Source: Azospira oryzae (GTDB lineage: Bacteria; Pseudomonadota; Gammaproteobacteria; Burkholderiales; Rhodocyclaceae). Taken from it: DNA of 64,000 bases. The translations under genes were made by a program, and so were the position numbers. A model generated the notes under the pieces. It worked only from the letters and a program-made list of their open reading frames with translations, did not search any database and was not told the origin of the DNA. Positions 1 to 64,000 of this stretch are shown piece by piece (position 1 is the stretch's first letter; each line of letters opens with the position of its first letter). The DNA is taken from assembly GCF_004217225.1 (NCBI RefSeq), contig NZ_SHKM01000002.1, positions 687,307-751,306 of the forward strand, given 5' to 3'.

Positions 1-541
1 TTCCGTCGGGGCTTGGTGATCCGGGACCTGGCCACCGCCCTGCGGGAAAGGAAGGCTGACTTGGCCACCCTGCTGGCCATCGAGGTGGGCAAAATCTGCA
101 GTGAGGCGGAAGTGGAAATCCGGGAAATGATCGACATCGCCGACTACGTCGTCGGTCTCTTCCGTTAGTTCCACGGCCTCAGCCTGCCCTTGGAGCGGCC
201 CCTCCATCACCTGTTGGAGCGCTGGCAACCTCGGGCCCGATAGTGGTGATCACTGCCTTCAACTTTCCCGCTCCGGTGTGGGCCTGGAATGCCTTTATCA
301 CTGCCGTCTGCGGCGATACGGTGGTGTGGAAGCCGTCGCCCAAGGCGCCCCTCACCGCCATCGTCATCCAGAAGGTGTGGTGGATGAGGTGTGCCGCAAC
401 CACGGCGCCCAGGGCGTATTCACCCTGCTGCTGCCGGACGAAGCGGAAATGAGCCAGGCCCTGGCCATCAACTACGGTAACCAGCTGTCCCCGGCTCAGG
501 GCATCCGCTTCGAACTGCCGGGCAGATGGCCGGCTAGGTAA
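1..541 (+). pseudogene. Decayed ALDH7-type aldehyde dehydrogenase (left edge truncated)
   Basis: Translation in frame 1 gives an ALDH7 (alpha-aminoadipic semialdehyde dehydrogenase) N-terminal stretch, including REMIDIADYVVGL, but TAG stops interrupt it at 166 and 241. The match continues one frame over with VITAFNFPAPVWAWNAF and CGDTVVWKPSPKAPLTA, then moves frame again near 380 into VVDEVCRNHGAQGVF. The final segment, INYGNQLSPAQGIRFEL, resembles the extreme C-terminus of ALDH7 proteins, so roughly the last half of the enzyme, including the catalytic cysteine and oxyanion region, has been deleted. Two stops, at least two frameshifts and an internal deletion make this a pseudogene. Its tail converges on and slightly overlaps the stop of the DUF2339 gene. 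Family assignment is from motif recognition; the upstream part lies outside the window. Confidence 0.8.
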
Positions 542-3254
542 TTCCAGGCAGGGTGTCCGACTCCAGAGGGCCGTCTGCCGCTGCCTTCGGCGGCAGGGGC
601 GCGAAGTAGCCGGCAGCCAGTACCAGCAGGGCGACGCCGATGAGGGTGGCAGTCCAGGTAAGGGTGCCCCTGCCCATGGTGTCGAACAGCAGCAGCTTGG
701 CTCCCACCAGGCCCAGCAGGAGCATGCCGCCGAACCAGCGGTGGCGCAGTTCCCGGTGGGAAGCGTGGATCATGGTGGCAATGGCGGTGGTGCTCCAGAA
801 CAGGGTGAGCAGGGCCTGGAAGAGGGTGGCATGCATCAGCGTCGGGAAATTGAAAGGAATCCCGCCCCAGTGATGGGCAATACGTGCAGCCAGGGCCGAG
901 AGCCAGAGAAAGGCCAGCAGGGCCGTGAGAACCCGCAGCAGGGGGGCGACGGCGGCAGCGAGCTGGCGGCCTAGAAGCACGAGGGCGCCCAGGGCGGCGA
1001 GTTGCCCCGCGTCGAAAATATTGAGCAGGGGCAGGTAGGGCCAGCCGAGGCCATCAAGGCCACTCAGGCGCAGATTGCCCCAGGGCAGCAGCAGGAGCAG
1101 GCCGAACAGGGGCGGCAGCACGCCGTAGGGGATGTAGCCGGCCCCTGCCGCCGTGAATGGCCAGCGCTGTCGCTGCTGTCCCAGGACCGGCAGGGCCAGC
1201 CCGGCGGCGAGTACCAAGACCACGGCGACAAAGGACCACAGGGTCGGTGCCGGCATCAGGTGCCGGGCCTGCCAGGCCAATTCCCAGGCCAGGGCGAAGA
1301 GCAGCAGCCACCAGGCGCCCAGATGGCGGATGGCGGCCAGGCCTGTCTCGCCCTGGCGCTCGTGGCGGGCCAGGAGTACGTAATGGACAGCCAGGGCCAG
1401 GGGCAGCACCAAAGCCATGAAGCCGGCCAGGGGATGGCCGTGGCGGCCGATGCCTGCCAGCGCCGCCACCACCAACCCAACCAGTAGCAGCACGGCGGCG
1501 GGCCGCAGTTGGGGCCAGCGCCAGAGGCTGATCAGGCCTTCCTGGAGGAGCACCGTGGCGGTAATGAAGAGTAGGGCGTAGGGAGCATGCAGGCTGTCAG
1601 GGGCAAAACGGTAGATTTCGTCCAGGCCCGGGCCCAACCACCACAGCATGGCCCAGGCCCAGGGCAAGAAAGGCAGTAGCGCCGCCGAGGAGGCCCGGGA
1701 GCGCAGCTGGCGGGCGGAAAAGAGGCCGGCCAGGACCAGGATGAGGGCACCGAGCATCGCGTCGTTCGCCACCGGCAGGCGGTGGCCGAGCGCTGCCCAG
1801 CCCAGCAGCAGGGACAGGCCGGCCGCCAGTTGCATGAGGAAGCCGCTGACCTGGGCCAACTTGCGTTCCTGCCGCACCCCGAACCACAGCACCGCCGCCC
1901 CTTCCGCCGCCCAGAAGGCGGAGGTCACCTGGGCGTCGAAGGCCAGGGGGATGGCGATGGTGAGGAAGACCACGGCGATGCCCAGATGACTGCGCTCCAC
2001 CAGCAGGTTGGCCGGTTCCCGACGTCGGAAAAGCAGGGCCCACAGGCCAAAATACCAAAGAGCGGCGATGAGGGTGCTCCAGGCCAGGCCGTAGCGCTCG
2101 CCCTCCATCAGCCGGGCCTGCAGGAAAGTGCCGGCCAAGGGGGTGCCGAAAAGCAGGATGCCATCGCGCCAGGCAGCCAGGCCGGGCGCCCGCAGCAGGG
2201 CAGTGGCCACCGGCATGGCCGAATAGACGGAGAGGAAGAGGACGAGGAAAGCCTGGGTTAGCAGGTAGTGCCGGGGCTGGTAGCCGTCCATGGCCCAGGC
2301 CATGCCCACCGCCAGGGTGAAGAAGAAGCCGGCGATATTGAGCACCCGCCAGGCCCGGAACCAGTCCACTGCCAGGATGAAGACATTGAGCAGGGTGAAA
2401 TAGGCGAACAGGGGCAGGGGGCTGTCGGCCTGACCGCCGGCCAGTATCGGGGCCAGGAAGGCGCCGGAAAGGCCAAGTACGGCCAGGACTGGGGCATCCT
2501 GGCGCGCCGCCAGGAAGACGCAGGCGATGCCCAGCAGGGCGAAGAGCGCGAAGGCCGGTCCTTGGCCGATCATGGTGTAGCGCTGCAGCATGAAATAGGC
2601 GACCAGATAGAGCAGGGCGAAGCCGCCACCCTGGAGGGCCTGGCCGAAGGTGCGATGTTTTTCCTCCCCGGCTCGGTTCCAGCCGAAGGCGATCATGGCG
2701 ATGCCGCTGGCGGCTGCGATAAGGAGACGCAGGGGCACTGGCAACAGGCCGTAATCCACTGCCAGGCGCAGGCCCGAGGCGATGCCGAAGAAGAGCAGGA
2801 CGATGCCGATCTTGGCCAGGGGATTGATGGCCCACAGCCGCCGGGCCCAGTCCGGTGGCTCCAGGGTAAAGGGCTGGCCCGTTACGGGGCGGGCTGCTGG
2901 AGGCGGGCTGTCGGCGAGGGGGGCTGGTTGGGGCGGCATTGCCACGGGCGGAGCTTGCACCGCTTGGGGGACGGGGGAGGTCGGGGCAGGTGTTTCCCAA
3001 CTGCTCTCAGCTACGGCGGTAGAGGCGGTCGCGGTGCCCTTGAGCACCTCCACCTCCCGGCGCAAGGCTTGGACCTGGTTTTCCAGCAGCTGCAGGCGCT
3101 GCCGGAAGTCCGGGCCGACTGCCGGCTCCCGCTTGTTTCCCTGGCGTCCCAGCCAGTGGCCGATGAGGCCGCCCGCGAGGGCGCCGGCCAGGCTGCCGAA
3201 GCTGCCCAGGGGGCTGCCGATGATCAGGCCGATGACTGCTCCCAGTAACCACAT
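534..3254 (-). CDS. DUF2339 family polytopic membrane protein
   Basis: A protein of 906 residues. The start chosen is the ATG that opens with MWLLGAVIGLIIGSPLG, a Gly/Ala-rich hydrophobic segment. It is followed by a short coiled-coil stretch (QLLENQVQALRREVEVLKG, about residues 40-65), a Pro/Ala-rich linker, and then more than twenty closely spaced hydrophobic segments from about residue 125 to the end. This arrangement is typical of the large DUF2339 membrane proteins, whose function is unknown. The reading frame stays open for another 164 codons upstream, but that extension has no membrane-protein character and overlaps a small plus-strand lipoprotein gene, so it was not used. The gene stands alone on the minus strand. 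Confidence 0.85.
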   Translation of the reverse strand: MWLLGAVIGLIIGSPLGSFGSLAGALAGGLIGHWLGRQGNKREPAVGPDFRQRLQLLENQVQALRREVEVLKGTATASTAVAESSWETPAPTSPVPQAVQAPPVAMPPQPAPLADSPPPAARPVTGQPFTLEPPDWARRLWAINPLAKIGIVLLFFGIASGLRLAVDYGLLPVPLRLLIAAASGIAMIAFGWNRAGEEKHRTFGQALQGGGFALLYLVAYFMLQRYTMIGQGPAFALFALLGIACVFLAARQDAPVLAVLGLSGAFLAPILAGGQADSPLPLFAYFTLLNVFILAVDWFRAWRVLNIAGFFFTLAVGMAWAMDGYQPRHYLLTQAFLVLFLSVYSAMPVATALLRAPGLAAWRDGILLFGTPLAGTFLQARLMEGERYGLAWSTLIAALWYFGLWALLFRRREPANLLVERSHLGIAVVFLTIAIPLAFDAQVTSAFWAAEGAAVLWFGVRQERKLAQVSGFLMQLAAGLSLLLGWAALGHRLPVANDAMLGALILVLAGLFSARQLRSRASSAALLPFLPWAWAMLWWLGPGLDEIYRFAPDSLHAPYALLFITATVLLQEGLISLWRWPQLRPAAVLLLVGLVVAALAGIGRHGHPLAGFMALVLPLALAVHYVLLARHERQGETGLAAIRHLGAWWLLLFALAWELAWQARHLMPAPTLWSFVAVVLVLAAGLALPVLGQQRQRWPFTAAGAGYIPYGVLPPLFGLLLLLPWGNLRLSGLDGLGWPYLPLLNIFDAGQLAALGALVLLGRQLAAAVAPLLRVLTALLAFLWLSALAARIAHHWGGIPFNFPTLMHATLFQALLTLFWSTTAIATMIHASHRELRHRWFGGMLLLGLVGAKLLLFDTMGRGTLTWTATLIGVALLVLAAGYFAPLPPKAAADGPLESDTLPGIT

Positions 3255-3440
3255 GATGCGTCCTTTCCTCGTTCCGGCCGCCGTTTGGAGGCCGCCAAGC
3301 TGTCCCGCGAGTATAGGGATATTCCGATGGTATTGTCTCGCTGCCGCTACAGGTGCCTGCCTGCTGAAGCGGATGGATCGGCCGGTCCATGGGGGCGACC
3401 TACAATGAAAGGACTTCCTGCAATCCGGGAGGTGGTACGA

Positions 3441-3647
3441 ATGAGCCGAAAATCGTTGTGGAGCCTGGTCGCCACGATCCTTGTGGTGACGGCCTGCGGC
3501 GTAATTCCCCTGGCGCTCCCGCCAGCCGCTACCCAGCTTGAATTTTCCCTGGCCAGCGGTACGTACCGGTGTGAACTGGGGGTGTCGCTGCAGCTGGGGC
3601 GGCAAGTTCGCGAAGGAGTGAACTACCGCATCCTGCTCGCCGGCTAA
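3441..3647 (+). CDS. Small putative lipoprotein, possibly truncated
   Basis: Sixty-eight residues starting MSRKSLWSLVATILVVTACG. The basic N-terminus, hydrophobic core and LVVTAC lipobox suggest a signal-peptidase-II lipoprotein with Cys19 as the lipid anchor. The mature part is only about 50 residues and contains YRCELGVSLQLGRQV, loosely reminiscent of the MliC/C-type lysozyme inhibitor core, but the usual second half is absent. It could be a truncated MliC-like gene or an unrelated short lipoprotein. The ATG is preceded by a GGAGGT motif at 3429-3434, six bases before it. Function not assigned. Confidence 0.5.
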   Translation: MSRKSLWSLVATILVVTACGVIPLALPPAATQLEFSLASGTYRCELGVSLQLGRQVREGVNYRILLAG

Positions 3648-3952
3648 ACCAGTTTGTCCCTGGTCAGCGAGTGCCAGCCGGGATGAGGCTGGTGGCCTTG
3701 TCCCGTGGCTGTGCCTGATCCGCTCCGCTAGCGGCGTCAGCGCCAAGGTAGCGGGTGACCAAGAAGTCCTGGGTTATGGTTCGGCCCAGAGCAGGGCTAT
3801 GGCTGTTCCCCCGTTCCGATACAGTTATCGCCGGAATGGTGCCAATCGCTTGATTTGGCTGCTTTTCGTCAGTCTTTTAAAGGGGAATCCGGCTATACTC
3901 TTGCCCGCTTTTTCCAATCCCCTTTTTCTGACTTCCTGCCCGGGTTTCTGAC
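3648..3952. other. Intergenic region upstream of the symporter gene
   Basis: About 305 bases with no convincing gene. Near the right end a TATACT hexamer (3894-3899) could be the -10 element for the following symporter, with an AT-rich stretch (TCTTTTAAAGG) upstream but no good -35. Nothing else was recognised in the left two thirds. Confidence 0.4.
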
Positions 3953-5455
3953 ATGACCACGCTCCTGGCCTTCGTCATCCTCTATCTCCTGGTCTCCATC
4001 GGCATCGGCCTGTTCGCTGCCACCCGGGTCCATAGCGCCAAGGATTTCGCCGTCGCCGGCCGCAGCCTGCCCCTGCCGGTGGTCACCGCCACGGTCTTCG
4101 CCACCTGGTTCGGCGCCGAGGCCGTGCTCGGGGTCTCCGCCACCTTCGTCAAGGAAGGTCTGGGCGGTGTCGTCGCCGACCCCTTCGGCGCCTCCCTCTG
4201 TCTCATCCTGGCCGGCCTCTTCTTCGCCAGCAAGCTGTACCGGATGAACCTGCTGACCATCGGCGACTACTACCGGCTGCGCTACAACCGCACCGTCGAG
4301 GTGCTCACCACTCTTTGCGTCGTGGTCTCCTACCTGGGTTGGGTCTCGGCCCAGATCAAGGCCCTGGGTCTGGTCTTCTTCGTCGTCACCGGCGGCGCCG
4401 TGTCCCAGGAGGCGGGCATGATCCTGGGTGCCCTCATCGTGCTGACCTACACCACTTTCGGCGGCATGTTCTCCGTGGCCATCCTGGACTTCGTGCAGAT
4501 CACCGTGATCATGGGCGGCATGCTCTACATCGGCTACGTCATCTCCGGCCTCACCGGCGGCGTCGGCGCCGTGGTCGGCCACGCGGCGGCGGCGGGCAAG
4601 CTGGACTTCTTCCCCAAGGGCGGGCTCGAGGTGTGGGTGCCCTTCATCGGCGCCTGGATGACCATGATGCTGGGCTCCATTCCGCAGCAGGACGTGTTCC
4701 AGCGCATCACCTCGGCCAGGAACGAGAAGACCGCCATCCGCGGCTCGGTGCTGGGCGGCAGCCTCTACTTCGCCTTCGCCTTCGTGCCCATGTTCCTGGC
4801 CTACGCCGCCACCCTGATCGACCCGGCCATGTTCGGCGACCTGCTGGAACAGGATTCCCAGCTGGTGCTGCCCACCCTGATCCTGCAGCACACGCCGGTG
4901 TTCGCCCAGGTGGTGTTCTTCGGCGCCCTGCTCTCGGCCATCATGAGCTGCTCCTCGGCCACCCTGCTGGCGCCCTCCGTGGCCTTCTCCGAGAACATCC
5001 TGCGCGGCTTCTTCCCGCGCATGCCGGACCGCACCTTCCTCCTGGCCATGCGCACGGTGATCGTCTGCTTCGCCGGCACTGTGCTGCTGTTCGCCCTCAA
5101 TTCCAACGAGAGCATCTTCCACATGGTGGAGAACGCCTACAAGATCACCCTGGTCACCGCCTTCATTCCCCTTTTCGCCGGCCTCTACTGGAAGAGGGCC
5201 AACACCCAGGGCGCCCTGTTCGCCATCTTCTCCGGCTTCTTCACCTGGATCCTCATGGAAGTGCTGGGGCCGGAAGACGCCACCTGGCCGCCCCAGGTGC
5301 TGGGCTTCCTTGTCGCCGGCGTGGCCATGGTGGCCGGTTCCCTGCTGCCCCGCGTGGTGGGCCAGCCGACTCCGGTGCCCTTCGGCCACGAGCATCATGC
5401 TGCCGGCCTGACCCATCACCTGGGCGAACACCCCCACCATCACGACGGCCGCTGA
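3953..5455 (+). CDS. Sodium:solute symporter family protein with His-rich C-terminus
   Basis: Five hundred residues with about 13 hydrophobic segments. The N-terminal pattern (FVILYLLVSIGIGLFA, then SAKDFAVAGRSLPLP and TWFGAEAVLG) is that of the SSS family, which couples sodium entry to uptake of solutes such as proline, pantothenate or carboxylates. The conserved GSIPQQDVFQRITSA stretch lies in the middle. The substrate cannot be read from the sequence. The last 24 residues (about 477-500) are cytoplasmic or terminal and contain nine histidines in clusters (HEHH, THH, PHHH), which is unusual for the family and suggests metal binding. The gene stands alone; ppk2 follows after 145 bases. Confidence 0.85.
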   Translation: MTTLLAFVILYLLVSIGIGLFAATRVHSAKDFAVAGRSLPLPVVTATVFATWFGAEAVLGVSATFVKEGLGGVVADPFGASLCLILAGLFFASKLYRMNLLTIGDYYRLRYNRTVEVLTTLCVVVSYLGWVSAQIKALGLVFFVVTGGAVSQEAGMILGALIVLTYTTFGGMFSVAILDFVQITVIMGGMLYIGYVISGLTGGVGAVVGHAAAAGKLDFFPKGGLEVWVPFIGAWMTMMLGSIPQQDVFQRITSARNEKTAIRGSVLGGSLYFAFAFVPMFLAYAATLIDPAMFGDLLEQDSQLVLPTLILQHTPVFAQVVFFGALLSAIMSCSSATLLAPSVAFSENILRGFFPRMPDRTFLLAMRTVIVCFAGTVLLFALNSNESIFHMVENAYKITLVTAFIPLFAGLYWKRANTQGALFAIFSGFFTWILMEVLGPEDATWPPQVLGFLVAGVAMVAGSLLPRVVGQPTPVPFGHEHHAAGLTHHLGEHPHHHDGR

Positions 5456-5538
5456 CGGCCGACTGCGGCATGGCACGGTTGCCATGCCTAATGGGTCACA
5501 CCGGCCGGGCTGAAATAGGCGCACAATGTTCCTTCGCC

Positions 5539-5565
5539 CGCCGGGCCAAGGAGGTTGGCCCGGCG
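5539..5565 (+). repeat. 11-bp perfect hairpin with GGAGG loop upstream of ppk2
   Basis: CGCCGGGCCAA (5539-5549) and TTGGCCCGGCG (5555-5565) form a perfect 11-bp stem enclosing GGAGG. There is no T-tract after it, so it is not a normal intrinsic terminator. It lies 35 bases before the ppk2 start and downstream of the symporter stop. Confidence 0.6.
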
Positions 5566-5600
5566 CCCCGATTCCAGCCCATGACCCGGAGAATAAATAC

Positions 5601-6800
5601 ATGGTGACAAAGGTCAGCAAGCCCGCAACCCGCAAGTCCGCCGCCCTCGGCAACACCGCCCCCAAGGCCGCCACCAAGGTGGTGGCCAAGCCCCGCCCCA
5701 GCCGCGCCCGCCCGGTGAAGAGCGGCGACGTGGCCCCGGCCCACAGCCCTGCCGGCGTAGAGAGTTTCGAAGTCGGCCAGGCCGTGGCCGCCGCCCAGAA
5801 TTCCAAGGTCGTCGCCATGCGCGACATCCTCAGCCGTACCCAGGGCACCGACCTCAAGTCCGTGGCCAAGACCCTGGAAGCCATTGTCGCCGGCGCTTCC
5901 CCCGACGACGTGAAGATGCTGCGGGACACCCTGTTCAAGGACGAGGTGCCGGCGGACAAGCTGCCGGTGAGCCCGGACGACCAGCTCTCCGACGAGTGGC
6001 GTACCGGCGGTTATCCCTACAAGAACCTGATGACCCGCAAGAACTACGAGAAGCAGAAGTACCGCCTGCAGGTGGAACTGCTGAAGCTCCAGGCCTGGGT
6101 CAAGGAAACCGGGCAGCGGGTGGTGATCCTCTTCGAAGGCCGGGACGCGGCCGGCAAGGGGGGCGCCATCAAGCGTTTCACCGAGCACCTGAATCCCCGG
6201 GGCGCCAGGGTGGTGGCCCTGGAAAAGCCCTCGGAAGTGGAACGGGGCCAGTGGTATTTCCAGCGCTACATCCAGCACCTGCCCACCGCCGGAGAGATCG
6301 TCATGTTCGACCGCTCCTGGTACAACCGGGCCGGGGTGGAACGGGTCATGGGCTTCTGCGACCAGGACGAGTACGCCGAGTTCATGCGCCAGTGCCCCGA
6401 GTTCGAGCGCAACCTGGCCCGCAGCGGCATCCACCTGATCAAGTTCTGGTTCTCCGTCAGCCGGGCCGAACAGCGCCGCCGTTTCAAGGAGCGGGAAACC
6501 CATCCCCTGAAGCAGTGGAAGCTCTCCCCCATCGACCTGGCCTCCCTGGACAAATGGGAGGACTACACCAAGGCCAAGGAGGCCATGTTCTTCTACACCG
6601 ACACGGCCGACTCCCCGTGGACCGTGGTCAAGTCCGACTGCAAGAAGCGGGCGCGGCTCAACGCCATGCGCTACATCCTGCACAAGCTGCCCTACAAGAA
6701 TAAGGACGTGGAGCGCATCGGCCCCCTGGACCCCCTGCTGGTGGGCCGGGCCAACGTGGTGTACGAACGGGGCGAACACGAAGGCACGGCGATTCTGTAA
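5601..6800 (+). CDS. ppk2: Polyphosphate kinase 2 family protein
   Basis: A protein of 399 residues. The ATG at 5601 follows CGGAG at 5587-5591; the frame is open further upstream but without a better start. Residues 1-110 are Ala/Lys/Pro-rich and low in complexity. The catalytic PPK2 domain follows, with Walker A GRDAAGKGG at about 180-188, the lid/Walker B motif DRSWYNRAGVE starting at Asp237, and the family signature PLKQWKLSPID near 300. PPK2 enzymes transfer phosphate between polyphosphate and nucleoside di- or monophosphates in the cytoplasm. Which nucleotide class this one prefers cannot be judged here. A strong terminator follows directly. Confidence 0.92.
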   Translation: MVTKVSKPATRKSAALGNTAPKAATKVVAKPRPSRARPVKSGDVAPAHSPAGVESFEVGQAVAAAQNSKVVAMRDILSRTQGTDLKSVAKTLEAIVAGASPDDVKMLRDTLFKDEVPADKLPVSPDDQLSDEWRTGGYPYKNLMTRKNYEKQKYRLQVELLKLQAWVKETGQRVVILFEGRDAAGKGGAIKRFTEHLNPRGARVVALEKPSEVERGQWYFQRYIQHLPTAGEIVMFDRSWYNRAGVERVMGFCDQDEYAEFMRQCPEFERNLARSGIHLIKFWFSVSRAEQRRRFKERETHPLKQWKLSPIDLASLDKWEDYTKAKEAMFFYTDTADSPWTVVKSDCKKRARLNAMRYILHKLPYKNKDVERIGPLDPLLVGRANVVYERGEHEGTAIL

Positions 6801-6823
6801 GCGCCGGCATCCGGCAAAGAAAA

Positions 6824-6852
6824 AGCCCGCTCGTTTGAGCGGGCTTTTTTTT
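6824..6852 (+). terminator. Bidirectional intrinsic terminator between ppk2 and the DUF805 gene
   Basis: AGCCCGCTC (6824-6832) pairs with GAGCGGGCT (6837-6845) around a GTTT loop and is followed by a run of eight T. A-rich sequence on the left side allows function on the minus strand too, which fits the convergent genes. Confidence 0.9.
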
Positions 6853-6871
6853 ATGCCGGGAACAGGCAGGC

Positions 6872-7228
6872 CTAGGCTATCTGTAACTTGGGATTGGGGC
6901 CATATTCATTTTCTGCCGGATCGCTGTCTATTAGCATGAAGATCAGCAGAACAATCATACCCAGAAGGGGGACTAGACCCAGCAATAGCCACCACCCCGA
7001 GCGACCCGTATCGTGCAGGCGCCGGATGGCGACGCCGAGGCCGGGCAGGAACACCAACAGGCCGTATACAGCCCCCAGAATGCCAAAGCCTTCATGGGCG
7101 AGGCCTTCGACGAAGCCCAGGATGAACCCGATGATCAGGTTGAACAGGCAGAACATCCAGTATTCCTTGCGCCGTGCCCGACCGTTGAATACGGCATATT
7201 TTTTCAGTACTGCCAGATACCAGTTCAT
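6872..7228 (-). CDS. DUF805 family inner-membrane protein
   Basis: A protein of 118 residues that begins MNWYLAVLKKYAVFNGRARRKEYW, the typical DUF805 (YhaH/YhaI-like) opening in which a short amphipathic segment and a basic RARRKEYW motif precede the first membrane helix. Four hydrophobic segments follow, with the family motif RLHDTGRSGWW around residues 70-80. The family is widespread and its function is unknown. It is a single-gene unit converging with ppk2. Confidence 0.88.
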   Translation of the reverse strand: MNWYLAVLKKYAVFNGRARRKEYWMFCLFNLIIGFILGFVEGLAHEGFGILGAVYGLLVFLPGLGVAIRRLHDTGRSGWWLLLGLVPLLGMIVLLIFMLIDSDPAENEYGPNPKLQIA

Positions 7229-7371
7229 GCTGACTCCTTAGACATTAATTCCGGATGAAGCTGCCCGGCGAGAGTAAGGAGCTAACAGAAATATGTCAAA
7301 CGGGTGTAGCCAAAGTGTCCGGCCCATCTGGGTTTCAGGCCGACGCTGAAAACGATGGGCCGGGTGTGGAC

Positions 7372-8641
<1,270 letters not shown>

Positions 8642-8655
<14 letters not shown>

Positions 8656-9292
8656 GGGCAGCACTTTCTGCAAAAAGACGTTGATAGGCGGCGGCCCGGG
8701 CGGTCACGTCCGGGGCCTCGAACAAATCGGTGATGACGGCGATGAACTGGGCGCCGGCGGCGATGACCGGGGCGGCGTTGTCCAGGGTGATGCCGCCGAT
8801 GGCGGCGACCTGTACGCCAGGCAACTCCTGGCGGGCCCGGGTGACCAGGTTGAAAGGCGCCCGGGGCGCCTGGGGCTTGGTCGGGGAAGCGTACATGGCG
8901 CCGAAGGCGACGTAATTGACGCCGGCCGCGGCGGCGGCCTGGGTCCGGGCGAAATCGGCGTAGCAGGAGGTGCCGATGAGCTTGTCGGGACCCAGCAGGG
9001 CGCGGGCGGCGGCCAGGTCCCCGTCCTCGCCGCCGAGATGGACGCCGTCGGCATCCACTTCCCGGGCCAGGGCTGCATCGTCGTTGATGATGAGGCGGGT
9101 GCCGTGGCGGCGGCACAGGGCCCGCAGGGCGGTGGCCTGTTCCCGGCGGCGGGCGTCGTCGCCGCTCTTGTCCCGGTACTGCAGCAGGGGAATGCCGGCA
9201 GCCAGGGCTGCCTCGGCCAGCATCAGCAGACGCGGCGTCTCCAGGCCGTCGGGGGTGACGGCGTAAAGGCCGGGGCGGGGGCGCTTAAGCAT
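8642..9292 (-). CDS. thiE: Thiamine phosphate synthase
   Basis: A protein of 216 residues starting [16 protein letters not shown]. ThiE joins hydroxymethylpyrimidine diphosphate to the thiazole phosphate to make thiamine phosphate. Visible family features are [39 protein letters not shown], the loop [13 protein letters not shown] and the phosphate-binding AIGGIT segment, all parts of the TIM barrel. A much longer upstream extension in the same frame is the shadow of thiD and was rejected. It overlaps thiD by 8 bases and hemL by 14, which indicates translational coupling. Confidence 0.95.
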
Positions 9293-10127
9293 CGCCCTCT
9301 CTGCCCTCTTCCGGCGCCCGGGCCCAGAAGAAGCGGTCCGGGATGTACTGGCCCATGCCGGGGCGGAAGCCGGCGGCCAGGGCCTGCCAGGTGTACTCCT
9401 GAGCGTCCCGCACCGCGTCGCCCAGTTCCAGGCCGTTGGCCAGGTTGGCGGCGATGGCGGAGGCCAGGGTACAGCCGGAGCCGTGGTAGCTGCCGGGCAG
9501 CCGCTCCCAGCGGTCGGCCCGCACCATGCCATGCTCGTTGTAGAGGGTGTTGATGACCTGGCCGGTGTTTTCGTGGGTGCCCGTGAGCAGCACGTATTCG
9601 CAGCCGTAGCTGACCAGGCGGCGGGCGCACTCCTCCAGTTCCGGCTCCTCCTCGTCCTCCTCGGCCAGGCGGCGGGCCTCCAGACTGTTGGGGGTGAGGA
9701 TGGTGGTCTGGGGCAGCAGCAGTTCCTTCATGGCGGCGATGAGGTCCTCCGTCGCCAGCTCGTCGCCCCGGCCGGAGGCCAGCACCGGGTCCAGGATCAG
9801 GGGAATGTGGGGATAGTCGGAGACGATCTCGGCAATGGCCGCCACGTTTTCCACGCTGCCGATGAGGCCGATCTTGAAGGCGGCCACCGGCATGTCCTCC
9901 AGCAGGGAGCGGGCCTGGTCCTCGACCCAGTCCGGCTCCATGGGCAGGACCGCATCCACCCCGGCGGTGTCCTGGACGGTGATGGCGGTGATCACCGAGA
10001 GGGGGTGGCAGCCCATGCTGGCCAGGGTCAGGATGTCCGCCTGGACGCCGGCGCCGCCGGTGGGGTCGGAGGCGGCAAAGGTGAGGACAATGGGGGGCGA
10101 CAGCTGGGGGGAGGGGTTTTGTGGCAT
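9285..10127 (-). CDS. thiD: Hydroxymethylpyrimidine/phosphomethylpyrimidine kinase
   Basis: A protein of 280 residues of the ribokinase-like family. ThiD phosphorylates HMP and HMP phosphate in thiamine biosynthesis. Motifs include [16 protein letters not shown] near the N-terminus, [32 protein letters not shown] and the catalytic anion-hole/Asp region [19 protein letters not shown]. It carries a somewhat acidic insertion ([11 protein letters not shown]) in the middle. It heads the thiD-thiE-hemL operon and is divergent from the rubredoxin gene with a 91-base gap. I found no TPP riboswitch in that gap. Confidence 0.95.
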
Positions 10128-10218
10128 TGCAGCACGCTTTCTGCCTTTCGGCGGCGCAGCGCTTTGGGTAAGATCAAGGGCCCCGATTCTAGCCTAAAAC
10201 CCCCTTCCGAGCTTTGAT

Positions 10219-10419
10219 ATGACCCAGCCTGAATCCACCCCGCCAGGAGGTCCTTACCGGACCTGGATGTGCCAGATTTGCGGTTTCATCTACGACGAGG
10301 CCGCCGGACTGCCGGAAGAGGGCATCGCCCCCGGTACCCGTTGGCAAGACATTCCCATGAACTGGGTCTGTCCCGAGTGCGATGCGCGCAAGGAAGACTT
10401 CGAAATGGTGGAAATCTAG
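10219..10419 (+). CDS. Rubredoxin
   Basis: Sixty-six residues. Two knuckle motifs bind a single iron: CQIC (Cys18, Cys21) and CPEC (Cys51, Cys54), with the intervening [14 protein letters not shown] segment and [21 protein letters not shown] typical of rubredoxin. It is a small soluble electron carrier; its partner is not evident here. It lies 90 bases upstream of pilG in the same direction, an arrangement common in betaproteobacteria. Confidence 0.95.
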
Positions 10420-10509
10420 GAAAATCCCGGGCGAAGGTTTAGTATTGCTGCATAAAATCCAGAAGCCCCGGCTGGTTCCGGGGTAATCGAGAGATCTTGG
10501 GAGGTTGAT

Positions 10510-10908
10510 TTGCCGGATGCCACTGCCCAGCGCGGCGTGAAAGTGATGGTGATTGACGATAGCAATACCATCCGTCGCAGCGCTGAAATCTTCCTGGTGC
10601 AGGCAGGATGCCAGGTGGTGCTGGCCGAGGACGGGTTCGATGCCCTGGCCAAGATCGCCGACCACCAACCAGACATCGTCTTCTGCGACATCATGATGCC
10701 CCGTCTGGACGGTTACCAGACCTGCGCCCTGATCAAGAAAAACGCCCGTTTCCGCAACACCCCGGTGATCATGCTGTCCTCCAAGGACGGCCTTTTCGAC
10801 CGGGCCCGGGGGCGTATGGTCGGTTCCGACCAGTACCTCACCAAGCCCTTTACCAAAGACAGTTTGCTGCAGGCTGTGGCCACCTACGGGCCCCAGCAGG
10901 TTCAATAA
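10510..10908 (+). CDS. pilG: Twitching motility response regulator PilG
   Basis: A protein of 132 residues consisting of one receiver domain. The acidic pocket Asp16-Asp17, phospho-acceptor Asp60 in VFCDIMMP, and Lys112 in YLTKPF are all present. The start is a TTG, supported by GGGAGG at 10499-10504 and by the lack of a usable ATG nearby. In type IV pilus systems PilG is phosphorylated by the CheA-like PilL/ChpA and promotes pilus extension. It is the first gene of the pilGHIJL operon. Confidence 0.93.
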   Translation: MPDATAQRGVKVMVIDDSNTIRRSAEIFLVQAGCQVVLAEDGFDALAKIADHQPDIVFCDIMMPRLDGYQTCALIKKNARFRNTPVIMLSSKDGLFDRARGRMVGSDQYLTKPFTKDSLLQAVATYGPQQVQ

Positions 10909-10929
10909 GCGTTAGCCGAGAGAGTCCCT

Positions 10930-11292
10930 ATGCCCGTCAAGAAAATCCTCGTGGTGGACGATTCCCCCACCGAACGTCACTTCATGGTCGAAATCCTCAC
11001 CAAGAACGGTTACCAGGTGGTTACCGCCGAAAACGGTGAGGACGGCATCGCCAAGGCCAAGGCCGAAAAGCCCGACCTGGTGCTGATGGATGTGGTGATG
11101 CCCGGCCTCAACGGCTACCAGGCTACCCGTACCCTGACCCGGGACGACGACACCAAGGACATTCCGGTCATCGTCTGCACCTCCAAGGGCCAGGAAACGG
11201 ACAAGATCTGGGGGCTGCGCCAGGGTGCCCAGGACTACCTGGTGAAACCGGTCAACGCCGAAGAGCTGCTCGCCAAGATCGCCGCACTCTAG
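10930..11292 (+). CDS. pilH: Twitching motility response regulator PilH
   Basis: A protein of 120 residues, a single receiver domain with Asp10-Asp11, phospho-acceptor Asp54 in LVLMDVVMPGLNGYQATR, and Lys106 in YLVKPV. The KIWGLRQGAQDYLVKPV region is characteristic of PilH. It is thought to act as a counter-regulator or phosphate sink relative to PilG in pilus retraction control. It lies 21 bases after pilG and 14 before pilI. Confidence 0.93.
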   Translation: MPVKKILVVDDSPTERHFMVEILTKNGYQVVTAENGEDGIAKAKAEKPDLVLMDVVMPGLNGYQATRTLTRDDDTKDIPVIVCTSKGQETDKIWGLRQGAQDYLVKPVNAEELLAKIAAL

Positions 11293-11306
11293 GAGGCTGG
11301 GGCGGC

Positions 11307-11819
11307 ATGGCCAGAAAAATCAGCCTGCGGCAGTTCCAGGAACACCTGGCGGCACGCCTGTCCAGCGCCGCCCGCGGGCAGGCCGCGGCCGGCCTGCTCG
11401 GGGTCCAGGCGGGGAGCCGCCTGTGGCTGCTCAACCTGTCCGATTCGGGGGAAATCATTCCCTCCCCCCATCTGGCTCCCGTGCCCCTGACCAAGCCCTG
11501 GTTCGCCGGTATCGCCAACATCCGCGGCAGCCTCTATTCGGTGGCCGACCTTTCCGCCTTCCTTGGCGGCGATCCCACTCCCTACAACGCCAACGTCCGC
11601 CTGTTGCTGGTGGGCACCCGCTACGGCTCCAACGCCGCCCTGCTGGTGAACCGTTCCCTGGGGCTGAAGAACCTGGAAACCCTGACGCCTGCCGAGCCGG
11701 ATGCCTCCCTCCCTGTCTGGGGCCGCGAGTGCTACACGGATGGCGACGGACGGACCTGGCACAAGCTGAACCTGAAGGAACTCCTGGCCGACCCCGATTT
11801 CATGCAGATCGGCGCCTGA
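11307..11819 (+). CDS. pilI: CheW-like coupling protein PilI
   Basis: A protein of 170 residues with a CheW domain. Family-typical segments are SGEIIPSPHLAPVPLTKPWFAGIANIRG-like (about residues 50-75) and the VADLSAFLG strand. PilI couples the membrane chemoreceptor PilJ to the kinase PilL at the cell pole. It follows pilH with a 14-base gap that contains an AGGAGG-like ribosome binding site. Confidence 0.9.
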   Translation: MARKISLRQFQEHLAARLSSAARGQAAAGLLGVQAGSRLWLLNLSDSGEIIPSPHLAPVPLTKPWFAGIANIRGSLYSVADLSAFLGGDPTPYNANVRLLLVGTRYGSNAALLVNRSLGLKNLETLTPAEPDASLPVWGRECYTDGDGRTWHKLNLKELLADPDFMQIGA

Positions 11820-11898
11820 TCACGGATTTTCCCAACCAACAATAAACGAACCGCTCCGCAACACTAGGTTGCAAAAGCACTGAGAACTGGAGAACACC

Positions 11899-14097
11899 AT
11901 GGCGTTCAAACTTAAGCTACCCGCCTTTTCTTTCGGCAAGGGTCAGAAAAAGTCCGCCGCACCTGTGGGCGAGGAAACCCTCGCCGCCCCCACCCGGGTA
12001 ATGGAAGTTCCGGTGGCCAAACCGGCCAAGGAAAAGAAGCCGAAGGAGCCGGCTGCGGCCCTGACCGACTTCCTTGGCCAGTATCCGGTCGTCAAGCAGT
12101 TGCAGATTCTCGGTTCGGTGCTGCTGGTGGTGATGCTGTTCATCGCCGGGCTGGTTTATCACGACAACCGGGAATCCACCTACGGCACCGTCTATGTGGC
12201 GGCGGCCGGTGAAATGCGCATGCTCTCCCAGCGCCTGGCCAAGGATGCGGCCCAGGCCCTGCAAGGTACGCCGGTGGCCTTCGAACACCTGAAGACCTCC
12301 CGCGAATCCTTTGCTCGCCTGCTGGAACGCCTCTCCCAGGGCGGTGAAATCACCGAAGTGGCGGTACCCCCCTCCCCCGATGGCGTGCAGCCCCAGTTGC
12401 AGGCCCTGATGAGCGAGTGGGAAAAGACCGACAAGAACGCCACCCGCCTGCTGGAAATGGAAAAGAACCTGGTGAACCTGGGTAAGGACGTGGCCATCAT
12501 CGCCAGCAAGAATCCCCAGCTGCTGGAACTGTCCGAACAGGTTGCCGCCCTCAAGCTGCAATCCGGCGGCGGTGCCCGGGAAATCGCCGCGGCCAACCAG
12601 ATGGTGATGCTGACCCAGCGTATCGCCAAGAACGCCTCCGCCCTGCTGGTGGGCGACGCCATCGACCCGGAAGTGGCCTTCCTGCTGGGCAAGGACACCA
12701 ACTCCTTCCGCGACCTGCTGAACGGCCTGATCAAGGGTAACGAAACCCTCAAGGCCGCTTCCGACGGCGACACCCGCACCAAGCTGGGCGAGCTGGAAGG
12801 CGCCTTCAAGGAATACCAGGACGCCGTGTCCGGCATTCTCGGCAACATGCAGCGCCTGGTGCTGGCCAAGCAGTCCGGTTCCGCCATCTTCAAGGATTCG
12901 GACGAACTGCTGGCAGCCACCGACAAACTGGCCGACGCCTACCAGGCCGAACTGGCCGAGCGGGCACTGTACATCGTCATCCTGGTGGTGATGGTGCTGG
13001 TGGCCCTGGGGGCCCTGGTGCTGATGGCCAAGATCTACCTGGAAGATTCCCGCCGCCGTGCCGAGGAAGCCGAGCGCCTGCGCCTGGAATCCGAGCAGCT
13101 GAACCGCCAGAACCAGGACGCCATCCTGCGCCTGATGAACGAACTGGGCGACCTGGCCGACGGCGACCTGACCGTCACCGCCACCGTGTCCGAGGACATC
13201 ACCGGCGCCATTGCCGACTCCATCAACTACACCATTGAAGAACTGCGGGTGCTGGTGGGCCGCATCAACGACGCCGCCAACCGGGTGACCCTGGCCACCG
13301 AAATGGCCCGCAAGACCTCCGAGGAACTGCTGGCCGCTGCCGAGCGCCAGTCCAAGGAAATTGAGGAAGCCGGCCGCTCCGTCCTGACCATGGCCAGTTC
13401 CATGAACCAGGTGTCCTCCGAGGCCACCCAGTCGGCCCAGGTGGCCCGCCAGTCCCTGTCCGCCGCCGAGAAGGGCGCCCAGGCCGTGCAGGATTCCATC
13501 AAGGGCATGAACGAAATTCGCGAACAGATTCAGGAAACGGCAAAGCGGATCAAGCGCCTGGGCGAAAGCTCCCAGGAGATCGGCGAAATCGTGGAACTGA
13601 TTTCCGACATTACCGAACAGACCAACGTGCTGGCCCTGAACGCCGCCATTCAGGCCGCCTCCGCCGGCGAGGCCGGCCGCGGCTTCACGGTGGTGGCAGA
13701 AGAAGTGCAGCGTCTGGCCGAACGTTCCGCCGAAGCCACGAAGCAGATTGCGGCCATTGTGAAGACCATTCAGACCGATACCCAGGATGCGGTTTCCGCC
13801 ATGGAAGAATCGACCCAGGGCGTGGTGGAAGGGGCCAAGCTGTCCGACGCCGCCGGTCAGGCCCTGGCCGAGATCGGTTCCGTGTCCCAGAACCTGGCCA
13901 GCCTGATCGAGAACATCTCCAGCGCCACCCAGCAGCAGGCCCAGTCCGCCGCCGGCGTGGCCGAGACCATGAAGGACATCCTCAACGTGACCGAACAGAC
14001 CACCGCCGGTACCAAGCAGACGGCCGAGGCCGTGGGCGAACTGGCCGGTCTGGCAACCGAACTGAAGGGATCGGTGGCCGGCTTCAAGGTCGCGTAA
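11899..14097 (+). CDS. pilJ: Methyl-accepting chemotaxis protein PilJ
   Basis: A protein of 732 residues. A basic, disordered cytoplasmic N-terminus (about 1-70) precedes membrane helix 1 (about 72-94), then a periplasmic domain with two PilJ-type repeats ([16 protein letters not shown] and [16 protein letters not shown]), and membrane helix 2 starting near 357. HAMP and long coiled-coil signalling regions follow, with the hairpin tip [19 protein letters not shown] near residue 570-590. The protein senses pilus or surface cues and controls PilL. The double lysine-rich N-terminal extension is common to PilJ proteins. Confidence 0.93.
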
Positions 14098-14130
14098 GCG
14101 TTGTTCCGCTAATCAGAAAACAAGGTCCCC

Positions 14131-17100
14131 ATGAGCGCAGTCACCGAATTCGACGTCGGGCCCCTCACCTGGGTGAAGGGCGAGATCGACGCCGCCCTGG
14201 AGCGGGCCGACCAGTCCCTGCAGCAGTATCTGGGCGGGGATCGGAGCGACCTGTCCCAGATCAAGTTCGGCCGCACCCATCTGCACCAGGTCCATGGTGC
14301 CCTGGCCATTGTCGGCCTGGACGGGGTGACCCAGTTCACCGAAGCCCTGGAAGCCTTCCTGGCCGACCTGGAGTCGGGCAAGCTCCCGGCCGACGATGCC
14401 GCCGTCGATCTGGTGCGGCGTTCCCTGCAGGCCATCCGCCACTACCTGGACGACCTGCTCAACGGTGAGCCCAACCAGCCCCTGCGCCTGTGGGACCTGT
14501 ACCAGTCCGTGCAGCAGGCCCGGGGTCTGGAGCGGGTCAATCCCACCGACCTCTTCTTCCCCGACCTGGCGGTGCGTCCGCCCCGGCGCCAGGCTGCCGC
14601 CCTGCCGCCGGCCGAGTTGAACAAGCGCCTGCGGGCCGAGCGCAGCCGCTTCCAGCGGGGCCTGCTGGCCTGGCTGCGCGGCGACCGCGCCGGCCTGGCC
14701 CTGATGCGCGATGCCATCACCGCCATCGAGGCTACCCAGGATCTGCCCGCCGCCCGCTCCTTCTGGTGGGTGGCCCAGGGCTTCATCACCGCCCTGGCCG
14801 AGGGCGCCGTCACCGGCGAGAACGACATCAAGCAGCTGTGCGCCCGCATCGACCTGCAGATCCGCCGGCTCATCGAAGGCTCCCGCAATTTCGCCGAGCG
14901 CCTGATGCGCGACGCCCTCTATCACGTCGCCGTGGCCGACAGCCAGGATGGCGTGGTGAGCGGCCTCAAGCAGTCCTTCGCCCTGGGCGACCTGCTGCCC
15001 GCCGTGGACGGCGATGGGGTGATCCACGCCACGCCGGCCCAGGAACTGGTGCTGCGCCGCCTGCGCGAGCACATCGCCGCCGCCGAGGAGGCCTGGGGCA
15101 AGTTCTGCGCCGGCACCGGCTCCGCCCTGCCGACCTTCCGCGAACAGGTGGGCCATCTGGCCCAAGGCGCGGAGCAGCTGGGCCAGCACGACTTCCACCG
15201 CCTCTGCAAAGCCCTGCTGGGCACCGCCAACTGGCTGGTGGAAAAGCCCGCCCGCCATAGCGAGGTGATGGGCATGGAACTGGCCACCGGCATTCTGCTG
15301 GCGGCCAATGCCCAGGAGAATTTCGAGCACCTGGGCCAGGATTTCGCCCACCAGGTGGACGTCATGGTGGCCCGCCTGCACGCCTGTGTCAGCGGTCAGC
15401 CGGCCGAGACCGGGGCCGAGGTGCCGGGGCTGGACGAAATGTCCCGCCGGGCCCAGGAGCGCCTGCTCAACAGCCAGGTGGCCAAGGAAATCCAGACCAA
15501 CCTGGTGCAGATCGAACAGGTGCTGGACGCCTTCTTCCGCGACGTTTCCCGCCGCGGCGACCTGGCCGGCCTGGACATGCCCCTGAAGCAGGTCACCGGC
15601 GCCCTCACCATCCTCGGCCAGGACGCGGCCGTGGCCACCCTGGCCGATTGCAGCGCCCGCATCGCCCGCTTCTCCGCCCCCGACTACGAGCCGGTGGAGG
15701 CCGATTTCGAGGCCGTCGCCAGCCAGCTTTCCGCCCTCGGCTTCTTCGTCGAAGCCCTGCCCCGGGAACTGGCCAAGGGCAGCGCCGACTTCTCCGCCTT
15801 CTCCCGCGGCCTGGGGCCCCAGGGCAACCGGGAGGAGGAAGAGGTCGAAGAGGTGGTGGAAGCCGCCGCCCCGTCGGTGGAACAGGAACTGGAAAAGCAG
15901 AAGAAGGAAACCCAGGCCCTGATGGAGGCGCTGAAGGAACAGCCCGCCGACGCCAACCTGCGCCAGGAACTGAAGCAGAATCTGGAGTCCCTGCAGAAGG
16001 ATGCAGACCTGGTGGCCGACAAGGCCCTGGGACAGCAGGCAAAGGCAGCCCTGTCGGCCCTGGAGGCCGCGCCCCACCTGGATGCCGCCGCCCCTGCCCT
16101 GGATGCGGCCCTGGCCGAGATCAAGCCCCAGGTGGCTGCCGCCCCGGCGCCGTCCGCCGAAACCATCAAGCTGACCCAGGCCTCGGAAGAGGAGCTGGAC
16201 GCGGAGCTGCTCTCCATCTTCCTGGAAGAGGCCCAGGAAGTGCTCGGCACCATCGGCAGCCACATCGGCCTGCTGCGGGAGCAGCCCCACAACGTCGATT
16301 TCCTCACCACCATCCGCCGCAGCTTCCACACCCTCAAGGGCAGCGGCCGCATGGTCGGCCTCAAGGACCTGGGCGAGACCGCCTGGGCCATCGAGCAGGT
16401 ACTCAACCTGTGGCTGCGCCAGGAATACGACGTCAGCCCGGAACTGTTCGCCCTCATCGAAGAGGCCCATGTCCTCTTCTCCGCCTGGGTCCGCTACCTG
16501 GAAACCCGGGAAGGCGGTGCCCCCGATCCCGCGGCCCTGGTGACCAAGGCCGACACCATGCGCGGGGCCGAAACCCCGCCGGCACCGGTGGCCGAGGCGG
16601 CGCCGGCCTCTGCCCTGCCCGAACTGTCCCTGGAGGAGAGCACCCCCTTCGCCGACCTGGGCCTGGAGGTGGACCTGGATGGGGCCTCGGTGGACCTGAC
16701 GCCCCCGGCCATGGAAGTGATGCCGGTGATCGCCAGCGACATGCGCGACTTCATGGCGGAGGCCGAGGTGCCTGCCGTGCAGGAAACCGACGCGGCGACA
16801 GCGCTCGAGGCGGTGCCGGAGATCGAGGAACTGACTCTGCCGGAACTGGAGGAAGCTCCCGTCGCCGCGACGGCCGACGTGGATCTGGCCCTGGAAGAAT
16901 TGCCGGCCCTGGAGGAAGTGACGCCCGCCGCCCTGGATTTTGATTTCGACCTGGGGGATGCGGCCCCCGCGCCGGCCGCCCCGGAGGCGGCGCCAGCCAT
17001 GGCAGAAGCTCGGCCGGAAGCCGTGCTGGAAGCCGCTGTCCCGGAGCTGGACGAAGAACACGAGCTCTCCGGCGATCTGGAAACCCTGGAACTGCCGCCC

Positions 17101-17823
17101 CTGGACGACCTGGGTGAGCTGGAGATGCCTGCCGCGGTGGAGCCGCTGCCGGAAGTCGCCGCCACCGACGAACCCATCGCCCTGACGGAACTGCCGGCCG
17201 AGCCCGCCGTCGCAGCAGCCCCCGAGTCATCGCCGCTGTCGCTGGAGAGCGAGCCTGCCCTCGACATCGCCTTCGACGGCGAAATCGAGGCTCCGTCCGA
17301 GACTGTGCCGGATATGGCCCAGGAGATCGAGCTGACGCCCCCGGCGCCCGCCGCCCAGGACATCCTGCCCGAGCTGGAGGCCGAAGAAGCGCCACCGCCG
17401 CCGCGGCCGACCCTGAAGGTCTCCTCCACCCTCTACCAGATTTTCATGGAAGAGGCCCAGGGCCACCTGGAAGCCCTGCAGCGCCAGTTCGGCCTGCTCG
17501 AGACCGACCCGGAAATGCCCACGGCCGAGCCCTTCACCCGGGCCGCCCACACCCTGGGCAGCATCGCTGGCACCATCGGCCTGGACGCCATCAACCGCCT
17601 TGGCCGGGCCCTGGAACACGCCCTGCTGCGGCGCGACCAGTCGGCCCATCCAGCCAGCCTGGAAGCCCTGGAAATCATCCGCCTGGCCATCTCCTCCCTG
17701 GAGGAAATGGTGGCCAGCGTTGCCGCCCAGCAGCCCCCGCCGCCCCGCCGGTGCCGGTGCAGCTCAAGGACGACCTGGACGAGCAGCTGCTGCCCATCTT
17801 CCTCGAAGAAGCCCAGGAGCTGA
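14131..17823 (+). CDS. pilL: PilL/ChpA-type hybrid CheA kinase, N-terminal part (frame interrupted)
   Basis: 1230 codons that encode the front of a very large chemotaxis kinase. A degenerate Hpt-like domain lies near the N-terminus (QVHGALAIVGLDG). A complete Hpt domain has His733 in SFHTLKGSGRMVG, and another, degenerate one has His1140 in AAHTLGSIAGTIG. Long Ala/Pro/Glu-rich linkers lie between them. At about 17733-17750 the frame breaks inside a C-rich run: the reading continues as PRRCRCSSR and ends at 17823, while the true continuation (VPVQLKDDLDEQLLPIFLEEAQ) is in the -1 frame. Adding one C to the C5 run at 17734-17738 restores a single protein of about 2000 residues. This could be a sequencing or assembly error, a real mutation, or a translational slip. 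Confidence 0.85.
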   Translation: MSAVTEFDVGPLTWVKGEIDAALERADQSLQQYLGGDRSDLSQIKFGRTHLHQVHGALAIVGLDGVTQFTEALEAFLADLESGKLPADDAAVDLVRRSLQAIRHYLDDLLNGEPNQPLRLWDLYQSVQQARGLERVNPTDLFFPDLAVRPPRRQAAALPPAELNKRLRAERSRFQRGLLAWLRGDRAGLALMRDAITAIEATQDLPAARSFWWVAQGFITALAEGAVTGENDIKQLCARIDLQIRRLIEGSRNFAERLMRDALYHVAVADSQDGVVSGLKQSFALGDLLPAVDGDGVIHATPAQELVLRRLREHIAAAEEAWGKFCAGTGSALPTFREQVGHLAQGAEQLGQHDFHRLCKALLGTANWLVEKPARHSEVMGMELATGILLAANAQENFEHLGQDFAHQVDVMVARLHACVSGQPAETGAEVPGLDEMSRRAQERLLNSQVAKEIQTNLVQIEQVLDAFFRDVSRRGDLAGLDMPLKQVTGALTILGQDAAVATLADCSARIARFSAPDYEPVEADFEAVASQLSALGFFVEALPRELAKGSADFSAFSRGLGPQGNREEEEVEEVVEAAAPSVEQELEKQKKETQALMEALKEQPADANLRQELKQNLESLQKDADLVADKALGQQAKAALSALEAAPHLDAAAPALDAALAEIKPQVAAAPAPSAETIKLTQASEEELDAELLSIFLEEAQEVLGTIGSHIGLLREQPHNVDFLTTIRRSFHTLKGSGRMVGLKDLGETAWAIEQVLNLWLRQEYDVSPELFALIEEAHVLFSAWVRYLETREGGAPDPAALVTKADTMRGAETPPAPVAEAAPASALPELSLEESTPFADLGLEVDLDGASVDLTPPAMEVMPVIASDMRDFMAEAEVPAVQETDAATALEAVPEIEELTLPELEEAPVAATADVDLALEELPALEEVTPAALDFDFDLGDAAPAPAAPEAAPAMAEARPEAVLEAAVPELDEEHELSGDLETLELPPLDDLGELEMPAAVEPLPEVAATDEPIALTELPAEPAVAAAPESSPLSLESEPALDIAFDGEIEAPSETVPDMAQEIELTPPAPAAQDILPELEAEEAPPPPRPTLKVSSTLYQIFMEEAQGHLEALQRQFGLLETDPEMPTAEPFTRAAHTLGSIAGTIGLDAINRLGRALEHALLRRDQSAHPASLEALEIIRLAISSLEEMVASVAAQQPPPPRRCRCSSRTTWTSSCCPSSSKKPRS

Positions 17824-20129
17824 CCCAGAGCATCACCGAGCAGCTGCGCCTGTGGCACGACGATCCCCACGATGCCGACGTGGCCCGGGCCCTGGCCCGG
17901 CTGCTGCATACCCTCAAGGGTTCGGCCCGCATGGCCGGCGCCATGAACCTGGGGGAACTGACCCACACCCTGGAAACCCGGGTCGAGCAGGCCCACAAGG
18001 CCGGGGCGGCGGAAGCGGCCCTGATCGAGGAAATCCAGATCGCCTTCGACGCCATCGCCCAGATCGTCGAGCGCCTGGCTTCCGGTGACACTCTGGATAC
18101 GCCCCTGCCGGTGGAACTGCTGGCCCTGCCGGAGACGGCGGAAGCCGATCTCGCACCGGCCATGCCGGAAACCCAGGCAGCGCCTGCCTCCGCCGAGATG
18201 CCTGCCGCGGTGGCCCAGCCGGAGCGGCCTGCAGCCGAGGCCCCGGCCACAGTGCAGGTTGCAGCGGCCGAGCCGGAGGTCGATGCGGCCGCCGCCTCCC
18301 GCGCCACCCTGCGGGTGCGCTCCGACCTGATGGACCGGCTGGTGAACGAGGCCGGCGAGCTGTCCATCGCCCGGGCCCGCATCGAAGGGGAAATGCGCAG
18401 CCTCAAGGATTCCCTGCTCGACCTGACGGAAAACGTGATCCGCCTGCGGCGCCAGCTGCGGGAGGTGGAAATCCAGGCCGAGACCCAGATCCAGGCCCGC
18501 ACCGCCGAGGCCGAAGTGGCCCATGCCGGCTTCGACCCCCTGGAGTTCGACCGCTTCACCCGCTTCCAGGAACTGACCCGGATGATGGCCGAATCGGTGA
18601 ACGACGTGGCCACGGTGCAGCAGAACCTGCTGAAGAACCTGGACGAAGCCAACGCCGCCATCATTGCCCAGGCCCGCCTCAACCGGGAGCTGCAGCAGTC
18701 CCTGATGAGCGTGCGCATGGTGCCCTTCAGCAGCCAGACCGAGCGTCTGCATCGCATCGTGCGGCAGACGGCGAAGGAAGTGGGCAAGCGGGCCAACCTG
18801 GAAATCGTCGGCGGTCAGGTGGAACTGGACCGGGGCGTGCTGGACAAGATGGTCGCTCCCCTGGAGCACATGCTGCGCAACTCCGTCGCCCATGGCCTGG
18901 AAAGCCGGGAAGGCCGCCTCGCCGCCGGCAAGGAAGAGATCGGCGAGATCGAACTGAAGGTGGCCCAGGAAGGCAACGAAATCATCATCACCATGGCCGA
19001 CGACGGCGCCGGCCTGGACCTGCAGCGCATCCGCGCCAAGGCCGAGAGCCAGGGGCTGCTGGCTGCCGGCGAGGAGGCGGACGACGCCCGCCTGGCCGAC
19101 CTGATTTTCGCTCCCGGCTTTTCCACCGCCGGCGAGGTCTCCCAGATCGCCGGCCGCGGCGTCGGCATGGACGTGGTGCGCACCGAAGTGACCAACCTGG
19201 GCGGCCGCCTGGAAATGCAGTCGGTGGCCGGCAAGGGCCTCACTTTCCGCATCTACCTGCCCCTGACCCTGGCTGTCACCCAGGCCCTCATCGTGCGCGT
19301 CGGCAATCGCCGCTACGCCATTCCCTCGGCCATGATCGCCCAGGTCCAGGAAGTGAAGGAACAGGTCCTGGCCGGCATCCGCGAGACCGGTCAGGTGGAA
19401 TGGCTGGGCAACCGCTATCCCTACCACTTCCTGCCCCACCTGCTGGGCGAACCCCAGGCCCTGCCCGAAGCCCGGCGCCTGTCCTGGGTGCTGCTGCTGC
19501 GCTCCGGCACCCAGCGGGCGGCGATCCAGGTGGACGAGCTGTTCGGCAACCAGGAAATCGTGGTCAAGAACGTCGGCCCCCAGCTGGCCCGGGTGATCGG
19601 CATTGCCGGCGCCACCGTGCTCGGCGACGGCCAGGTGCTGCTGATCCTCAACCCGGTGGCCCTGGCGGCCCGCAGCGAAGCCAGCGTGGCGGTGCACACC
19701 CCGGCGGCGCCCCTGGAGTCGGTGCCGGTGGAAGAAACGCCGGCCCAGACCCTGCCGACGGTGATGGTGGTGGACGACTCCCTCACCGTGCGCAAGATCA
19801 CCAGCCGCCTGCTGTCCCGCGAGGGTTACCACGTGCTGACGGCCAAGGACGGCGTGGATGGTCTGGAGCAGCTGATCGACACCATGCCCGACGTGCTGCT
19901 GGTGGACATCGAGATGCCGCGCATGGACGGCTTCGACTTCACCCGCAACGTGCGGGCGGACGAGCGCCTGAAGCACCTGCCCATCATCATGATCACCTCC
20001 CGCACGGCGGACAAGCACCGCAACTACGCCTTCGAGATCGGGGTGAACCACTACCTGGGCAAGCCCTACCAGGAAGACGAGCTGCTGGCCCTGGTGCAGG
20101 AGTACACCAAGCGCAAGCGGGTGCACTGA
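17751..20129 (+). CDS. pilL: PilL/ChpA-type hybrid CheA kinase, C-terminal part
   Basis: 792 codons from a GTG at 17751 that probably is not a real start: it lies just past the frame break of the preceding section and has no ribosome binding site. Domains in order: Hpt with His53 (LLHTLKGSARMAG), dimerisation region, HATPase with N box LEHMLRNSVAHGLE and glycine motifs DDGAGL and GRGVGMDVV, CheW-like domain, and a C-terminal receiver (VMVVDDSLTVRK, VLLVDIEMPRMDG, YLGKPY). All catalytic elements of the kinase and receiver are intact, which argues against long-standing decay. It is the last gene of the pil operon and is followed by a terminator. Confidence 0.88.
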   Translation: MPVQLKDDLDEQLLPIFLEEAQELTQSITEQLRLWHDDPHDADVARALARLLHTLKGSARMAGAMNLGELTHTLETRVEQAHKAGAAEAALIEEIQIAFDAIAQIVERLASGDTLDTPLPVELLALPETAEADLAPAMPETQAAPASAEMPAAVAQPERPAAEAPATVQVAAAEPEVDAAAASRATLRVRSDLMDRLVNEAGELSIARARIEGEMRSLKDSLLDLTENVIRLRRQLREVEIQAETQIQARTAEAEVAHAGFDPLEFDRFTRFQELTRMMAESVNDVATVQQNLLKNLDEANAAIIAQARLNRELQQSLMSVRMVPFSSQTERLHRIVRQTAKEVGKRANLEIVGGQVELDRGVLDKMVAPLEHMLRNSVAHGLESREGRLAAGKEEIGEIELKVAQEGNEIIITMADDGAGLDLQRIRAKAESQGLLAAGEEADDARLADLIFAPGFSTAGEVSQIAGRGVGMDVVRTEVTNLGGRLEMQSVAGKGLTFRIYLPLTLAVTQALIVRVGNRRYAIPSAMIAQVQEVKEQVLAGIRETGQVEWLGNRYPYHFLPHLLGEPQALPEARRLSWVLLLRSGTQRAAIQVDELFGNQEIVVKNVGPQLARVIGIAGATVLGDGQVLLILNPVALAARSEASVAVHTPAAPLESVPVEETPAQTLPTVMVVDDSLTVRKITSRLLSREGYHVLTAKDGVDGLEQLIDTMPDVLLVDIEMPRMDGFDFTRNVRADERLKHLPIIMITSRTADKHRNYAFEIGVNHYLGKPYQEDELLALVQEYTKRKRVH

Positions 20130-20151
20130 GGCGGCTCGGTCCCCAAATGAA

Positions 20152-20181
20152 AAAGCGCGGAGCGATCCGCGCTTTTTTTTT
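20152..20181 (+). terminator. Bidirectional intrinsic terminator after pilL
   Basis: AAAGCGCGGA (20152-20161) pairs with TCCGCGCTTT (20166-20175) around GCGA, followed by more T. A-rich and T-rich flanks serve both pilL and the convergent DUF2238 gene. Confidence 0.9.
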
Positions 20182-20187
20182 CGCCCC

Positions 20188-20814
20188 TCAGGCTTTCGGA
20201 CGGGGCAGGGCGGCGATCTGCCGATCCTGCCAGCGGGCCAGTCCCAGCTGGGCCAGGAGAGCCCCGAGCAGGGCGCAGAACATGTCCGACTGGGTGTCCC
20301 AGGGATCGCCCTGGGTGCCGAGGAAGTCGTCCGCCCCCTGGCCGAAGGCCAGGGCGGTCCACCATTCCAGCAGTTCATAGGTGGCGCTGATGGCCAGCAC
20401 GACGCTGGTGACGAGGAAGAACAGCATCTTGCGCCCCCGCACATAGGCTCCCCGCAGCAGTATTTCCCGGGCGATCAGGGCCGGGGCGAAGCCCTGGAAG
20501 AGGTGGCCCAGCTTGTCGTAGGGATTGCGCTGCAGGTGCAGCCATTCGGCCACCTGGAAGCCCACGGGCACCCGGGCATAGGTGTACATGCCGCCCACCA
20601 TGAGGATCACCCCGTGGATGAAGATGCAGACATACAGCAGGGTGGTCAGGGGGTAACGGCGCCAGGTCAGGGCCAGCAGGGGCAGGGCGATCAGCACCGG
20701 CAGCACCTCCAGCAGCCAGGTGGCCCGGTCATAAGGGCGGTAGCCGGTGATGCCGAGCAGGGCCAGGGTGGCGACGGCCAGGAGCAGCAACAGGGAGGTG
20801 CGGGATGAGGTCAT
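20188..20814 (-). CDS. DUF2238 (YjdF-like) inner-membrane protein
   Basis: A protein of 208 residues with about six hydrophobic segments. The YjdF/DUF2238 pattern includes NPYDKLGHLFQGFAPALIARE, ATYELLEWW and a C-terminal GTQGDPWDTQSDMFCALLGA stretch, rich in conserved Asp, Gln and His. The start MTSSRTSLLLLLAVAT was chosen because it begins immediately before the first membrane segment; an upstream extension in the same frame has no membrane-protein features. The family function is unknown. Confidence 0.88.
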   Translation of the reverse strand: MTSSRTSLLLLLAVATLALLGITGYRPYDRATWLLEVLPVLIALPLLALTWRRYPLTTLLYVCIFIHGVILMVGGMYTYARVPVGFQVAEWLHLQRNPYDKLGHLFQGFAPALIAREILLRGAYVRGRKMLFFLVTSVVLAISATYELLEWWTALAFGQGADDFLGTQGDPWDTQSDMFCALLGALLAQLGLARWQDRQIAALPRPKA

Positions 20815-20941
20815 GGCGGACACGATAAGCGCGGGTCCGGGCACTGTAGTGCCTTTCGCCACTCCCTGACTAGCCCGTCCCGGGATGGAAAAGGCCGGCG
20901 CCTCCTGCAGGAGGCGCCGGCCCTGGAACGCCGCCGGAGGA

Positions 20942-21397
20942 TCAGCGGCCCTGGTGCACCTGGCCGGTGACCACGTCCACGAAGACGTAGGGCTGGCTCG
21001 GGTTGCCACCGAAAATGAAGTAGGGATTGCCCAGCTTGGGCCCCAGGGGATTGCGCAGGGTCACGGCGCCGTAGGCCTGGGTGAAGCCGGCCTGTTCCTT
21101 AAGCTTGTTGGCTTCGGGCAGGTCCATGGGCACCGGCCACTGGATCACCACGTCCTCCAGCCAGGGTTCGGGAATGAGCACGGGGGCGCCGAATTCGCCG
21201 TAGCCGGTGGACTTGATGATGACCGTGGTGTTGTTGGAATTCTGGAACACCACCCGCAGCTGGTCGATCTGGGCCGGGTCTGTGGTGGGGCCCTTGGAGG
21301 CGATGCCGTCGGCTTCGTACAGCTTGGCGGCGGGGTACTGTTCGGTGACGATGCGGACCGCGATATTGACCCGGCCGTTGAAACTCAGAATAGCCAT
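20942..21397 (-). CDS. Unrecognised 151-residue protein
   Basis: Starts MAILSFNGRVNIAVRIV behind GGAGTGC at about 21401-21407. The protein has no signal peptide or membrane segment and looks soluble, with beta-strand-rich composition. Notable segments are RVVFQNSNNTTVIIKSTGYGEF, LIPEPWLEDVVIQWPVP and a C-terminal IFGGNPSQPYVFVDVVTGQ. I do not recognise the family. It is a single-gene unit with 238 bases of non-coding DNA upstream, so it may have its own regulation. Confidence 0.75.
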   Translation of the reverse strand: MAILSFNGRVNIAVRIVTEQYPAAKLYEADGIASKGPTTDPAQIDQLRVVFQNSNNTTVIIKSTGYGEFGAPVLIPEPWLEDVVIQWPVPMDLPEANKLKEQAGFTQAYGAVTLRNPLGPKLGNPYFIFGGNPSQPYVFVDVVTGQVHQGR

Positions 21398-21592
21398 GAT
21401 GCACTCCTTCAGTGGCGGCGGAGGATGGATATCGGTCGCGGCAGCCGCCATGCCGCCCGATGCCGTGCGTTGCAGGCGGCGGGCGGTCTTGTTGGAAAGT
21501 GCTTTATTACCAATGTATTACGACATCGATGGGCGGCCGCGCCGACTGCCCATGCAGCATAGGCCCGGAATGAAAATATGTCGACGGAATAT

Positions 21593-21614
21593 TGCCGGTG
21601 CTATTGCACCGGCA
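21593..21614 (-). repeat. 9-bp perfect hairpin downstream of rlmI
   Basis: TGCCGGTGC (21593-21601) and GCACCGGCA (21606-21614) flank TATT, starting 22 bases after the rlmI stop on the minus strand. The following minus-strand bases are ATATTCC, only weakly T-rich, so it may be a weak terminator or a 3' stabilising hairpin. Confidence 0.5.
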
Positions 21615-21635
21615 GCCGTGGCGAGGCGCCGGGGG

Positions 21636-22823
21636 TCACACCTGGCAGAGCAGGCCCTTGAGGTATTCGCCTTCCGGCACCGCCAGGGCGATGGGGTGGT
21701 CCGGACCGGCCGCCAGGTGGCGCAGGATGCGGGCATCCACGCCGGCGTCGAGGGCAGCGCCGGCGATGATCTTCTGAAACAGCTCGTTGCCGATGCCGCC
21801 GGAGCAGGAGTAGGTGAACAGCAGGCCGCCCGGATTGAGCAGACGGAAGCCCAGCAGGTTGATGTCCTTGTAGGCCCGGGCTGCCCGGTCGGCGTGGGCG
21901 GCGGAAGGAGCGAACTTGGGCGGGTCGAGCACGATCAGGTCGAACTTGCGCTCGGCCTTGCGCAGCTCGCGCAGGGCGGTGAATACGTCGGCTTCCCACC
22001 ATTCGGCCCGGGCGGCATCCAGCTGGGGATTGAGGGCCAGGTTGCGTTTGGCCGTCTCCAGGGCCGGCCCGGAGGAGTCGATGGAGAGCACGGAGGCGGC
22101 CCCACCGGCCAGGGCCTGGAGGGAAAAGCCGCCGGTGTAGCAGAAGCAGTTGAGCACGCTCTTGCCCGCCGCCAGGGCGCCGGTGAGCAGGCGGTTTTCC
22201 CGCTGGTCCAGATAGAAGCCGGTCTTGTGGCCGCCCACCACATCCACCAGCAGGCGCACGCCGTTCTCCATGATGGAGAGATCGCCGGCCGGGGCCTCGC
22301 CGTGGAGCCAGCCGGTGACCGGCTCCAGGCCTTCGAGGCGGCGTACGTCCGAATCGGAGCGCTCGTAGATGCGGGAGCAGCCGGTGGCCTGGACCAGGGC
22401 ATTGACGATGGCCTTGCGCCACTTCTCGCCGCCGGCCGAGGTCAGCTGCAGGGAGAGGGTGTCGCCGTACTGGTCGCAGACGACCCCGGGCAGGCCGTCG
22501 GATTCGCCGTGCAGCAGACGCACGCCTTCCTCGTTCTTCAACTCCGGCAGGTTGCGGCGCCGGGCCACGGCCTCGGCGATGCGGCGCTTGAAGAAGACGT
22601 CGTCGATGGTCTCGTTTTCATTGAAGGTCCACACCCGGGCCCGGATCTGGGAATCGGGGCTGTAGGCGGCCCGGGCCAGGAACTTGCCGTCGTCGGCCAG
22701 CACCTCCACCGTGTCGCCGGGGCGGGCCTTGCCCTTCAGGCGGCCGACGGAGCCGGCGAAGATCCAGGGATGGCGGCGCAGCAGGGAGCGTTCCTTGCCG
22801 GGGAAGAGGATGAGCTGGGACAT
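21636..22823 (-). CDS. rlmI: Class I SAM-dependent 23S rRNA methyltransferase (RlmI-like)
   Basis: A protein of 395 residues. An N-terminal PUA RNA-binding domain (starting KERSLLRRHPWIFAGSV) is followed by an EEHEE-type linker and a Rossmann methyltransferase domain. SAM-binding and catalytic segments include LNCFCYTGGFSLQAL, LIVLDPPKFAPS and LLFTYSCSGGI. The family makes 5-methylcytosine at position 1962 of 23S rRNA. The ATG at 22823 gives the canonical MSQLILFPGKERS opening; an extension upstream was rejected. Confidence 0.9.
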   Translation of the reverse strand: MSQLILFPGKERSLLRRHPWIFAGSVGRLKGKARPGDTVEVLADDGKFLARAAYSPDSQIRARVWTFNENETIDDVFFKRRIAEAVARRRNLPELKNEEGVRLLHGESDGLPGVVCDQYGDTLSLQLTSAGGEKWRKAIVNALVQATGCSRIYERSDSDVRRLEGLEPVTGWLHGEAPAGDLSIMENGVRLLVDVVGGHKTGFYLDQRENRLLTGALAAGKSVLNCFCYTGGFSLQALAGGAASVLSIDSSGPALETAKRNLALNPQLDAARAEWWEADVFTALRELRKAERKFDLIVLDPPKFAPSAAHADRAARAYKDINLLGFRLLNPGGLLFTYSCSGGIGNELFQKIIAGAALDAGVDARILRHLAAGPDHPIALAVPEGEYLKGLLCQV

Positions 22824-22919
22824 GGGCAGACCTTGCAAAGCGGCGCCGCGGCGGCGGCAAAGGTGCGCAGTGTACCGGGCGATGCCGTACGGCGCCACGG
22901 CCCGCGCCGATAGGGGCGG

Positions 22920-24062
22920 TCAGGCGGCCAGCCAGGCCTCGACGGCGTAGCCGGCGCCGTAGGTGACGGCCGCGGCGGCCATGCCGATGAGCAGCTGGCG
23001 CAGGCCGGCCCGGCCCGGATGGCGGCCGGTGAAAATGGAAATGGCGGCGCCGATGAGGAACAGCCCGAGGGCGCTGGCCACGGCGCTGCCCATGACGGCG
23101 GCCCTGCCCTGGAGGAACAGCAGGGGCAGGATGGGAATGAGGGCGCCCACCAGGAACACGGCGAAGGAAGCCAGGGCGGCGGTACCGGCGGAGCCTCCCA
23201 GGTCGTCCGGGTTTATGCCCAGTTCTTCCCGGGTCAGGGTGTCGAGGGCCGTCTCCTGGTTCTGAATGACCCGGGCGGCAATGGCGGCGGCCTCCTCGGC
23301 GGTGAAACCTTTGGCCTGGTAGATGAGGGCCAGTTCGGCCTGCTCCTCCGCCGGCACTTCGGCCAGTTCCTCCGCTTCGGCGGCGATCTGGTGGGCGTAC
23401 ATTTCCCGGCTGCTCTGCACCGAGATCCATTCGCCCATGGCCATGGAGCAGGCGCCGGCCAGCATGCCGGCCAGGCCGGTGGCGAGCATGGCCGTATTGG
23501 AGAACTGGGCGCCGGCCACCCCCATGACCAGGCTGAGGGTGGAGACGAGGCCGTCGTTGGCGCCAAGCACGGCGGCCCTCAGGGCATTGCCGCCGCCGGC
23601 GCCGTGGCGCCCTTCCAGGCGGGCATAGGTGCCGCCGTCCCAGCGGCCGCCGTTGCCCATGGAGGTGAGGCGGAAGAGTAGGCGGGCGTGGGCCCGCTCC
23701 TGGGCCGGCAGGTCGGTGTGGCGGGATTCCCGCTGGTCGTCGTAGCTGGTCTGGTCCAGGCTTTCCCGGGCCGCCACGGTGGGCAGGACGCTGGCGGCGC
23801 CCAGGTGCCGGGCCAGCCAGATGAGGATGCGGGCGCGCCAGGTGGGACCCAGGTTCGGGGCCGGCTGCCCGGCCCGCTCCTGGCGGCGTTGCCAGAACTG
23901 GGCGTGGGCCGCCTCGGCGGCGGCCAGGCGGCGGTAGATGGCGGCCAGTTCCGGCCTGGCTTCCGCCTCGGCCATGGCCTGGTAGAGGGCGGCGCTGTCC
24001 ACCTCGCCCTGCTGGTTGCGCCGGTAGCGGCTCAGGTCCTGGCGTGGATCGGGCTTGGCCAT
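22920..24062 (-). CDS. VIT1/CCC1 family transporter with N-terminal ferritin-like domain
   Basis: A protein of 380 residues. The first 140 or so are hydrophilic and helical with spaced Glu and His residues (EVDSAALYQAMAEAE, AAEAAHAQFWQRRQ), resembling the ferritin-like/rubrerythrin domain found fused to some VIT1 proteins. The remainder has about five membrane helices with VIT1 features: LRAAVLGANDGLVSTLSLVMG, GACSMAMGEWISVQSSRE and the cytoplasmic Glu-rich metal-binding stretch EAEELAEVPAEEQAEL. VIT1/CCC1 proteins move Fe(II) or Mn(II) out of the cytoplasm in exchange for protons. It lies only 4 bases after the xerC stop and is likely co-transcribed. Confidence 0.88.
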   Translation of the reverse strand: MAKPDPRQDLSRYRRNQQGEVDSAALYQAMAEAEARPELAAIYRRLAAAEAAHAQFWQRRQERAGQPAPNLGPTWRARILIWLARHLGAASVLPTVAARESLDQTSYDDQRESRHTDLPAQERAHARLLFRLTSMGNGGRWDGGTYARLEGRHGAGGGNALRAAVLGANDGLVSTLSLVMGVAGAQFSNTAMLATGLAGMLAGACSMAMGEWISVQSSREMYAHQIAAEAEELAEVPAEEQAELALIYQAKGFTAEEAAAIAARVIQNQETALDTLTREELGINPDDLGGSAGTAALASFAVFLVGALIPILPLLFLQGRAAVMGSAVASALGLFLIGAAISIFTGRHPGRAGLRQLLIGMAAAAVTYGAGYAVEAWLAA

Positions 24063-24066
24063 GGCC

Positions 24067-24972
24067 TTACTTGCGCTTGGCCCGGGGATGGGCGGTGTCG
24101 TATACCTGGGCCAGGTGCTGGAAATCCAGGTGGGTATAGACCTGGGTCGAGGCGATGCTGGCATGGCCGAGCATCTCCTGCACCGCCCGCAGGTCGCCGG
24201 AGGACTGCAGCACGTGGCTGGCAAAGGAGTGGCGCAGCATGTGGGGATGCACGTGGCTGGGCAGGCCGGCCAGCAGGGCCCGGCGGCAGAGGCGCTGCTG
24301 GATGATGCCGTGGGCGATGCGCCGGCCCCGGGCACCGACGAAGAGGGCCTTCTCCTCCGGCCGGGCCAGCTCGGGCCGCCGCGCCATCCAGGCGGCCAGG
24401 GCCTGCCGCGCCTTGCTGCCGACGGGCACCACCCGCTCCTTGTCCCGTTTGCCGTGGACCCGGACTTCGCCGCCGCCGATGTCGGTCAGGGCATCCACGT
24501 TCAGCTCGGCCAGCTCCGCCAGGCGCAGGCCGGAGGAATAGAACAGCTCGAACATGGCCTGGTCCCGCAGCTCCTGGGGATCGTCCGGATCGATGGAGGT
24601 TTCCAGCAGGCGGGCGGTCTCATCCGGCGACAGGGTGCGGGGCAGGGCCTTGGGGCTCTTGGGCGGCCGCACCCCTTCGCAGGGATTGTGGCCGGCGTGG
24701 CCGTGGCGGCCGAGCCAGCGGTAGAAGACACGCCAGGCCGACAGGCTGCGGGCGAGGGAGCGGCCCGCCAGGCCGCGGCCGTGGAGCAGGCCGACGAAGC
24801 GGCGGATGTGGTGGGACTGCAGTTCGCCCAGGTCCGGGCTGCCCGGTAGTTCGGCGGCCAGGGCTAGGAGCTTGCCCAGGTCCCGGCGGTAGTTGCTGAC
24901 GGTGTGGGGCGACTGGCGACGCTGGGTCGCCAGTTCGTCGAGGAAGGCTCCGGCGAGGCTGTGGCCGTCCAT
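24067..24972 (-). CDS. xerC: Tyrosine recombinase XerC
   Basis: A protein of 301 residues. An N-terminal SAM-like core-binding domain (FLDELATQRRQSPHTVSNYRRDL) is followed by the catalytic domain with Arg in SSGLRLAELAELNVD, Lys in HGKRDKERVVPVG, the HMLRHSFASHVL box, LGHASIASTQVYTHLD carrying the final His and the nucleophilic Tyr. XerC acts with XerD to resolve chromosome dimers at dif. The order dapF-DUF484-xerC is the classical one and supports XerC rather than a phage integrase. The ATG at 24972 was chosen; the frame stays open further upstream inside the DUF484 gene. Confidence 0.94.
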   Translation of the reverse strand: MDGHSLAGAFLDELATQRRQSPHTVSNYRRDLGKLLALAAELPGSPDLGELQSHHIRRFVGLLHGRGLAGRSLARSLSAWRVFYRWLGRHGHAGHNPCEGVRPPKSPKALPRTLSPDETARLLETSIDPDDPQELRDQAMFELFYSSGLRLAELAELNVDALTDIGGGEVRVHGKRDKERVVPVGSKARQALAAWMARRPELARPEEKALFVGARGRRIAHGIIQQRLCRRALLAGLPSHVHPHMLRHSFASHVLQSSGDLRAVQEMLGHASIASTQVYTHLDFQHLAQVYDTAHPRAKRK

Positions 24973-24986
24973 GGAGCCCGCCTTGC

Positions 24987-25667
24987 CTAGTGGCGCAGGG
25001 CCCGGCCGATGGCGGCGGAGACGATCTCGCCCAGCCGTTCCAGGTAGAGGGTGCCCATGTCGGCGTAGAAGCGGTCCATGCTCTCGCTGCCCATGGCGAT
25101 CATGCCGAAGGTGCCGCCGCCATTGCGCAGGGCCACCAGGGCCTGGGAACGGATGTGGGCGGAGGTGTCGCCGAACCAGGTGGAAGTCTCGAAGCCGGAG
25201 GTGGAGCCGCAGTAGGGCCGGCCCAGGGTTTCGGCGAAGACCTGCAGTTCCTCGGAGACGGCTGCGAACTCGGGCAGCTCGCCCACGCCTTCCGGCTGGT
25301 CCCACAGGCGCAGGGCCACGTGGGGTATGGCGAAGTCTTCCTTGAGGTGGAAATCCAGGATGTGGATCACCGCCTGGAAGGTGGTGGCGGCCACCAGGGC
25401 CACCGCCAGCCGGTGCATCTTTTCGCTGATGGCATCGTTGGCTTCGCCGAAGCCGAGCAGTTCGGCCATCTTGCCTTCCAGGGCCTTGTTCTTGTCGCGC
25501 AGGGTGAGCATCTGCCGCTCGGTGATGGAGATGGCCCGGCCCCCGTGGGGGTGGGGAATCACCAGCCGGGAAATGAGGTCGGCGTGCTCTTCGAAGAACT
25601 GGGGGTTGTGTTCCAGGTATTCGGCCACGTCGGCGCCGGAGAGGCGCGGGGTTTGGATGTCGCTCAC
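24987..25667 (-). CDS. DUF484 family (GAF-like) protein
   Basis: A protein of 226 residues. The N-terminal segment [27 protein letters not shown] is the DUF484 signature, followed by a short coiled coil ([23 protein letters not shown]) and a GAF-like domain with [23 protein letters not shown]-type end. Its role is unknown; the gene is almost always located between dapF and xerC. It overlaps dapF by four bases (ATGA), so it is translationally coupled. Confidence 0.92.
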
Positions 25668-26494
25668 AGTTCGATTTCTCCGCTAAAGACGGTGACGGCC
25701 GGGCCGGTCATGTGCACCGGGGTGCCGGGGCCGTTCCAGGCAATGCTCAGTTCGCCGCCCCGGGTGCTGACGCGCACCGGGGAATCCAGCAGGTCGCGGC
25801 TGATGCCGGCCACCACGGCGGCGCAGGCGCCGGTGCCGCAGGCCAGGGTTTCGCCGGCGCCCCGCTCGTAGACCCGCAGGCGCACGCTGTGTCGGTCCAC
25901 CACCTGGAGGAAGCCGGCATTGACCCGCTGGGGAAAGCGCGGGTGGGATTCGATCATGGGTCCCTGGATGGCCACCGGCGCCGTGTCCACGTCCGCCACC
26001 ACCTGCACGGCGTGGGGATTGCCCATGGAGACAGCGGTGATGGCCACTTCCTGGTCGCCCACCTGCAGGGGCTGGATCACCGCGTCGGTGGGGGAGACGA
26101 AGGGGATGCGGTCCGGCGAGAAAATGGGCTTGCCCATGTCCACGGTGACGTTGCCATCGGCCTCCAGGCGGGGGCTGATGATGCCCGACTTGGTTTCCAC
26201 CTTGATTTCCCGCTTGTCGGTGAGGCCCTGTTCGTGCACGAAGCGGACGAAACAGCGGGCGCCGTTGCCGCACTGCTCCACCTCGCTGCCGTCGGCATTG
26301 AAGATGCGGTAGCGGAAATCGACGCCGGCCTGGCCGGGCTTTTCCACCAGCAGGATTTGGTCGCAGCCGACGCCGAAGTTGCGGTCGGCGAGGAAGCGCA
26401 GCTGGGCCGGGGTGAGGGTGATGTTCTGGCGCACGCCGTCGAGCACGACGAAGTCGTTGCCCAGTCCGTGCATCTTGGTGAATTTGAGTTTCAT
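25664..26494 (-). CDS. dapF: Diaminopimelate epimerase
   Basis: A protein of 276 residues. DapF interconverts LL- and meso-diaminopimelate for lysine and peptidoglycan synthesis. Both catalytic cysteines are visible: Cys75 in [10 protein letters not shown] and Cys219 in [14 protein letters not shown]. The N-terminal [19 protein letters not shown] is the canonical opening. First gene of the dapF-DUF484-xerC-VIT1 cluster. Confidence 0.96.
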
Positions 26495-26513
26495 GGCGTT
26501 GGCCTGCGTGCTT

Positions 26514-27035
26514 TCAAGCGAGGGACCGGGCCATTATAAAGTCATCCATGACAAAGCCGTTGCCGATCTCCACGCAGACCGACTCCCGTACTTCGAAGCC
26601 GTTCTTGCGATAGGCGGCGATGGCCTGGGCGTTGTTCTTGTTCACCGCCAGGACCAGGCTCTTGCCGCCCCGGGCCCGGCAGCGTTGGGCCACGTGCTGC
26701 AACAGGGCGCTGCCGACGCCCTGGCGCTGGGCTTCGGGATGGACGTAGAGCTTGTCCAGCTTGAATTCGGCCGGGGTGGCGGTGGCCTGGGTGGCGGCAA
26801 AGCCGAGGCGGCGGGCGCCGACGAAGGCCTGGTCCCACCAGATGTCGGGGCGGGCCAGCTCCTCCAGCAGGCGGGGCGCGCCGTAGCGCTGGCCCAGCAT
26901 GTAGTCGATCTGGGCCTGGCTGATGATGTCCCGGTAGGCTGCCTGCCAGACGGTGCGGGCCAGCTGGGCGATGGCGCCCACCTCTTCCCGGGCGACGGGG
27001 CGGATCAGGGGGGTGGGTTGTGCGGGGGATGGCAT
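26514..27035 (-). CDS. GNAT family N-acetyltransferase
   Basis: A protein of 173 residues. The acetyl-CoA pyrophosphate-binding motif A is [16 protein letters not shown], preceded by the strand KLDKLYVH and followed by [21 protein letters not shown], a standard GNAT motif B. The C-terminus [11 protein letters not shown] is typical of the FDFIM/M-type N-acetyltransferases. Substrate is unknown. The start [13 protein letters not shown] was chosen because GNAT homology begins right after it. It lies 19 bases upstream of dapF and may share its transcript. Confidence 0.87.
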
Positions 27036-27057
27036 GAGGGGTCTTTCGCGGTGCTGC

Positions 27058-27915
27058 TCAGTAGAAACGGGCTTCGCCTGGGGGCCGGGTCTTGAAGCGC
27101 TTGTGTACCCAGTAGTACTGCTCCGGGATGCGCCGCACCTCCGACTCGATGAAGGCATTGACGCGGCGGGTATCGGCTGTGACGTCGCCGCTGGGGTAAT
27201 GTTCCCAGGCCGGCAGCAGGCGCACCCGATAGCCGCGGGGCGTCATCTCGGCGATGCAGGGCACCACCCGGGCTTTGCCCAGGGCGGCGAGGCGGGCTAC
27301 GCCGGTGATGGTGGCGGCGGGGATGCCGAAGAAGGGCACGAAGATGGCGTCCCGGGGGCCGAAGTCCATGTCCGGCAGGTAGTAGAAGGGCCGCCCCTCG
27401 GCCAGGGCCTTCACCACCTTGCGCATGCCGTCCTGGCGGGAGAGCAGGTTGGGGGCGTTGAAACGCATGCGGCCGGCGTAGAGGGCGGTGTTGAAATGGG
27501 GGTTCTTCTGCTGGGAATAGACCGAGAGCATGGGACGGTCCCGGGTCAGGGCGCTCCAGCCCGCATCCAGGCCGAGGAAATGGGGTGTCAGGACCAGGGT
27601 GGGGGCGCTGTCCCGGGGCAGGTTGTCCCAGCCTTCCACCTGGATCAGGCGTTGCAGCCGGGCCGGGGAGGCGTGCCAGAGCAGGGCCCGGTCCAGGAAG
27701 GACTGGCCGAAGGCGACGAAATGGCGCCGGGCCAGCCGCCGGCGTTCCCCTTCGCCAAGTTCGGGAAAGCACAGGGCCAGGTTGGTGTGGGTGACCCGCC
27801 GCCGTTCGGCGCCGAGCAGGTACAGCAGGTAGCCGAAGGCGGCGCCCAGGGCCCGCAGCAGGGGAAGGGGCAGGAAGTGGCAGAGCCAGAGCAGGGCCAG
27901 GGCGAGGCGGGTCAC
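27058..27915 (-). CDS. LpxL/HtrB-like lipid A acyltransferase (second of tandem pair)
   Basis: A protein of 285 residues from a GTG start that overlaps the stop of the upstream acyltransferase by four bases (GTGA). An N-terminal membrane anchor (LALALLWLCHFLPLPLLRALG) precedes the LPLAT domain with the catalytic HX4D motif HFLGLD in LVLTPHFLGLDAG, and GRPFYYLPDMDFGPRDAIFVPFFG. Family members add secondary acyl chains to lipid A at the inner membrane. Which chain is added cannot be told from the sequence. Confidence 0.88.
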   Translation of the reverse strand: MTRLALALLWLCHFLPLPLLRALGAAFGYLLYLLGAERRRVTHTNLALCFPELGEGERRRLARRHFVAFGQSFLDRALLWHASPARLQRLIQVEGWDNLPRDSAPTLVLTPHFLGLDAGWSALTRDRPMLSVYSQQKNPHFNTALYAGRMRFNAPNLLSRQDGMRKVVKALAEGRPFYYLPDMDFGPRDAIFVPFFGIPAATITGVARLAALGKARVVPCIAEMTPRGYRVRLLPAWEHYPSGDVTADTRRVNAFIESEVRRIPEQYYWVHKRFKTRPPGEARFY

Positions 27916-28802
27916 CGGCAGTCCTCCGCTGCTGTCGGCGCCGGTTCGGCGCCCCGGGGGCGCTTGTAGCGGTTGTAGCCCCACAGGTACTGGCTCGGGC
28001 ACTGGCGGATCAGGGTTTCCAGCTCCCGGTTGATCTGGGCCGCCCGGGCCACCGTGTCGCCCGTCAGGGGCTGGGTCGGCGCCTGCAGGTGCAGGTGGTA
28101 GCCGCGGCCGTGGGGCAGGCGCTCGCCGTAGGCGAAGATCACCCGGCCGCCGGCTTCCGAAAGGCGGGCCGCCAGGGTCATGGTGTAGGCGGGGCGGCCG
28201 AAGAAGGGCAGCCATTTGCCTTCGCCGGCACCGGGGGCCTGGTCCGGCAACAGGCCCACCGCCTCCTTGCGCTTCAGGGCCCGGATCAGGGCCCGTACGC
28301 CGGAAAGGTCGGCCGGGGCCAGCTTCAGGTGCTCGCCCCGGGCCCGGCCGGCGGCGATGATGCGGCCCAGCCACTCCAGCTTGGGCGGGCGGAAGAGCAC
28401 GGTGATGGGGGCTGCTGGCCGGGCCCGGACCGCCTGGCGGGCATAGTACTGGGCGGTGATCTCGAAGCAGCCCAGATGGGGAGTGAGGAAGATGATGCCT
28501 TCGTCCTCCGCCCAGGCCGCCTCCACCAGCTCCCAGCCGCTCACCTGCACCACCCTGGCCGCCACTTCCTCCAGGGGGCGCAGCCAGACCTTGGGCAGTT
28601 CCAGGACGCCCTTGCCCGCCTCCCGGGCAATGGCCGGGATCAGGTCCGTGGCGGCGTCGGCCGGGTAGGCCAGGGCCAGATTCTGCTGCAGGTGGGAGCG
28701 GTAGGTGGCGGACAGGCGGTACACCAGGCGCCCGAGCAGGGCGCCCAGGGCGTGGAGCCAGGCCAGAGGGAGGCAGGCGAGGAGGCGGAAGAGAAGGCTC
28801 AA
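27912..28802 (-). CDS. LpxL/HtrB-like lipid A acyltransferase (first of tandem pair)
   Basis: A protein of 296 residues. It opens with a membrane anchor (MSLLFRLLACLPLAWLHALG) and has the catalytic HX4E motif HLGCFE in FLTPHLGCFEIT, followed by VLFRPPKLEWL and VGLLPDQAPGAGEG, a substrate-site segment of the lysophospholipid/lipid A acyltransferase family. The enzyme acts at the cytoplasmic face of the inner membrane. The two neighbouring paralogues are translationally coupled and divergent from metK. Confidence 0.88.
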   Translation of the reverse strand: MSLLFRLLACLPLAWLHALGALLGRLVYRLSATYRSHLQQNLALAYPADAATDLIPAIAREAGKGVLELPKVWLRPLEEVAARVVQVSGWELVEAAWAEDEGIIFLTPHLGCFEITAQYYARQAVRARPAAPITVLFRPPKLEWLGRIIAAGRARGEHLKLAPADLSGVRALIRALKRKEAVGLLPDQAPGAGEGKWLPFFGRPAYTMTLAARLSEAGGRVIFAYGERLPHGRGYHLHLQAPTQPLTGDTVARAAQINRELETLIRQCPSQYLWGYNRYKRPRGAEPAPTAAEDCR

Positions 28803-28859
28803 GGGGTGGGCTCGCGGAACGTATTTTTGATGGCGCTCAAATTGCCGGGAGCGACGGGT

Positions 28860-28888
28860 TTGACCCGGGGCCGGCGAAAAAATAGAAT
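28860..28888 (+). promoter_or_regulatory. Sigma70-type promoter for metK
   Basis: TTGACC (28860-28865), a 17-base spacer and TAGAAT (28883-28888). The predicted transcription start, about seven bases after the -10, falls at the first base pairs of the riboswitch-like leader, which supports both calls. Confidence 0.7.
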
Positions 28889-28892
28889 TATC

Positions 28893-28955
28893 GGCCGCCG
28901 AGTTAATCAGGACAACTTGCAGGGCGGTTCACAAATACTGCTAAAGCGTCGCCTG
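28893..28955 (+). promoter_or_regulatory. SAM-II-like riboswitch in the metK leader
   Basis: The leader follows the SAM-II (SAM_alpha) layout. Stem P1 is formed by GGCCGCC (28893-28899) with GGCGGTT (28923-28929). The loop starts GAGTTAA and ends CTTGCAG, close to the SAM-II GATTTAA and TTGCAG blocks. After P1 comes CACAAATACTGCTAAAG, matching the conserved AAA-U...GCTAAA tail. The pseudoknot pairing is visible: GCAG (28919-28922) with CTGC (28938-28941). CTGCTC (28953-28958) just downstream is complementary to GAGCAG (29007-29012), which covers the metK ribosome binding site, so a translational off-switch is plausible. SAM-II is an established class mainly described upstream of methionine genes of alphaproteobacteria; assignment here is by eye. 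Confidence 0.7.
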
Positions 28956-29017
28956 CTCTCCCCCGGAGCCGGTCGCGCCGGTCAAGTAATACGGGGAATT
29001 CTTTAGGAGCAGTACAC

Positions 29018-30181
29018 ATGGCTGAATACTTCTTTACCTCGGAATCCGTTTCCGAAGGCCATCCCGACAAGGTCGCCGACCAGATCTCCGATGCCATCCT
29101 GGACGCCATCCTGGCCCAGGACAAGCATTCCCGCGTCGCCGCCGAGACCCTTTGCAACACCGGTCTGGTGGTTCTGGCGGGCGAGATTACCACCAATGCC
29201 AACGTGGATTACATCCAGGTGGCTCGGGACACCATCAAGCGCATCGGCTACGACAACACCGAATACGGCATCGACTACAAGGGCTGCGCCGTGCTGGTGG
29301 CCTACGACAAGCAGAGTCCGGACATCGCCCAGGGCGTGAACAAGGCCTACGACGACAACCTGGGCCAGGGCGCCGGCGACCAGGGCCTGATGTTCGGCTA
29401 CGCCTGTGACGAAACCCCGTCCCTGATGCCCCTGCCGATTTTCCTCTCCCACCGTCTGGTGGAGCGCCAGGCCCTGCTGCGCAAGGACGGCCGCCTGCCC
29501 TGGCTGCGTCCCGATGCCAAGTCCCAGGTCACCATCCGCTACGTGGACGGCAAGCCCGACTCCATCGACACCGTGGTGCTGTCCACCCAGCACGCCCCGG
29601 ACATGAGCCTGGAAGCCATCCGGGAAGCTACCATCGAGGAAATCATCAAGCCGGTGCTGCCCAAGGAACTGATCAAGGGCGACATCAAGTACCTGGTGAA
29701 CCCCACCGGCCGCTTCGTCGTCGGCGGTCCCCAGGGCGACTGCGGCCTCACCGGCCGCAAGATCATCGTGGACACCTACGGCGGTGCCGCGCCCCACGGC
29801 GGCGGCGCCTTCTCCGGCAAGGACCCCTCCAAGGTGGACCGTTCCGCCGCCTACGCCGGCCGTTACGTGGCAAAGAACATCGTCGCCGCCGGCCTGGCCA
29901 GCAAGTGCCTGGTGCAGGTCTCCTACGCCATCGGCGTGGCCGAGCCCACCTCCATCATGGTGGAGACCTTCGGCACCGGCAAGGTGAGCAACGAGACCCT
30001 GACCGCCCTGGTGCGCAAGCACTTCGACCTGCGTCCCAAGGGCATCGTGAACATGCTCGACCTGCTGCGTCCCATCTACGAGAAGACCGCCGCCTACGGC
30101 CACTTCGGCCGCGACGAGCCGGAATTCACCTGGGAAGCCACCGACCGCGCCGCCCTGTTGAAGAGCGACGCCGGCCTCTAA
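29018..30181 (+). CDS. metK: S-adenosylmethionine synthase
   Basis: A protein of 387 residues, standard length. MetK makes S-adenosylmethionine from methionine and ATP in the cytoplasm. Diagnostic motifs are [19 protein letters not shown] with His15, [12 protein letters not shown] and the P-loop-like [25 protein letters not shown] region in which GGGAFSGKD is the family signature. AGGAG at 29005-29009 sets the start. The gene is preceded by a promoter and a SAM-II-like leader and is followed by a terminator, so it appears to be transcribed alone. Confidence 0.97.
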
Positions 30182-30202
30182 GCCCGGCCGCAGTCGTCAC
30201 AG

Positions 30203-30232
30203 GCCCGTCCCCCACCGGGGGCGGGCTTTTTT
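30203..30232 (+). terminator. Intrinsic terminator after metK
   Basis: GCCCGTCCCC (30203-30212) pairs over 10 bp with GGGGGCGGGC (30217-30226), one pair being G-U, around CACC and is followed by six T. Confidence 0.9.
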
Positions 30233-30302
30233 ATTGCCTGCAGATCGGGGGGCGGCGCGGGCCGCGCCTTACGGTGCCTGTCACCCTCCTGTAACATCCC
30301 CC

Positions 30303-30331
30303 TTGAGAACACAGCCGTACCGACATAAATA
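30303..30331 (+). promoter_or_regulatory. Candidate sigma70 promoter for the acyl-CoA synthetase gene
   Basis: TTGAGA (30303-30308), a 17-base spacer and TAAATA (30326-30331). The implied leader would be only about 12 bases, beginning at the GAGGGAG ribosome binding site. Call is by motif only. Confidence 0.4.
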
Positions 30332-30349
30332 AAAACGAGGGAGAACGCC

Positions 30350-32026
30350 ATGCCGGTCCAACTCATCGAGACCACTCCGTCCGCCTATTCCTACCCGCTG
30401 CTGATCAAGCATCTGCTGCACACCCCCCTGGCCCATGCACCGGACCAGGAAATCGTCTACCGGGACAGCGTCCGCTACACCTACCGCACCCTGCAGCAGC
30501 GCATCGGCCGCCTGGCCAACGCCCTGGCGGCCCTGGGGGTGGAGCCCGGTCACACGGTGGCCATGATGGACTGGGACAGCCACCGCTATCTGGAGTGCTT
30601 CTTCGCCGTGCCCATGATGGGCGCCGTGCTGCAGACGGTGAATGTGCGGCTGACGGCGGAGCAGATGCTGTACACCCTGAACCATGCCCGGGCCGACGTG
30701 GTGCTGGTGAACAGCGAGTTCTTTCCTTTGCTGCAGGCCATGGCGGAGCGCCTGGAGAGCGTCAAGACCTTCGTCCTGATCCACGGCGACCATGAGAATC
30801 CGGAGAAGATGCAGGCCCCCGTCCCCTTCGCCGGGGAGTACGAAGAGCTGCTGGCCGCTGCCGCCACCGATTACGACTTCCCCGACTTCGACGAGAACGC
30901 CAAGGCCACCACCTTCTACACCACCGGCACCACGGGCCTGCCCAAGGGTGTCTATTTCAGCCACCGGCAACTGGTGATGCACACCATGGGTGCTGCCACC
31001 GGCCTCGGCACCGCGCCGGTACAGGGCCGCCTGCACCGGGACGATGTGTACATGCCCATCACCCCCATGTTCCACGTGCATGCCTGGGGCCTGCCCTACG
31101 TGGCCACCATGCTGGGCCTGAAGCAGGTCTACCCGGGACGTTACCAGCCCGAGGTGCTGTTGCGATTGAAGGCCCGGGAGCGGGTCACCTTCTCCCACTG
31201 CGTGCCCACCATCCTGCACATGCTGCTCAACCACGCCCTGGCCAGGGAGACGGACCTGTCCGGCTGGAAGGTCATGATCGGCGGCTCCGCCCTGCCCCAG
31301 GCCATGGCGGTGGCGGCCCTGGAAAAGGGGATCGACGTCTTCACCGGCTACGGCATGTCGGAGACCTGTCCCATCCTGTCCGTGGCCCACCTGCCCACGG
31401 CCAAGCTGCAGGCCCCCCTGGCCGAGCAGGCCGCCCTGCGCGCCCGTACCGGCCTGCCTCTGCCCCTGGTGGACCTGCGCATCGTCGATGCGGAAATGCG
31501 GCCCCAGCCCCACGACGGCCAGGCCGTCGGCGAACTGGTGGTGCGCTCCCCCTGGCTGACCCAGGGCTACCTGAAGGATCCGGCGTCGGCCGAAGAGCTG
31601 TGGGGTGGGGGCTACCTGCACACCGCCGACATCGGCAACATCGACGCCAACGGCTCCATCCAGATCACTGACCGCATCAAGGACGTGATCAAGACCGGTG
31701 GCGAGTGGACCTCCTCCCTGCAGCTGGAAGACATCATCGGCCAGCACCCGGCGGTGCACGAGGTGGCGGTGATCGGGGTCAGGGACGAGAAGTGGGGCGA
31801 GCGGCCTCTGGCCCTGGTGGTACTGAAGCCGGAAATGGATGGCCAGGTCACCGAGCACGCCATCCGCAACCATGCCGCCCACCTGGCGGAAACCCTGGGA
31901 GTCTCCCGCTACGGGGTGCTGATGCAGGTTTCCTTCGTCAAGACCTTGGCCCGTACCAGCATCGGCAAGATCAACAAGCGTTTCATGCGGGAAAACCTGG
32001 AGGCCGCCAAGGCTGCCCAGCCCTAG
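30350..32026 (+). CDS. Acyl-CoA synthetase (AMP-binding, ANL family)
   Basis: A protein of 558 residues. The AMP-binding P-loop is TFYTTGTTGLPKG near residue 185-198, followed by PMFHVHAWG, the A5 motif TGYGMSETCP and the C-terminal domain with HTADIGNIDANG and the catalytic Lys region TSIGKINKRFM. The enzyme activates a carboxylic acid as acyl-adenylate and transfers it to CoA. The sequence resembles medium/long-chain fatty-acid ligases, but the substrate is not certain. GAGGGAG precedes the ATG. The gene lies between metK and ahcY without obvious functional link to the SAM cycle. Confidence 0.9.
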   Translation: MPVQLIETTPSAYSYPLLIKHLLHTPLAHAPDQEIVYRDSVRYTYRTLQQRIGRLANALAALGVEPGHTVAMMDWDSHRYLECFFAVPMMGAVLQTVNVRLTAEQMLYTLNHARADVVLVNSEFFPLLQAMAERLESVKTFVLIHGDHENPEKMQAPVPFAGEYEELLAAAATDYDFPDFDENAKATTFYTTGTTGLPKGVYFSHRQLVMHTMGAATGLGTAPVQGRLHRDDVYMPITPMFHVHAWGLPYVATMLGLKQVYPGRYQPEVLLRLKARERVTFSHCVPTILHMLLNHALARETDLSGWKVMIGGSALPQAMAVAALEKGIDVFTGYGMSETCPILSVAHLPTAKLQAPLAEQAALRARTGLPLPLVDLRIVDAEMRPQPHDGQAVGELVVRSPWLTQGYLKDPASAEELWGGGYLHTADIGNIDANGSIQITDRIKDVIKTGGEWTSSLQLEDIIGQHPAVHEVAVIGVRDEKWGERPLALVVLKPEMDGQVTEHAIRNHAAHLAETLGVSRYGVLMQVSFVKTLARTSIGKINKRFMRENLEAAKAAQP

Positions 32027-32132
32027 TTCCTCCGTCCCCGGCCTGGGGTGATTCCCAGGGGCGGGGGTAATTTCCGCAATTCGCCTTCCCCTGGGCATAA
32101 AATGGAGGTTTTCCGCCTCCTGCCTGTCCCCC

Positions 32133-33362
32133 ATGCTCAAGAAAATCCATGTCGAACAACTGCGTGTCGGCATGTATCTCAAATCCTTCTGTGGCGCCTG
32201 GATCGATCATCCGTTCTGGCGCAACTCCTTCGTCCTGAAGGACCCGGAGGACATCCGCGCCATTCGCGCCAGCTGCATCACCGAAGTCTGGATCGATGCC
32301 GGTAAGGGGCTGGACGTGGAAGCCGGCGAGGCGGCCATCAGCGAGACCGAGTCCGAGGCCCTGGTGGCCGAGGAACAGGTGCGGGAGGCCCAGGCCACCC
32401 GTTCCCTGGAGCGCACCAGCACCGCGGTGGAGATGCAGCGGGCGGCGAAAATCTGCAACAGCGCCAAGAAGGCCGTGGTGTCCATGTTCCAGGAGGCCCG
32501 CATGGGCAAGGCCGTGGATGCGGAGCAGGCCCAGGTGCTGGTGGAGGAGATCGCCGATTCCGTGGCCCGCAATCCCGGCGCCCTGATCAGCCTGGCCCGC
32601 CTGAAGACGGCCGACGATTACACCTACATGCACTCCGTAGCCGTCTGCGCCTTGATGGTGGCTCTGGCCCGCCAGCTCGGCCTGGACGAGCAGCAGACCC
32701 GTCTGGCGGGCCTGTCCGGCCTGCTGCACGACATGGGCAAGGCCTTCATCCCGGCCGAAATCCTCAACAAGCCGGGCAAGCTGACCGACGAAGAATTTGC
32801 GGTCATCAAGACCCACCCCGCCGAAGGGCACAAGGTCTTGCTGGAAGGCAAGGGGGTGCCGCCGGAGGCGCTGGACGTCTGCCTGCACCACCACGAAAAG
32901 ATGAACGGCGGCGGCTACCCCAAGGGCCTCAAGGGCGACGAGATCAGCCTGCTGGCCAAGATGGGGGCGGTCTGCGACGTCTATGACGCCATTACCTCCA
33001 ACCGCCCCTACAAGGCCGGCTGGGACCCGGCCGAATCGATCAAGAAAATGGCCGAGTGGGCCGACGGGCATTTCGATCCCCGGGTCTTCCAGGCCTTCGT
33101 CAAGAGCCTTGGCATCTACCCCATCGGCTCCTTCGTCCGCCTCGAATCGGGGCGGCTGGGGGTGGTGGTGGAGCAGAGCGAGAAGTCCCTGCTGGCGCCC
33201 CGGGTCAAGGTCTTCTTTTCCACCAAGTCCAATGCCCACATTGCGCCGGAGTTGCTGGACCTGTCCCGCCCCGGCGTGCACGACAAGATCGCCGGCCGAG
33301 AGGACCCGGCCAAGTGGGGCATCCGCAACGTGGACGAAATCTGGAGCACGGCGGCGGCCTGA
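32133..33362 (+). CDS. HD-GYP domain cyclic-di-GMP phosphodiesterase with DUF3391 domain
   Basis: A protein of 409 residues. The N-terminal DUF3391 domain begins MLKKIHVEQLRVGMYLKSF. The HD-GYP domain has His199-Asp200 in GLLHDMGK, the HHEKMNGGGYPKGLKGDEI stretch with Gly261-Tyr262-Pro263, and SNRPYK further on, so metal ligands and the GYP signature are intact. Such proteins hydrolyse cyclic di-GMP and thereby favour motility. It is a stand-alone gene between the acyl-CoA synthetase and ahcY. Confidence 0.93.
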   Translation: MLKKIHVEQLRVGMYLKSFCGAWIDHPFWRNSFVLKDPEDIRAIRASCITEVWIDAGKGLDVEAGEAAISETESEALVAEEQVREAQATRSLERTSTAVEMQRAAKICNSAKKAVVSMFQEARMGKAVDAEQAQVLVEEIADSVARNPGALISLARLKTADDYTYMHSVAVCALMVALARQLGLDEQQTRLAGLSGLLHDMGKAFIPAEILNKPGKLTDEEFAVIKTHPAEGHKVLLEGKGVPPEALDVCLHHHEKMNGGGYPKGLKGDEISLLAKMGAVCDVYDAITSNRPYKAGWDPAESIKKMAEWADGHFDPRVFQAFVKSLGIYPIGSFVRLESGRLGVVVEQSEKSLLAPRVKVFFSTKSNAHIAPELLDLSRPGVHDKIAGREDPAKWGIRNVDEIWSTAAA

Positions 33363-33390
33363 GCCCGGTGCGGGAGGGCCGGCCGGGGAA

Positions 33391-33419
33391 TTTCCCCGAC
33401 CGGTATTTCCGTCTATAAT
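33391..33419 (+). promoter_or_regulatory. Candidate promoter for ahcY
   Basis: A perfect TATAAT lies at 33414-33419; the -35 position holds a poor match (TTTCCC, 33391-33396) at 17-base spacing. Transcription would start a few bases before the SAH riboswitch. Confidence 0.55.
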
Positions 33420-33427
33420 CCGCCACT

Positions 33428-33510
33428 TCCGAGGAGCGCTGCGAGGCCGGCAAGGTCCCAGGCTCGGATGTCTGCCCCGCCAGGGGAGACCAGTTTCAAC
33501 GGCGCTCACC
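33428..33510 (+). promoter_or_regulatory. SAH riboswitch upstream of ahcY
   Basis: The blocks CCGAGGAGCGCTGC (33429-33442), CCAGGCTCGGA (33458-33468) and AACGGCGCTCACC (33498-33510) match the S-adenosylhomocysteine riboswitch consensus in order and spacing. GAGCGC (33434-33439) pairs with GCGCTC (33502-33507), and CCGAG (33429-33433) pairs with CTCGG (33463-33467) as the pseudoknot. Binding of S-adenosylhomocysteine raises expression of ahcY in the known examples. Downstream, GGTGAGC (33540-33546) is fully complementary to GCTCACC (33504-33510) inside the aptamer, a plausible competing helix forming the expression platform. Confidence 0.92.
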
Positions 33511-33599
33511 TTTACAACCCTGCCGGGCGCAGGGGGCCAGGTGAGCCCTGCTATCGCACTCCCTCCCCTCCCCGGCCACAGTTCTTAAGGAGCACTGCT

Positions 33600-35000
<1,401 letters not shown>

Positions 35001-35061
35001 GCCGTAGCCGGGCCGTCTCCCTTGCCGGAGGCGGCCTGCAGACGATGGGTCGGGACCCGCC

Positions 35062-35319
35062 ATGTCCATGAACTCGTTCCACAGCCGCAGTTCCCGTCCG
35101 CCACCCAAGGTGCGCCAGGAGGCGGTGCCCCACGTCCGCAAGGGCGTGCGCGCCGACGTGCTGCTGGTGGAACAGGGTCTGGCCGCCTCCCGCGCCCTGG
35201 CCCGGGATCTGATCAGTCAGGGCTGGGTCCAGGGACCCGTCGGCCTCATCACCAAAGCTTCCCAGGAATTGCCGCCCGGTACCCGGCTGCAGTTGCTGGA
35301 GGAAAGGCAGACGCCATGA
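35062..35319 (+). CDS. Small S4-domain RNA-binding protein
   Basis: Eighty-five residues. After a basic N-terminal stretch, RADVLLVEQGLAASRALARDLISQG followed by ITKASQELPPGTRLQLLE resembles the S4 RNA-binding domain as it occurs at the N-terminus of TlyA-type methyltransferases, without the methyltransferase part. It overlaps metF by four bases (ATGA) and is therefore translationally coupled to it. It may bind RNA; its specific role is unknown. The first ATG was used; a second ATG two codons later is equally possible. Confidence 0.75.
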   Translation: MSMNSFHSRSSRPPPKVRQEAVPHVRKGVRADVLLVEQGLAASRALARDLISQGWVQGPVGLITKASQELPPGTRLQLLEERQTP

Positions 35320-36155
35320 ACGACAAGACGTTCAGTATCGAATTCTTTCCGCCCCAGACGGCGGAAGGCGTGGAGAAGCTGCGCCTGGTGCGGGACAAGC
35401 TGGCGGCCCTGAAGCCGGCCTTCTTCTCTGTCACCTACGGTGCCGGCGGTTCCACCCGGGAGCGTACCTTCTCCACCGTGCGCGAAATCGTCGCCGCCGG
35501 CCTGGATGCGGCGCCCCACCTGTCCTGCATCGGCTCCTCCCGGGAGTCCATCCGCGGCATCCTGGCCGAGTTCCAGGCCGAGGGCATCCGTCGCGTGGTG
35601 GCCCTGCGCGGCGACCTGCCCTCCGGCATGGCCGACCCGGGCGAATTCCGCTATGCCAACGAACTGGTGGAGTTCATCCGGGCCGAGACCGGCGATCACT
35701 TCCATATCGAAGTGGCCGCCTACCCGGAATGGCACCCCCAGGCCCGCAGCGCCGACGACGACCTGCAGGCCTTCGTGCGCAAGGTCAATGCGGGAGCCAA
35801 TTCCGCCATCACCCAATACTTCTACAACGCCGACGCCTACTTCCATTTCGTGGATGCGGTGCGGGCCGCCGGGGTGACCATCCCCATCGTCCCGGGGATC
35901 ATGCCCATTGCCAGCTTTTCCAAGCTGGCCCGCTTCTCCGATGCCTGCGGCGCCGAAATCCCCCGCTGGATGCGCAAGAAGTTCGAAGGCTTCGGCGACG
36001 ACGCCGATTCCATCAAGGCCTTCGGCCTGGATGTGGTCACCGAGCTGTGCCAGAAGCTGCTGGCCGGCGGCGCCCCGGGGCTGCATTTCTATTCCATGAA
36101 TCAGTCCGGCCTGACCAGTGAGATCTGGCAGCGTCTGGGGCTCGGCACCCGCTGA
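35316..36155 (+). CDS. metF: Methylenetetrahydrofolate reductase
   Basis: A protein of 279 residues. MetF is an FAD enzyme that makes 5-methyltetrahydrofolate, the methyl donor for methionine regeneration. Typical features: SIEFFPPQTAEGVEKL near the N-terminus with the catalytic Glu, VTYGAGGSTRERT, VALRGDLP, EVAAYPEWHPQA, ITQYFYNAD and GLHFYSMNQ at the end. The start MNDKTFS follows GGAGGAAAGGC. The location after ahcY puts the methyl-cycle regeneration step under the same SAH-responsive leader. Confidence 0.96.
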   Translation: MNDKTFSIEFFPPQTAEGVEKLRLVRDKLAALKPAFFSVTYGAGGSTRERTFSTVREIVAAGLDAAPHLSCIGSSRESIRGILAEFQAEGIRRVVALRGDLPSGMADPGEFRYANELVEFIRAETGDHFHIEVAAYPEWHPQARSADDDLQAFVRKVNAGANSAITQYFYNADAYFHFVDAVRAAGVTIPIVPGIMPIASFSKLARFSDACGAEIPRWMRKKFEGFGDDADSIKAFGLDVVTELCQKLLAGGAPGLHFYSMNQSGLTSEIWQRLGLGTR

Positions 36156-36206
36156 GCCGTCCGCTGGCGGCGTACCCCCCGGGGGCGCTGTGCAAAGGTC
36201 AGGGAC

Positions 36207-36237
36207 AACCCCCGCGCCGTGGCGGCCGGGGGTTTTT
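36207..36237 (+). terminator. Intrinsic terminator after metF
   Basis: ACCCCCG (36208-36214) and CGGGGGT (36227-36233) enclose a small inner GCC/GGC helix and are followed by TTTTC. The end lies about 75 bases after the metF stop. Confidence 0.75.
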
Positions 36238-36337
36238 CTTTGCCGGCGCGGAGACGGCCATGGAGGTTTTGTTCTGGCGGCGAGGCTCGTACAATGGAAC
36301 TGTCGATTTACATAACAACCCAGTGTGGAGCGTCATC

Positions 36338-36559
36338 ATGTTTCCTGAATACCGCGACCTGATTTCCCAACTCAAGACCAGCGACCGCCACTTCCAGAAT
36401 CTCTTCCAGAAGCACAACGAGATCGACCAGAAGGTCAAGAACATGGAGTCCCGCATCGAATCCGGCTCCCCGGAGCAAATCGAAGCCCTGAAGAAGGAAA
36501 AGCTGGCGCTGAAGGACGAGATTTACGCCGTGCTGAAGAAGGCCAGCGCCACGGTCTGA
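36338..36559 (+). CDS. YdcH family (DUF465) small protein
   Basis: Seventy-three residues starting MFPEYRDLISQLKTSDRHF. The sequence is highly helical and charged, with FQNLFQKHNEIDQKVKNME and KKEKLALKDEIYAVLKKA, the DUF465 pattern. No function is established. An upstream in-frame extension lacks any such character. A terminator follows. Confidence 0.88.
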   Translation: MFPEYRDLISQLKTSDRHFQNLFQKHNEIDQKVKNMESRIESGSPEQIEALKKEKLALKDEIYAVLKKASATV

Positions 36560-36597
36560 GCTTCTCTCCGGCCCCGCCGGGGCCATCCGGCAATGAA

Positions 36598-36625
36598 AAC
36601 GCCCGCTGCTGCAGCGGGCGTTTTT
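36598..36625 (+). terminator. Intrinsic terminator after the DUF465 gene
   Basis: AACGCCCGCTG and CAGCGGGCGTT pair around CTG at 36598-36622 and are followed by further T. Convergent with the amino-acid ABC operon. Confidence 0.85.
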
Positions 36626-36666
36626 GTTTGGTGCGGGCGGGCGCGCGGCCTGGCCGTCGCGACAGC

Positions 36667-37395
36667 CTAGTGCTGCAGGATCTTGGCCAGGAACTGCTGG
36701 GCCCGCTCCGAGTGGGGCTTGCCGAAAAAGTCGTCCTTGGCCGCATCCTCGACGATGCGGCCCTGGTCCATGAAGATCACCCGGTGGGCCACCTTGCGGG
36801 CAAAACCCATTTCGTGGGTGACGCACATCATGGTCATGCCTTCCTGGGCCAGTTCCACCATCACATCCAGCACCTCGTTGATCATTTCCGGGTCCAGGGC
36901 CGAGGTGGGTTCGTCGAAGAGCATGCAGATGGGGTCCATGGCCAGGGCCCGGGCGATGGCCACCCGCTGCTGCTGGCCGCCGGAAAGCTGGCCCGGATGC
37001 TTGTGCGCATGGGCCTTGAGGCCCACCCGGTCGAGCAGCTTGAGGCCCTTGTCCGTGGCCTCCTCCCTGCTGCGGCCCAGTACCTTGACCTGGGCGATGG
37101 TCAGGTTGTCGGTGATGGTCATGTGGGGAAACAGCTCGAAGTGCTGGAACACCATGCCGACGTGGGAACGCAGTTTGGAGAGGTTGGTCCTGGGGTCGCC
37201 GACGGAAGTGCCATTCACCACGATGTCGCCCTGCTGGAAGGGTTCCAGGCCATTGACGCACTTGATCAGGGTGGACTTGCCCGAACCCGAGGGACCGCAG
37301 ACCACCACCACCTCGCCCTTCTTCACCTCGGTGGTGCAATCGGTCAGCACCTGGAACTGCCCGTACCACTTGGAAACGTTCTTGATCTCGATCAT
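36667..37395 (-). CDS. gltL: Polar amino-acid (glutamate/aspartate-type) ABC transporter ATPase
   Basis: A protein of 242 residues. Walker [11 protein letters not shown]-loop [12 protein letters not shown], signature [15 protein letters not shown], Walker [15 protein letters not shown] and the switch His in VTHEMGFA are all present, in the arrangement typical of the polar amino-acid uptake ATPases (GltL/GlnQ). The start [12 protein letters not shown] overlaps the stop of the upstream permease by four bases. It energises uptake through the two permeases. Confidence 0.92.
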
Positions 37396-38066
37396 TTGAT
37401 GAACCTCGCTTGCAGGTGCTTCACCAGGCGGGAGACGGTGAAGCAGATGACAAAGTAGGCGGCGCCGGCGAAGAGCAGCAGTTCCACCAGTCTGCCGTCC
37501 CGGTCGCCGACCTTGTAGGCGGTGCCGAAGAAGTCCGAGAGGCCGATCACGTAAACCAGGGAGGTGTCCTGGAAGAGGATGATGGCCTGGGTCAGGAGCA
37601 ACGGAATCATGTTGCGGAAGGCCTGGGGCAGCACCACCAGGCGCATGGTCTGGCCCGGCGTCAGGCCCAGGGCCAGACCGGCGGCGACCTGCCCCTTGGG
37701 CACGCTCTGGATGCCGGCCCGGATGATTTCCGAATAGTAGGCGGCCTCGAACAGGGCGAAGGCCACCAGGGCGGAGACCAGGCGGATATCGCCGATATCC
37801 TGGCCGAAGAGGCCCTTCAGGGCCTGGGGCACGATCAGGTAGAACCACAGGATGACCATCACCAGGGGCACCGAGCGGAACAGGTTCACGTAGCCGGCGG
37901 CAAGGAAGGACAGCAGTCTGTTGCTGGACAGCCGGGCCACCGCGAGCAGGGTGCCCCAGCCGATGCCGACGACGATGGCGGTGAGGGTCACTTCCAGGGT
38001 CACCAGCAGGCCCTTGCCGAGCAGGGGCAGGGCGCCGGGAATGGAGCTCCAGTCAAATTCGTACAT
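37392..38066 (-). CDS. gltK: Amino-acid ABC transporter permease (GltK-like)
   Basis: A protein of 224 residues with about five membrane segments and the HisM/GltK-type pattern [15 protein letters not shown] and [18 protein letters not shown], the EAA-like cytoplasmic loop that contacts the ATPase. It begins three bases after the stop of the preceding permease gene and overlaps gltL. Confidence 0.9.
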
Positions 38067-38069
38067 GGC

Positions 38070-38807
38070 TCACTTGCCTCCGATAAAGCCTGGGACCCGG
38101 ACTTTTTCTTCCAGGCGGCGCATGAGGAACATCACGGTGACGTTGATGCAGACGTAGAGCAGGGTCACGGCGATGAAGGCTTCGTAGGGCTGGGCCGTGT
38201 AGTCCACCAGTTGCTGGGCCTGGCGCGACAGCTCGATGAGGCCGATGGTGGTGGCTACGGCCGAGTTCTTGAAGATGTTGAGGAATTCGGAGGTCAGGGG
38301 CGGCACGATGATGCGGAAGGCCATGGGTAGCAGCACGTGGCGATACACCTGGGCCAGGGTGAAGCCCATGGCCAGGCCGGCGTTCTTCTGGCCCCGGGGC
38401 AGGGATTCGATGCCGGCACGCACCTGCTCGGCGACGCGGGCGGCAGTGAACAGGCCCAGGCAGAGCATGGCGGCGAGAAACTGCTGCAGCAGCGGGTCGG
38501 ATTGCTTGTAGGCGTTGCCCAGGGCCGGGGGCAGCAGTTCGGGCAGGACGAAATACCAGGAGAACAGCTGCACCAGGAGAGGCACGTTGCGGAAACACTC
38601 GACGTACACCGCGGCGAAGGAGGACAGCCAGCGGTTGGGCACGGTGCGCAGGACGCCGACGATGGAGCCCACCACCAGGGCGATGACCCAGGCGGAAAGG
38701 GACAGGGCAACGGTCCATTGCAGGCCGGTGAACAGCCAGCCCAGGTAGGTCGTTTCCCCTGAGGGGACGGGGGTGAGGAAGACCGACCAGTTCCAGTTGT
38801 AGTTCAT
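38070..38807 (-). CDS. gltJ: Amino-acid ABC transporter permease (GltJ-like)
   Basis: A protein of 245 residues. The N-terminal MNYNWNWSVFLTPVPSGETTYLGW-type periplasmic opening is characteristic of GltJ. Several membrane segments and FRNVPLLVQLFSWYF and ARVAEQVRAGIESLPRGQ (the ATPase-contact loop) follow. It is the second gene of the gltI-J-K-L operon, 73 bases after the binding-protein gene. Confidence 0.91.
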   Translation of the reverse strand: MNYNWNWSVFLTPVPSGETTYLGWLFTGLQWTVALSLSAWVIALVVGSIVGVLRTVPNRWLSSFAAVYVECFRNVPLLVQLFSWYFVLPELLPPALGNAYKQSDPLLQQFLAAMLCLGLFTAARVAEQVRAGIESLPRGQKNAGLAMGFTLAQVYRHVLLPMAFRIIVPPLTSEFLNIFKNSAVATTIGLIELSRQAQQLVDYTAQPYEAFIAVTLLYVCINVTVMFLMRRLEEKVRVPGFIGGK

Positions 38808-38880
38808 GATGGAACCCCGACGGGAAGAGGGAGAAGGAGGCGGAGGGGCATCGCCCTTCCGCCTTGCCGATCAGACCCGG

Positions 38881-39780
38881 CTACTCGTAGGCCTTGTCGT
38901 TGGGAGCCTTGTAGAGGGCCTTCATGTCGTCGGAGAGCGGCATGTTGAGGTTGAGCCCCTTGGGCGGAATGGGGTTCATGAACCACTTGTTGTAGATCTT
39001 CTCCGCCTCGCCGGAGGTCATGGCCTTGGTCAGGGCCGCATCCACCACCTTCTTGAAGCCGGCGTCGTCCTTGCGCAGCATGCAGCCGTAGGCTTCCTTG
39101 GACTGGGCGGTACCGACCACGACCCAGTCGCCCGGACGCTTGGCCTTGGCCATTTCGCCGTAGAGCAGGGCGTCGTCCATCATGAAGGCGACGGCGCGGC
39201 CGCTTTCCAGGGTGAGGAAGGATTCGCCGTGGTCCTTGGCCGAGATGATGTTCATCTTCATCTGCTTTTCCTCGTTCATCTTGCGGATGAGGCGTTCGGA
39301 AGTGGTGCCGGCGGTGGTTACCACGTTCTTTCCGGCGAGGTCGGGGAAGTCCTTCACGCCGGCGTCTTTCTTGGCCATGAGGCGGGTGCCGATGACGAAG
39401 ATGCTGGTGGAGAAGCCGACCTGCTTCTGCCGTTCCAGGTTGTTGGTGGTGGAGCCGCACTCCATGTCCACCGTGCCGTTCTGCAACAGGGTGATGCGGT
39501 TGGCCGAGGTGACCGGCATCAGCTTGACGTCCAGCTTGGCCAGCTTCAGTTCGGCCTTGATGGCGTCCACCGCCTTCAACATCATCTCGTGGGAATAGCC
39601 GATGACCTGCTGCTTGTCGTCATAGTAGGAAAAGGGGATGGAGGATTCCCGATGGCCCAGGGTGATGGAGCCGGTGTCCTTGATCTTCTTCAGGGTGGGG
39701 GATTCCTGGGCCAGCACCGGGGCGGCACAGAGGGCGGAACCAATGACGGCAGCGGCTGCCAGGGTCAGGGTCTTGCGCAT
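38881..39780 (-). CDS. gltI: Glutamate/aspartate-type periplasmic binding protein
   Basis: A protein of 299 residues with a signal peptide ending around AAPVLAQ/ES (residues about 22-27). The mature domain follows the family-3 solute-binding fold: ITLGHRESSIPFSYYDD, GYSHEMMLKAVDAI, VDMECGSTTNNLERQKQVGFS and RLMAKKDAGV. Glutamate or aspartate is the likely ligand from homology to GltI. Two ATGs are possible; the second (39780) is preferred because AGGAG abuts the first and sits six bases before the second. Confidence 0.91.
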   Translation of the reverse strand: MRKTLTLAAAAVIGSALCAAPVLAQESPTLKKIKDTGSITLGHRESSIPFSYYDDKQQVIGYSHEMMLKAVDAIKAELKLAKLDVKLMPVTSANRITLLQNGTVDMECGSTTNNLERQKQVGFSTSIFVIGTRLMAKKDAGVKDFPDLAGKNVVTTAGTTSERLIRKMNEEKQMKMNIISAKDHGESFLTLESGRAVAFMMDDALLYGEMAKAKRPGDWVVVGTAQSKEAYGCMLRKDDAGFKKVVDAALTKAMTSGEAEKIYNKWFMNPIPPKGLNLNMPLSDDMKALYKAPNDKAYE

Positions 39781-39879
39781 GGGCATCTCCTTGCAGGGGT
39801 GGGTTGGGCCGCAGGGGCACAGCGCCGATTGCAGCACAAGGCGGCCCGTCTGACCAGAGGAGTTTCCCCTAGGTCCGGC

Positions 39880-40791
39880 CTAGGCGGGCTTGCGCTTGCT
39901 GCGGCTGACCAGCAGGACTCCGGCCAGGACCAGGCCGGCGCCGGCCAGCTGGGCGGCGGAGACGGGCTCCTGCAGCAGCCACCAGCTGAAGAAGATGGTG
40001 AGGACGGGCCCCAGGGTGCCGATCAGTACCGACCGGGCGGCACCGATGCGGCGGATGGCTGCGGATTGCCAGAGGATGGGCAGCACCGTGGAGAAAAGGG
40101 CCATGGCGGCGCCGTAGAGATAGATGGGCAGAGGTTGCACCAGGGCGGAGAGGGGCTGGGTGGCGAAGAAGTGCAGCTGGGTGGCGGTGGTGGACACCAG
40201 CATGGCCAGGGCGGCGAAGCGGGCTGAGCCGAGGCGGCGGATGGCCGGTTCGGCCCCGGCGCTGTAGATGGCGTAGGTGAGGGCCGAGCCGAAGACGAAG
40301 GCGGCGCCAGTGAGCAGGGTGGCCACGTCGCCGCCCAGTTGCAGGTCGTGGGCGAAGGCCAGGCCGATGCCGGCGTAGGACAGCAGCAGGGCGCCCACCT
40401 GGCGCTTCTCCAGGGACTGGCCCATGAACAGCACGCCGATGAGCACGGTCAGGGTCGGATAGGTGAACAGGATCAGCCGTTCCAGACCGGCCGAGATGTA
40501 CTGCAGGCCGAGGAAGTCGAGCATGCTGGAGGCGTAGTAGCCGAGAACGCCGAGCACCACCAGGGTGCTCCAGTCGCGTCGCGTCAGGGGGGCGGCGTTG
40601 CCGGCGGTGAAGCCGATCCAGAGGAAGGCGGGCAGGGAAAAGACCATGCGCAGGGAGAGCAGGGTGACGGCATCCACCGGGGCGGCAGCATAGGCCAGCT
40701 TGACGAAAATGGCCTTGAAGGAGAAGCCGAACGCCGCCAGGACGGCCAGGGCGACGCCGATGCGGTCGGAGTTCCAGTGTTTCCAGGGCAT
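39880..40791 (-). CDS. EamA family (DMT superfamily) transporter
   Basis: A protein of 303 residues with ten predicted membrane segments in two EamA halves, for example GVALAVLAAFGFSFKAIFVKLAY at the start and SVLIGTLGPVLTIFFSWWLLQEP in the second half. These are exporters or permeases for amino acids, nucleosides or related metabolites; the substrate is not evident. The ATG at 40791 is preferred to a TTG six codons earlier. It is divergent from a LysR gene, so it may be its target. Confidence 0.87.
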   Translation of the reverse strand: MPWKHWNSDRIGVALAVLAAFGFSFKAIFVKLAYAAAPVDAVTLLSLRMVFSLPAFLWIGFTAGNAAPLTRRDWSTLVVLGVLGYYASSMLDFLGLQYISAGLERLILFTYPTLTVLIGVLFMGQSLEKRQVGALLLSYAGIGLAFAHDLQLGGDVATLLTGAAFVFGSALTYAIYSAGAEPAIRRLGSARFAALAMLVSTTATQLHFFATQPLSALVQPLPIYLYGAAMALFSTVLPILWQSAAIRRIGAARSVLIGTLGPVLTIFFSWWLLQEPVSAAQLAGAGLVLAGVLLVSRSKRKPA

Positions 40792-40852
40792 GGAGTTCGA
40801 TTCGGGCAAGACGAAGTGTTTGGATTTTCAGCCCGCGCCAAAGCTGGAACAA

Positions 40853-40867
40853 TTGGTAAACTCCCAA
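40853..40867. promoter_or_regulatory. Candidate LysR-type operator
   Basis: TTGG-TAAACTC-CCAA at 40853-40867 contains a T-N11-A core (40854 to 40866), the usual LysR-family recognition pattern, and lies between the divergent transporter and LysR genes. A second dyad, TTTGG-N14-CCAAA, lies at 40819-40842. Confidence 0.4.
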
Positions 40868-40896
40868 GCAAGCCTTCGTCAAAGCCGAAACCTTCC

Positions 40897-41802
40897 ATGC
40901 GCTACGATCTTGTCGACCTGAAACTGTTCCTGGCCGTGGCGGAGGAGCGCAACCTCACCCGGGGTGCCGAGAAGGCCCATCTGGCGCCCTCCTCCGCCAG
41001 CCACCGCATCCGTCAGCTGGAGGACGCTCTGGGCACGCCCCTGCTCACCCGCCAGGCCCGGGGCGTGGCCCTGACCCGGGCCGGCGAGTCCCTGCTGCGC
41101 CACGCCCGGGAAGTGTTTGCCCAGCTGGAGCAGATGCATGCCGACCTGGCGCCCTACGCCCAAGGCATCCGCGGCCACGTCAGCCTGTGGGCCAATACCC
41201 ACGCCACCCACACCTTTCTGCCCATGGACCTGGCCGGTTTCCTGCGGGACCATCCCCAGGTCAGCGTCACCCTGGAGGAGCACACCAGCCCCCATATCGC
41301 CCTGGCCGTGGCCGGCGGCGAAGTGGAAGTGGGGGTGGTGGCGGGCCATGTGGAAAGCTCCGGGGTGGAGCTGCTGCCCTACCGCCAGGACCGCCTGGTG
41401 CTGGTAGTGCCCGCCGGTCATCCCCTGGAAGCCCGTCGCGACGAGCCTGCCGGGCTGGGTTTCGGTGTCGTACTGGACTACCCTTTCGTCATGCTCCACG
41501 CCGGCAGCGCCATCCACACCTTCACCATGAATGCGGCAGCGGCCCAGGGACGCCACCTCAACGTGCGCATCCAGGTGCGCAGTTTCGGCGCCGTGCTGCG
41601 CATGGTGGGAGCCGGCGTCGGCATCGGCCTGGTGCCCCGTTCGGCCCTGGTCTTCGCCGACCGGGAACGGCCGCCCACGGTGCTGGAACTGTCCGAGCCC
41701 TGGGCCCGGCGCGACCTGCAGATCTGCGTCCGCAACCGGGCCAGCCTGTCCGGCTTCGCCGTCGCCCTGGTGGATGCCCTGGCGAAAAGCGCCGAGGCCT
41801 GA
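40897..41802 (+). CDS. LysR family transcriptional regulator
   Basis: A protein of 301 residues. The N-terminal winged helix-turn-helix is typical: DLKLFLAVAEERNLTRGAEKAHL-, SSASHRIRQLEDALGTPLLTR and RGVALTRAGESLL. The C-terminal half has the two-domain LysR effector-binding fold. It is divergent from the EamA transporter gene with a 105-base gap, the classical arrangement for a LysR regulator and its target. The inducer is unknown. Confidence 0.92.
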   Translation: MRYDLVDLKLFLAVAEERNLTRGAEKAHLAPSSASHRIRQLEDALGTPLLTRQARGVALTRAGESLLRHAREVFAQLEQMHADLAPYAQGIRGHVSLWANTHATHTFLPMDLAGFLRDHPQVSVTLEEHTSPHIALAVAGGEVEVGVVAGHVESSGVELLPYRQDRLVLVVPAGHPLEARRDEPAGLGFGVVLDYPFVMLHAGSAIHTFTMNAAAAQGRHLNVRIQVRSFGAVLRMVGAGVGIGLVPRSALVFADRERPPTVLELSEPWARRDLQICVRNRASLSGFAVALVDALAKSAEA

Positions 41803-41856
41803 ACCCCCCGCCCCGGATGCTGTCCCAGACACAACCTCTCTAGTCGACTGCCCGTC

Positions 41857-43905
41857 ATGCCCAACCGCCTCGCCGCAGAAACCTCCCCCTACCTGCTGCA
41901 GCACGCCGACAACCCGGTGGACTGGTATCCCTGGGGCGAGGAGGCGCTGGCCCGGGCCCGGGCGGAAAACCGGCCGATCCTGCTCTCCATCGGCTACTCG
42001 GCCTGCCACTGGTGCCATGTCATGGCCCACGAGTGCTTCGCCGATGCAATCGTGGCGGCGGAGATGAACCGCCTCTTCATCAACATCAAGGTGGACCGGG
42101 AGGAGCGCCCCGACCTGGACCAGGTCTACCAGACCGCCCACCAGATGCTGGTCGGCCGCCCCGGCGGTTGGCCCCTGACCATGTTCCTGGCACCGGACGC
42201 CATGCCCTTCTTCGGCGGCACCTATTTCCCGCGGGAACCCCGCCACGGCCTGCCGGCCTTCGTCGAAGTGCTGCACAGCGTGGCCCGGGCCTTTGCCGAG
42301 AAGCAAGACGAGATTGCCGAGCAGGGCCGCACCATGCGCGAGGCCTTCGGCAGCACCCTGCCCCGGGCGGTGCGGGGCGAGCCCCTGTTCAATGCGGACC
42401 CCCTGGCCCAGGCCGTGGCGGAGCTGGACACCAACTACGACCGGCGCCGTGGCGGCTTTGGCGGCGCCCCCAAATTTCCCCGGCCTGCCGCCCTGGACTT
42501 CCTCCTGCGCCGCCATGCCGCCACCGGCGATCCCCACGCCCGGGACATGGCCCTGACGACCCTGGAACGGATGGCCGAGGGCGGCATCCACGACCACCTG
42601 GGCGGCGGCTTCTATCGTTACAGCGTCGATGCCCAGTGGAGCATTCCCCACTTCGAGAAAATGCTCTACGACAACGCCCAGCTGCTTCACCTCTATGCCG
42701 AAGCCTGGGCCCTGAGCCGCAAGCAGGTGTTCCGCCAGGCAGCCGAGGGCATCGTCGCCTGGCTGCAGCACGAAATGGCGCTGCCCGGCGGGGCCTTCGC
42801 CGCCGCCCTGGATGCGGACAGCGAGGGCGAGGAAGGCCGCTTCTACCTATGGACCGCCCGGGAGGTCCATGCCCTGCTGCCGCCCCAGCAATGGGATGTG
42901 GCTTCCATCCACTGGGGCCTGGATGGTCCGCCCAATTTCGAGGATGCCGAATGGCACCTGCGCCAGGTGCAGCCCCTGGAGCAGGTGGCCGAACGCCTGC
43001 GCCTGACGCCCGGCGAGGCGCGCCAGCAGCTGGAAGGGGCCCGGCACACTCTGCTGGCGGCCCGCAACGAGCGCATCCGCCCAGGGCGGGACGACAAGGT
43101 GTTGACCGGCTGCAACGCCCTGGCCATCAAGGGTCTGGCCCGGGCCGCCCGGGCCTTCGGCCGGCCCGAATGGCTGGGCCTGGCCTGCGGGGCGGCCGAT
43201 TTCCTGCAGCGTGAGCTCTGGCGGGACGGGCGGCTGCTGGCCGCCTGGAAGGATGGCCGGGCCCGGCTGCCGGCCTATCTGGACGACCATGCCTTCCTCC
43301 TGGAGGCCATGCTGGAGTTGCTCCAGGCCGGCTGGCGCGATGCCGACTACCGCTGTGCCGTGGCCCTGGCCGACGCCCTGCTGCAGCACTTCGAGGATCG
43401 GGAGGAAGGCGGCTTCTTCTTCACCGCCCACGACCATGAGGCCCTGATTTACCGCACCAAGCCGGTGGAGGACCATGCGACGCCGTCGGGCAACGGCGTT
43501 GCCGCCTTTGCCCTGGGGCGCCTGGCCCTGCTTAGCGGCGAGCCCCGCTATGCCGCCGCCGCCCGCCGCGCCCTGGCCCTGTTCCTGCCCGACCTGCGCC
43601 AGCATCCCGGCGCCCACCCGGGCCTGCTCAATGTCCTCGGCGACGAGCTGAGCCCCCCGGCCCTGGCCGTGCTGCAGGGACCGGCCGCGGAGCTGGCCCG
43701 CTGGCAGGACGAAATCGGCCGCCTGCCGGCGCCCTGGCTGCTCGCCGTGGCCCCTACGGGCGGGGACGAACGGCCGCCCCCCTTGCGCAAACCGGAGACG
43801 GAACGTGTCAACGCCTGGGTCTGTGCCGGCGTTACTTGCTTGCCACCCATCGACGGCCTGGAAGCCCTGCTTGGCATGTTGGCCAAACCGTTGAAAGTGC
43901 ATTAA
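41857..43905 (+). CDS. Thioredoxin-fold DUF255 protein (YyaL/SSP411-like)
   Basis: A protein of 682 residues. The N-terminal DUF255 thioredoxin-like domain starts [21 protein letters not shown], with the CXXC site CHWCH in SACHWCHVM near residue 50 and [20 protein letters not shown] long C-terminal six-hairpin glycosidase-like region follows ([43 protein letters not shown]). The biochemical function of the family is not established. It appears to be an independent gene; the cytochrome gene follows after 50 bases. Confidence 0.9.
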
Positions 43906-43955
43906 CATCCCCGCGCTACACAGCATATTCACCATTCTCACTACGGAGCGAGAGC

Positions 43956-44264
43956 ATGAAAGCGATTTACGTGTCCCTGCTGGCCGCCGCTGGCCTCCTG
44001 ATCAACGGCGCTGCCCAGGCTGACGAAGCCCTGGCCAAGGCCAAGAACTGCATGACCTGTCACCAGATCGCCACCAAGGTGGTGGGCCCCGCCTACAAGG
44101 ACGTGGCCAAGAAGTACGCCGGCGACAAGGCTGCCGAAGGCAAGCTGGCCGAGAAGATCCAGAAGGGCGGCAGCGGCGCCTGGGGCACCGTGCCCATGCC
44201 CCCCAACAACGTGACCCCGGACGAAGCCAAGAAGCTGGCTCACTGGGTCCTGAGCCTGAAGTGA
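43956..44264 (+). CDS. Cytochrome c551-like class I c-type cytochrome
   Basis: A protein of 102 residues with a signal peptide (about 1-22, ending AAQA). One heme-binding site is CMTCH (Cys32, Cys35, His36), and Met81 in WGTVPMPPNNV is the likely sixth ligand. The size and VVGPAYKDVAKKYAGDKAA resemble cytochrome c551/c8, small periplasmic carriers that feed nitrite reductase or terminal oxidases. The upstream GAGCGAGAGC before the ATG is a weak ribosome binding site. A terminator follows. Confidence 0.93.
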   Translation: MKAIYVSLLAAAGLLINGAAQADEALAKAKNCMTCHQIATKVVGPAYKDVAKKYAGDKAAEGKLAEKIQKGGSGAWGTVPMPPNNVTPDEAKKLAHWVLSLK

Positions 44265-44285
44265 GCCGTTAAGGTCTCGCTGACG

Positions 44286-44313
44286 AAAAGCCAACCTCCG
44301 GGTTGGCTTTTTT
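44286..44313 (+). terminator. Intrinsic terminator after the cytochrome gene
   Basis: AAAAGCCAACC (44286-44296) and GGTTGGCTTTT (44301-44311) form an 11-bp stem around TCCG, followed by TT. Confidence 0.9.
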
Positions 44314-44362
44314 ATTGTCTGCAATCCGTCCGGAGGCCCGCGCCGACCTTGTATCCTGCATA

Positions 44363-44391
44363 TTGACAAGGGCGGGGGGCGCCCTGAGAAT
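44363..44391 (+). promoter_or_regulatory. Candidate sigma70 promoter for the liv operon
   Basis: A perfect TTGACA (44363-44368), a 17-base spacer and GAGAAT (44386-44391), 62 bases before the livJ start. Confidence 0.45.
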
Positions 44392-44453
44392 CATTCGCTG
44401 TATCTTGTTCCCCAACACCGTCATCCGTTATAAGCCCGAGAGGAGTTTCCGTT

Positions 44454-45752
44454 ATGCGCATGAACAGCATTCCCGGCACCATCCTGGCCCTGGCCGCCGC
44501 CATTTCCCTGATCGGTTGCGGCAACAAGGAAGAACCCGCACCCCAGGCCGCCCCGGCTGCAGCTCCTGCCGCCAAGCCCGAGATCACCGTCAAGATCGGC
44601 CATGCCTCTCCCCTCACCGGCCCCCAGGCCCACATCGGCAAGGACAACGAATACGGCGCCACCCTGGCCATCGAGGAACTGAACGCCAAGGGGCTGGAGA
44701 TCGGCGGTGCCAAGGTCAAGTTCGAGCTCATTTCCGACGACGACCAGGCCGACCCCAAGCAGGGCACCACCGTGGCCCAGAAGTTCGTCGACGCCAAGGT
44801 TAACGGCGTCATCGGCCACCTCAACTCCGGCACCACCATCCCGGCCTCCAAGATTTATTTCGATGCCGGCATTCCCCAGATTTCCGGCTCCGCCACCAAC
44901 CCCACCTACACCAAGCAGGGCTTTGCCACCGCCTTCCGCGTCATGGCCAACGACGAGCAGCAGGGCAAGGCCCTGGCCCAGTTCGCCGCCAAGACCCTGG
45001 CGGCCAAGAGCGTTGCCATCATCGACGACCGTACCGCTTACGGCCAGGGCCTGGCCGACGAGTTCAAGAAGGCCTCCGAAGCTGCCGGCCTCAAGGTGGT
45101 GGCCAGCGAGTACACCAATGACAAGGCCACCGACTTCAAGGCCATCCTGACCAAGATCAAGTCGAAGAAGCCGGACCTGATCTTCTACGGCGGCATGGAT
45201 CCCCAGGGCGGCCCCATGGCCAAGCAGATGAAGGAACTGGGGCTGAAGGCCAAGTTCCTCACCGGCGACGGCGGCTGCACGCCCAACTTCATCACCCTGG
45301 CCGGCGCCGCCGCCGAAGGCCAGTACTGCTCCCTGCCCGGCGTGCCCCTGGACAAGATGCCCGGCGGCACCGTCTTCAAGGACAAGTTCGTCGGCAAGTT
45401 CAAGACCGAAATCCAGCTCTACGCGCCCTATGTCTACGACGCCACCATGGTCCTGGTGGATGCCATGAAGCGGGCCAATTCCGTGGAGCCGGCCAAGTAC
45501 CTGCCGGAAATCGGCAAGACCAGCTTCCAGGGCGTCACCGCCAAGATCGGCTTCGACGAGTTCGGCGACCTGAAGGACGGCGCCATTTCCTTCTACGAGT
45601 ACAAGGGCGGCAAGATCGAGTACGTGGAAACCCTGGGTGGCACTCCCGAGGCGGTGCCGGCAGCGGCTCCTGCCGAAGCGCCGGCAGCGGCTGCACCGGC
45701 CGCCGCGGCTCCCGCCTCCGCTCCTGCCGCTGCGGCTGGCGAGAAGAAGTAA
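44454..45752 (+). CDS. livJ: Branched-chain amino-acid ABC transporter binding lipoprotein
   Basis: A protein of 432 residues. A lipobox (SLIGC, Cys22) indicates a lipid-anchored binding protein. An Ala/Pro-rich linker precedes the periplasmic binding domain of the Leu/Ile/Val family: IGHASPLTGPQAHIGKDNEYGA, LISDDDQADPKQG, VIGHLNSGTTIPAS and AIIDDRTAYGQGLADEF. The C-terminus carries an extra Ala/Pro-rich tail of about 35 residues ending AAAGEKK, unusual for the family. It heads the livJ-H-M-G-F operon. The exact ligand could also be another amide or amino acid. Confidence 0.93.
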   Translation: MRMNSIPGTILALAAAISLIGCGNKEEPAPQAAPAAAPAAKPEITVKIGHASPLTGPQAHIGKDNEYGATLAIEELNAKGLEIGGAKVKFELISDDDQADPKQGTTVAQKFVDAKVNGVIGHLNSGTTIPASKIYFDAGIPQISGSATNPTYTKQGFATAFRVMANDEQQGKALAQFAAKTLAAKSVAIIDDRTAYGQGLADEFKKASEAAGLKVVASEYTNDKATDFKAILTKIKSKKPDLIFYGGMDPQGGPMAKQMKELGLKAKFLTGDGGCTPNFITLAGAAAEGQYCSLPGVPLDKMPGGTVFKDKFVGKFKTEIQLYAPYVYDATMVLVDAMKRANSVEPAKYLPEIGKTSFQGVTAKIGFDEFGDLKDGAISFYEYKGGKIEYVETLGGTPEAVPAAAPAEAPAAAAPAAAAPASAPAAAAGEKK

Positions 45753-45776
45753 GCCGCTCCTAGCCAACCTCCCCAT

Positions 45777-45806
45777 TGCAAACGGCGCCCTATGGCGCCG
45801 TTTGCA
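45777..45806 (+). repeat. 13-bp perfect hairpin between livJ and livH
   Basis: TGCAAACGGCGCC (45777-45789) and GGCGCCGTTTGCA (45794-45806) flank CTAT. There is no T-tract. It lies 18 bases before the livH start, after the binding-protein gene, where such hairpins often protect the upstream message or partially stop transcription. Confidence 0.8.
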
Positions 45807-45824
45807 TGTCCGCACAGGAATTCC

Positions 45825-46748
45825 ATGGACATTTTTCTGCAACAAATCATCAACGGCCTGGTGCTCGGCAGCATCTACGCCCTGGTGGCCCTCGGCTACA
45901 CCATGGTGTACGGCATCCTGGGCCTCATCAACTTCGCCCATGGCGAAGTGGTCATGATCGGTGCCCTCACCGCCCTTACCGTGGTCAAGCTGCTGGCCGG
46001 CTCCGGCCTGCCGGGCCCGGTCATCGCCCTGATCGGCCTCATGGCCGCCGCCCCGGTGTGCATGGCCATCGGCTACGGCATCGAAAAGATCGCCTACCGG
46101 CCCCTGCGCAAGGCGCCCCGGCTGGCCCCCCTGATCACCGCCATCGGCGTCTCCATCGTGCTGCAGAACCTGGCCATGATGGTCTGGGGCCGCAGCTACC
46201 ATTCCTTCCCCGCCGTGCTGCCGGCCGAGGCCCACGAAGTGCTGGGCGCCACCTTCACCGACCTGCAGGTGATCATCGTCCTGGTGGCCGCCGGCATGAT
46301 GGCCGGCCTGCTGCTGCTCATCAACCGCACCCGCCTGGGCCGCGCCATGCGCGCCACCGCCGAGAATCCGGCCATTGCCCAGCTGATGGGGGTGAATGTG
46401 AACCACATCATCTCCCTCACCTTCGTCATCGGCTCGGCCCTGGCCGCCGTGGCCGGGCTCATGGTCAGTGCCAACTACTCCATCGCCCACTACTACATGG
46501 GCTTCATTCTCGGTCTCAAGGCCTTCACCGCCGCGGTGCTGGGCGGCATCGGCAACCTGGCCGGGGCCATGATCGGCGGCATCCTCCTGGGTCTCATCGA
46601 ATCCCTGGGGGCCGGCTACATCGGCGACATCACCGGCGGCTTCCTCGGTTCCCATTACCAGGACGTGTTCGCCTTCTTCGTCCTGATCCTGGTGCTGGTC
46701 TTCCGTCCCTCCGGCCTGGTGGGCGAGAAAGTGGCGGAACGGGCATGA
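45825..46748 (+). CDS. livH: Branched-chain amino-acid ABC transporter permease LivH
   Basis: A protein of 307 residues. Family features are FLQQIINGLVLGSIYALVALGYT, GLINFAHGEVVMIGA, and GLKAFTAAVLGGIGNLAGAM, the cytoplasmic ATPase-contact segment. About eight membrane helices. Start at MDIFLQQI; a few upstream codons in frame are inside the intergenic hairpin. Its stop overlaps the livM start by four bases (ATGA). Confidence 0.94.
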   Translation: MDIFLQQIINGLVLGSIYALVALGYTMVYGILGLINFAHGEVVMIGALTALTVVKLLAGSGLPGPVIALIGLMAAAPVCMAIGYGIEKIAYRPLRKAPRLAPLITAIGVSIVLQNLAMMVWGRSYHSFPAVLPAEAHEVLGATFTDLQVIIVLVAAGMMAGLLLLINRTRLGRAMRATAENPAIAQLMGVNVNHIISLTFVIGSALAAVAGLMVSANYSIAHYYMGFILGLKAFTAAVLGGIGNLAGAMIGGILLGLIESLGAGYIGDITGGFLGSHYQDVFAFFVLILVLVFRPSGLVGEKVAERA

Positions 46749-47821
46749 GCTGGAACGACCTCAAGCATGACCGCCGCGTCCTCTGGGCCGGCTACGCCGC
46801 CATCGGCATCGTCCTGGCGGTGCTGCCCTTCCTCGTCGGCGCCGGCCTGGGCAATGCCTGGCTGCGCATCCTCAACTTCGCCATGCTCTACATCATGCTG
46901 GCCCTGGGGCTGAACATCGTGGTGGGCTTCGCCGGCCTCCTGGACCTGGGCTACATCGCCTTCTATGCCGTCGGCGCCTATCTCTACGCCCTCCTCGCCA
47001 GCCCCCACTTCGGCCTGCACTGGCCGGTGTGGGCCATCCTGCCCCTGGGGGCCGTGGTGGCGGGCGGTGCCGGGGCCCTGCTGGGGGCGCCGACCCTGCG
47101 CCTGCGGGGCGACTACCTGGCCATCGTCACCCTGGGCTTCGGCGAGATCATCCGCATTTTCATGAACAACCTGAATGCGCCGGTGAACATCACCAACGGG
47201 CCCCAGGGCATTTCCAGCATCGATCCCTTCCACGTCGGCGGCGTCACCCTGGCCAAGCCCCTCTCGGTGCTGGGTGTCACGGTGCCTTCCCTGCACGCCT
47301 ACTACTACCTGTTCCTGCTGCTGGCCCTGGTCATCATCTTCGTCACCATCCGCCTGGAGGATTCCCGCATCGGCCGCGCCTGGGTCGCCATCCGGGAAGA
47401 CGAGATCGCCGCCAAGGCCTGCGGCATCAACGTGCGCAACATCAAGCTGCTGGCCTTCTCCATGGGCGCCACCTTCGGCGGCGTCGCCGGCGGCCTCTTC
47501 GCCAGCTTCCAGGGCTTCGTCAGCCCCGAGTCCTTCGGCCTCATGGAATCCATCATGGTGCTGTGCATGGTGGTGCTGGGGGGCATGGGCCACATTCCCG
47601 GCGTCATCCTCGGCGGCATCCTCCTCACCATCCTGCCCGAAGCCTTCCGCCATGCCGCCGTGCCCCTGCAGAAGTACGCCTTCGGCAAGGTGGTGGTGGA
47701 CCCGGAAAGCCTGCGTATGCTGCTCTTCGGCCTGGCCCTGATCGCCGTCATGCTCTACCGCCCCGCCGGCCTGTGGCCCTCGGCCACGCGCAAACGGGAA
47801 CTGCAGGGAGGGAGCAAGTGA
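46745..47821 (+). CDS. livM: Branched-chain amino-acid ABC transporter permease LivM
   Basis: A protein of 358 residues with about ten hydrophobic segments. Typical motifs are ALGLNIVVGFAGLLDLGYIAFYAVGAY, LRGDYLAIVTLGFGEIIRI and SFGLMESIMVLCMVVLGGMGHIPG. It starts MSWNDLKHDRRVLW at the livH overlap and ends by overlapping the livG start by one base. Confidence 0.94.
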   Translation: MSWNDLKHDRRVLWAGYAAIGIVLAVLPFLVGAGLGNAWLRILNFAMLYIMLALGLNIVVGFAGLLDLGYIAFYAVGAYLYALLASPHFGLHWPVWAILPLGAVVAGGAGALLGAPTLRLRGDYLAIVTLGFGEIIRIFMNNLNAPVNITNGPQGISSIDPFHVGGVTLAKPLSVLGVTVPSLHAYYYLFLLLALVIIFVTIRLEDSRIGRAWVAIREDEIAAKACGINVRNIKLLAFSMGATFGGVAGGLFASFQGFVSPESFGLMESIMVLCMVVLGGMGHIPGVILGGILLTILPEAFRHAAVPLQKYAFGKVVVDPESLRMLLFGLALIAVMLYRPAGLWPSATRKRELQGGSK

Positions 47822-48624
47822 TGAGCGAGCGTCCCATCCTCCTCGAGGCCAGCGACGTGGCCAAGCACTTCGGCGGGGTCAAGGCCCTGCGCGGCGTCTC
47901 CCTGACCATCCGGGAAGGGGAGATCTACGGCCTGATCGGCCCCAACGGGGCCGGCAAGACCACCTTCTTCAACTGCCTCACCGGCCTCTATGTGCCCAAC
48001 GGCGGGCGCATCGTCTTCGCCGGGGCGGAGCTGGACACCTCGGCCCCCCACAAGGTGGCGGCCCGGGGCATTGCCCGCACCTTCCAGAACATCCGCCTCT
48101 TCGCCCACATGACGGCCCTGGAGAATGTCATGGTGGGCCGCCACCAGCGCACCCGGGCCGGCGTCTTCGGCGCCATCTTCCGCACCCCGGGCACCCGGGC
48201 GGAGGAGGCGGCCATCCAGCGCCGGGCCGAGGAGCTGCTGCACTACGTGGGCATCGCCGACCGGGCCCACGACCTGGCCAAGCATCTCTCCTACGGCGAC
48301 CAGCGCCGCCTGGAAATCGCCCGGGCCCTGGCCACCGAGCCCAGGCTGCTGGCCCTGGACGAACCCGCTGCCGGCATGAACGCCTCGGAAACCGGCGAAC
48401 TGCGCACCCTCATCGAAGGCATCCGCAAGGACGGTATCACCGTGCTGCTGATCGAGCACGACGTGAAGCTGGTGATGGGCCTGTGCGACCGGGTGGCCGT
48501 GCTCGATTACGGCGAAAAGATTTGTGAGGACGTGCCCGCCGTGGTGCAGAAGGATCCCCGCGTGATTACCGCTTATCTGGGCGCCGAAGCCCAACCCGCC
48601 GGCAGCGAGGTGGCCCATGGCTGA
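47821..48624 (+). CDS. livG: Branched-chain amino-acid ABC transporter ATPase LivG
   Basis: A protein of 267 residues. Walker A GPNGAGKTT, signature LSYGDQRRLEIARAL (the LivG variant with SYG), Walker B LLALDEPAAGMN and switch His in LIEHDVKLV. Starts with ATG directly overlapping the livM stop (TGATG). It powers transport with LivF. Confidence 0.94.
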   Translation: MSERPILLEASDVAKHFGGVKALRGVSLTIREGEIYGLIGPNGAGKTTFFNCLTGLYVPNGGRIVFAGAELDTSAPHKVAARGIARTFQNIRLFAHMTALENVMVGRHQRTRAGVFGAIFRTPGTRAEEAAIQRRAEELLHYVGIADRAHDLAKHLSYGDQRRLEIARALATEPRLLALDEPAAGMNASETGELRTLIEGIRKDGITVLLIEHDVKLVMGLCDRVAVLDYGEKICEDVPAVVQKDPRVITAYLGAEAQPAGSEVAHG

Positions 48625-49333
48625 ACCCCTGCTCATCGTCGAAGGTCTGCGCATCGCCTACGGTGGCATCCAGGCCGTCAAGGGCATCACCTTCCATGTG
48701 GACCCGGGCGAAACCGTGGCCCTCATCGGCGCCAACGGCGCCGGCAAGACCTCCACCCTGAAAGCCCTGGCCCGACAGCTCGATGCCGCCGGCGGCAGCG
48801 TGCGTTACCAGGGGCGCGAAATCTCGGCCCTGGCGCCCCATGAGCTGGTGGGCCAGGGCATCGCCCTGGTGCCTGAAGGCCGGGGCGTCTTCGCCCGCCT
48901 GACGGTGACCGAGAACCTGGAAATGGGCGCCTACTGCCGCCATGACAAGGCCGAGATCGCCGACGACCTGGAACGCATCTTCGCCCTCCTGCCCCGCCTC
49001 AAGGAACGCCATGGCCAGCTGGCCGGCACCCTCTCCGGCGGCGAGCAGCAGATGCTGGCCATGGGCCGGGCCCTGATGAGCCGGCCCAGGCTGCTGTTGC
49101 TGGACGAACCTTCCATGGGTTTAGCACCGATCATGGTGCAGAAGGTTTTCGAGGTGGTACAAGAGGTGGCCAGCCAGGGCATGACCATCCTGCTGGTGGA
49201 GCAGAACGCCCGCCTGGCCCTGCAGGTGAGCCGCCGCGGTTACGTCATGGAGTCCGGCGACATCACCCTCACCGATGCGGCCGGCACCCTGCTCGACAAC
49301 CCCCGCGTCAAAGCCGCCTACCTAGGAGAATGA
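48617..49333 (+). CDS. livF: Branched-chain amino-acid ABC transporter ATPase LivF
   Basis: A protein of 238 residues. Walker A GANGAGKTS, LVPEGRGVFARLTVTENLEMG, signature LSGGEQQMLAMGRAL, Walker B LLLLDEPSMGLAPIM and switch region LVEQNA are those of LivF. It overlaps livG by eight bases. Confidence 0.94.
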   Translation: MAEPLLIVEGLRIAYGGIQAVKGITFHVDPGETVALIGANGAGKTSTLKALARQLDAAGGSVRYQGREISALAPHELVGQGIALVPEGRGVFARLTVTENLEMGAYCRHDKAEIADDLERIFALLPRLKERHGQLAGTLSGGEQQMLAMGRALMSRPRLLLLDEPSMGLAPIMVQKVFEVVQEVASQGMTILLVEQNARLALQVSRRGYVMESGDITLTDAAGTLLDNPRVKAAYLGE

Positions 49334-49335
49334 CC

Positions 49336-49647
49336 ATGTCCCTGCCGACTGAAGAAGCCCTGCGCACCGTCCTGCGCCAGGTGGTGGATCCGGAGGTCGG
49401 GGTGAATATCGTGGACCTGGGCCTGGTCTACGGCATCGATATCGGCGACAACGGCGTCGTGGTGCGCCTGACCATGACCAGCCCGGCCTGCCCCATGGGC
49501 GACCTGGTCATGGACGAGGCCCGGGCGGCCCTGGAGCCCCTGGTGCCGGAACCCTACGACCTGGACCTGCAGCTGGTGTGGGAGCCGCCCTGGTCGCCGG
49601 CTCTGATGAGCCCCAAGGCCAAGGACACCCTGGGCTGGGGCGAGTAG
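49336..49647 (+). CDS. DUF59 iron-sulfur/metal assembly factor (PaaD/SufT-like)
   Basis: A protein of 103 residues. The DUF59/MIP18 pattern is clear: ALRTVLRQVVDPEVGVNIVDLGLVYG, RLTMTSPACPMGDLVMDEA with the conserved Cys, and a C-terminal VWEPPWSPALMSPKAK. The related PaaD and SufT proteins help insert or assemble Fe-S clusters. The ATG at 49336 stands seven bases after AGGAG (49324-49328); an earlier ATG at 49330 overlaps livF by four bases but is too near the ribosome binding site. The gene is read with the liv operon. Confidence 0.88.
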   Translation: MSLPTEEALRTVLRQVVDPEVGVNIVDLGLVYGIDIGDNGVVVRLTMTSPACPMGDLVMDEARAALEPLVPEPYDLDLQLVWEPPWSPALMSPKAKDTLGWGE

Positions 49648-49649
49648 CC

Positions 49650-50759
49650 ATGAACGCCCCCCACCGGGGCGGCCTGCGTCCCCTGCAACGCCTGCCCCTG
49701 CTTATGCTGGCCATGGCCGCCCTCCTGGTCGGCGTCGGCGGAGGCCTGTGGCGCCTGGGCTGGGCCTTTCCCCTGCCCGCCTCCCTGGCGGCCCAGGGCG
49801 CCGCCTTCCACGGCCCCCTCATGGTCAGCGCCTTCTTCGGCACCGTCATCGCCTTGGAACGGGCGGTGGCCCTAGCCACCGGCTGGGCCTACCTGGGGCC
49901 GGCCCTGGCCGGTGCTGCCGGCCTGGCCCTGCTGCTCGGCGCACCGCCGGCGGTGGCCGGCGGCCTGGCCTGCGGCGCTGCCGTCATCCTGCTGCTGGCC
50001 TCCCTGCGGGTGTGGCGGCAGCAGCCCGCCCTGCACAACCTGACCCTGGCCCTGGGCGCCGCTTCCTGGCTGCTGGGCAACGGCCTGTGGCTGGCCGGCT
50101 TCCCGGTGCCCCGGGTGGTGATCGCCTGGGTCGCCTTCCTGGCCCTGACCATTGCCGGCGAGCGCCTGGAGCTTTCCCGCTTCCTGCCGCCATCGCCCCT
50201 GGCGCAGCGCTTCTTCGCCCTGTTCATGGCCCTGGTGCTGCTGGGGGCGCTGCTGACGCCCCTGCTGCCGGACGCAGGTACGGCCCTGGCCGGGCTCGGC
50301 CTGCTGGCCCTGGCTCTGTGGCTGTTGAAACAGGACATTGCCCGGCGCACGGTGAAGCAGCAGGGTCTGACCCGCTTCATCGCGGTGTGTCTGTTGTTGG
50401 GATATTTCTGGCTGGCCCTGGGTGGCGGCCTGCTGCTCGGCGGCGGCGCCCTCAATGGCAGCGGGCCCCACTACGACGCAGCCCTGCATGCCCTGCTGGT
50501 GGGCTTTGTCTTTTCCATGGTGTTCGGCCACGCGCCGATCATCTTCCCCGCCGTGGCCCGGGTGCAGATTCCCTACCACCCGGTGTTCTACGGGCCCCTG
50601 CTGGTGCTGCACGGCAGCCTGGCCCTGCGCCTGCTGGGCGACCTGCTGCCCGAATCGGGGCTGCGGCCCTGGGGCGGCGCCGGCAACGGCCTGGCCCTGC
50701 TGCTGTTCGTGCTGACCATGGTGGGCAGCGTGCTCAGGGGACGGCGCGCCGCCCCCTGA
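49650..50759 (+). CDS. Polytopic membrane protein, NnrS-like
   Basis: A protein of 369 residues with about 11-12 hydrophobic segments. Histidines are placed in or near membrane helices (AAFHGPLMVSAFFGTVIALERA, HALLVGFVFSMVFGHAPIIFPAV and YHPVFYGPLLVLHGSLALR), a pattern resembling NnrS-type heme-copper proteins of denitrifiers. The similarity is loose and the role unproven. It begins three bases after the DUF59 gene and converges on the nosL gene. Confidence 0.72.
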   Translation: MNAPHRGGLRPLQRLPLLMLAMAALLVGVGGGLWRLGWAFPLPASLAAQGAAFHGPLMVSAFFGTVIALERAVALATGWAYLGPALAGAAGLALLLGAPPAVAGGLACGAAVILLLASLRVWRQQPALHNLTLALGAASWLLGNGLWLAGFPVPRVVIAWVAFLALTIAGERLELSRFLPPSPLAQRFFALFMALVLLGALLTPLLPDAGTALAGLGLLALALWLLKQDIARRTVKQQGLTRFIAVCLLLGYFWLALGGGLLLGGGALNGSGPHYDAALHALLVGFVFSMVFGHAPIIFPAVARVQIPYHPVFYGPLLVLHGSLALRLLGDLLPESGLRPWGGAGNGLALLLFVLTMVGSVLRGRRAAP

Positions 50760-50771
50760 GTCCGGCCGGTT

Positions 50772-51257
50772 TCAGTCGGCGTCCAGTTGGCGGATCAGGG
50801 CCGGGGTCACCTGGCCGAAGTCCACGATGCGCTTGCCCTTGTGGTCCTTGAGAAATTCTTCCGCATCCAGCCGGTCGGCCTGGGGCACCAGTTCGTGACC
50901 CATGGGACCGAGCACGTCGGAGCCGAGGACGAATAGGGCCTTGCGTGCGTCAACGCGGCGCAGGTTGTAGAAGTCGGTCACCAGGATGGCCTCGATGTCG
51001 CCGGGGCGGTGGCCCGGGGCGTATTTGGGCAGGTCCTGGAGGAACTTGAACATGTCCTTGGCGCCGTCGAAGAAATGCACATGGCCGTCCTTCCACTGCA
51101 CCACGGCGACCCAGTTGGGATACTTGGAAACCAGCATGCCGCAGACCGGGCAGGTGTCCCGGGGACCGGGCTTGGCGGGCGGCGCGGCGGCTGCCGCTGC
51201 GGCCTGGATACCCATCCAGGCGCAGAGCAGCCAGGCCGCCAGGAGGCGGCGTCCCAT
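50772..51257 (-). CDS. NosL-like copper-binding protein
   Basis: A protein of 161 residues. A signal-type hydrophobic N-terminus (about 1-25, Ala-rich) precedes the NosL motif CPVCGM (Cys36, Cys39, Met41) and VQWKDGHVHFFDGAKDMFKFL. NosL proteins bind Cu(I) and help assemble the nitrous oxide reductase copper sites or related enzymes. There is no lipobox, so this one is probably secreted to the periplasm or membrane-anchored. It starts one base before the stop of the upstream NosL-type gene, which suggests co-transcription. Confidence 0.85.
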   Translation of the reverse strand: MGRRLLAAWLLCAWMGIQAAAAAAAPPAKPGPRDTCPVCGMLVSKYPNWVAVVQWKDGHVHFFDGAKDMFKFLQDLPKYAPGHRPGDIEAILVTDFYNLRRVDARKALFVLGSDVLGPMGHELVPQADRLDAEEFLKDHKGKRIVDFGQVTPALIRQLDAD

Positions 51258-51258
51258 C

Positions 51259-51864
51259 TCAGCCCTTGGCCTGGGCGGCCTTGCGCCGGCGTTCTTCCCG
51301 GTTCCTGCGGATCATGGCCACGTCGCCGGCCATGTCCAGATAGGCTTCGCGCAGGGCATCGTTGAAGTTGCCCAGGCTGCCGCCGTACTTGGCCTGGAAT
51401 TCCTTGGCCACGCTGGGGGTGGCGAAGGAATGCTTGCTGCGCTTGGTCATGGCGTGCTTGAGGTCGGCGCCGATGAGATAGACCAGGTTGTCCACCGGCA
51501 CCAGGGGCCGGGGTTCGGCGGCGGAGCCGTAGTCGGGGCCCCAGATCTGCTTCGGTTCCCGGTCGATGTTGAGGCCCAGGCTGAGGCTCAGACAGTGGAT
51601 GGAGCAGACGCCGTCGGCCAGGTCGTCGCTGTACTGCACCAGCATGCGGGCCTTGTGGTGTTCCTTGCGGTCCATGCCGCAGTAGGGACACTTGGGATAC
51701 TTCTCGAATTCCTTGTCCAGCGGCTTGGCATCGGCCCCGGTCTTGGGAATGAACTGCTGGGGCGTGCGGTCCGTGTCGCAGGCGGCGGCCTGGGCGGTGC
51801 CGGTGGTGGCGGCGAGCCCGGCGCCGGCGGCCAGGGACAGCTTCAATAGTTGGCGACGATCCAT
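51259..51864 (-). CDS. NosL-related protein with Tat-like signal (paralogue 1)
   Basis: A protein of 201 residues. The N-terminus MDRRQLLKLSLAAGAGLAATT resembles a twin-arginine signal. The metal-site motifs are CPYCGMDR (Cys59, Cys62, Met64) and CSIHC (Cys87, Cys91), followed by a conserved region ending in basic helices. A close paralogue sits at 55992-56558 on the other side of the fecI-fecR-TonB genes; shared blocks include GPD(Y/F)G, (T/M)(K/R)RSK and the basic tail. The gene is divergent from fecI. Function is inferred to be copper handling outside the cytoplasm. Confidence 0.8.
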   Translation of the reverse strand: MDRRQLLKLSLAAGAGLAATTGTAQAAACDTDRTPQQFIPKTGADAKPLDKEFEKYPKCPYCGMDRKEHHKARMLVQYSDDLADGVCSIHCLSLSLGLNIDREPKQIWGPDYGSAAEPRPLVPVDNLVYLIGADLKHAMTKRSKHSFATPSVAKEFQAKYGGSLGNFNDALREAYLDMAGDVAMIRRNREERRRKAAQAKG

Positions 51865-51965
51865 TTCTTATCTCCCTTGCTGAAAAACAGACCCCGAATA
51901 TAAGCGTTGGCGAAAGTGCCGGAGTGCGGCAAATTGCCGCGCCCTGCCTGGCTCTGCGGGCGGCA

Positions 51966-51983
51966 GTGCGACCCTATGTCGCA
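51966..51983. promoter_or_regulatory. Candidate operator dyad between the NosL-type gene and fecI
   Basis: TGCGAC (51967-51972) and GTCGCA (51978-51983) form a perfect 6-bp inverted repeat separated by CCTAT. The core fits GCGNC-N5-GNCGC, the binding pattern reported for RegA/PrrA/ActR-type redox regulators. It lies in the divergent gap, about 66 bases before fecI and 100 before the NosL-related gene. No such regulator gene is seen in the window. Confidence 0.45.
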
Positions 51984-52049
51984 TTTGTGCGGGGCGGGGC
52001 GTGCTCTAGCATGGCGATCTTCTTTCTATGCCCTAATGGATAGCCACCC

Positions 52050-52547
52050 ATGCTCGGTGGTGAAGCGCTCGCCCATCTCTACCTGCAGCACGTCGCCGAA
52101 CTGCGCCATTACCTGGCCCAGCGGGTGGCCTGCCGGGAAGTCGCCCGGGAACTGGCCCAGGAAACCTTCCTGCGCATGATGCTGAGCGACGGCAAGGACG
52201 CCATCCGCAATCCCCGGGCCTTCCTTTACCGCATCGCCGCCAACCTGGCGGTGGACCACTACCGGGCCCAGGCCGGCCGTCCCCGGGAAATCCTGCCCCT
52301 GGAAGACTGCGCCGAACAGGCCTGCCCCCGCCCCGGTCCGGAGCAGGTGGCCAGCGCCCGGCAGACCCTGGCCCGCCTGGCGGTGGCGGTGGAACAGCTG
52401 CCGCCCCGCTGCCGCGAGGTGTTCCTGCGCCACAAGTTCGACGGCTGCCGCCAGGCCGACCTGGCCCGGGAATACGGCATCAGCGTCAATGCCATCGAAA
52501 AACACCTGATCCGGGCCCTGGTGCAGCTGCGCCTGTGCCTGCACTGA
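52050..52547 (+). CDS. FecI-type ECF sigma factor
   Basis: A protein of 165 residues. Region 2 (LAQETFLRMMLSDGKDAIRNPRAFLYRIAANLAVDHYR) and region 4 (QLPPRCREVFLRHKFDGCRQADLAREYGISVNAIEKHLIRAL) are those of iron-starvation FecI sigma factors. In such systems it is controlled by the anti-sigma FecR and a TonB receptor that carry signals from outside the cell. All three genes are present in order here. Confidence 0.92.
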   Translation: MLGGEALAHLYLQHVAELRHYLAQRVACREVARELAQETFLRMMLSDGKDAIRNPRAFLYRIAANLAVDHYRAQAGRPREILPLEDCAEQACPRPGPEQVASARQTLARLAVAVEQLPPRCREVFLRHKFDGCRQADLAREYGISVNAIEKHLIRALVQLRLCLH

Positions 52548-52549
52548 CC

Positions 52550-53479
52550 ATGTCCGCCTGCGGCACGCCCCCTGAAGACCAGCCCCTGCCGGCGGTGCTG
52601 GAGCAGGCGGCGGGCTGGCTGCTGCGTCTGCAGCGGCCGGAATGCTCCGCTGCCGAGCAGCGCCGCTTCGAGGCCTGGCTGGCCGCCGACCCCCGCCATT
52701 CCCGGGAGTACGCCCGCTTCCAGGAACTGTGGCGCCAGCTCGACGGCCTCAAGCCCCGCCGCCGCAGCCGGCGCCAGTCCCTGGCCGCCGGGCTGGCCGG
52801 CCTCGCCTGTTGCGGCGCCCTGCTCGGCCTGCCGGCCATGGAGCGCCAGGAGTGCCTGCAGACCGCGGTGGGCGAAATGCGCAGCGAACTGCTGGCGGAC
52901 GGTAGCCGGCTCGACCTCAACGCCGACACCGTCCTGCGCATCCAGTATTCGCAGCACCAGCGCCGCCTGTTCCTGGAGCGGGGCGAGGCCCGCTTCGTCG
53001 TCGCCGCCGATGCCCGGCCCTTCTCGGTCCAGGCCGGCGCCGCCACCCTGCGGGACATCGGCACCACCTTCGCCGTCAGCCGGGAGCGCCAGTCCCTCGC
53101 GGTGCGGGTGCTGGAAGGCAGGGTGGAAGCCCATCTCGGCGCCGCCCCCGTGGCCATCGGGGGCGGCCAGCAATGGCAGCACGGGCCCCAGGGCAGCAGC
53201 GCAGTGCAGCCGGTGGCCCCGGGGCAGGTGGCGCCCTGGCTCGATGGGCGCTGGATTTTCCAGGCCACGCCCCTGGCCCAGGCCCTGGCCCAGGTCAATC
53301 GCCAGCACGAGCGTCCGGTGCTGCTGCAGGACCCGTCCCTGGCGGAACTGCGCATCAGCGGCAGCTTCCGCATGGCGGACCGGGAGGGCCTGCTCGACGC
53401 CCTGCTGCTGCTCTATCCCCTGGCCCGGGAAGAGGGCCGGGACCGCACCTACCTGCTGCGCCGCGGCGGTGCCGAGTAA
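52550..53479 (+). CDS. FecR-type anti-sigma/transmembrane sensor
   Basis: A protein of 309 residues. The cytoplasmic N-terminal part has the DUF4880 motif AAGWLLRLQRPECSAAEQRRFEAWL, followed by a hydrophobic segment (SLAAGLAGLACCGALLGLP) and the periplasmic FecR domain (GERSELLADGSRLDLNADT-like, LFLERGEARFVVA, LRDIGTTFAVSRE). It starts three bases after the fecI stop. It holds the sigma factor and responds to the receptor's signalling domain. Confidence 0.91.
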   Translation: MSACGTPPEDQPLPAVLEQAAGWLLRLQRPECSAAEQRRFEAWLAADPRHSREYARFQELWRQLDGLKPRRRSRRQSLAAGLAGLACCGALLGLPAMERQECLQTAVGEMRSELLADGSRLDLNADTVLRIQYSQHQRRLFLERGEARFVVAADARPFSVQAGAATLRDIGTTFAVSRERQSLAVRVLEGRVEAHLGAAPVAIGGGQQWQHGPQGSSAVQPVAPGQVAPWLDGRWIFQATPLAQALAQVNRQHERPVLLQDPSLAELRISGSFRMADREGLLDALLLLYPLAREEGRDRTYLLRRGGAE

Positions 53480-53575
53480 ATATTTTTGCCCACCCGTGTC
53501 AGGGTTTTCAGTGCGCCAACGTCTCACTCCCCATGCCGGCAAACAGCCGGAGTCTCAGTGAGTGAAAGGCGAGCA

Positions 53576-55939
53576 ATGAAAAAAATGATGGGGATGGTGG
53601 CGCTGGTGACGGCAGCCGTGGCGGGGAACTCATGGGCCCAGGGGGCGCGTACGCTGGACCTGGCGCCCCAGCCCCTGGCCGAGGCCCTGCAGGGTCTGGC
53701 CGGGCAGACGGGCATCCAGATCCTGTTCGACGCGGCGGAACTGCAGAGCGCCCGCAGCCGGGGCCTGCAAGGCAGCCTGACGCCGGAAGCGGCGCTGCAG
53801 AAGCTGCTGCAGGACACGGACTTCGTCTTCCACAGCACCGCCCCGGGGAGCTACGTGATCCAGCGGCGCAGCCGCTCGGGCAATGTGCTGCCGGAGGTGC
53901 TGGTGCACGGCCAGCGCCTGCGGGCCGAAACCGAAGGCAGCGGCACCTATGCGGCGGCCGCTGCCACCGTGGCCGGCAAGGTGGCCCTGACGCCGCGGGA
54001 GATTCCCCAGTCGGTGTCCGTCCTCACCCGGCAGCAGATGGACGACCAGGGCATGGTCACCATGGTGGATGCCCTGCAGCAGGTGACCGGGGTCAACGTC
54101 ATCGCCAATGACACCACCCAGTCCCAGTACCTGTCCCGGGGCTTTTCCCTGGGCGTGATGCAGGACGGCGTGCCTTCCCACTCGGGCCTGACGGCGGTGC
54201 ACCAGTTCGACCTGGCCCTGTACGACCGGGTCGAGGTGCTGCGCGGTCCGGCCGGCATCCTGCAGGGCACCAGCGAACCCGGCGGGGTGGTGAATCTGGT
54301 GAAGAAGCGCCCCCGGGATACCTTCGCCGCCGCCGTCACGGCCTCCACCGGCTCCTGGAACAACAACCGGGTCGAGGGCGACATCACCGCGCCCCTCAAC
54401 GCGGAGCGCAGCCTGCGGGGCCGGCTGGTGGTCAGCGACGAGGATCGCCAGTACTACTACGACCGGGCCCGCACCAACAAGTGGCTGGCCTTCGGCGCCC
54501 TGGAATACGATCTCTCCCCCGCCACCACCCTGTCCCTCTCCTTTGCCGCCCAGGACAGCCGCAGCAAGGCGCCTTCCTCCGGCCTGCCCAAATACAAGGA
54601 CGGCAATTTCCTCAAGGTGGACCGTTCCACCAACGTGGTGCCGGACTGGGTGGTCTACAGCTACTACACCGAGGAAACCTCGGCCAGCGTCGAGCATCGC
54701 TTCGCCAACAAATGGGTGGCCAAGGCGTCCTACAGCCACCGCACCCAGAATGCCTTCTCCAAGGATGCCTGGCCCAGCTCCGGGGTGAACCGGGCCACCG
54801 GCACCGTGGATGCCTACAACCGCAGCCAATACACCAGCGACGACCGGCGGGATGGCCTGGATGCCTTCATCAATGGTCCCTTCGACCTCTTCGGCCGGAC
54901 CCACAACCTGCTGCTGGGGGTCAACGCGGAGGTCTACAACAGCCGCAGCAAGAGCGGCAGTGCGTCCACCGTGGCCAACGTTTCCCTGGCCGATGCCGCG
55001 TCGTTGCCGGAGCCTTCCTTTACCTACACCTCCGGCAGCGAAAGCGAGCGGGCCCAGTCCGGCGTCTATTCCCAGCTGCGCCTCAGCCTGGCTGACCCGG
55101 TGACCCTGGTGCTGGGCGGCCGGGCCACCAACTTCAAGGCCAAGAGTCGTAACGTTTCCCCGTCCACCCAATCCGCCTGGCGTGACGGTGCCCAGGCCAA
55201 CAACCAGTTCACGCCCTACGGCGGCCTGATCGTGGATGTGACCCGGCAGATTTCCCTCTACGGCAGCTACGCGGACATCTTCGTGCCCCAGACCCAGCTG
55301 AAGGCCGACGGCAACGCCCTGGATCCCCGCGTCGGCAAGCAGTACGAGGTCGGCAGCAAGGGTGAGTTCTTTGACGGCCGCCTCAATGCTTCCCTGGCTT
55401 TCTTCAACATCCGGGACAAGAACCGGGCCTACCGGGACCCGGCCTACCCTGCCGCCTCGACGCCCTATTACCTGAACGCCGGGGAAATCGAGAGCAAGGG
55501 CTGGGAAGCCGAAGTCAGCGGCAGCCCCATGGCCGGCCTGGAACTGATGGCGGGCTATACCCGCCTGGAAACCCGTTACCTGTCGGACCGGACCCTGCAG
55601 GGCAAGGAGTACTCCATCCAGTCGCCGCGGGACAGCCTCAAGCTGTGGGCCAACTACCGCTTCAACCAGGACAGCCTGCGGGGCCTCAACCTGGGGCTGG
55701 GCACCATCGTCAGCAGCGGCGCCGGCAGTTCCCGCGGCAACCGCAATGTGGAGACCCAGGGCGGCTACGCCGTGGTCAATGCCCTGGTTGGTTACCAGAT
55801 CGACAAGAACTACTCGCTCAGCCTGGCCGCCAACAATCTCTTCGACCGGAACTACTACGCCACGGTGGGCACCTTCACCGCTTACAACTTCTACGGCGAG
55901 CCGCGCAACCTGATGCTGACCTTCCGCGCCCGCTACTGA
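53576..55939 (+). CDS. TonB-dependent siderophore-type receptor with STN signalling domain
   Basis: A protein of 787 residues with a signal peptide ending near AGNSWAQ. An N-terminal secretin/TonB short (STN) domain (about 27-100: LDLAPQPLAEALQGLAGQTG) is followed by the plug (REIPQSVSVLTRQQMDDQG, VEVLRGPAGILQGTSEPGG) and a 22-strand barrel ending in Tyr. STN domains transmit ligand binding to FecR. The start ATG at 53576 was preferred to a far upstream in-frame start. Neighbouring copper-linked genes suggest the ligand may be a metal chelate, but ferric siderophore is the default from family knowledge. Confidence 0.92.
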   Translation: MKKMMGMVALVTAAVAGNSWAQGARTLDLAPQPLAEALQGLAGQTGIQILFDAAELQSARSRGLQGSLTPEAALQKLLQDTDFVFHSTAPGSYVIQRRSRSGNVLPEVLVHGQRLRAETEGSGTYAAAAATVAGKVALTPREIPQSVSVLTRQQMDDQGMVTMVDALQQVTGVNVIANDTTQSQYLSRGFSLGVMQDGVPSHSGLTAVHQFDLALYDRVEVLRGPAGILQGTSEPGGVVNLVKKRPRDTFAAAVTASTGSWNNNRVEGDITAPLNAERSLRGRLVVSDEDRQYYYDRARTNKWLAFGALEYDLSPATTLSLSFAAQDSRSKAPSSGLPKYKDGNFLKVDRSTNVVPDWVVYSYYTEETSASVEHRFANKWVAKASYSHRTQNAFSKDAWPSSGVNRATGTVDAYNRSQYTSDDRRDGLDAFINGPFDLFGRTHNLLLGVNAEVYNSRSKSGSASTVANVSLADAASLPEPSFTYTSGSESERAQSGVYSQLRLSLADPVTLVLGGRATNFKAKSRNVSPSTQSAWRDGAQANNQFTPYGGLIVDVTRQISLYGSYADIFVPQTQLKADGNALDPRVGKQYEVGSKGEFFDGRLNASLAFFNIRDKNRAYRDPAYPAASTPYYLNAGEIESKGWEAEVSGSPMAGLELMAGYTRLETRYLSDRTLQGKEYSIQSPRDSLKLWANYRFNQDSLRGLNLGLGTIVSSGAGSSRGNRNVETQGGYAVVNALVGYQIDKNYSLSLAANNLFDRNYYATVGTFTAYNFYGEPRNLMLTFRARY

Positions 55940-55991
55940 CCAACCCCGGGACCGGGCAGCCCTCCCGGTCCTTCTGCCTGGAGGAATGCAT

Positions 55992-56558
55992 ATGGATCGC
56001 CGTACCCTTTTCAAAGGACTTCTGGCGCTGACGGTGGTGGGGCAGGCCGAGGCGGCCGAGCCCGCTGCCGAGCCCGGCGCCGACCCGGCGCCCCTGGACC
56101 ACGAGCTGGAAAAGTATCCCCGCTGCGTCGTCTGCAACATGGACCGGCGCCGCTTCCATTACGCCCGTCACCTGACCCATTACGCCGACGATCACGTGGA
56201 CGGCACCTGCTCCCTGGAATGCACGGCGGAGATGATGCTGCGGGAGCGGCGGCGGGGCTTCAAGGCCATCTACGGGCCCGACTTCGGCGCCGAGGGCGAG
56301 CCCAAGCCCCTGGTGGATGTCGCCGCCGCCACCTATCTGCTGGGCAGTCGCCTGCCGGGCACCATGACCCGGCGCAGCAAGTACGTCTTTGCCGATCCGG
56401 TGGTGGCCCAGCGGGTGCGCCAGGAGCAGGGCGGCGAACTGGCCACCTTCGACGAGGCCCTGGCCGCATCCATGGCGGAGAAGGCGGAGCAGCTGGGCCG
56501 CCGCTACCGCAACGACCAGGAGCGGCTGCGTCGCAAAAAGGACGGCGCCGCCAGCTGA
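55992..56558 (+). CDS. NosL-related protein (paralogue 2)
   Basis: A protein of 188 residues with an N-terminal MDRRTLFKGLLALTVVG that resembles a Tat signal. The metal motifs are CVVCNMDR (Cys45, Cys48, Met50; note Asn in place of Gly) and CSLEC (Cys73, Cys77). The sequence is paralogous to the product of 51259-51864. The ATG at 55992 stands seven bases after GAGG; an ATG six bases earlier is too close. It is downstream of the receptor and probably in the fecI-fecR-receptor transcript. Confidence 0.82.
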   Translation: MDRRTLFKGLLALTVVGQAEAAEPAAEPGADPAPLDHELEKYPRCVVCNMDRRRFHYARHLTHYADDHVDGTCSLECTAEMMLRERRRGFKAIYGPDFGAEGEPKPLVDVAAATYLLGSRLPGTMTRRSKYVFADPVVAQRVRQEQGGELATFDEALAASMAEKAEQLGRRYRNDQERLRRKKDGAAS

Positions 56559-56568
56559 GGCGCGCCGT

Positions 56569-57573
56569 TCAGGGTTCCAGCAGCACCAGCCGGGAGCCGG
56601 CCATCATGCCGGCGGCCAGGCACAGCAGCAGGCCGAAGCCCCAGGCCGCCACCGTCGCCAGACGGCGCGAGGCGGCCGGGGCGATCTGCTCCAGGCCTCG
56701 CACCCGGCGCACCAGTTGCAGCACGCCGCTGCCCATGCCGGCCGCCGTGGCGGCGAACAGGGGCAGGTAGAGGGCGTAGCCCTGGTAGTCGTACTCGGGC
56801 TTGAGGATGCAGAAGGGGCAGTGGTGGTGGGGGTGCTCGTAGAGGTAGAGCGAGAGGAAGGAAACGATGCCAGCGATGCCGCCGACGAAGGCGCCGCCGC
56901 TGCTGAGCCCGGCCAGGAGGCCGAGGCGGCCGCTCCAGGCGTGCCAGGCGGTGAGCAGGGCGGCCAGGCCGAGGCTGCCGTAGAACCACAGCATGGCCGG
57001 CAGGGGCGCCAGTCCCGCCATTTCCCCGGCGACGCCGTGGTTGCTGTCGCCGGAGAAGAGGCTGCCGCAGCAGGAGGTGATGATGTCTGCCTTGAGGCCT
57101 CGGAAATAGGACCATTGCAGCCAGGCCGAGAGGGCCAGCAGGGGCGTCAGGCCCAGCAGCAGGGCGTACTTGAGGCGCACCAGGGGGTAGTTGCGGGCCC
57201 GGGTGTCCACGTGGTTCAGCACCAGCCACAGGGCGGCGAGGAAGAATAGCGCGACCTGCAGCAACAGGGCGGGAAAGCCCCAGGCATGCGCATTGAGGGC
57301 GCCGACGGCGCACATGGCGCCGACGAACATGGCGGAGAGCCGGTCGGCGGTGAACACGAAGAGCAGCAGGGCCAGCAGCTGGCTGGCGCAGACGAAGGCG
57401 GCCAGGGTGGAAAAGAGGTAGGTGCGCCGCTCCAGCTGCAGCTGCAGTTCGCTGCCGCTGCCCAGGTCCCAGCGGCGCAGGATCTGCCAGGCGAAGGGGG
57501 CGGCGGCGGCCACCATCACCAGGGACAGGGTGGCCGCCAGGAGCAGGGCGATGACCGAGGGCTGGAAGAGCAT
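56569..57573 (-). CDS. Polytopic membrane protein with Cys-Cys and His/Cys metal-like motifs
   Basis: A protein of 334 residues with about nine hydrophobic segments. Cys168-Cys169 (TSCCGS) and the cluster HPHHHCPFC with His247, His249-251, Cys252 and Cys255 are placed in loops between helices and look like metal ligands. I do not recognise a named family. It is the last gene of an operon with an ABC ATPase, an ABC permease, a small exported protein and a Sco-like lipoprotein. A role in moving or presenting copper at the membrane is inferred from the motifs and context only. Confidence 0.75.
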   Translation of the reverse strand: MLFQPSVIALLLAATLSLVMVAAAAPFAWQILRRWDLGSGSELQLQLERRTYLFSTLAAFVCASQLLALLLFVFTADRLSAMFVGAMCAVGALNAHAWGFPALLLQVALFFLAALWLVLNHVDTRARNYPLVRLKYALLLGLTPLLALSAWLQWSYFRGLKADIITSCCGSLFSGDSNHGVAGEMAGLAPLPAMLWFYGSLGLAALLTAWHAWSGRLGLLAGLSSGGAFVGGIAGIVSFLSLYLYEHPHHHCPFCILKPEYDYQGYALYLPLFAATAAGMGSGVLQLVRRVRGLEQIAPAASRRLATVAAWGFGLLLCLAAGMMAGSRLVLLEP

Positions 57574-57576
57574 GGC

Positions 57577-58251
57577 TCAATCCCCGCAGAGGCGGCCGTC
57601 GCGCAGGCCCACCACCCGGTGCACCGCGCTGGACTTGATCACCAGGGGGTCGTGGCTGGTCAGCAGCACCGTGCGGCCCTCGCCGCTGAGCTCCTCCAGG
57701 ATGGCGAGAAATTGCTTGGACAGGGTGGTGTCCAGATTGGCCGTGGGCTCGTCGGCGATGATGACTTCGGGGTCGTTGATCAGGGCCCGGGCGATGGCCA
57801 CCCGCTGCTGCTCGCCGCCGGACAGCCACTCCACCCGGGCATGGCGGCGGTGGCCCAGCTGCAGGCGCGCCAACAGGACCTCGGCCCGCTGCAGCAGTTC
57901 GGCGTGGGGCTTGCCCTCCGGGTAGGCCGGCAGCATCACGTTGTCCAGAGCCGAGAGGCCCCGGATCAGGTTGAACTGCTGGAAGACGAAGCCGAAGGTG
58001 CGGCGGCGGATTTCTGTGAGGAAGCGTTCCGGCAGGCCGGAAATGTCTTCCCCGTGCAGGCGCACCCGGCCCCGGGTGGGGCGGGCCAGGCAGCCGACGA
58101 TGGTCAGCAGGCTGGTTTTGCCCGAGCCGCTGGGGCCCTGGAAGGCGGTGACGCGCCGGGCCTCCAGTTCCAGGTCGATGCCGGAGAGGGCCCAGTATTC
58201 GTTGTGCTGGCCCTGGTTGAAGGCCTTGTGGATGTCGGTGAGCTGGATCAT
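57577..58251 (-). CDS. MacB/LolD-type ABC transporter ATPase
   Basis: A protein of 224 residues. Walker A GPSGSGKTS, Q-loop FVFQQFNLIRG, signature [15 protein letters not shown], Walker B VIIADEPTANLD and switch His in LLTSHDP are intact. The type is that of the MacB/LolD family that works with FtsX-like permeases. The start MIQLTDIHKAFNQGQHN was chosen. It lies 14 bases after the permease gene and 3 bases before the next gene. Confidence 0.92.
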   Translation of the reverse strand: MIQLTDIHKAFNQGQHNEYWALSGIDLELEARRVTAFQGPSGSGKTSLLTIVGCLARPTRGRVRLHGEDISGLPERFLTEIRRRTFGFVFQQFNLIRGLSALDNVMLPAYPEGKPHAELLQRAEVLLARLQLGHRRHARVEWLSGGEQQRVAIARALINDPEVIIADEPTANLDTTLSKQFLAILEELSGEGRTVLLTSHDPLVIKSSAVHRVVGLRDGRLCGD

Positions 58252-58265
58252 GGCAGGTCCCCCGG

Positions 58266-59402
58266 TCAGCCGCGCATGGCCGCGTCGGGATCGATGATGG
58301 CGGCGCGCCAGATGGGCACCAGCACGGCGGCGGTGTAGGGCACCACGGTGAAGAAGAAGAGGGTGAACAGCTGCAGGCCGTCCAGCTGGGGCACCAGGGT
58401 GAAGCGGGGATAAAGCACCGCCCAGCCCTTCAGCACCGGCTCGAAGAGGCGGGCGCCGAAGTGGAAGACATGGACATAGGCCCCCACCAGGCCGAGGAGG
58501 AAGGCGCTGAAGGAAATCAGCAGGCCTTCCCACAGCTTCATGCGCAGCACGTCCCCGGTCTCCCAGCCGATGGCCTTGAGGATGCCGATCTCCCGCCGCT
58601 CGTCGGCGGAAAGGCCGGACGCCTTCTCCCAGGCCAGGATGGCAAAGGCCAGCAGGGCCGCCGCCAGCAGGGCGAGGGCGATGCCCTCGCGCCAGTCCAG
58701 CAGGCTGGCGTAGGTGCGGCGCATCTCCTCGCGCAGGATGGGGCGGGCGTCGGGCAGGGCGGCGCTGAGCTTGGCCGCCACGTTGCGCACCTCCTGGGGA
58801 TTGGCCACCGACAGGGCGATGTCCGTGTAGTGGCCGGCCGGGTAGTCGAAGAAGGCGCGGAAATCGGCCTCGCCGAGCAGCACCAGGTCGGCGCTGATGA
58901 GTTCGCTGCTGGCCGGCAGCACCTCGTCCACGGTGAAGGTGAACAGCTTGCCGCCGTAGGAGCGCAGGGACAGGGGCTGGCCCGCCTGCAGGCCCCGCTC
59001 CCGGGCCAGGGTGGCGCCCAGGCGCAGATGGCCCGGCGCCGGCGCCTCAGCGGCCGGCACCAGCAGGGTGTAGTTGGCCTTGCTCACCGGATCGTAGTAG
59101 TAGCCCCACAGGCGTCCCTGCTGGTGCTGCACGCCGCGGATGCGGCCGATCTTCTCCAGGTAGCCCGGCGGGATCAGGTCGTGGCGCCCCGCCACCAGGC
59201 GCTGCAGGATCACCTCCGGCGAGTCGGCCAGCACCGCCGCCGCTTCCTGGCGCAGGGCCTGGCCGAAGAGGGAGACCGAGGCCAGCATGAACACCAGCAG
59301 GGCATAGACCGCCAGCAGGCCCAGGTTGCGGGCCTTGCGCCGGGCCAGGGCGGCCAGGGTGTAGTCAATCAGGTAGCGTTGTTTCTCGATCCAGGGGCGC
59401 AT
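58266..59402 (-). CDS. FtsX/MacB-type ABC transporter permease
   Basis: A protein of 378 residues with one N-terminal membrane helix (LGLLAVYALLVFMLASVSLF), a periplasmic domain of about 200 residues, and three C-terminal helices, the FtsX/MacB/LolCE layout. The cytoplasmic coupling stretch includes ERREIGILKAIGWETGDVL. Such transporters drive mechanical work on periplasmic partners rather than small-molecule uptake. It overlaps the upstream small gene by 38 bases. Confidence 0.9.
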   Translation of the reverse strand: MRPWIEKQRYLIDYTLAALARRKARNLGLLAVYALLVFMLASVSLFGQALRQEAAAVLADSPEVILQRLVAGRHDLIPPGYLEKIGRIRGVQHQQGRLWGYYYDPVSKANYTLLVPAAEAPAPGHLRLGATLARERGLQAGQPLSLRSYGGKLFTFTVDEVLPASSELISADLVLLGEADFRAFFDYPAGHYTDIALSVANPQEVRNVAAKLSAALPDARPILREEMRRTYASLLDWREGIALALLAAALLAFAILAWEKASGLSADERREIGILKAIGWETGDVLRMKLWEGLLISFSAFLLGLVGAYVHVFHFGARLFEPVLKGWAVLYPRFTLVPQLDGLQLFTLFFFTVVPYTAAVLVPIWRAAIIDPDAAMRG

Positions 59403-59700
59403 AGTGGGGCAGACGGGCGGGGGGCGGCGGCACGACGGAGCCGGAGGGGAAGTGGTCCAGGGCCAGGGGATGGTCCTGGAACGGCGAATGGAGATCGGCC
59501 AGGGACAGGTGCCGGGTGTAGCGGGCCTCGGTGAACAGGGCCAGGTCGCTCAGGCCCAGCTGCTGCACCAGGGCGGCCCGTGCGGCCTGCTCCTGCTGCC
59601 GCGGCGGTGCCAGGCGGCGGGCGTCGGCCAGCATGGACAGGAACAGCAACAGAAGCACGGCCAGGAAGGCGCCGAAGCGGGCCGAGGGGCGCCGCGTCAC
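59365..59700 (-). CDS. Small putative exported protein in the Sco/ABC operon
   Basis: A protein of 111 residues with an N-terminal hydrophobic segment (FGAFLAVLLLLFLSMLADA) and a mature part containing LSDLALFTEARYTRHLSLADLHSPFQ and FPSGSVVPPP. I do not recognise the family. It starts four bases inside the Sco-like gene's stop and runs 38 bases into the permease gene, so it is tightly packed in the operon. The unusual length of the overlap means the call is moderately certain; the alternative is an open frame by chance. Confidence 0.6.
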   Translation of the reverse strand: MTRRPSARFGAFLAVLLLLFLSMLADARRLAPPRQQEQAARAALVQQLGLSDLALFTEARYTRHLSLADLHSPFQDHPLALDHFPSGSVVPPPPARLPHYAPLDRETTLPD

Positions 59701-60248
59701 AACAGGCTCCGGATGGCGGCCACCATCTCCTGGGGCGAGGCGCCGGGGGGCAGGGTGGCAGCCAGGCGGCCGCTGCCGTCGAGCAGGTAGCTGCTGCCGC
59801 TGTGGTCCACGAAGTAGCTGCCGTCGGGGCGTGGCGCCTGCTTCTCGAAGCCGGTGCCGAGTGCCTTGGCCAGGGCTGCGGTCTGGGCCGGCGGGGCGCT
59901 GGCGCCCACCAGCAGGGGGTGGAAGAAGGCCGTATAGCCTTGCAGGGCGGCGGGCGTGTCCCGCTCCGGGTCCACCGTCACCAGGACCAGATGTACCCGC
60001 TCCCGTTCCGCCGGGGTCAGGCTATTGAGGGCCTGGGCGCCGGTGGCCAGGGCCGTGGGCGAAAGATCGGGACAGTTGGTGTAGCCGAAGAAAAGCAGGC
60101 GCACCTGGCCGTCGGCGGCGGGGCTGTCGAGGGGGCCGGCGGCAGTCTGCAGATGAAATTCGACGGGCACACCCGTGCCCCGGGATTCGGCGGCGGGCTG
60201 GCAGGCGCCCAGCAGGAACAGCAGGGCGAGAAACGGAAGGATGCGCAC
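59697..60248 (-). CDS. Sco1/SenC-like lipoprotein lacking the second copper-ligand Cys
   Basis: A protein of 183 residues with a lipobox ending at Cys16 (LFLLGAC). The thioredoxin-like Sco fold is recognised from LLFFGYTNCPDLSPTAL, VTVDPERDTP, and the His149 motif DHSGSSYLLD. The usual CxxxC copper site is CxxxS here: Cys59 is present but Ser63 replaces the second cysteine. Sco proteins deliver copper to cytochrome oxidase CuA and sometimes to nitrous oxide reductase. It is the first gene of the five-gene minus-strand operon. Confidence 0.88.
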   Translation of the reverse strand: MRILPFLALLFLLGACQPAAESRGTGVPVEFHLQTAAGPLDSPAADGQVRLLFFGYTNCPDLSPTALATGAQALNSLTPAERERVHLVLVTVDPERDTPAALQGYTAFFHPLLVGASAPPAQTAALAKALGTGFEKQAPRPDGSYFVDHSGSSYLLDGSGRLAATLPPGASPQEMVAAIRSLL

Positions 60249-60490
60249 GGGCTGGGACGAATGGGCGACCGGCGGTCACCGAGCTTGGTCAAGGCGCCAT
60301 GGTAATGAAGGCGCTCCTGGCGGCGCTGCGACAAATTGACGCAGCACCCGGCGCCGGGCCGCGTTACACGGCGTTACGGGGAGTTACCGTTCACCTGCAA
60401 ACCGGAGGTTGGTGGTTGGCGTTATTGCCCTCAAGGGAGCGAAATGGTTTCGCGACCGGAAGGACAAGCCAAATATCAGGAGATAGAGAA

Positions 60491-60787
60491 ATGACCAAGA
60501 ACCTCATCGCTGTTGCCCTCTTCGCTGCTTTCGGTACTGCTTTCGCCCAGGCTCCCGCCACGCCGGCCACCCCCGCCACTCCTGCGGCGCCTGCTGCCGC
60601 ACCGGCCAAGGCTGCGGTGGAAGCACCGAAGGCCGAAGTGAAGGCGGAAGCCAAGGCCGAGGCCAAGCCGGCCGTGAAGCACGGCCACAAGAAGGTAGAG
60701 AAGAAGGCCGAGCAGGCCGGCGAGAAGGCTGAAAAGGCCGAGGCCGCCAAGCCTGAAGTGAAGCCTGCCGAACCCGCCAAGAAGTAA
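60491..60787 (+). CDS. Small Ala/Lys/Glu-rich exported protein
   Basis: Ninety-eight residues starting MTKNLIAVALFAAFGTAFAQ, a signal peptide likely cleaved after AFA/QAP. The mature part is low complexity: repeats of PAT, then PKAEVKAEAKAEAK and KKVEKKAEQAGEKAEKAE. It is probably unstructured or a helix-rich charged protein in the periplasm or outer membrane. AGGAGATAGAGAA precedes the ATG. The family is not recognised; such proteins are common near envelope genes. A terminator follows. Confidence 0.65.
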   Translation: MTKNLIAVALFAAFGTAFAQAPATPATPATPAAPAAAPAKAAVEAPKAEVKAEAKAEAKPAVKHGHKKVEKKAEQAGEKAEKAEAAKPEVKPAEPAKK

Positions 60788-60830
60788 GCGCTGGGCTGCC
60801 CCGGGGCAGCCGCGAATGGCCCGTTGCACG

Positions 60831-60868
60831 AGGGCGCCCGATCCTGCGATCCGGCGCCCTTTTCTTTT
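60831..60868 (+). terminator. Intrinsic terminator after the Ala/Lys-rich gene
   Basis: AGGGCGCC-C-GATC (60831-60843) pairs with GATC-C-GGCGCCCT (60848-60860) around CTGC, followed by TTTCTTTT. Confidence 0.85.
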
Positions 60869-61103
60869 GTCCGCCCGCCATCGCGATGACGACATCAATG
60901 TAAAAATGGGTACGACTTTGTAATAATGACGCCTGCGCTTGGCCGGGCCATGGCAACCATGGGCCCCGTCTGTCGCCGGCCGCGGCCCCATTCCAACACA
61001 ACCAGCAGGGGCTGGCGGCATCGCCTGTATGTAGCCTCCCGCATTGCCCGAGGCCGACTACACAAGAACCGAGCAGTACCAATAACGGGCACCCGGGGGC
61101 CGA
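60869..61103. other. Intergenic region upstream of the EIIC-EAL gene
   Basis: Together with the terminator this is a 316-base stretch without a gene. It contains TGTAATAAT (60919-60927), a possible extended -10 for the following gene, and a GGCCATGG/CCATGGGCC near-palindrome at about 60947-60964. The leader of about 170 bases does not match a cyclic di-GMP riboswitch that I can recognise. Confidence 0.4.
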
Positions 61104-63191
61104 ATGACATCGCAGCTGTCGCGCCGCGCGAGAATCTGGATCTATTCGATCAGGGACGCCTTCGTCTCCCTGATTCCCCTGACCCTGTTCGGAGTGCTGG
61201 CGGTGCTGGCGCGCAACTTTCCCCTGCCCGCCTTCCAGCAATTCCTGCTGGGCGGAAGCGGCCAGGCCTTCTCCGGCATCCTCGATCTCATCATCGGCGG
61301 CACCCACGGCGTCTTCGGCCTCTCCCTGGCGGTCGTGGTGGCCATCCACCTGCGCCAGCGTCTGCCTGTCGGCCAGCCGTTGGACGACGGGCCGTCGATC
61401 ATGGCGGTGGGCCTGTCGAGCCTGATCAATTTCATGCTCGCCACCCTGGCCATCTTCCAGCACCACGGCGGCCTCGGCTACGACCTGATGCTGGTGGGCA
61501 TCGGCGTCGGCCTCTTCTCCGCCGAGTTCATGCGCTGGTCCGCCCGCCGCTCCTGGCTGACCCTCATCAGCGCCACCCGGGATGCGGACCTGGCGGTGCA
61601 CAATGCCCTGCGCCTGAGTGTGCCGACCGCCGTGTCCGGCCTGATCGTGCTGGCCGTGGCCAGCTTCCTGGCCGCCCTGCCCACACCCCAGGCCCTCTTC
61701 GACGGCGTCGCCGCAGGCGCCCGGGAGAGCGCCCAAGGCCACTATCTGGCCATCACCTTCGTCACCCTGGTGAACCAGCTGTTCTGGTTCGTCGGCATCC
61801 ACGGCGGCCACATCCTGGACACCTTCGGCCTCGATCTCTTCGTCGCCGTGCCGAACCTGCCCGGCGGCTACCTGGTGAATCGCTCCCTCTTCGACGCCTT
61901 CGTCCTGATGGGCGGGTCGGGCGCCACCCTGGGCCTGCTGGTGGCCATCTACCTGCAGTCGCGCAGCGGCTCCCTGCTCAAGGTGGCCCGGGTGGCGACC
62001 CTGCCGGCCATGTTCAACATCAATGAAATGGTGCTGTTCGGCCTGCCCGTGGTGCTGTCGCCCCTCTACCTGCTGCCCTTCGTCCTGACGCCGGTGCTGC
62101 TGGCCCTGCTGGCCGTGGCCGCCGTCAGTTCCGGCTGGCTGCAGCTGCTGCCGGTCAGCATTCCGTGGACCACTCCGCCCTTCCTCTCCGGCTGGCTGCT
62201 GACCGGTTCCATCAAGGGCGTATTGCTGCAGGCGCTGGGGCTGTTGCTCAGCATCGGCATTTACTGGCCCTTCGTGCGGCGGGCGGAGGCCCGGCGCCTG
62301 GCGCGGGAAGACCGGCTCTTCCGGCGGGCGGCGGAAGTGGTGCTGGGCAACCGGCCGAGCAAGACATCCACCATCCGGCGCCTGGACGAAGTGGGCAGCA
62401 TCAGCCGGCGGGTGCTGGGCCTGCTGCGGGAGGATGTGCGCCATGGCCGGCTGTTGCTGCACTATCAGCCCAAGCACGACTGCCGGGACCGCCTGCTCGG
62501 CTTCGAGGCCCTGGTGCGCTGGCCCCAGGCACCCCACCCCTCCGTCTCCCCAGCCATGGCGGTGATCCTGGCGGAGGAGGGGCGGCTGATCAACGAACTG
62601 GGCCTGTGGGTCTTCCGCCAGGCCCTGGCCTTCAAGGCGCACCTCAACCAGAGCGGCTTTGCCGGCTTGAGCCTGGCCATCAACGTGTCGCCCCTGCAGC
62701 TGGCCCACGGCGATTTCGCCGAGCGCATCGCTCGCCTCATGGCCGAGACGCCGGTGCAGCCGGCGGAGATTGAAATCGAAATCACCGAATCCCAAGTCAT
62801 GCCCGACGACCCGGTGATCGACAGCAACATCCAGGCCCTGGGGCGCATGGGCTTCAAGCTTGCCATGGACGATTTCGGCATGGGCCACACTTCCCTGCTG
62901 CACCTGCGGCGCTTCGCCATCGACGTCATCAAGATCGACGGTTCCCTGACCCGGGATGTGCTGCACAGTGCCACCAATGGCGACATCATCCGGGCCATCG
63001 CGGCCCTGGGCCAGGCGCGGGACATCGCCATCGTCGCCGAATTCGTCGAAACGGCGGCGCAGAAGCAGGCCCTGGCCAATCTGGGCTGCCATGTCTTCCA
63101 GGGCTATTACTACAGCCCGCCCCTGGCGGAGGCGGATTGCCTGGCCTATTGCCGGCGGCAGCCGGACGAGGCGGAGGTCGGCGCCGCCTGA
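61104..63191 (+). CDS. PTS EIIC-like membrane domain fused to EAL phosphodiesterase
   Basis: A protein of 695 residues. Residues about 10-395 form a polytopic domain like PTS lactose/cellobiose EIIC (PSIMAVGLSSLINFMLATL, NQLFWFVGIHGGHIL, FNINEMVLFGLPVVLSP). A linker leads to an EAL domain (about 430-685) with Glu468-Ala-Leu, INVSPLQL, EIEITES, Asp589-Asp590 in MDDFGMGHTSLL, Lys610 and Glu646/Glu649 (EFVET), so the catalytic set for cyclic di-GMP hydrolysis is complete. No PTS EIIA/EIIB genes are nearby. The membrane domain is probably a sugar sensor or transporter coupled to second-messenger breakdown. Confidence 0.9.
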   Translation: MTSQLSRRARIWIYSIRDAFVSLIPLTLFGVLAVLARNFPLPAFQQFLLGGSGQAFSGILDLIIGGTHGVFGLSLAVVVAIHLRQRLPVGQPLDDGPSIMAVGLSSLINFMLATLAIFQHHGGLGYDLMLVGIGVGLFSAEFMRWSARRSWLTLISATRDADLAVHNALRLSVPTAVSGLIVLAVASFLAALPTPQALFDGVAAGARESAQGHYLAITFVTLVNQLFWFVGIHGGHILDTFGLDLFVAVPNLPGGYLVNRSLFDAFVLMGGSGATLGLLVAIYLQSRSGSLLKVARVATLPAMFNINEMVLFGLPVVLSPLYLLPFVLTPVLLALLAVAAVSSGWLQLLPVSIPWTTPPFLSGWLLTGSIKGVLLQALGLLLSIGIYWPFVRRAEARRLAREDRLFRRAAEVVLGNRPSKTSTIRRLDEVGSISRRVLGLLREDVRHGRLLLHYQPKHDCRDRLLGFEALVRWPQAPHPSVSPAMAVILAEEGRLINELGLWVFRQALAFKAHLNQSGFAGLSLAINVSPLQLAHGDFAERIARLMAETPVQPAEIEIEITESQVMPDDPVIDSNIQALGRMGFKLAMDDFGMGHTSLLHLRRFAIDVIKIDGSLTRDVLHSATNGDIIRAIAALGQARDIAIVAEFVETAAQKQALANLGCHVFQGYYYSPPLAEADCLAYCRRQPDEAEVGAA

Positions 63192-63223
63192 GTCGGGGAG
63201 GGAAATGGGGGCGGATGACGCAG

Positions 63224-63250
63224 GGCTTGCCGGCCTAGGCCGGCAAGCCC
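63224..63250. terminator. Candidate bidirectional hairpin between EIIC-EAL and EAL-HDOD genes
   Basis: GGGCTTGCCGGCC (63223-63235) and GGCCGGCAAGCCC (63238-63250) form a perfect 13-bp stem around TA, followed by TTATT on the plus strand. It lies between convergent genes. Confidence 0.65.
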
Positions 63251-64000
63251 TTATTCCATCTTGTCGGCGAAGCTCAGGGCTTCCAGCTGGGCCTTGTTGA
63301 TCTGGGCGGCGGAGAGGCCCAGCAGGCCGGCCTGCTGGATCAGGCGGGTGCCGTCGCCGTCCTCGCAGGCCAGGGCGATGTCGAGGAAGGGGCCGTAGAG
63401 GCCGCCGCGGCCGAGCAGGGCCTCGCTGATGGGTTCGGGCAGGTGCATGGCTTCCAGCACCTGCTCCATGGGCACGCCCAGCATGTGGTCGAGCAGGGAG
63501 AAGGCGCCGGTGATGAACAGGTTGTCGTACTCGGACTTGTCCACCACGCCGTGGCCCAGGGCCTCCATGAGGCGGGCCCGGGTCAGGGCGGTGTGCATCA
63601 GGGCCGGGGCCATGGGGTCCTTGGAGGCGGTAACCAGCAGCAGGGAGAGCCACTTGTTGAGCTTCTCGTAGCCGAGGATGGTGACGGCGTGCTTGAAGGA
63701 CTGGATCTCGCAGGAGAGGCCGAAGCCCACCGAGTTGATGTAGCGCAGCAGCTTGTAGGAGAGGGCCACGTCCTGCTTCAGGGCCGCTTCGATCTTGCCC
63801 GTGTCCTCGTTGTTGCGCACCAGGTTGAGCACCCGCACGATGTGGGCATGGCTGGGGTTGAGGGTCTTGCCGGCCGGCGCCGTCAGGTTCTTGAAGAACC
63901 AGCCGGCGGCGGCGGAGACGCCCGCATCCATGCAGGCCTGGAATTCCTGCGGTGTATCGGCGTTGAAGGCGACGGGAATGCCCACCTGCTGGGTCTTGGC
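63251..64000 (-). CDS. EAL-HDOD signalling protein (YuxH-like), 3' part
   Basis: The visible 249 codons encode the end of an EAL-like domain (MGIPVAFNADTPQEF, GVSAAAGWFFKN) followed by an HDOD domain (VRVLNLVRNNEDTGKIEAAL-, LKQDVALSYKLLRYINS, GYEKLNKWLSLLLV). The frame stays open to the right edge, so the N-terminal part lies outside the window. Proteins of this architecture act in bacterial signalling without proven enzymatic activity. It is convergent with the EIIC-EAL gene, with a 59-base gap holding a GCCGGC-rich repeat (GGCTTGCCGGCC / GGCCGGCAAGCC) that may be a bidirectional terminator. Confidence 0.88.
   Translation of the reverse strand, partial: AKTQQVGIPVAFNADTPQEFQACMDAGVSAAAGWFFKNLTAPAGKTLNPSHAHIVRVLNLVRNNEDTGKIEAALKQDVALSYKLLRYINSVGFGLSCEIQSFKHAVTILGYEKLNKWLSLLLVTASKDPMAPALMHTALTRARLMEALGHGVVDKSEYDNLFITGAFSLLDHMLGVPMEQVLEAMHLPEPISEALLGRGGLYGPFLDIALACEDGDGTRLIQQAGLLGLSAAQINKAQLEALSFADKME

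Follow-up and report, generated by a model that had tools for sequence, protein, structure and literature searches.

The closest described relatives of the protein analysed here are Bradyrhizobium ScoI, Thermus Sco1 and Streptomyces lividans Sco, which all belong to PF02630, have a thioredoxin fold, carry a first cysteine and a distal histidine, and possess a membrane or lipid anchor. Whether copper chaperoning or thiol-disulfide reduction is the main role of Sco varies from organism to organism and continues to be debated, according to the available portions of two papers (PMC6696091, PMC3603459), the second of which reports that the S. lividans protein acts as a copper chaperone and lacks thiol reductase activity. 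The first, a review, also cites Cys-to-Ala work on Bacillus Sco, and a genome survey of Sco by Banci and others is cited in PMC9145763, again judging from the portions available. Plant HCC2 is conserved although it has neither of the cysteines nor the histidine (PMC3971200, in part), and the available part of the review describes it as able to complement a yeast Sco2 defect (PMC6696091). Natural CxxxS, CxxxA or CxxxW Sco proteins of bacteria are not described in the open-licence literature we found, insofar as its available portions go, and the Banci survey may mention such variants. Our protein shares the features listed above with ScoI, Thermus Sco1 and S. lividans Sco, but their motif is CxxxC, whereas its own is CxxxS and its gene appears to head a NosL/ABC operon.

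The window is a 64,000-nucleotide stretch of the Azospira oryzae genome, the features of which are collected in Table 1. Its sco gene starts with GTG and runs from 60248 to 59697 on the minus strand. In a Pfam profile search the product scored 101.3 bits against PF02630 (SCO1-SenC), for which the curated cut-off is 22.8, and it thus falls within the superfamily. It has two cysteines: C16, in a putative membrane-anchor lipobox (LGAC, by eye in the translation), and C59. The AF2 model (pLDDT 85.9, pTM 0.80) has a thioredoxin-like Sco fold, and a fold search of the PDB with this model returned Sco1 and ScoI structures as the top matches (2k6v, 4wbj and 2ggt among the best), the closest being Thermus Sco1 (2k6v) and Bradyrhizobium ScoI (4wbj). 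H149, within VDHS, aligns with the VDH/MDH region of both and occupies the place of the distal histidine. The canonical CxxxC is absent: the translation reads ...LLFFGYTNC59PDLS63PTALA...SYFVDH149S..., and in the alignment the motif region is FGYTNCPDLSPTALA, against a consensus of FGYTNCPDICPASLA for 15 relatives and the window. Because the motif is C59-P-D-L-S63, we file the protein as a PF02630 homologue and not as a canonical CxxxC-H Sco, and it follows from the sequence that it is unable to form the CxxxC disulfide. The initial annotation had described a CxxxS in place of CxxxC with His149 kept, and one of the three canonical copper ligands gone from an otherwise intact protein. Both descriptions hold: the codons for Cys59 and Ser63 were read directly, His149 stands in the translation, and the window protein keeps 19 of the 20 columns that are invariant in its 52 distinct operon-linked relatives, while matching the majority at 69 of the 134 other columns. 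The residues C59, P60, D61, P64, D93, P94, R96, D97 and H149 occur in all 52 and in the window alike.

Table 1. Features of the window around the Sco gene, with the evidence or context for each
Feature	Position	Strand	Basis or context
Sco/SenC-family lipoprotein, 183 aa, CPDLSP instead of CPDxCP	59697..60248	minus	translation, PF02630, AF2 model
Codon 59, TGT (Cys)	60072..60074	minus	read from sequence; kept in 53/53 distinct operon-linked Sco
Codon 63, TCG (Ser)	60060..60062	minus	read from sequence; Cys in 48/52 distinct operon-linked relatives
Codon 149 (His)	59802..59804	minus	translation; kept in 53/53 distinct operon-linked Sco
p111, 111-aa protein, hydrophobic N-terminus	59365..59700	minus	core conserved across phyla
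FtsX-type ABC permease, distant match to LolC/LolE	58266..59402	minus	profile similarity; 66-79% identical in other genomes of the family
ABC ATPase, FtsE/MacB/LolD type	57577..58251	minus	profile matches
334-aa membrane protein, 8 long helices in model	56569..57573	minus	invariant SCCGS and EHPxHHCPFC motifs
NosL-family protein	55986..56558	plus	PF05573, 44 bits; convergent with operon, after TonB receptor
TonB-dependent siderophore-receptor-type protein, STN domain	53486..55939	plus	after ECF sigma and FecR genes
FecR gene	52535-53479		between ECF sigma and TonB receptor genes
ECF sigma gene	52050-52547		precedes FecR and TonB receptor genes
NosLb, NosL-family protein; Tat-like signal below cut-off	51259..51864	minus	near the operon
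NosLa, NosL-family protein	50772..51257	minus	NosL genes directly upstream of p111 in 22/80 named operons

The sco gene is the first of five, followed by those for p111, a LolC-like permease, a LolD-like ATPase and an 8-helix membrane protein, with gene overlaps of 4 nt and 38 nt and gaps of 14 and 3 nt. Within the same bacterial family, 15 operons carry the five genes in identical order. From the spacing and the conserved order we infer that the five genes form an operon headed by Sco, which agrees with the earlier placement of Sco at the head of an operon near NosL-type genes, three of which lie in the window. The conserved core of p111 (by eye, LFTEARYTRHxSQADLHSAFQDHPxALEHFPSGS) matched no Pfam or NCBIfam family above its cut-off. 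The permease is 66-79% identical to its counterparts in other genomes of the family; its score against the NCBIfam lolCE model, 35 bits where the cut-off is 362, leaves it outside LolCDE, with a distant similarity. CC and CPFC of the 334-aa membrane protein are conserved in 16 of 16 aligned sequences; the protein belongs to no Pfam or NCBIfam family, and in a fold search against solved structures its best match had E 0.72. A scan for promoters and terminators gave nothing beyond chance level.

A FecI-type sigma gene, a FecR gene and a gene for an STN-type TonB receptor adjoin the operon in the window and at four other loci (L050, L051, L094 and L153), and a NosL gene follows the receptor in the window, where the four genes span 52050-56558, and at L050, L094 and L153, L051 ending after the first three genes. 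The sigma/FecR/TonB receptor/NosL set looks like an uptake module for a metal, as a copper complex. At 61104-63191 the window encodes a fusion of a membrane PTS EIIC-like domain with an EAL domain.

We compared position 63 across operon-linked Sco proteins, 61 rows that reduced to 53 distinct sequences, the window included, once 8 identical pairs were merged. Loci L037-L051 had been located through similarity to Sco and then shown to be operon-linked, while L057-L193 were located through the permease, a search blind to the Sco motif. Of the 52 other distinct sequences, 48 have Cys at position 63, three have Trp (all CPDIWP) and one has Ala (CPDLAP, L153); Ser occurs in the window alone. Cys59 and His149 are kept in all 53, and none of the five Sco proteins that lack Cys63 has a spare cysteine after the lipobox. 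Matches to Sco at L046, L106 and L110 are partial or distant, with no His scored and with Cys at both aligned sites. Counting distinct sequences from all loci (103), departures at position 63 number 5 of 53 operon-linked Sco and 0 of 50 others, a contrast with a Fisher p of 0.058 when 47 distinct cores serve as the others and related sequences are counted separately. The paralogues retrieved from genomes with Trp or Ala forms are all CxxxC. Likewise, the A. oryzae genome has five PF02630 matches, the other four of which read CPDVCP, CPDVCP, CPDICP and CPDVCP, which leaves the Ser copy as the exception. The nearest of these paralogues (C1:1448968-1451813) lies about 2.2 kb from a match to the nosZ propeller, and a second nosZ match is found on C2.

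These counts do not allow Ser to be fixed in this operon context, as the initial annotation had considered, and make it a lineage variant. The annotation had also held that a single-strain mutation or sequencing error would be indicated if homologues kept both cysteines. They mostly do, yet four distinct relatives, with Trp or Ala, also lack Cys63. Such an error, or a private mutation without meaning, would account for a Ser found in one genome only, and two genus-mates of A. oryzae that we examined have no match to the operon permease, so that no close relative confirms the residue. We consider it very improbable all the same. TCG is two substitutions away from either Cys codon, TGC or TGT (TGC to TGG, giving Trp, is one), so one miscalled base does not suffice to explain Ser63; the assembly is 99.99% complete in 6 contigs; and position 63 has also changed elsewhere, with Trp in three distinct sequences.

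How often Cys63 was lost was estimated on two trees. The Sco tree needs three changes at position 63, two of them forced by well-supported branches, and still needs three when column 63 is masked. A tree built from the three partner proteins, without six rows whose neighbours are short (L059, L069, L076, L141, L142 and L150), also needs three. On the partner tree a single origin is rejected for Ser and Ala (p-AU 0.0018) and for Ala and Trp (p-AU 0.001), and is not rejected for Ser and Trp (p-AU 0.118, and 0.339 on the Sco tree); on the Sco tree alone a single origin of Ser and Ala is not rejected either (p-AU 0.157). Judged from these trees, two losses are firm and three are most likely. This recurrent, separate loss suggests that the usual chemistry of two cysteines is not indispensable to one branch of the Sco family.

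The permease search recovered at least 284 relatives, and the best 80 of these, all named loci, span beta-, gamma- and alphaproteobacteria, deltaproteobacterial groups, Nitrospirae, an acidobacterium of the Holophagaceae and a gemmatimonad. Among these best 80, p111 is present in all 80, the ATPase in 78 and the membrane protein in 74, some contigs being short; a NosL gene lies within the stretch examined in 53 and directly upstream of p111 in 22. Sco is associated with betaproteobacteria, being part of the operon in 21 of the 80: 18 of 31 betaproteobacterial loci and 3 of 49 that are other or unplaced. The operon of p111, FtsX-type ABC transporter and HHCPFC membrane protein (56569-59700 in the window; L057-L136) is thus phylum-spanning and often accompanied by NosL. 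In 73 operons from the window's own family, Sco is present in 40 and absent in 29, and a contig end cuts the remaining 4; a NosL gene is found in the stretch examined in 26 of the 73, and directly upstream of p111 in none by the queries used. Two operons have PCuAC in the Sco slot, among the genes listed upstream of p111 (L160, 2977-3474; L164, 9492-9989), both in a genus that also holds CPDIWP forms, and at a third locus PCuAC lies one gene further upstream (L182, 100-684). Since NosL surrounds the operon in several phyla and PCuAC stands in or near the Sco slot, we take the slot to be a position for a copper chaperone, and the operon is likely to be copper-related.

The same occupancy data bear on the main alternative, that of decay, in which a redundant accessory Sco lets its second cysteine drift off and is later lost or replaced, with little or no copper or redox role left. 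The 29 operons without Sco mean that it is dispensable there, though this figure is not divided between gains and losses and many of these operons may never have had Sco. Replacement is consistent with PCuAC in the slot in two genomes of the genus with the Trp form. Redundancy would be expected where a genome holds four further CxxxC copies, as in A. oryzae, or where a second, divergently transcribed CxxxC Sco lies just upstream of the CPDIWP gene, as at the three Trp-form loci (L066, L069 and L155). Against decay, all reading frames are intact, and Cys59 and His149 are always retained.

Selection and rate also speak against decay. In the three sequences of the Trp lineage, pN/pS is 0.19, 0.24 and 0.16 (Fisher p 6e-13, 2e-6 and 8e-16). 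Because the loss of Cys63 predates the split of these sequences, purifying selection continued after it; this applies to the lineage in which it was measured, the Ser form being a single genome. By the NG86 method, dN/dS in the Trp lineage is 0.13-0.22, inside the range of CxxxC control pairs (about 0.07-0.23), and by YN00 it is 0.11-0.13, at or just over the top of the controls (about 0.03-0.12); these controls were 18 CxxxC pairs, 4 of which yielded no Sco value, and all values, Trp and control, are far below 1. The long branches of the Sco tree had suggested that copies lacking Cys63 evolve specially fast, an idea we rejected because the branches of the partner genes are long there too. Relative to the mean, the ratio of Sco to partner branch length is 1.43 for the window, with the Ser change somewhere along its long branch, 1.25 for Trp and 0.73 for Ala. 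Ratios this near the mean indicate that the length of these Sco branches comes more from the lineages being long than from a relaxed constraint on Sco, and there is no rate excess over the partner genes. Weighing both sides, we regard decay as possible but rather unlikely. As for the idea of an accident in a single strain, it retains the restriction of Ser to one genome; against it are the loss of Cys63 in two or more independent events, the window among them, and the purifying selection in the Trp lineage.

A possible connection of the operon to nitrous oxide reductase was also examined. We found nosZ in 47 of 69 genomes with the operon and 28 of 54 without it (p 0.09, kinship ignored), and in 40 of 52 against 28 of 54 when only the better genomes with the operon were used (p 0.009, kinship again ignored). 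The 69 are the 72 operon genomes without G157, G341 and G385; the 54 were hand-picked as absent from the permease match table, on the assumption that the search covered them, 20 of the 323 genomes without a match being explicitly listed. By hand count, 10 of the 69 have nosZ on the permease contig at a distance of no more than 25 kb. The tie to nitrous oxide reductase is weak. Multihaem cytochromes are linked to copper sulfite reductase clusters. An open reading frame with three or more CxxCH motifs occurs near the operon at 5 of 153 loci, which led nowhere, and a term search of the main text of the Shewanella SirA paper found neither NosL nor copper.

What function might remain depends on Cys59 and His149. 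One proposal is a metal-free, monothiol redox partner, in which Cys59 would form a mixed disulfide with a cysteine of a partner, such as NosL or the CCG/CPFC membrane protein, to be resolved by that partner's second cysteine. The thioredoxin fold of the window Sco would suit such a role, as would the constancy of the CC and CPFC cysteines, and a mixed disulfide of TlpA with engineered ScoI C74S has been crystallised (4TXO, from its PDB title). A purely thiol role would, however, leave H149 superfluous, and this Sco metal ligand is invariant in all 53 sequences; we judge the proposal improbable.

The retention of Cys59 together with His149 instead argues for a remaining metal site. The reading we put first, with some reserve, is that the window encodes what is quite possibly a natural monothiol Sco, tolerated and probably used in a copper operon that does not need dithiol/disulfide chemistry, with a two-ligand Cys59-His149 copper site. 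Such a protein would have given up intramolecular dithiol/disulfide exchange. Cys59 and His149 would present a copper site, probably of two-coordinate Cu(I) and weaker than a three-ligand site, and the protein might take copper from, or pass it to, the NosL proteins, the ABC transporter and the HHCPFC membrane protein, with an operon partner perhaps supplying the rest of the coordination as the copper is handed over. The ordinary Sco jobs would be left to the canonical CxxxC paralogues that the genome also encodes. As far as sequence and gene context can indicate, the protein would most likely serve the NosL/ABC system as a two-ligand Cu(I) relay or docking protein. A broader proposal strikes us as doubtful: that the operon-linked Sco proteins are a branch without need of dithiol chemistry, in which the NosL/FtsX-type ABC system would do the energised step, Sco would be a Cys-His Cu(I) relay with a partner-supplied ligand, and the monothiol state would have evolved two or three times.

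A natural Sco with one thiol and the histidine, in which no CxxxC disulfide is possible, would separate the chaperone and reductase roles without mutagenesis. If monothiol Sco proteins do still deliver copper, then what is essential in this setting is not the dithiol reductase activity. The monothiol forms draw attention, too, to a NosL/ABC operon that is widespread and includes two conserved proteins without a name; we found no description of this operon in the available portions of the open-licence literature.

Two engineered proteins, ScoI C74S (4TXO) and S. lividans Sco C90A (4BPY), resemble the window Sco in that, by their PDB titles, one cysteine of the pair is gone and the fold is kept. 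Those changes were engineered, whereas the variant in the window is natural. If C90 is the second cysteine of S. lividans Sco, as we assume, the Ala form at L153 would be a natural counterpart of C90A. We take C74 to be the first cysteine of ScoI, in which case 4TXO represents the opposite half of the pair. Plant HCC2 is likewise a conserved relative of Sco without the full CxxxC-H set, but it differs in having neither cysteine nor the histidine, whereas the window Sco keeps Cys59 and His149 and so is not HCC2-like, on the available portions of the sources (PMC3971200, PMC6696091). Closest to the operon as a whole is NosDFY-NosL, the copper machinery of nitrous oxide reductase, in which, on the part of the source available (PMC7558416), an ABC transporter is also encoded with NosL-type chaperones. 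Compared with that system, the operon in the window has an FtsX/LolC-type permease, p111, an HHCPFC membrane protein and up to three NosL genes nearby, with Sco present in some lineages only.
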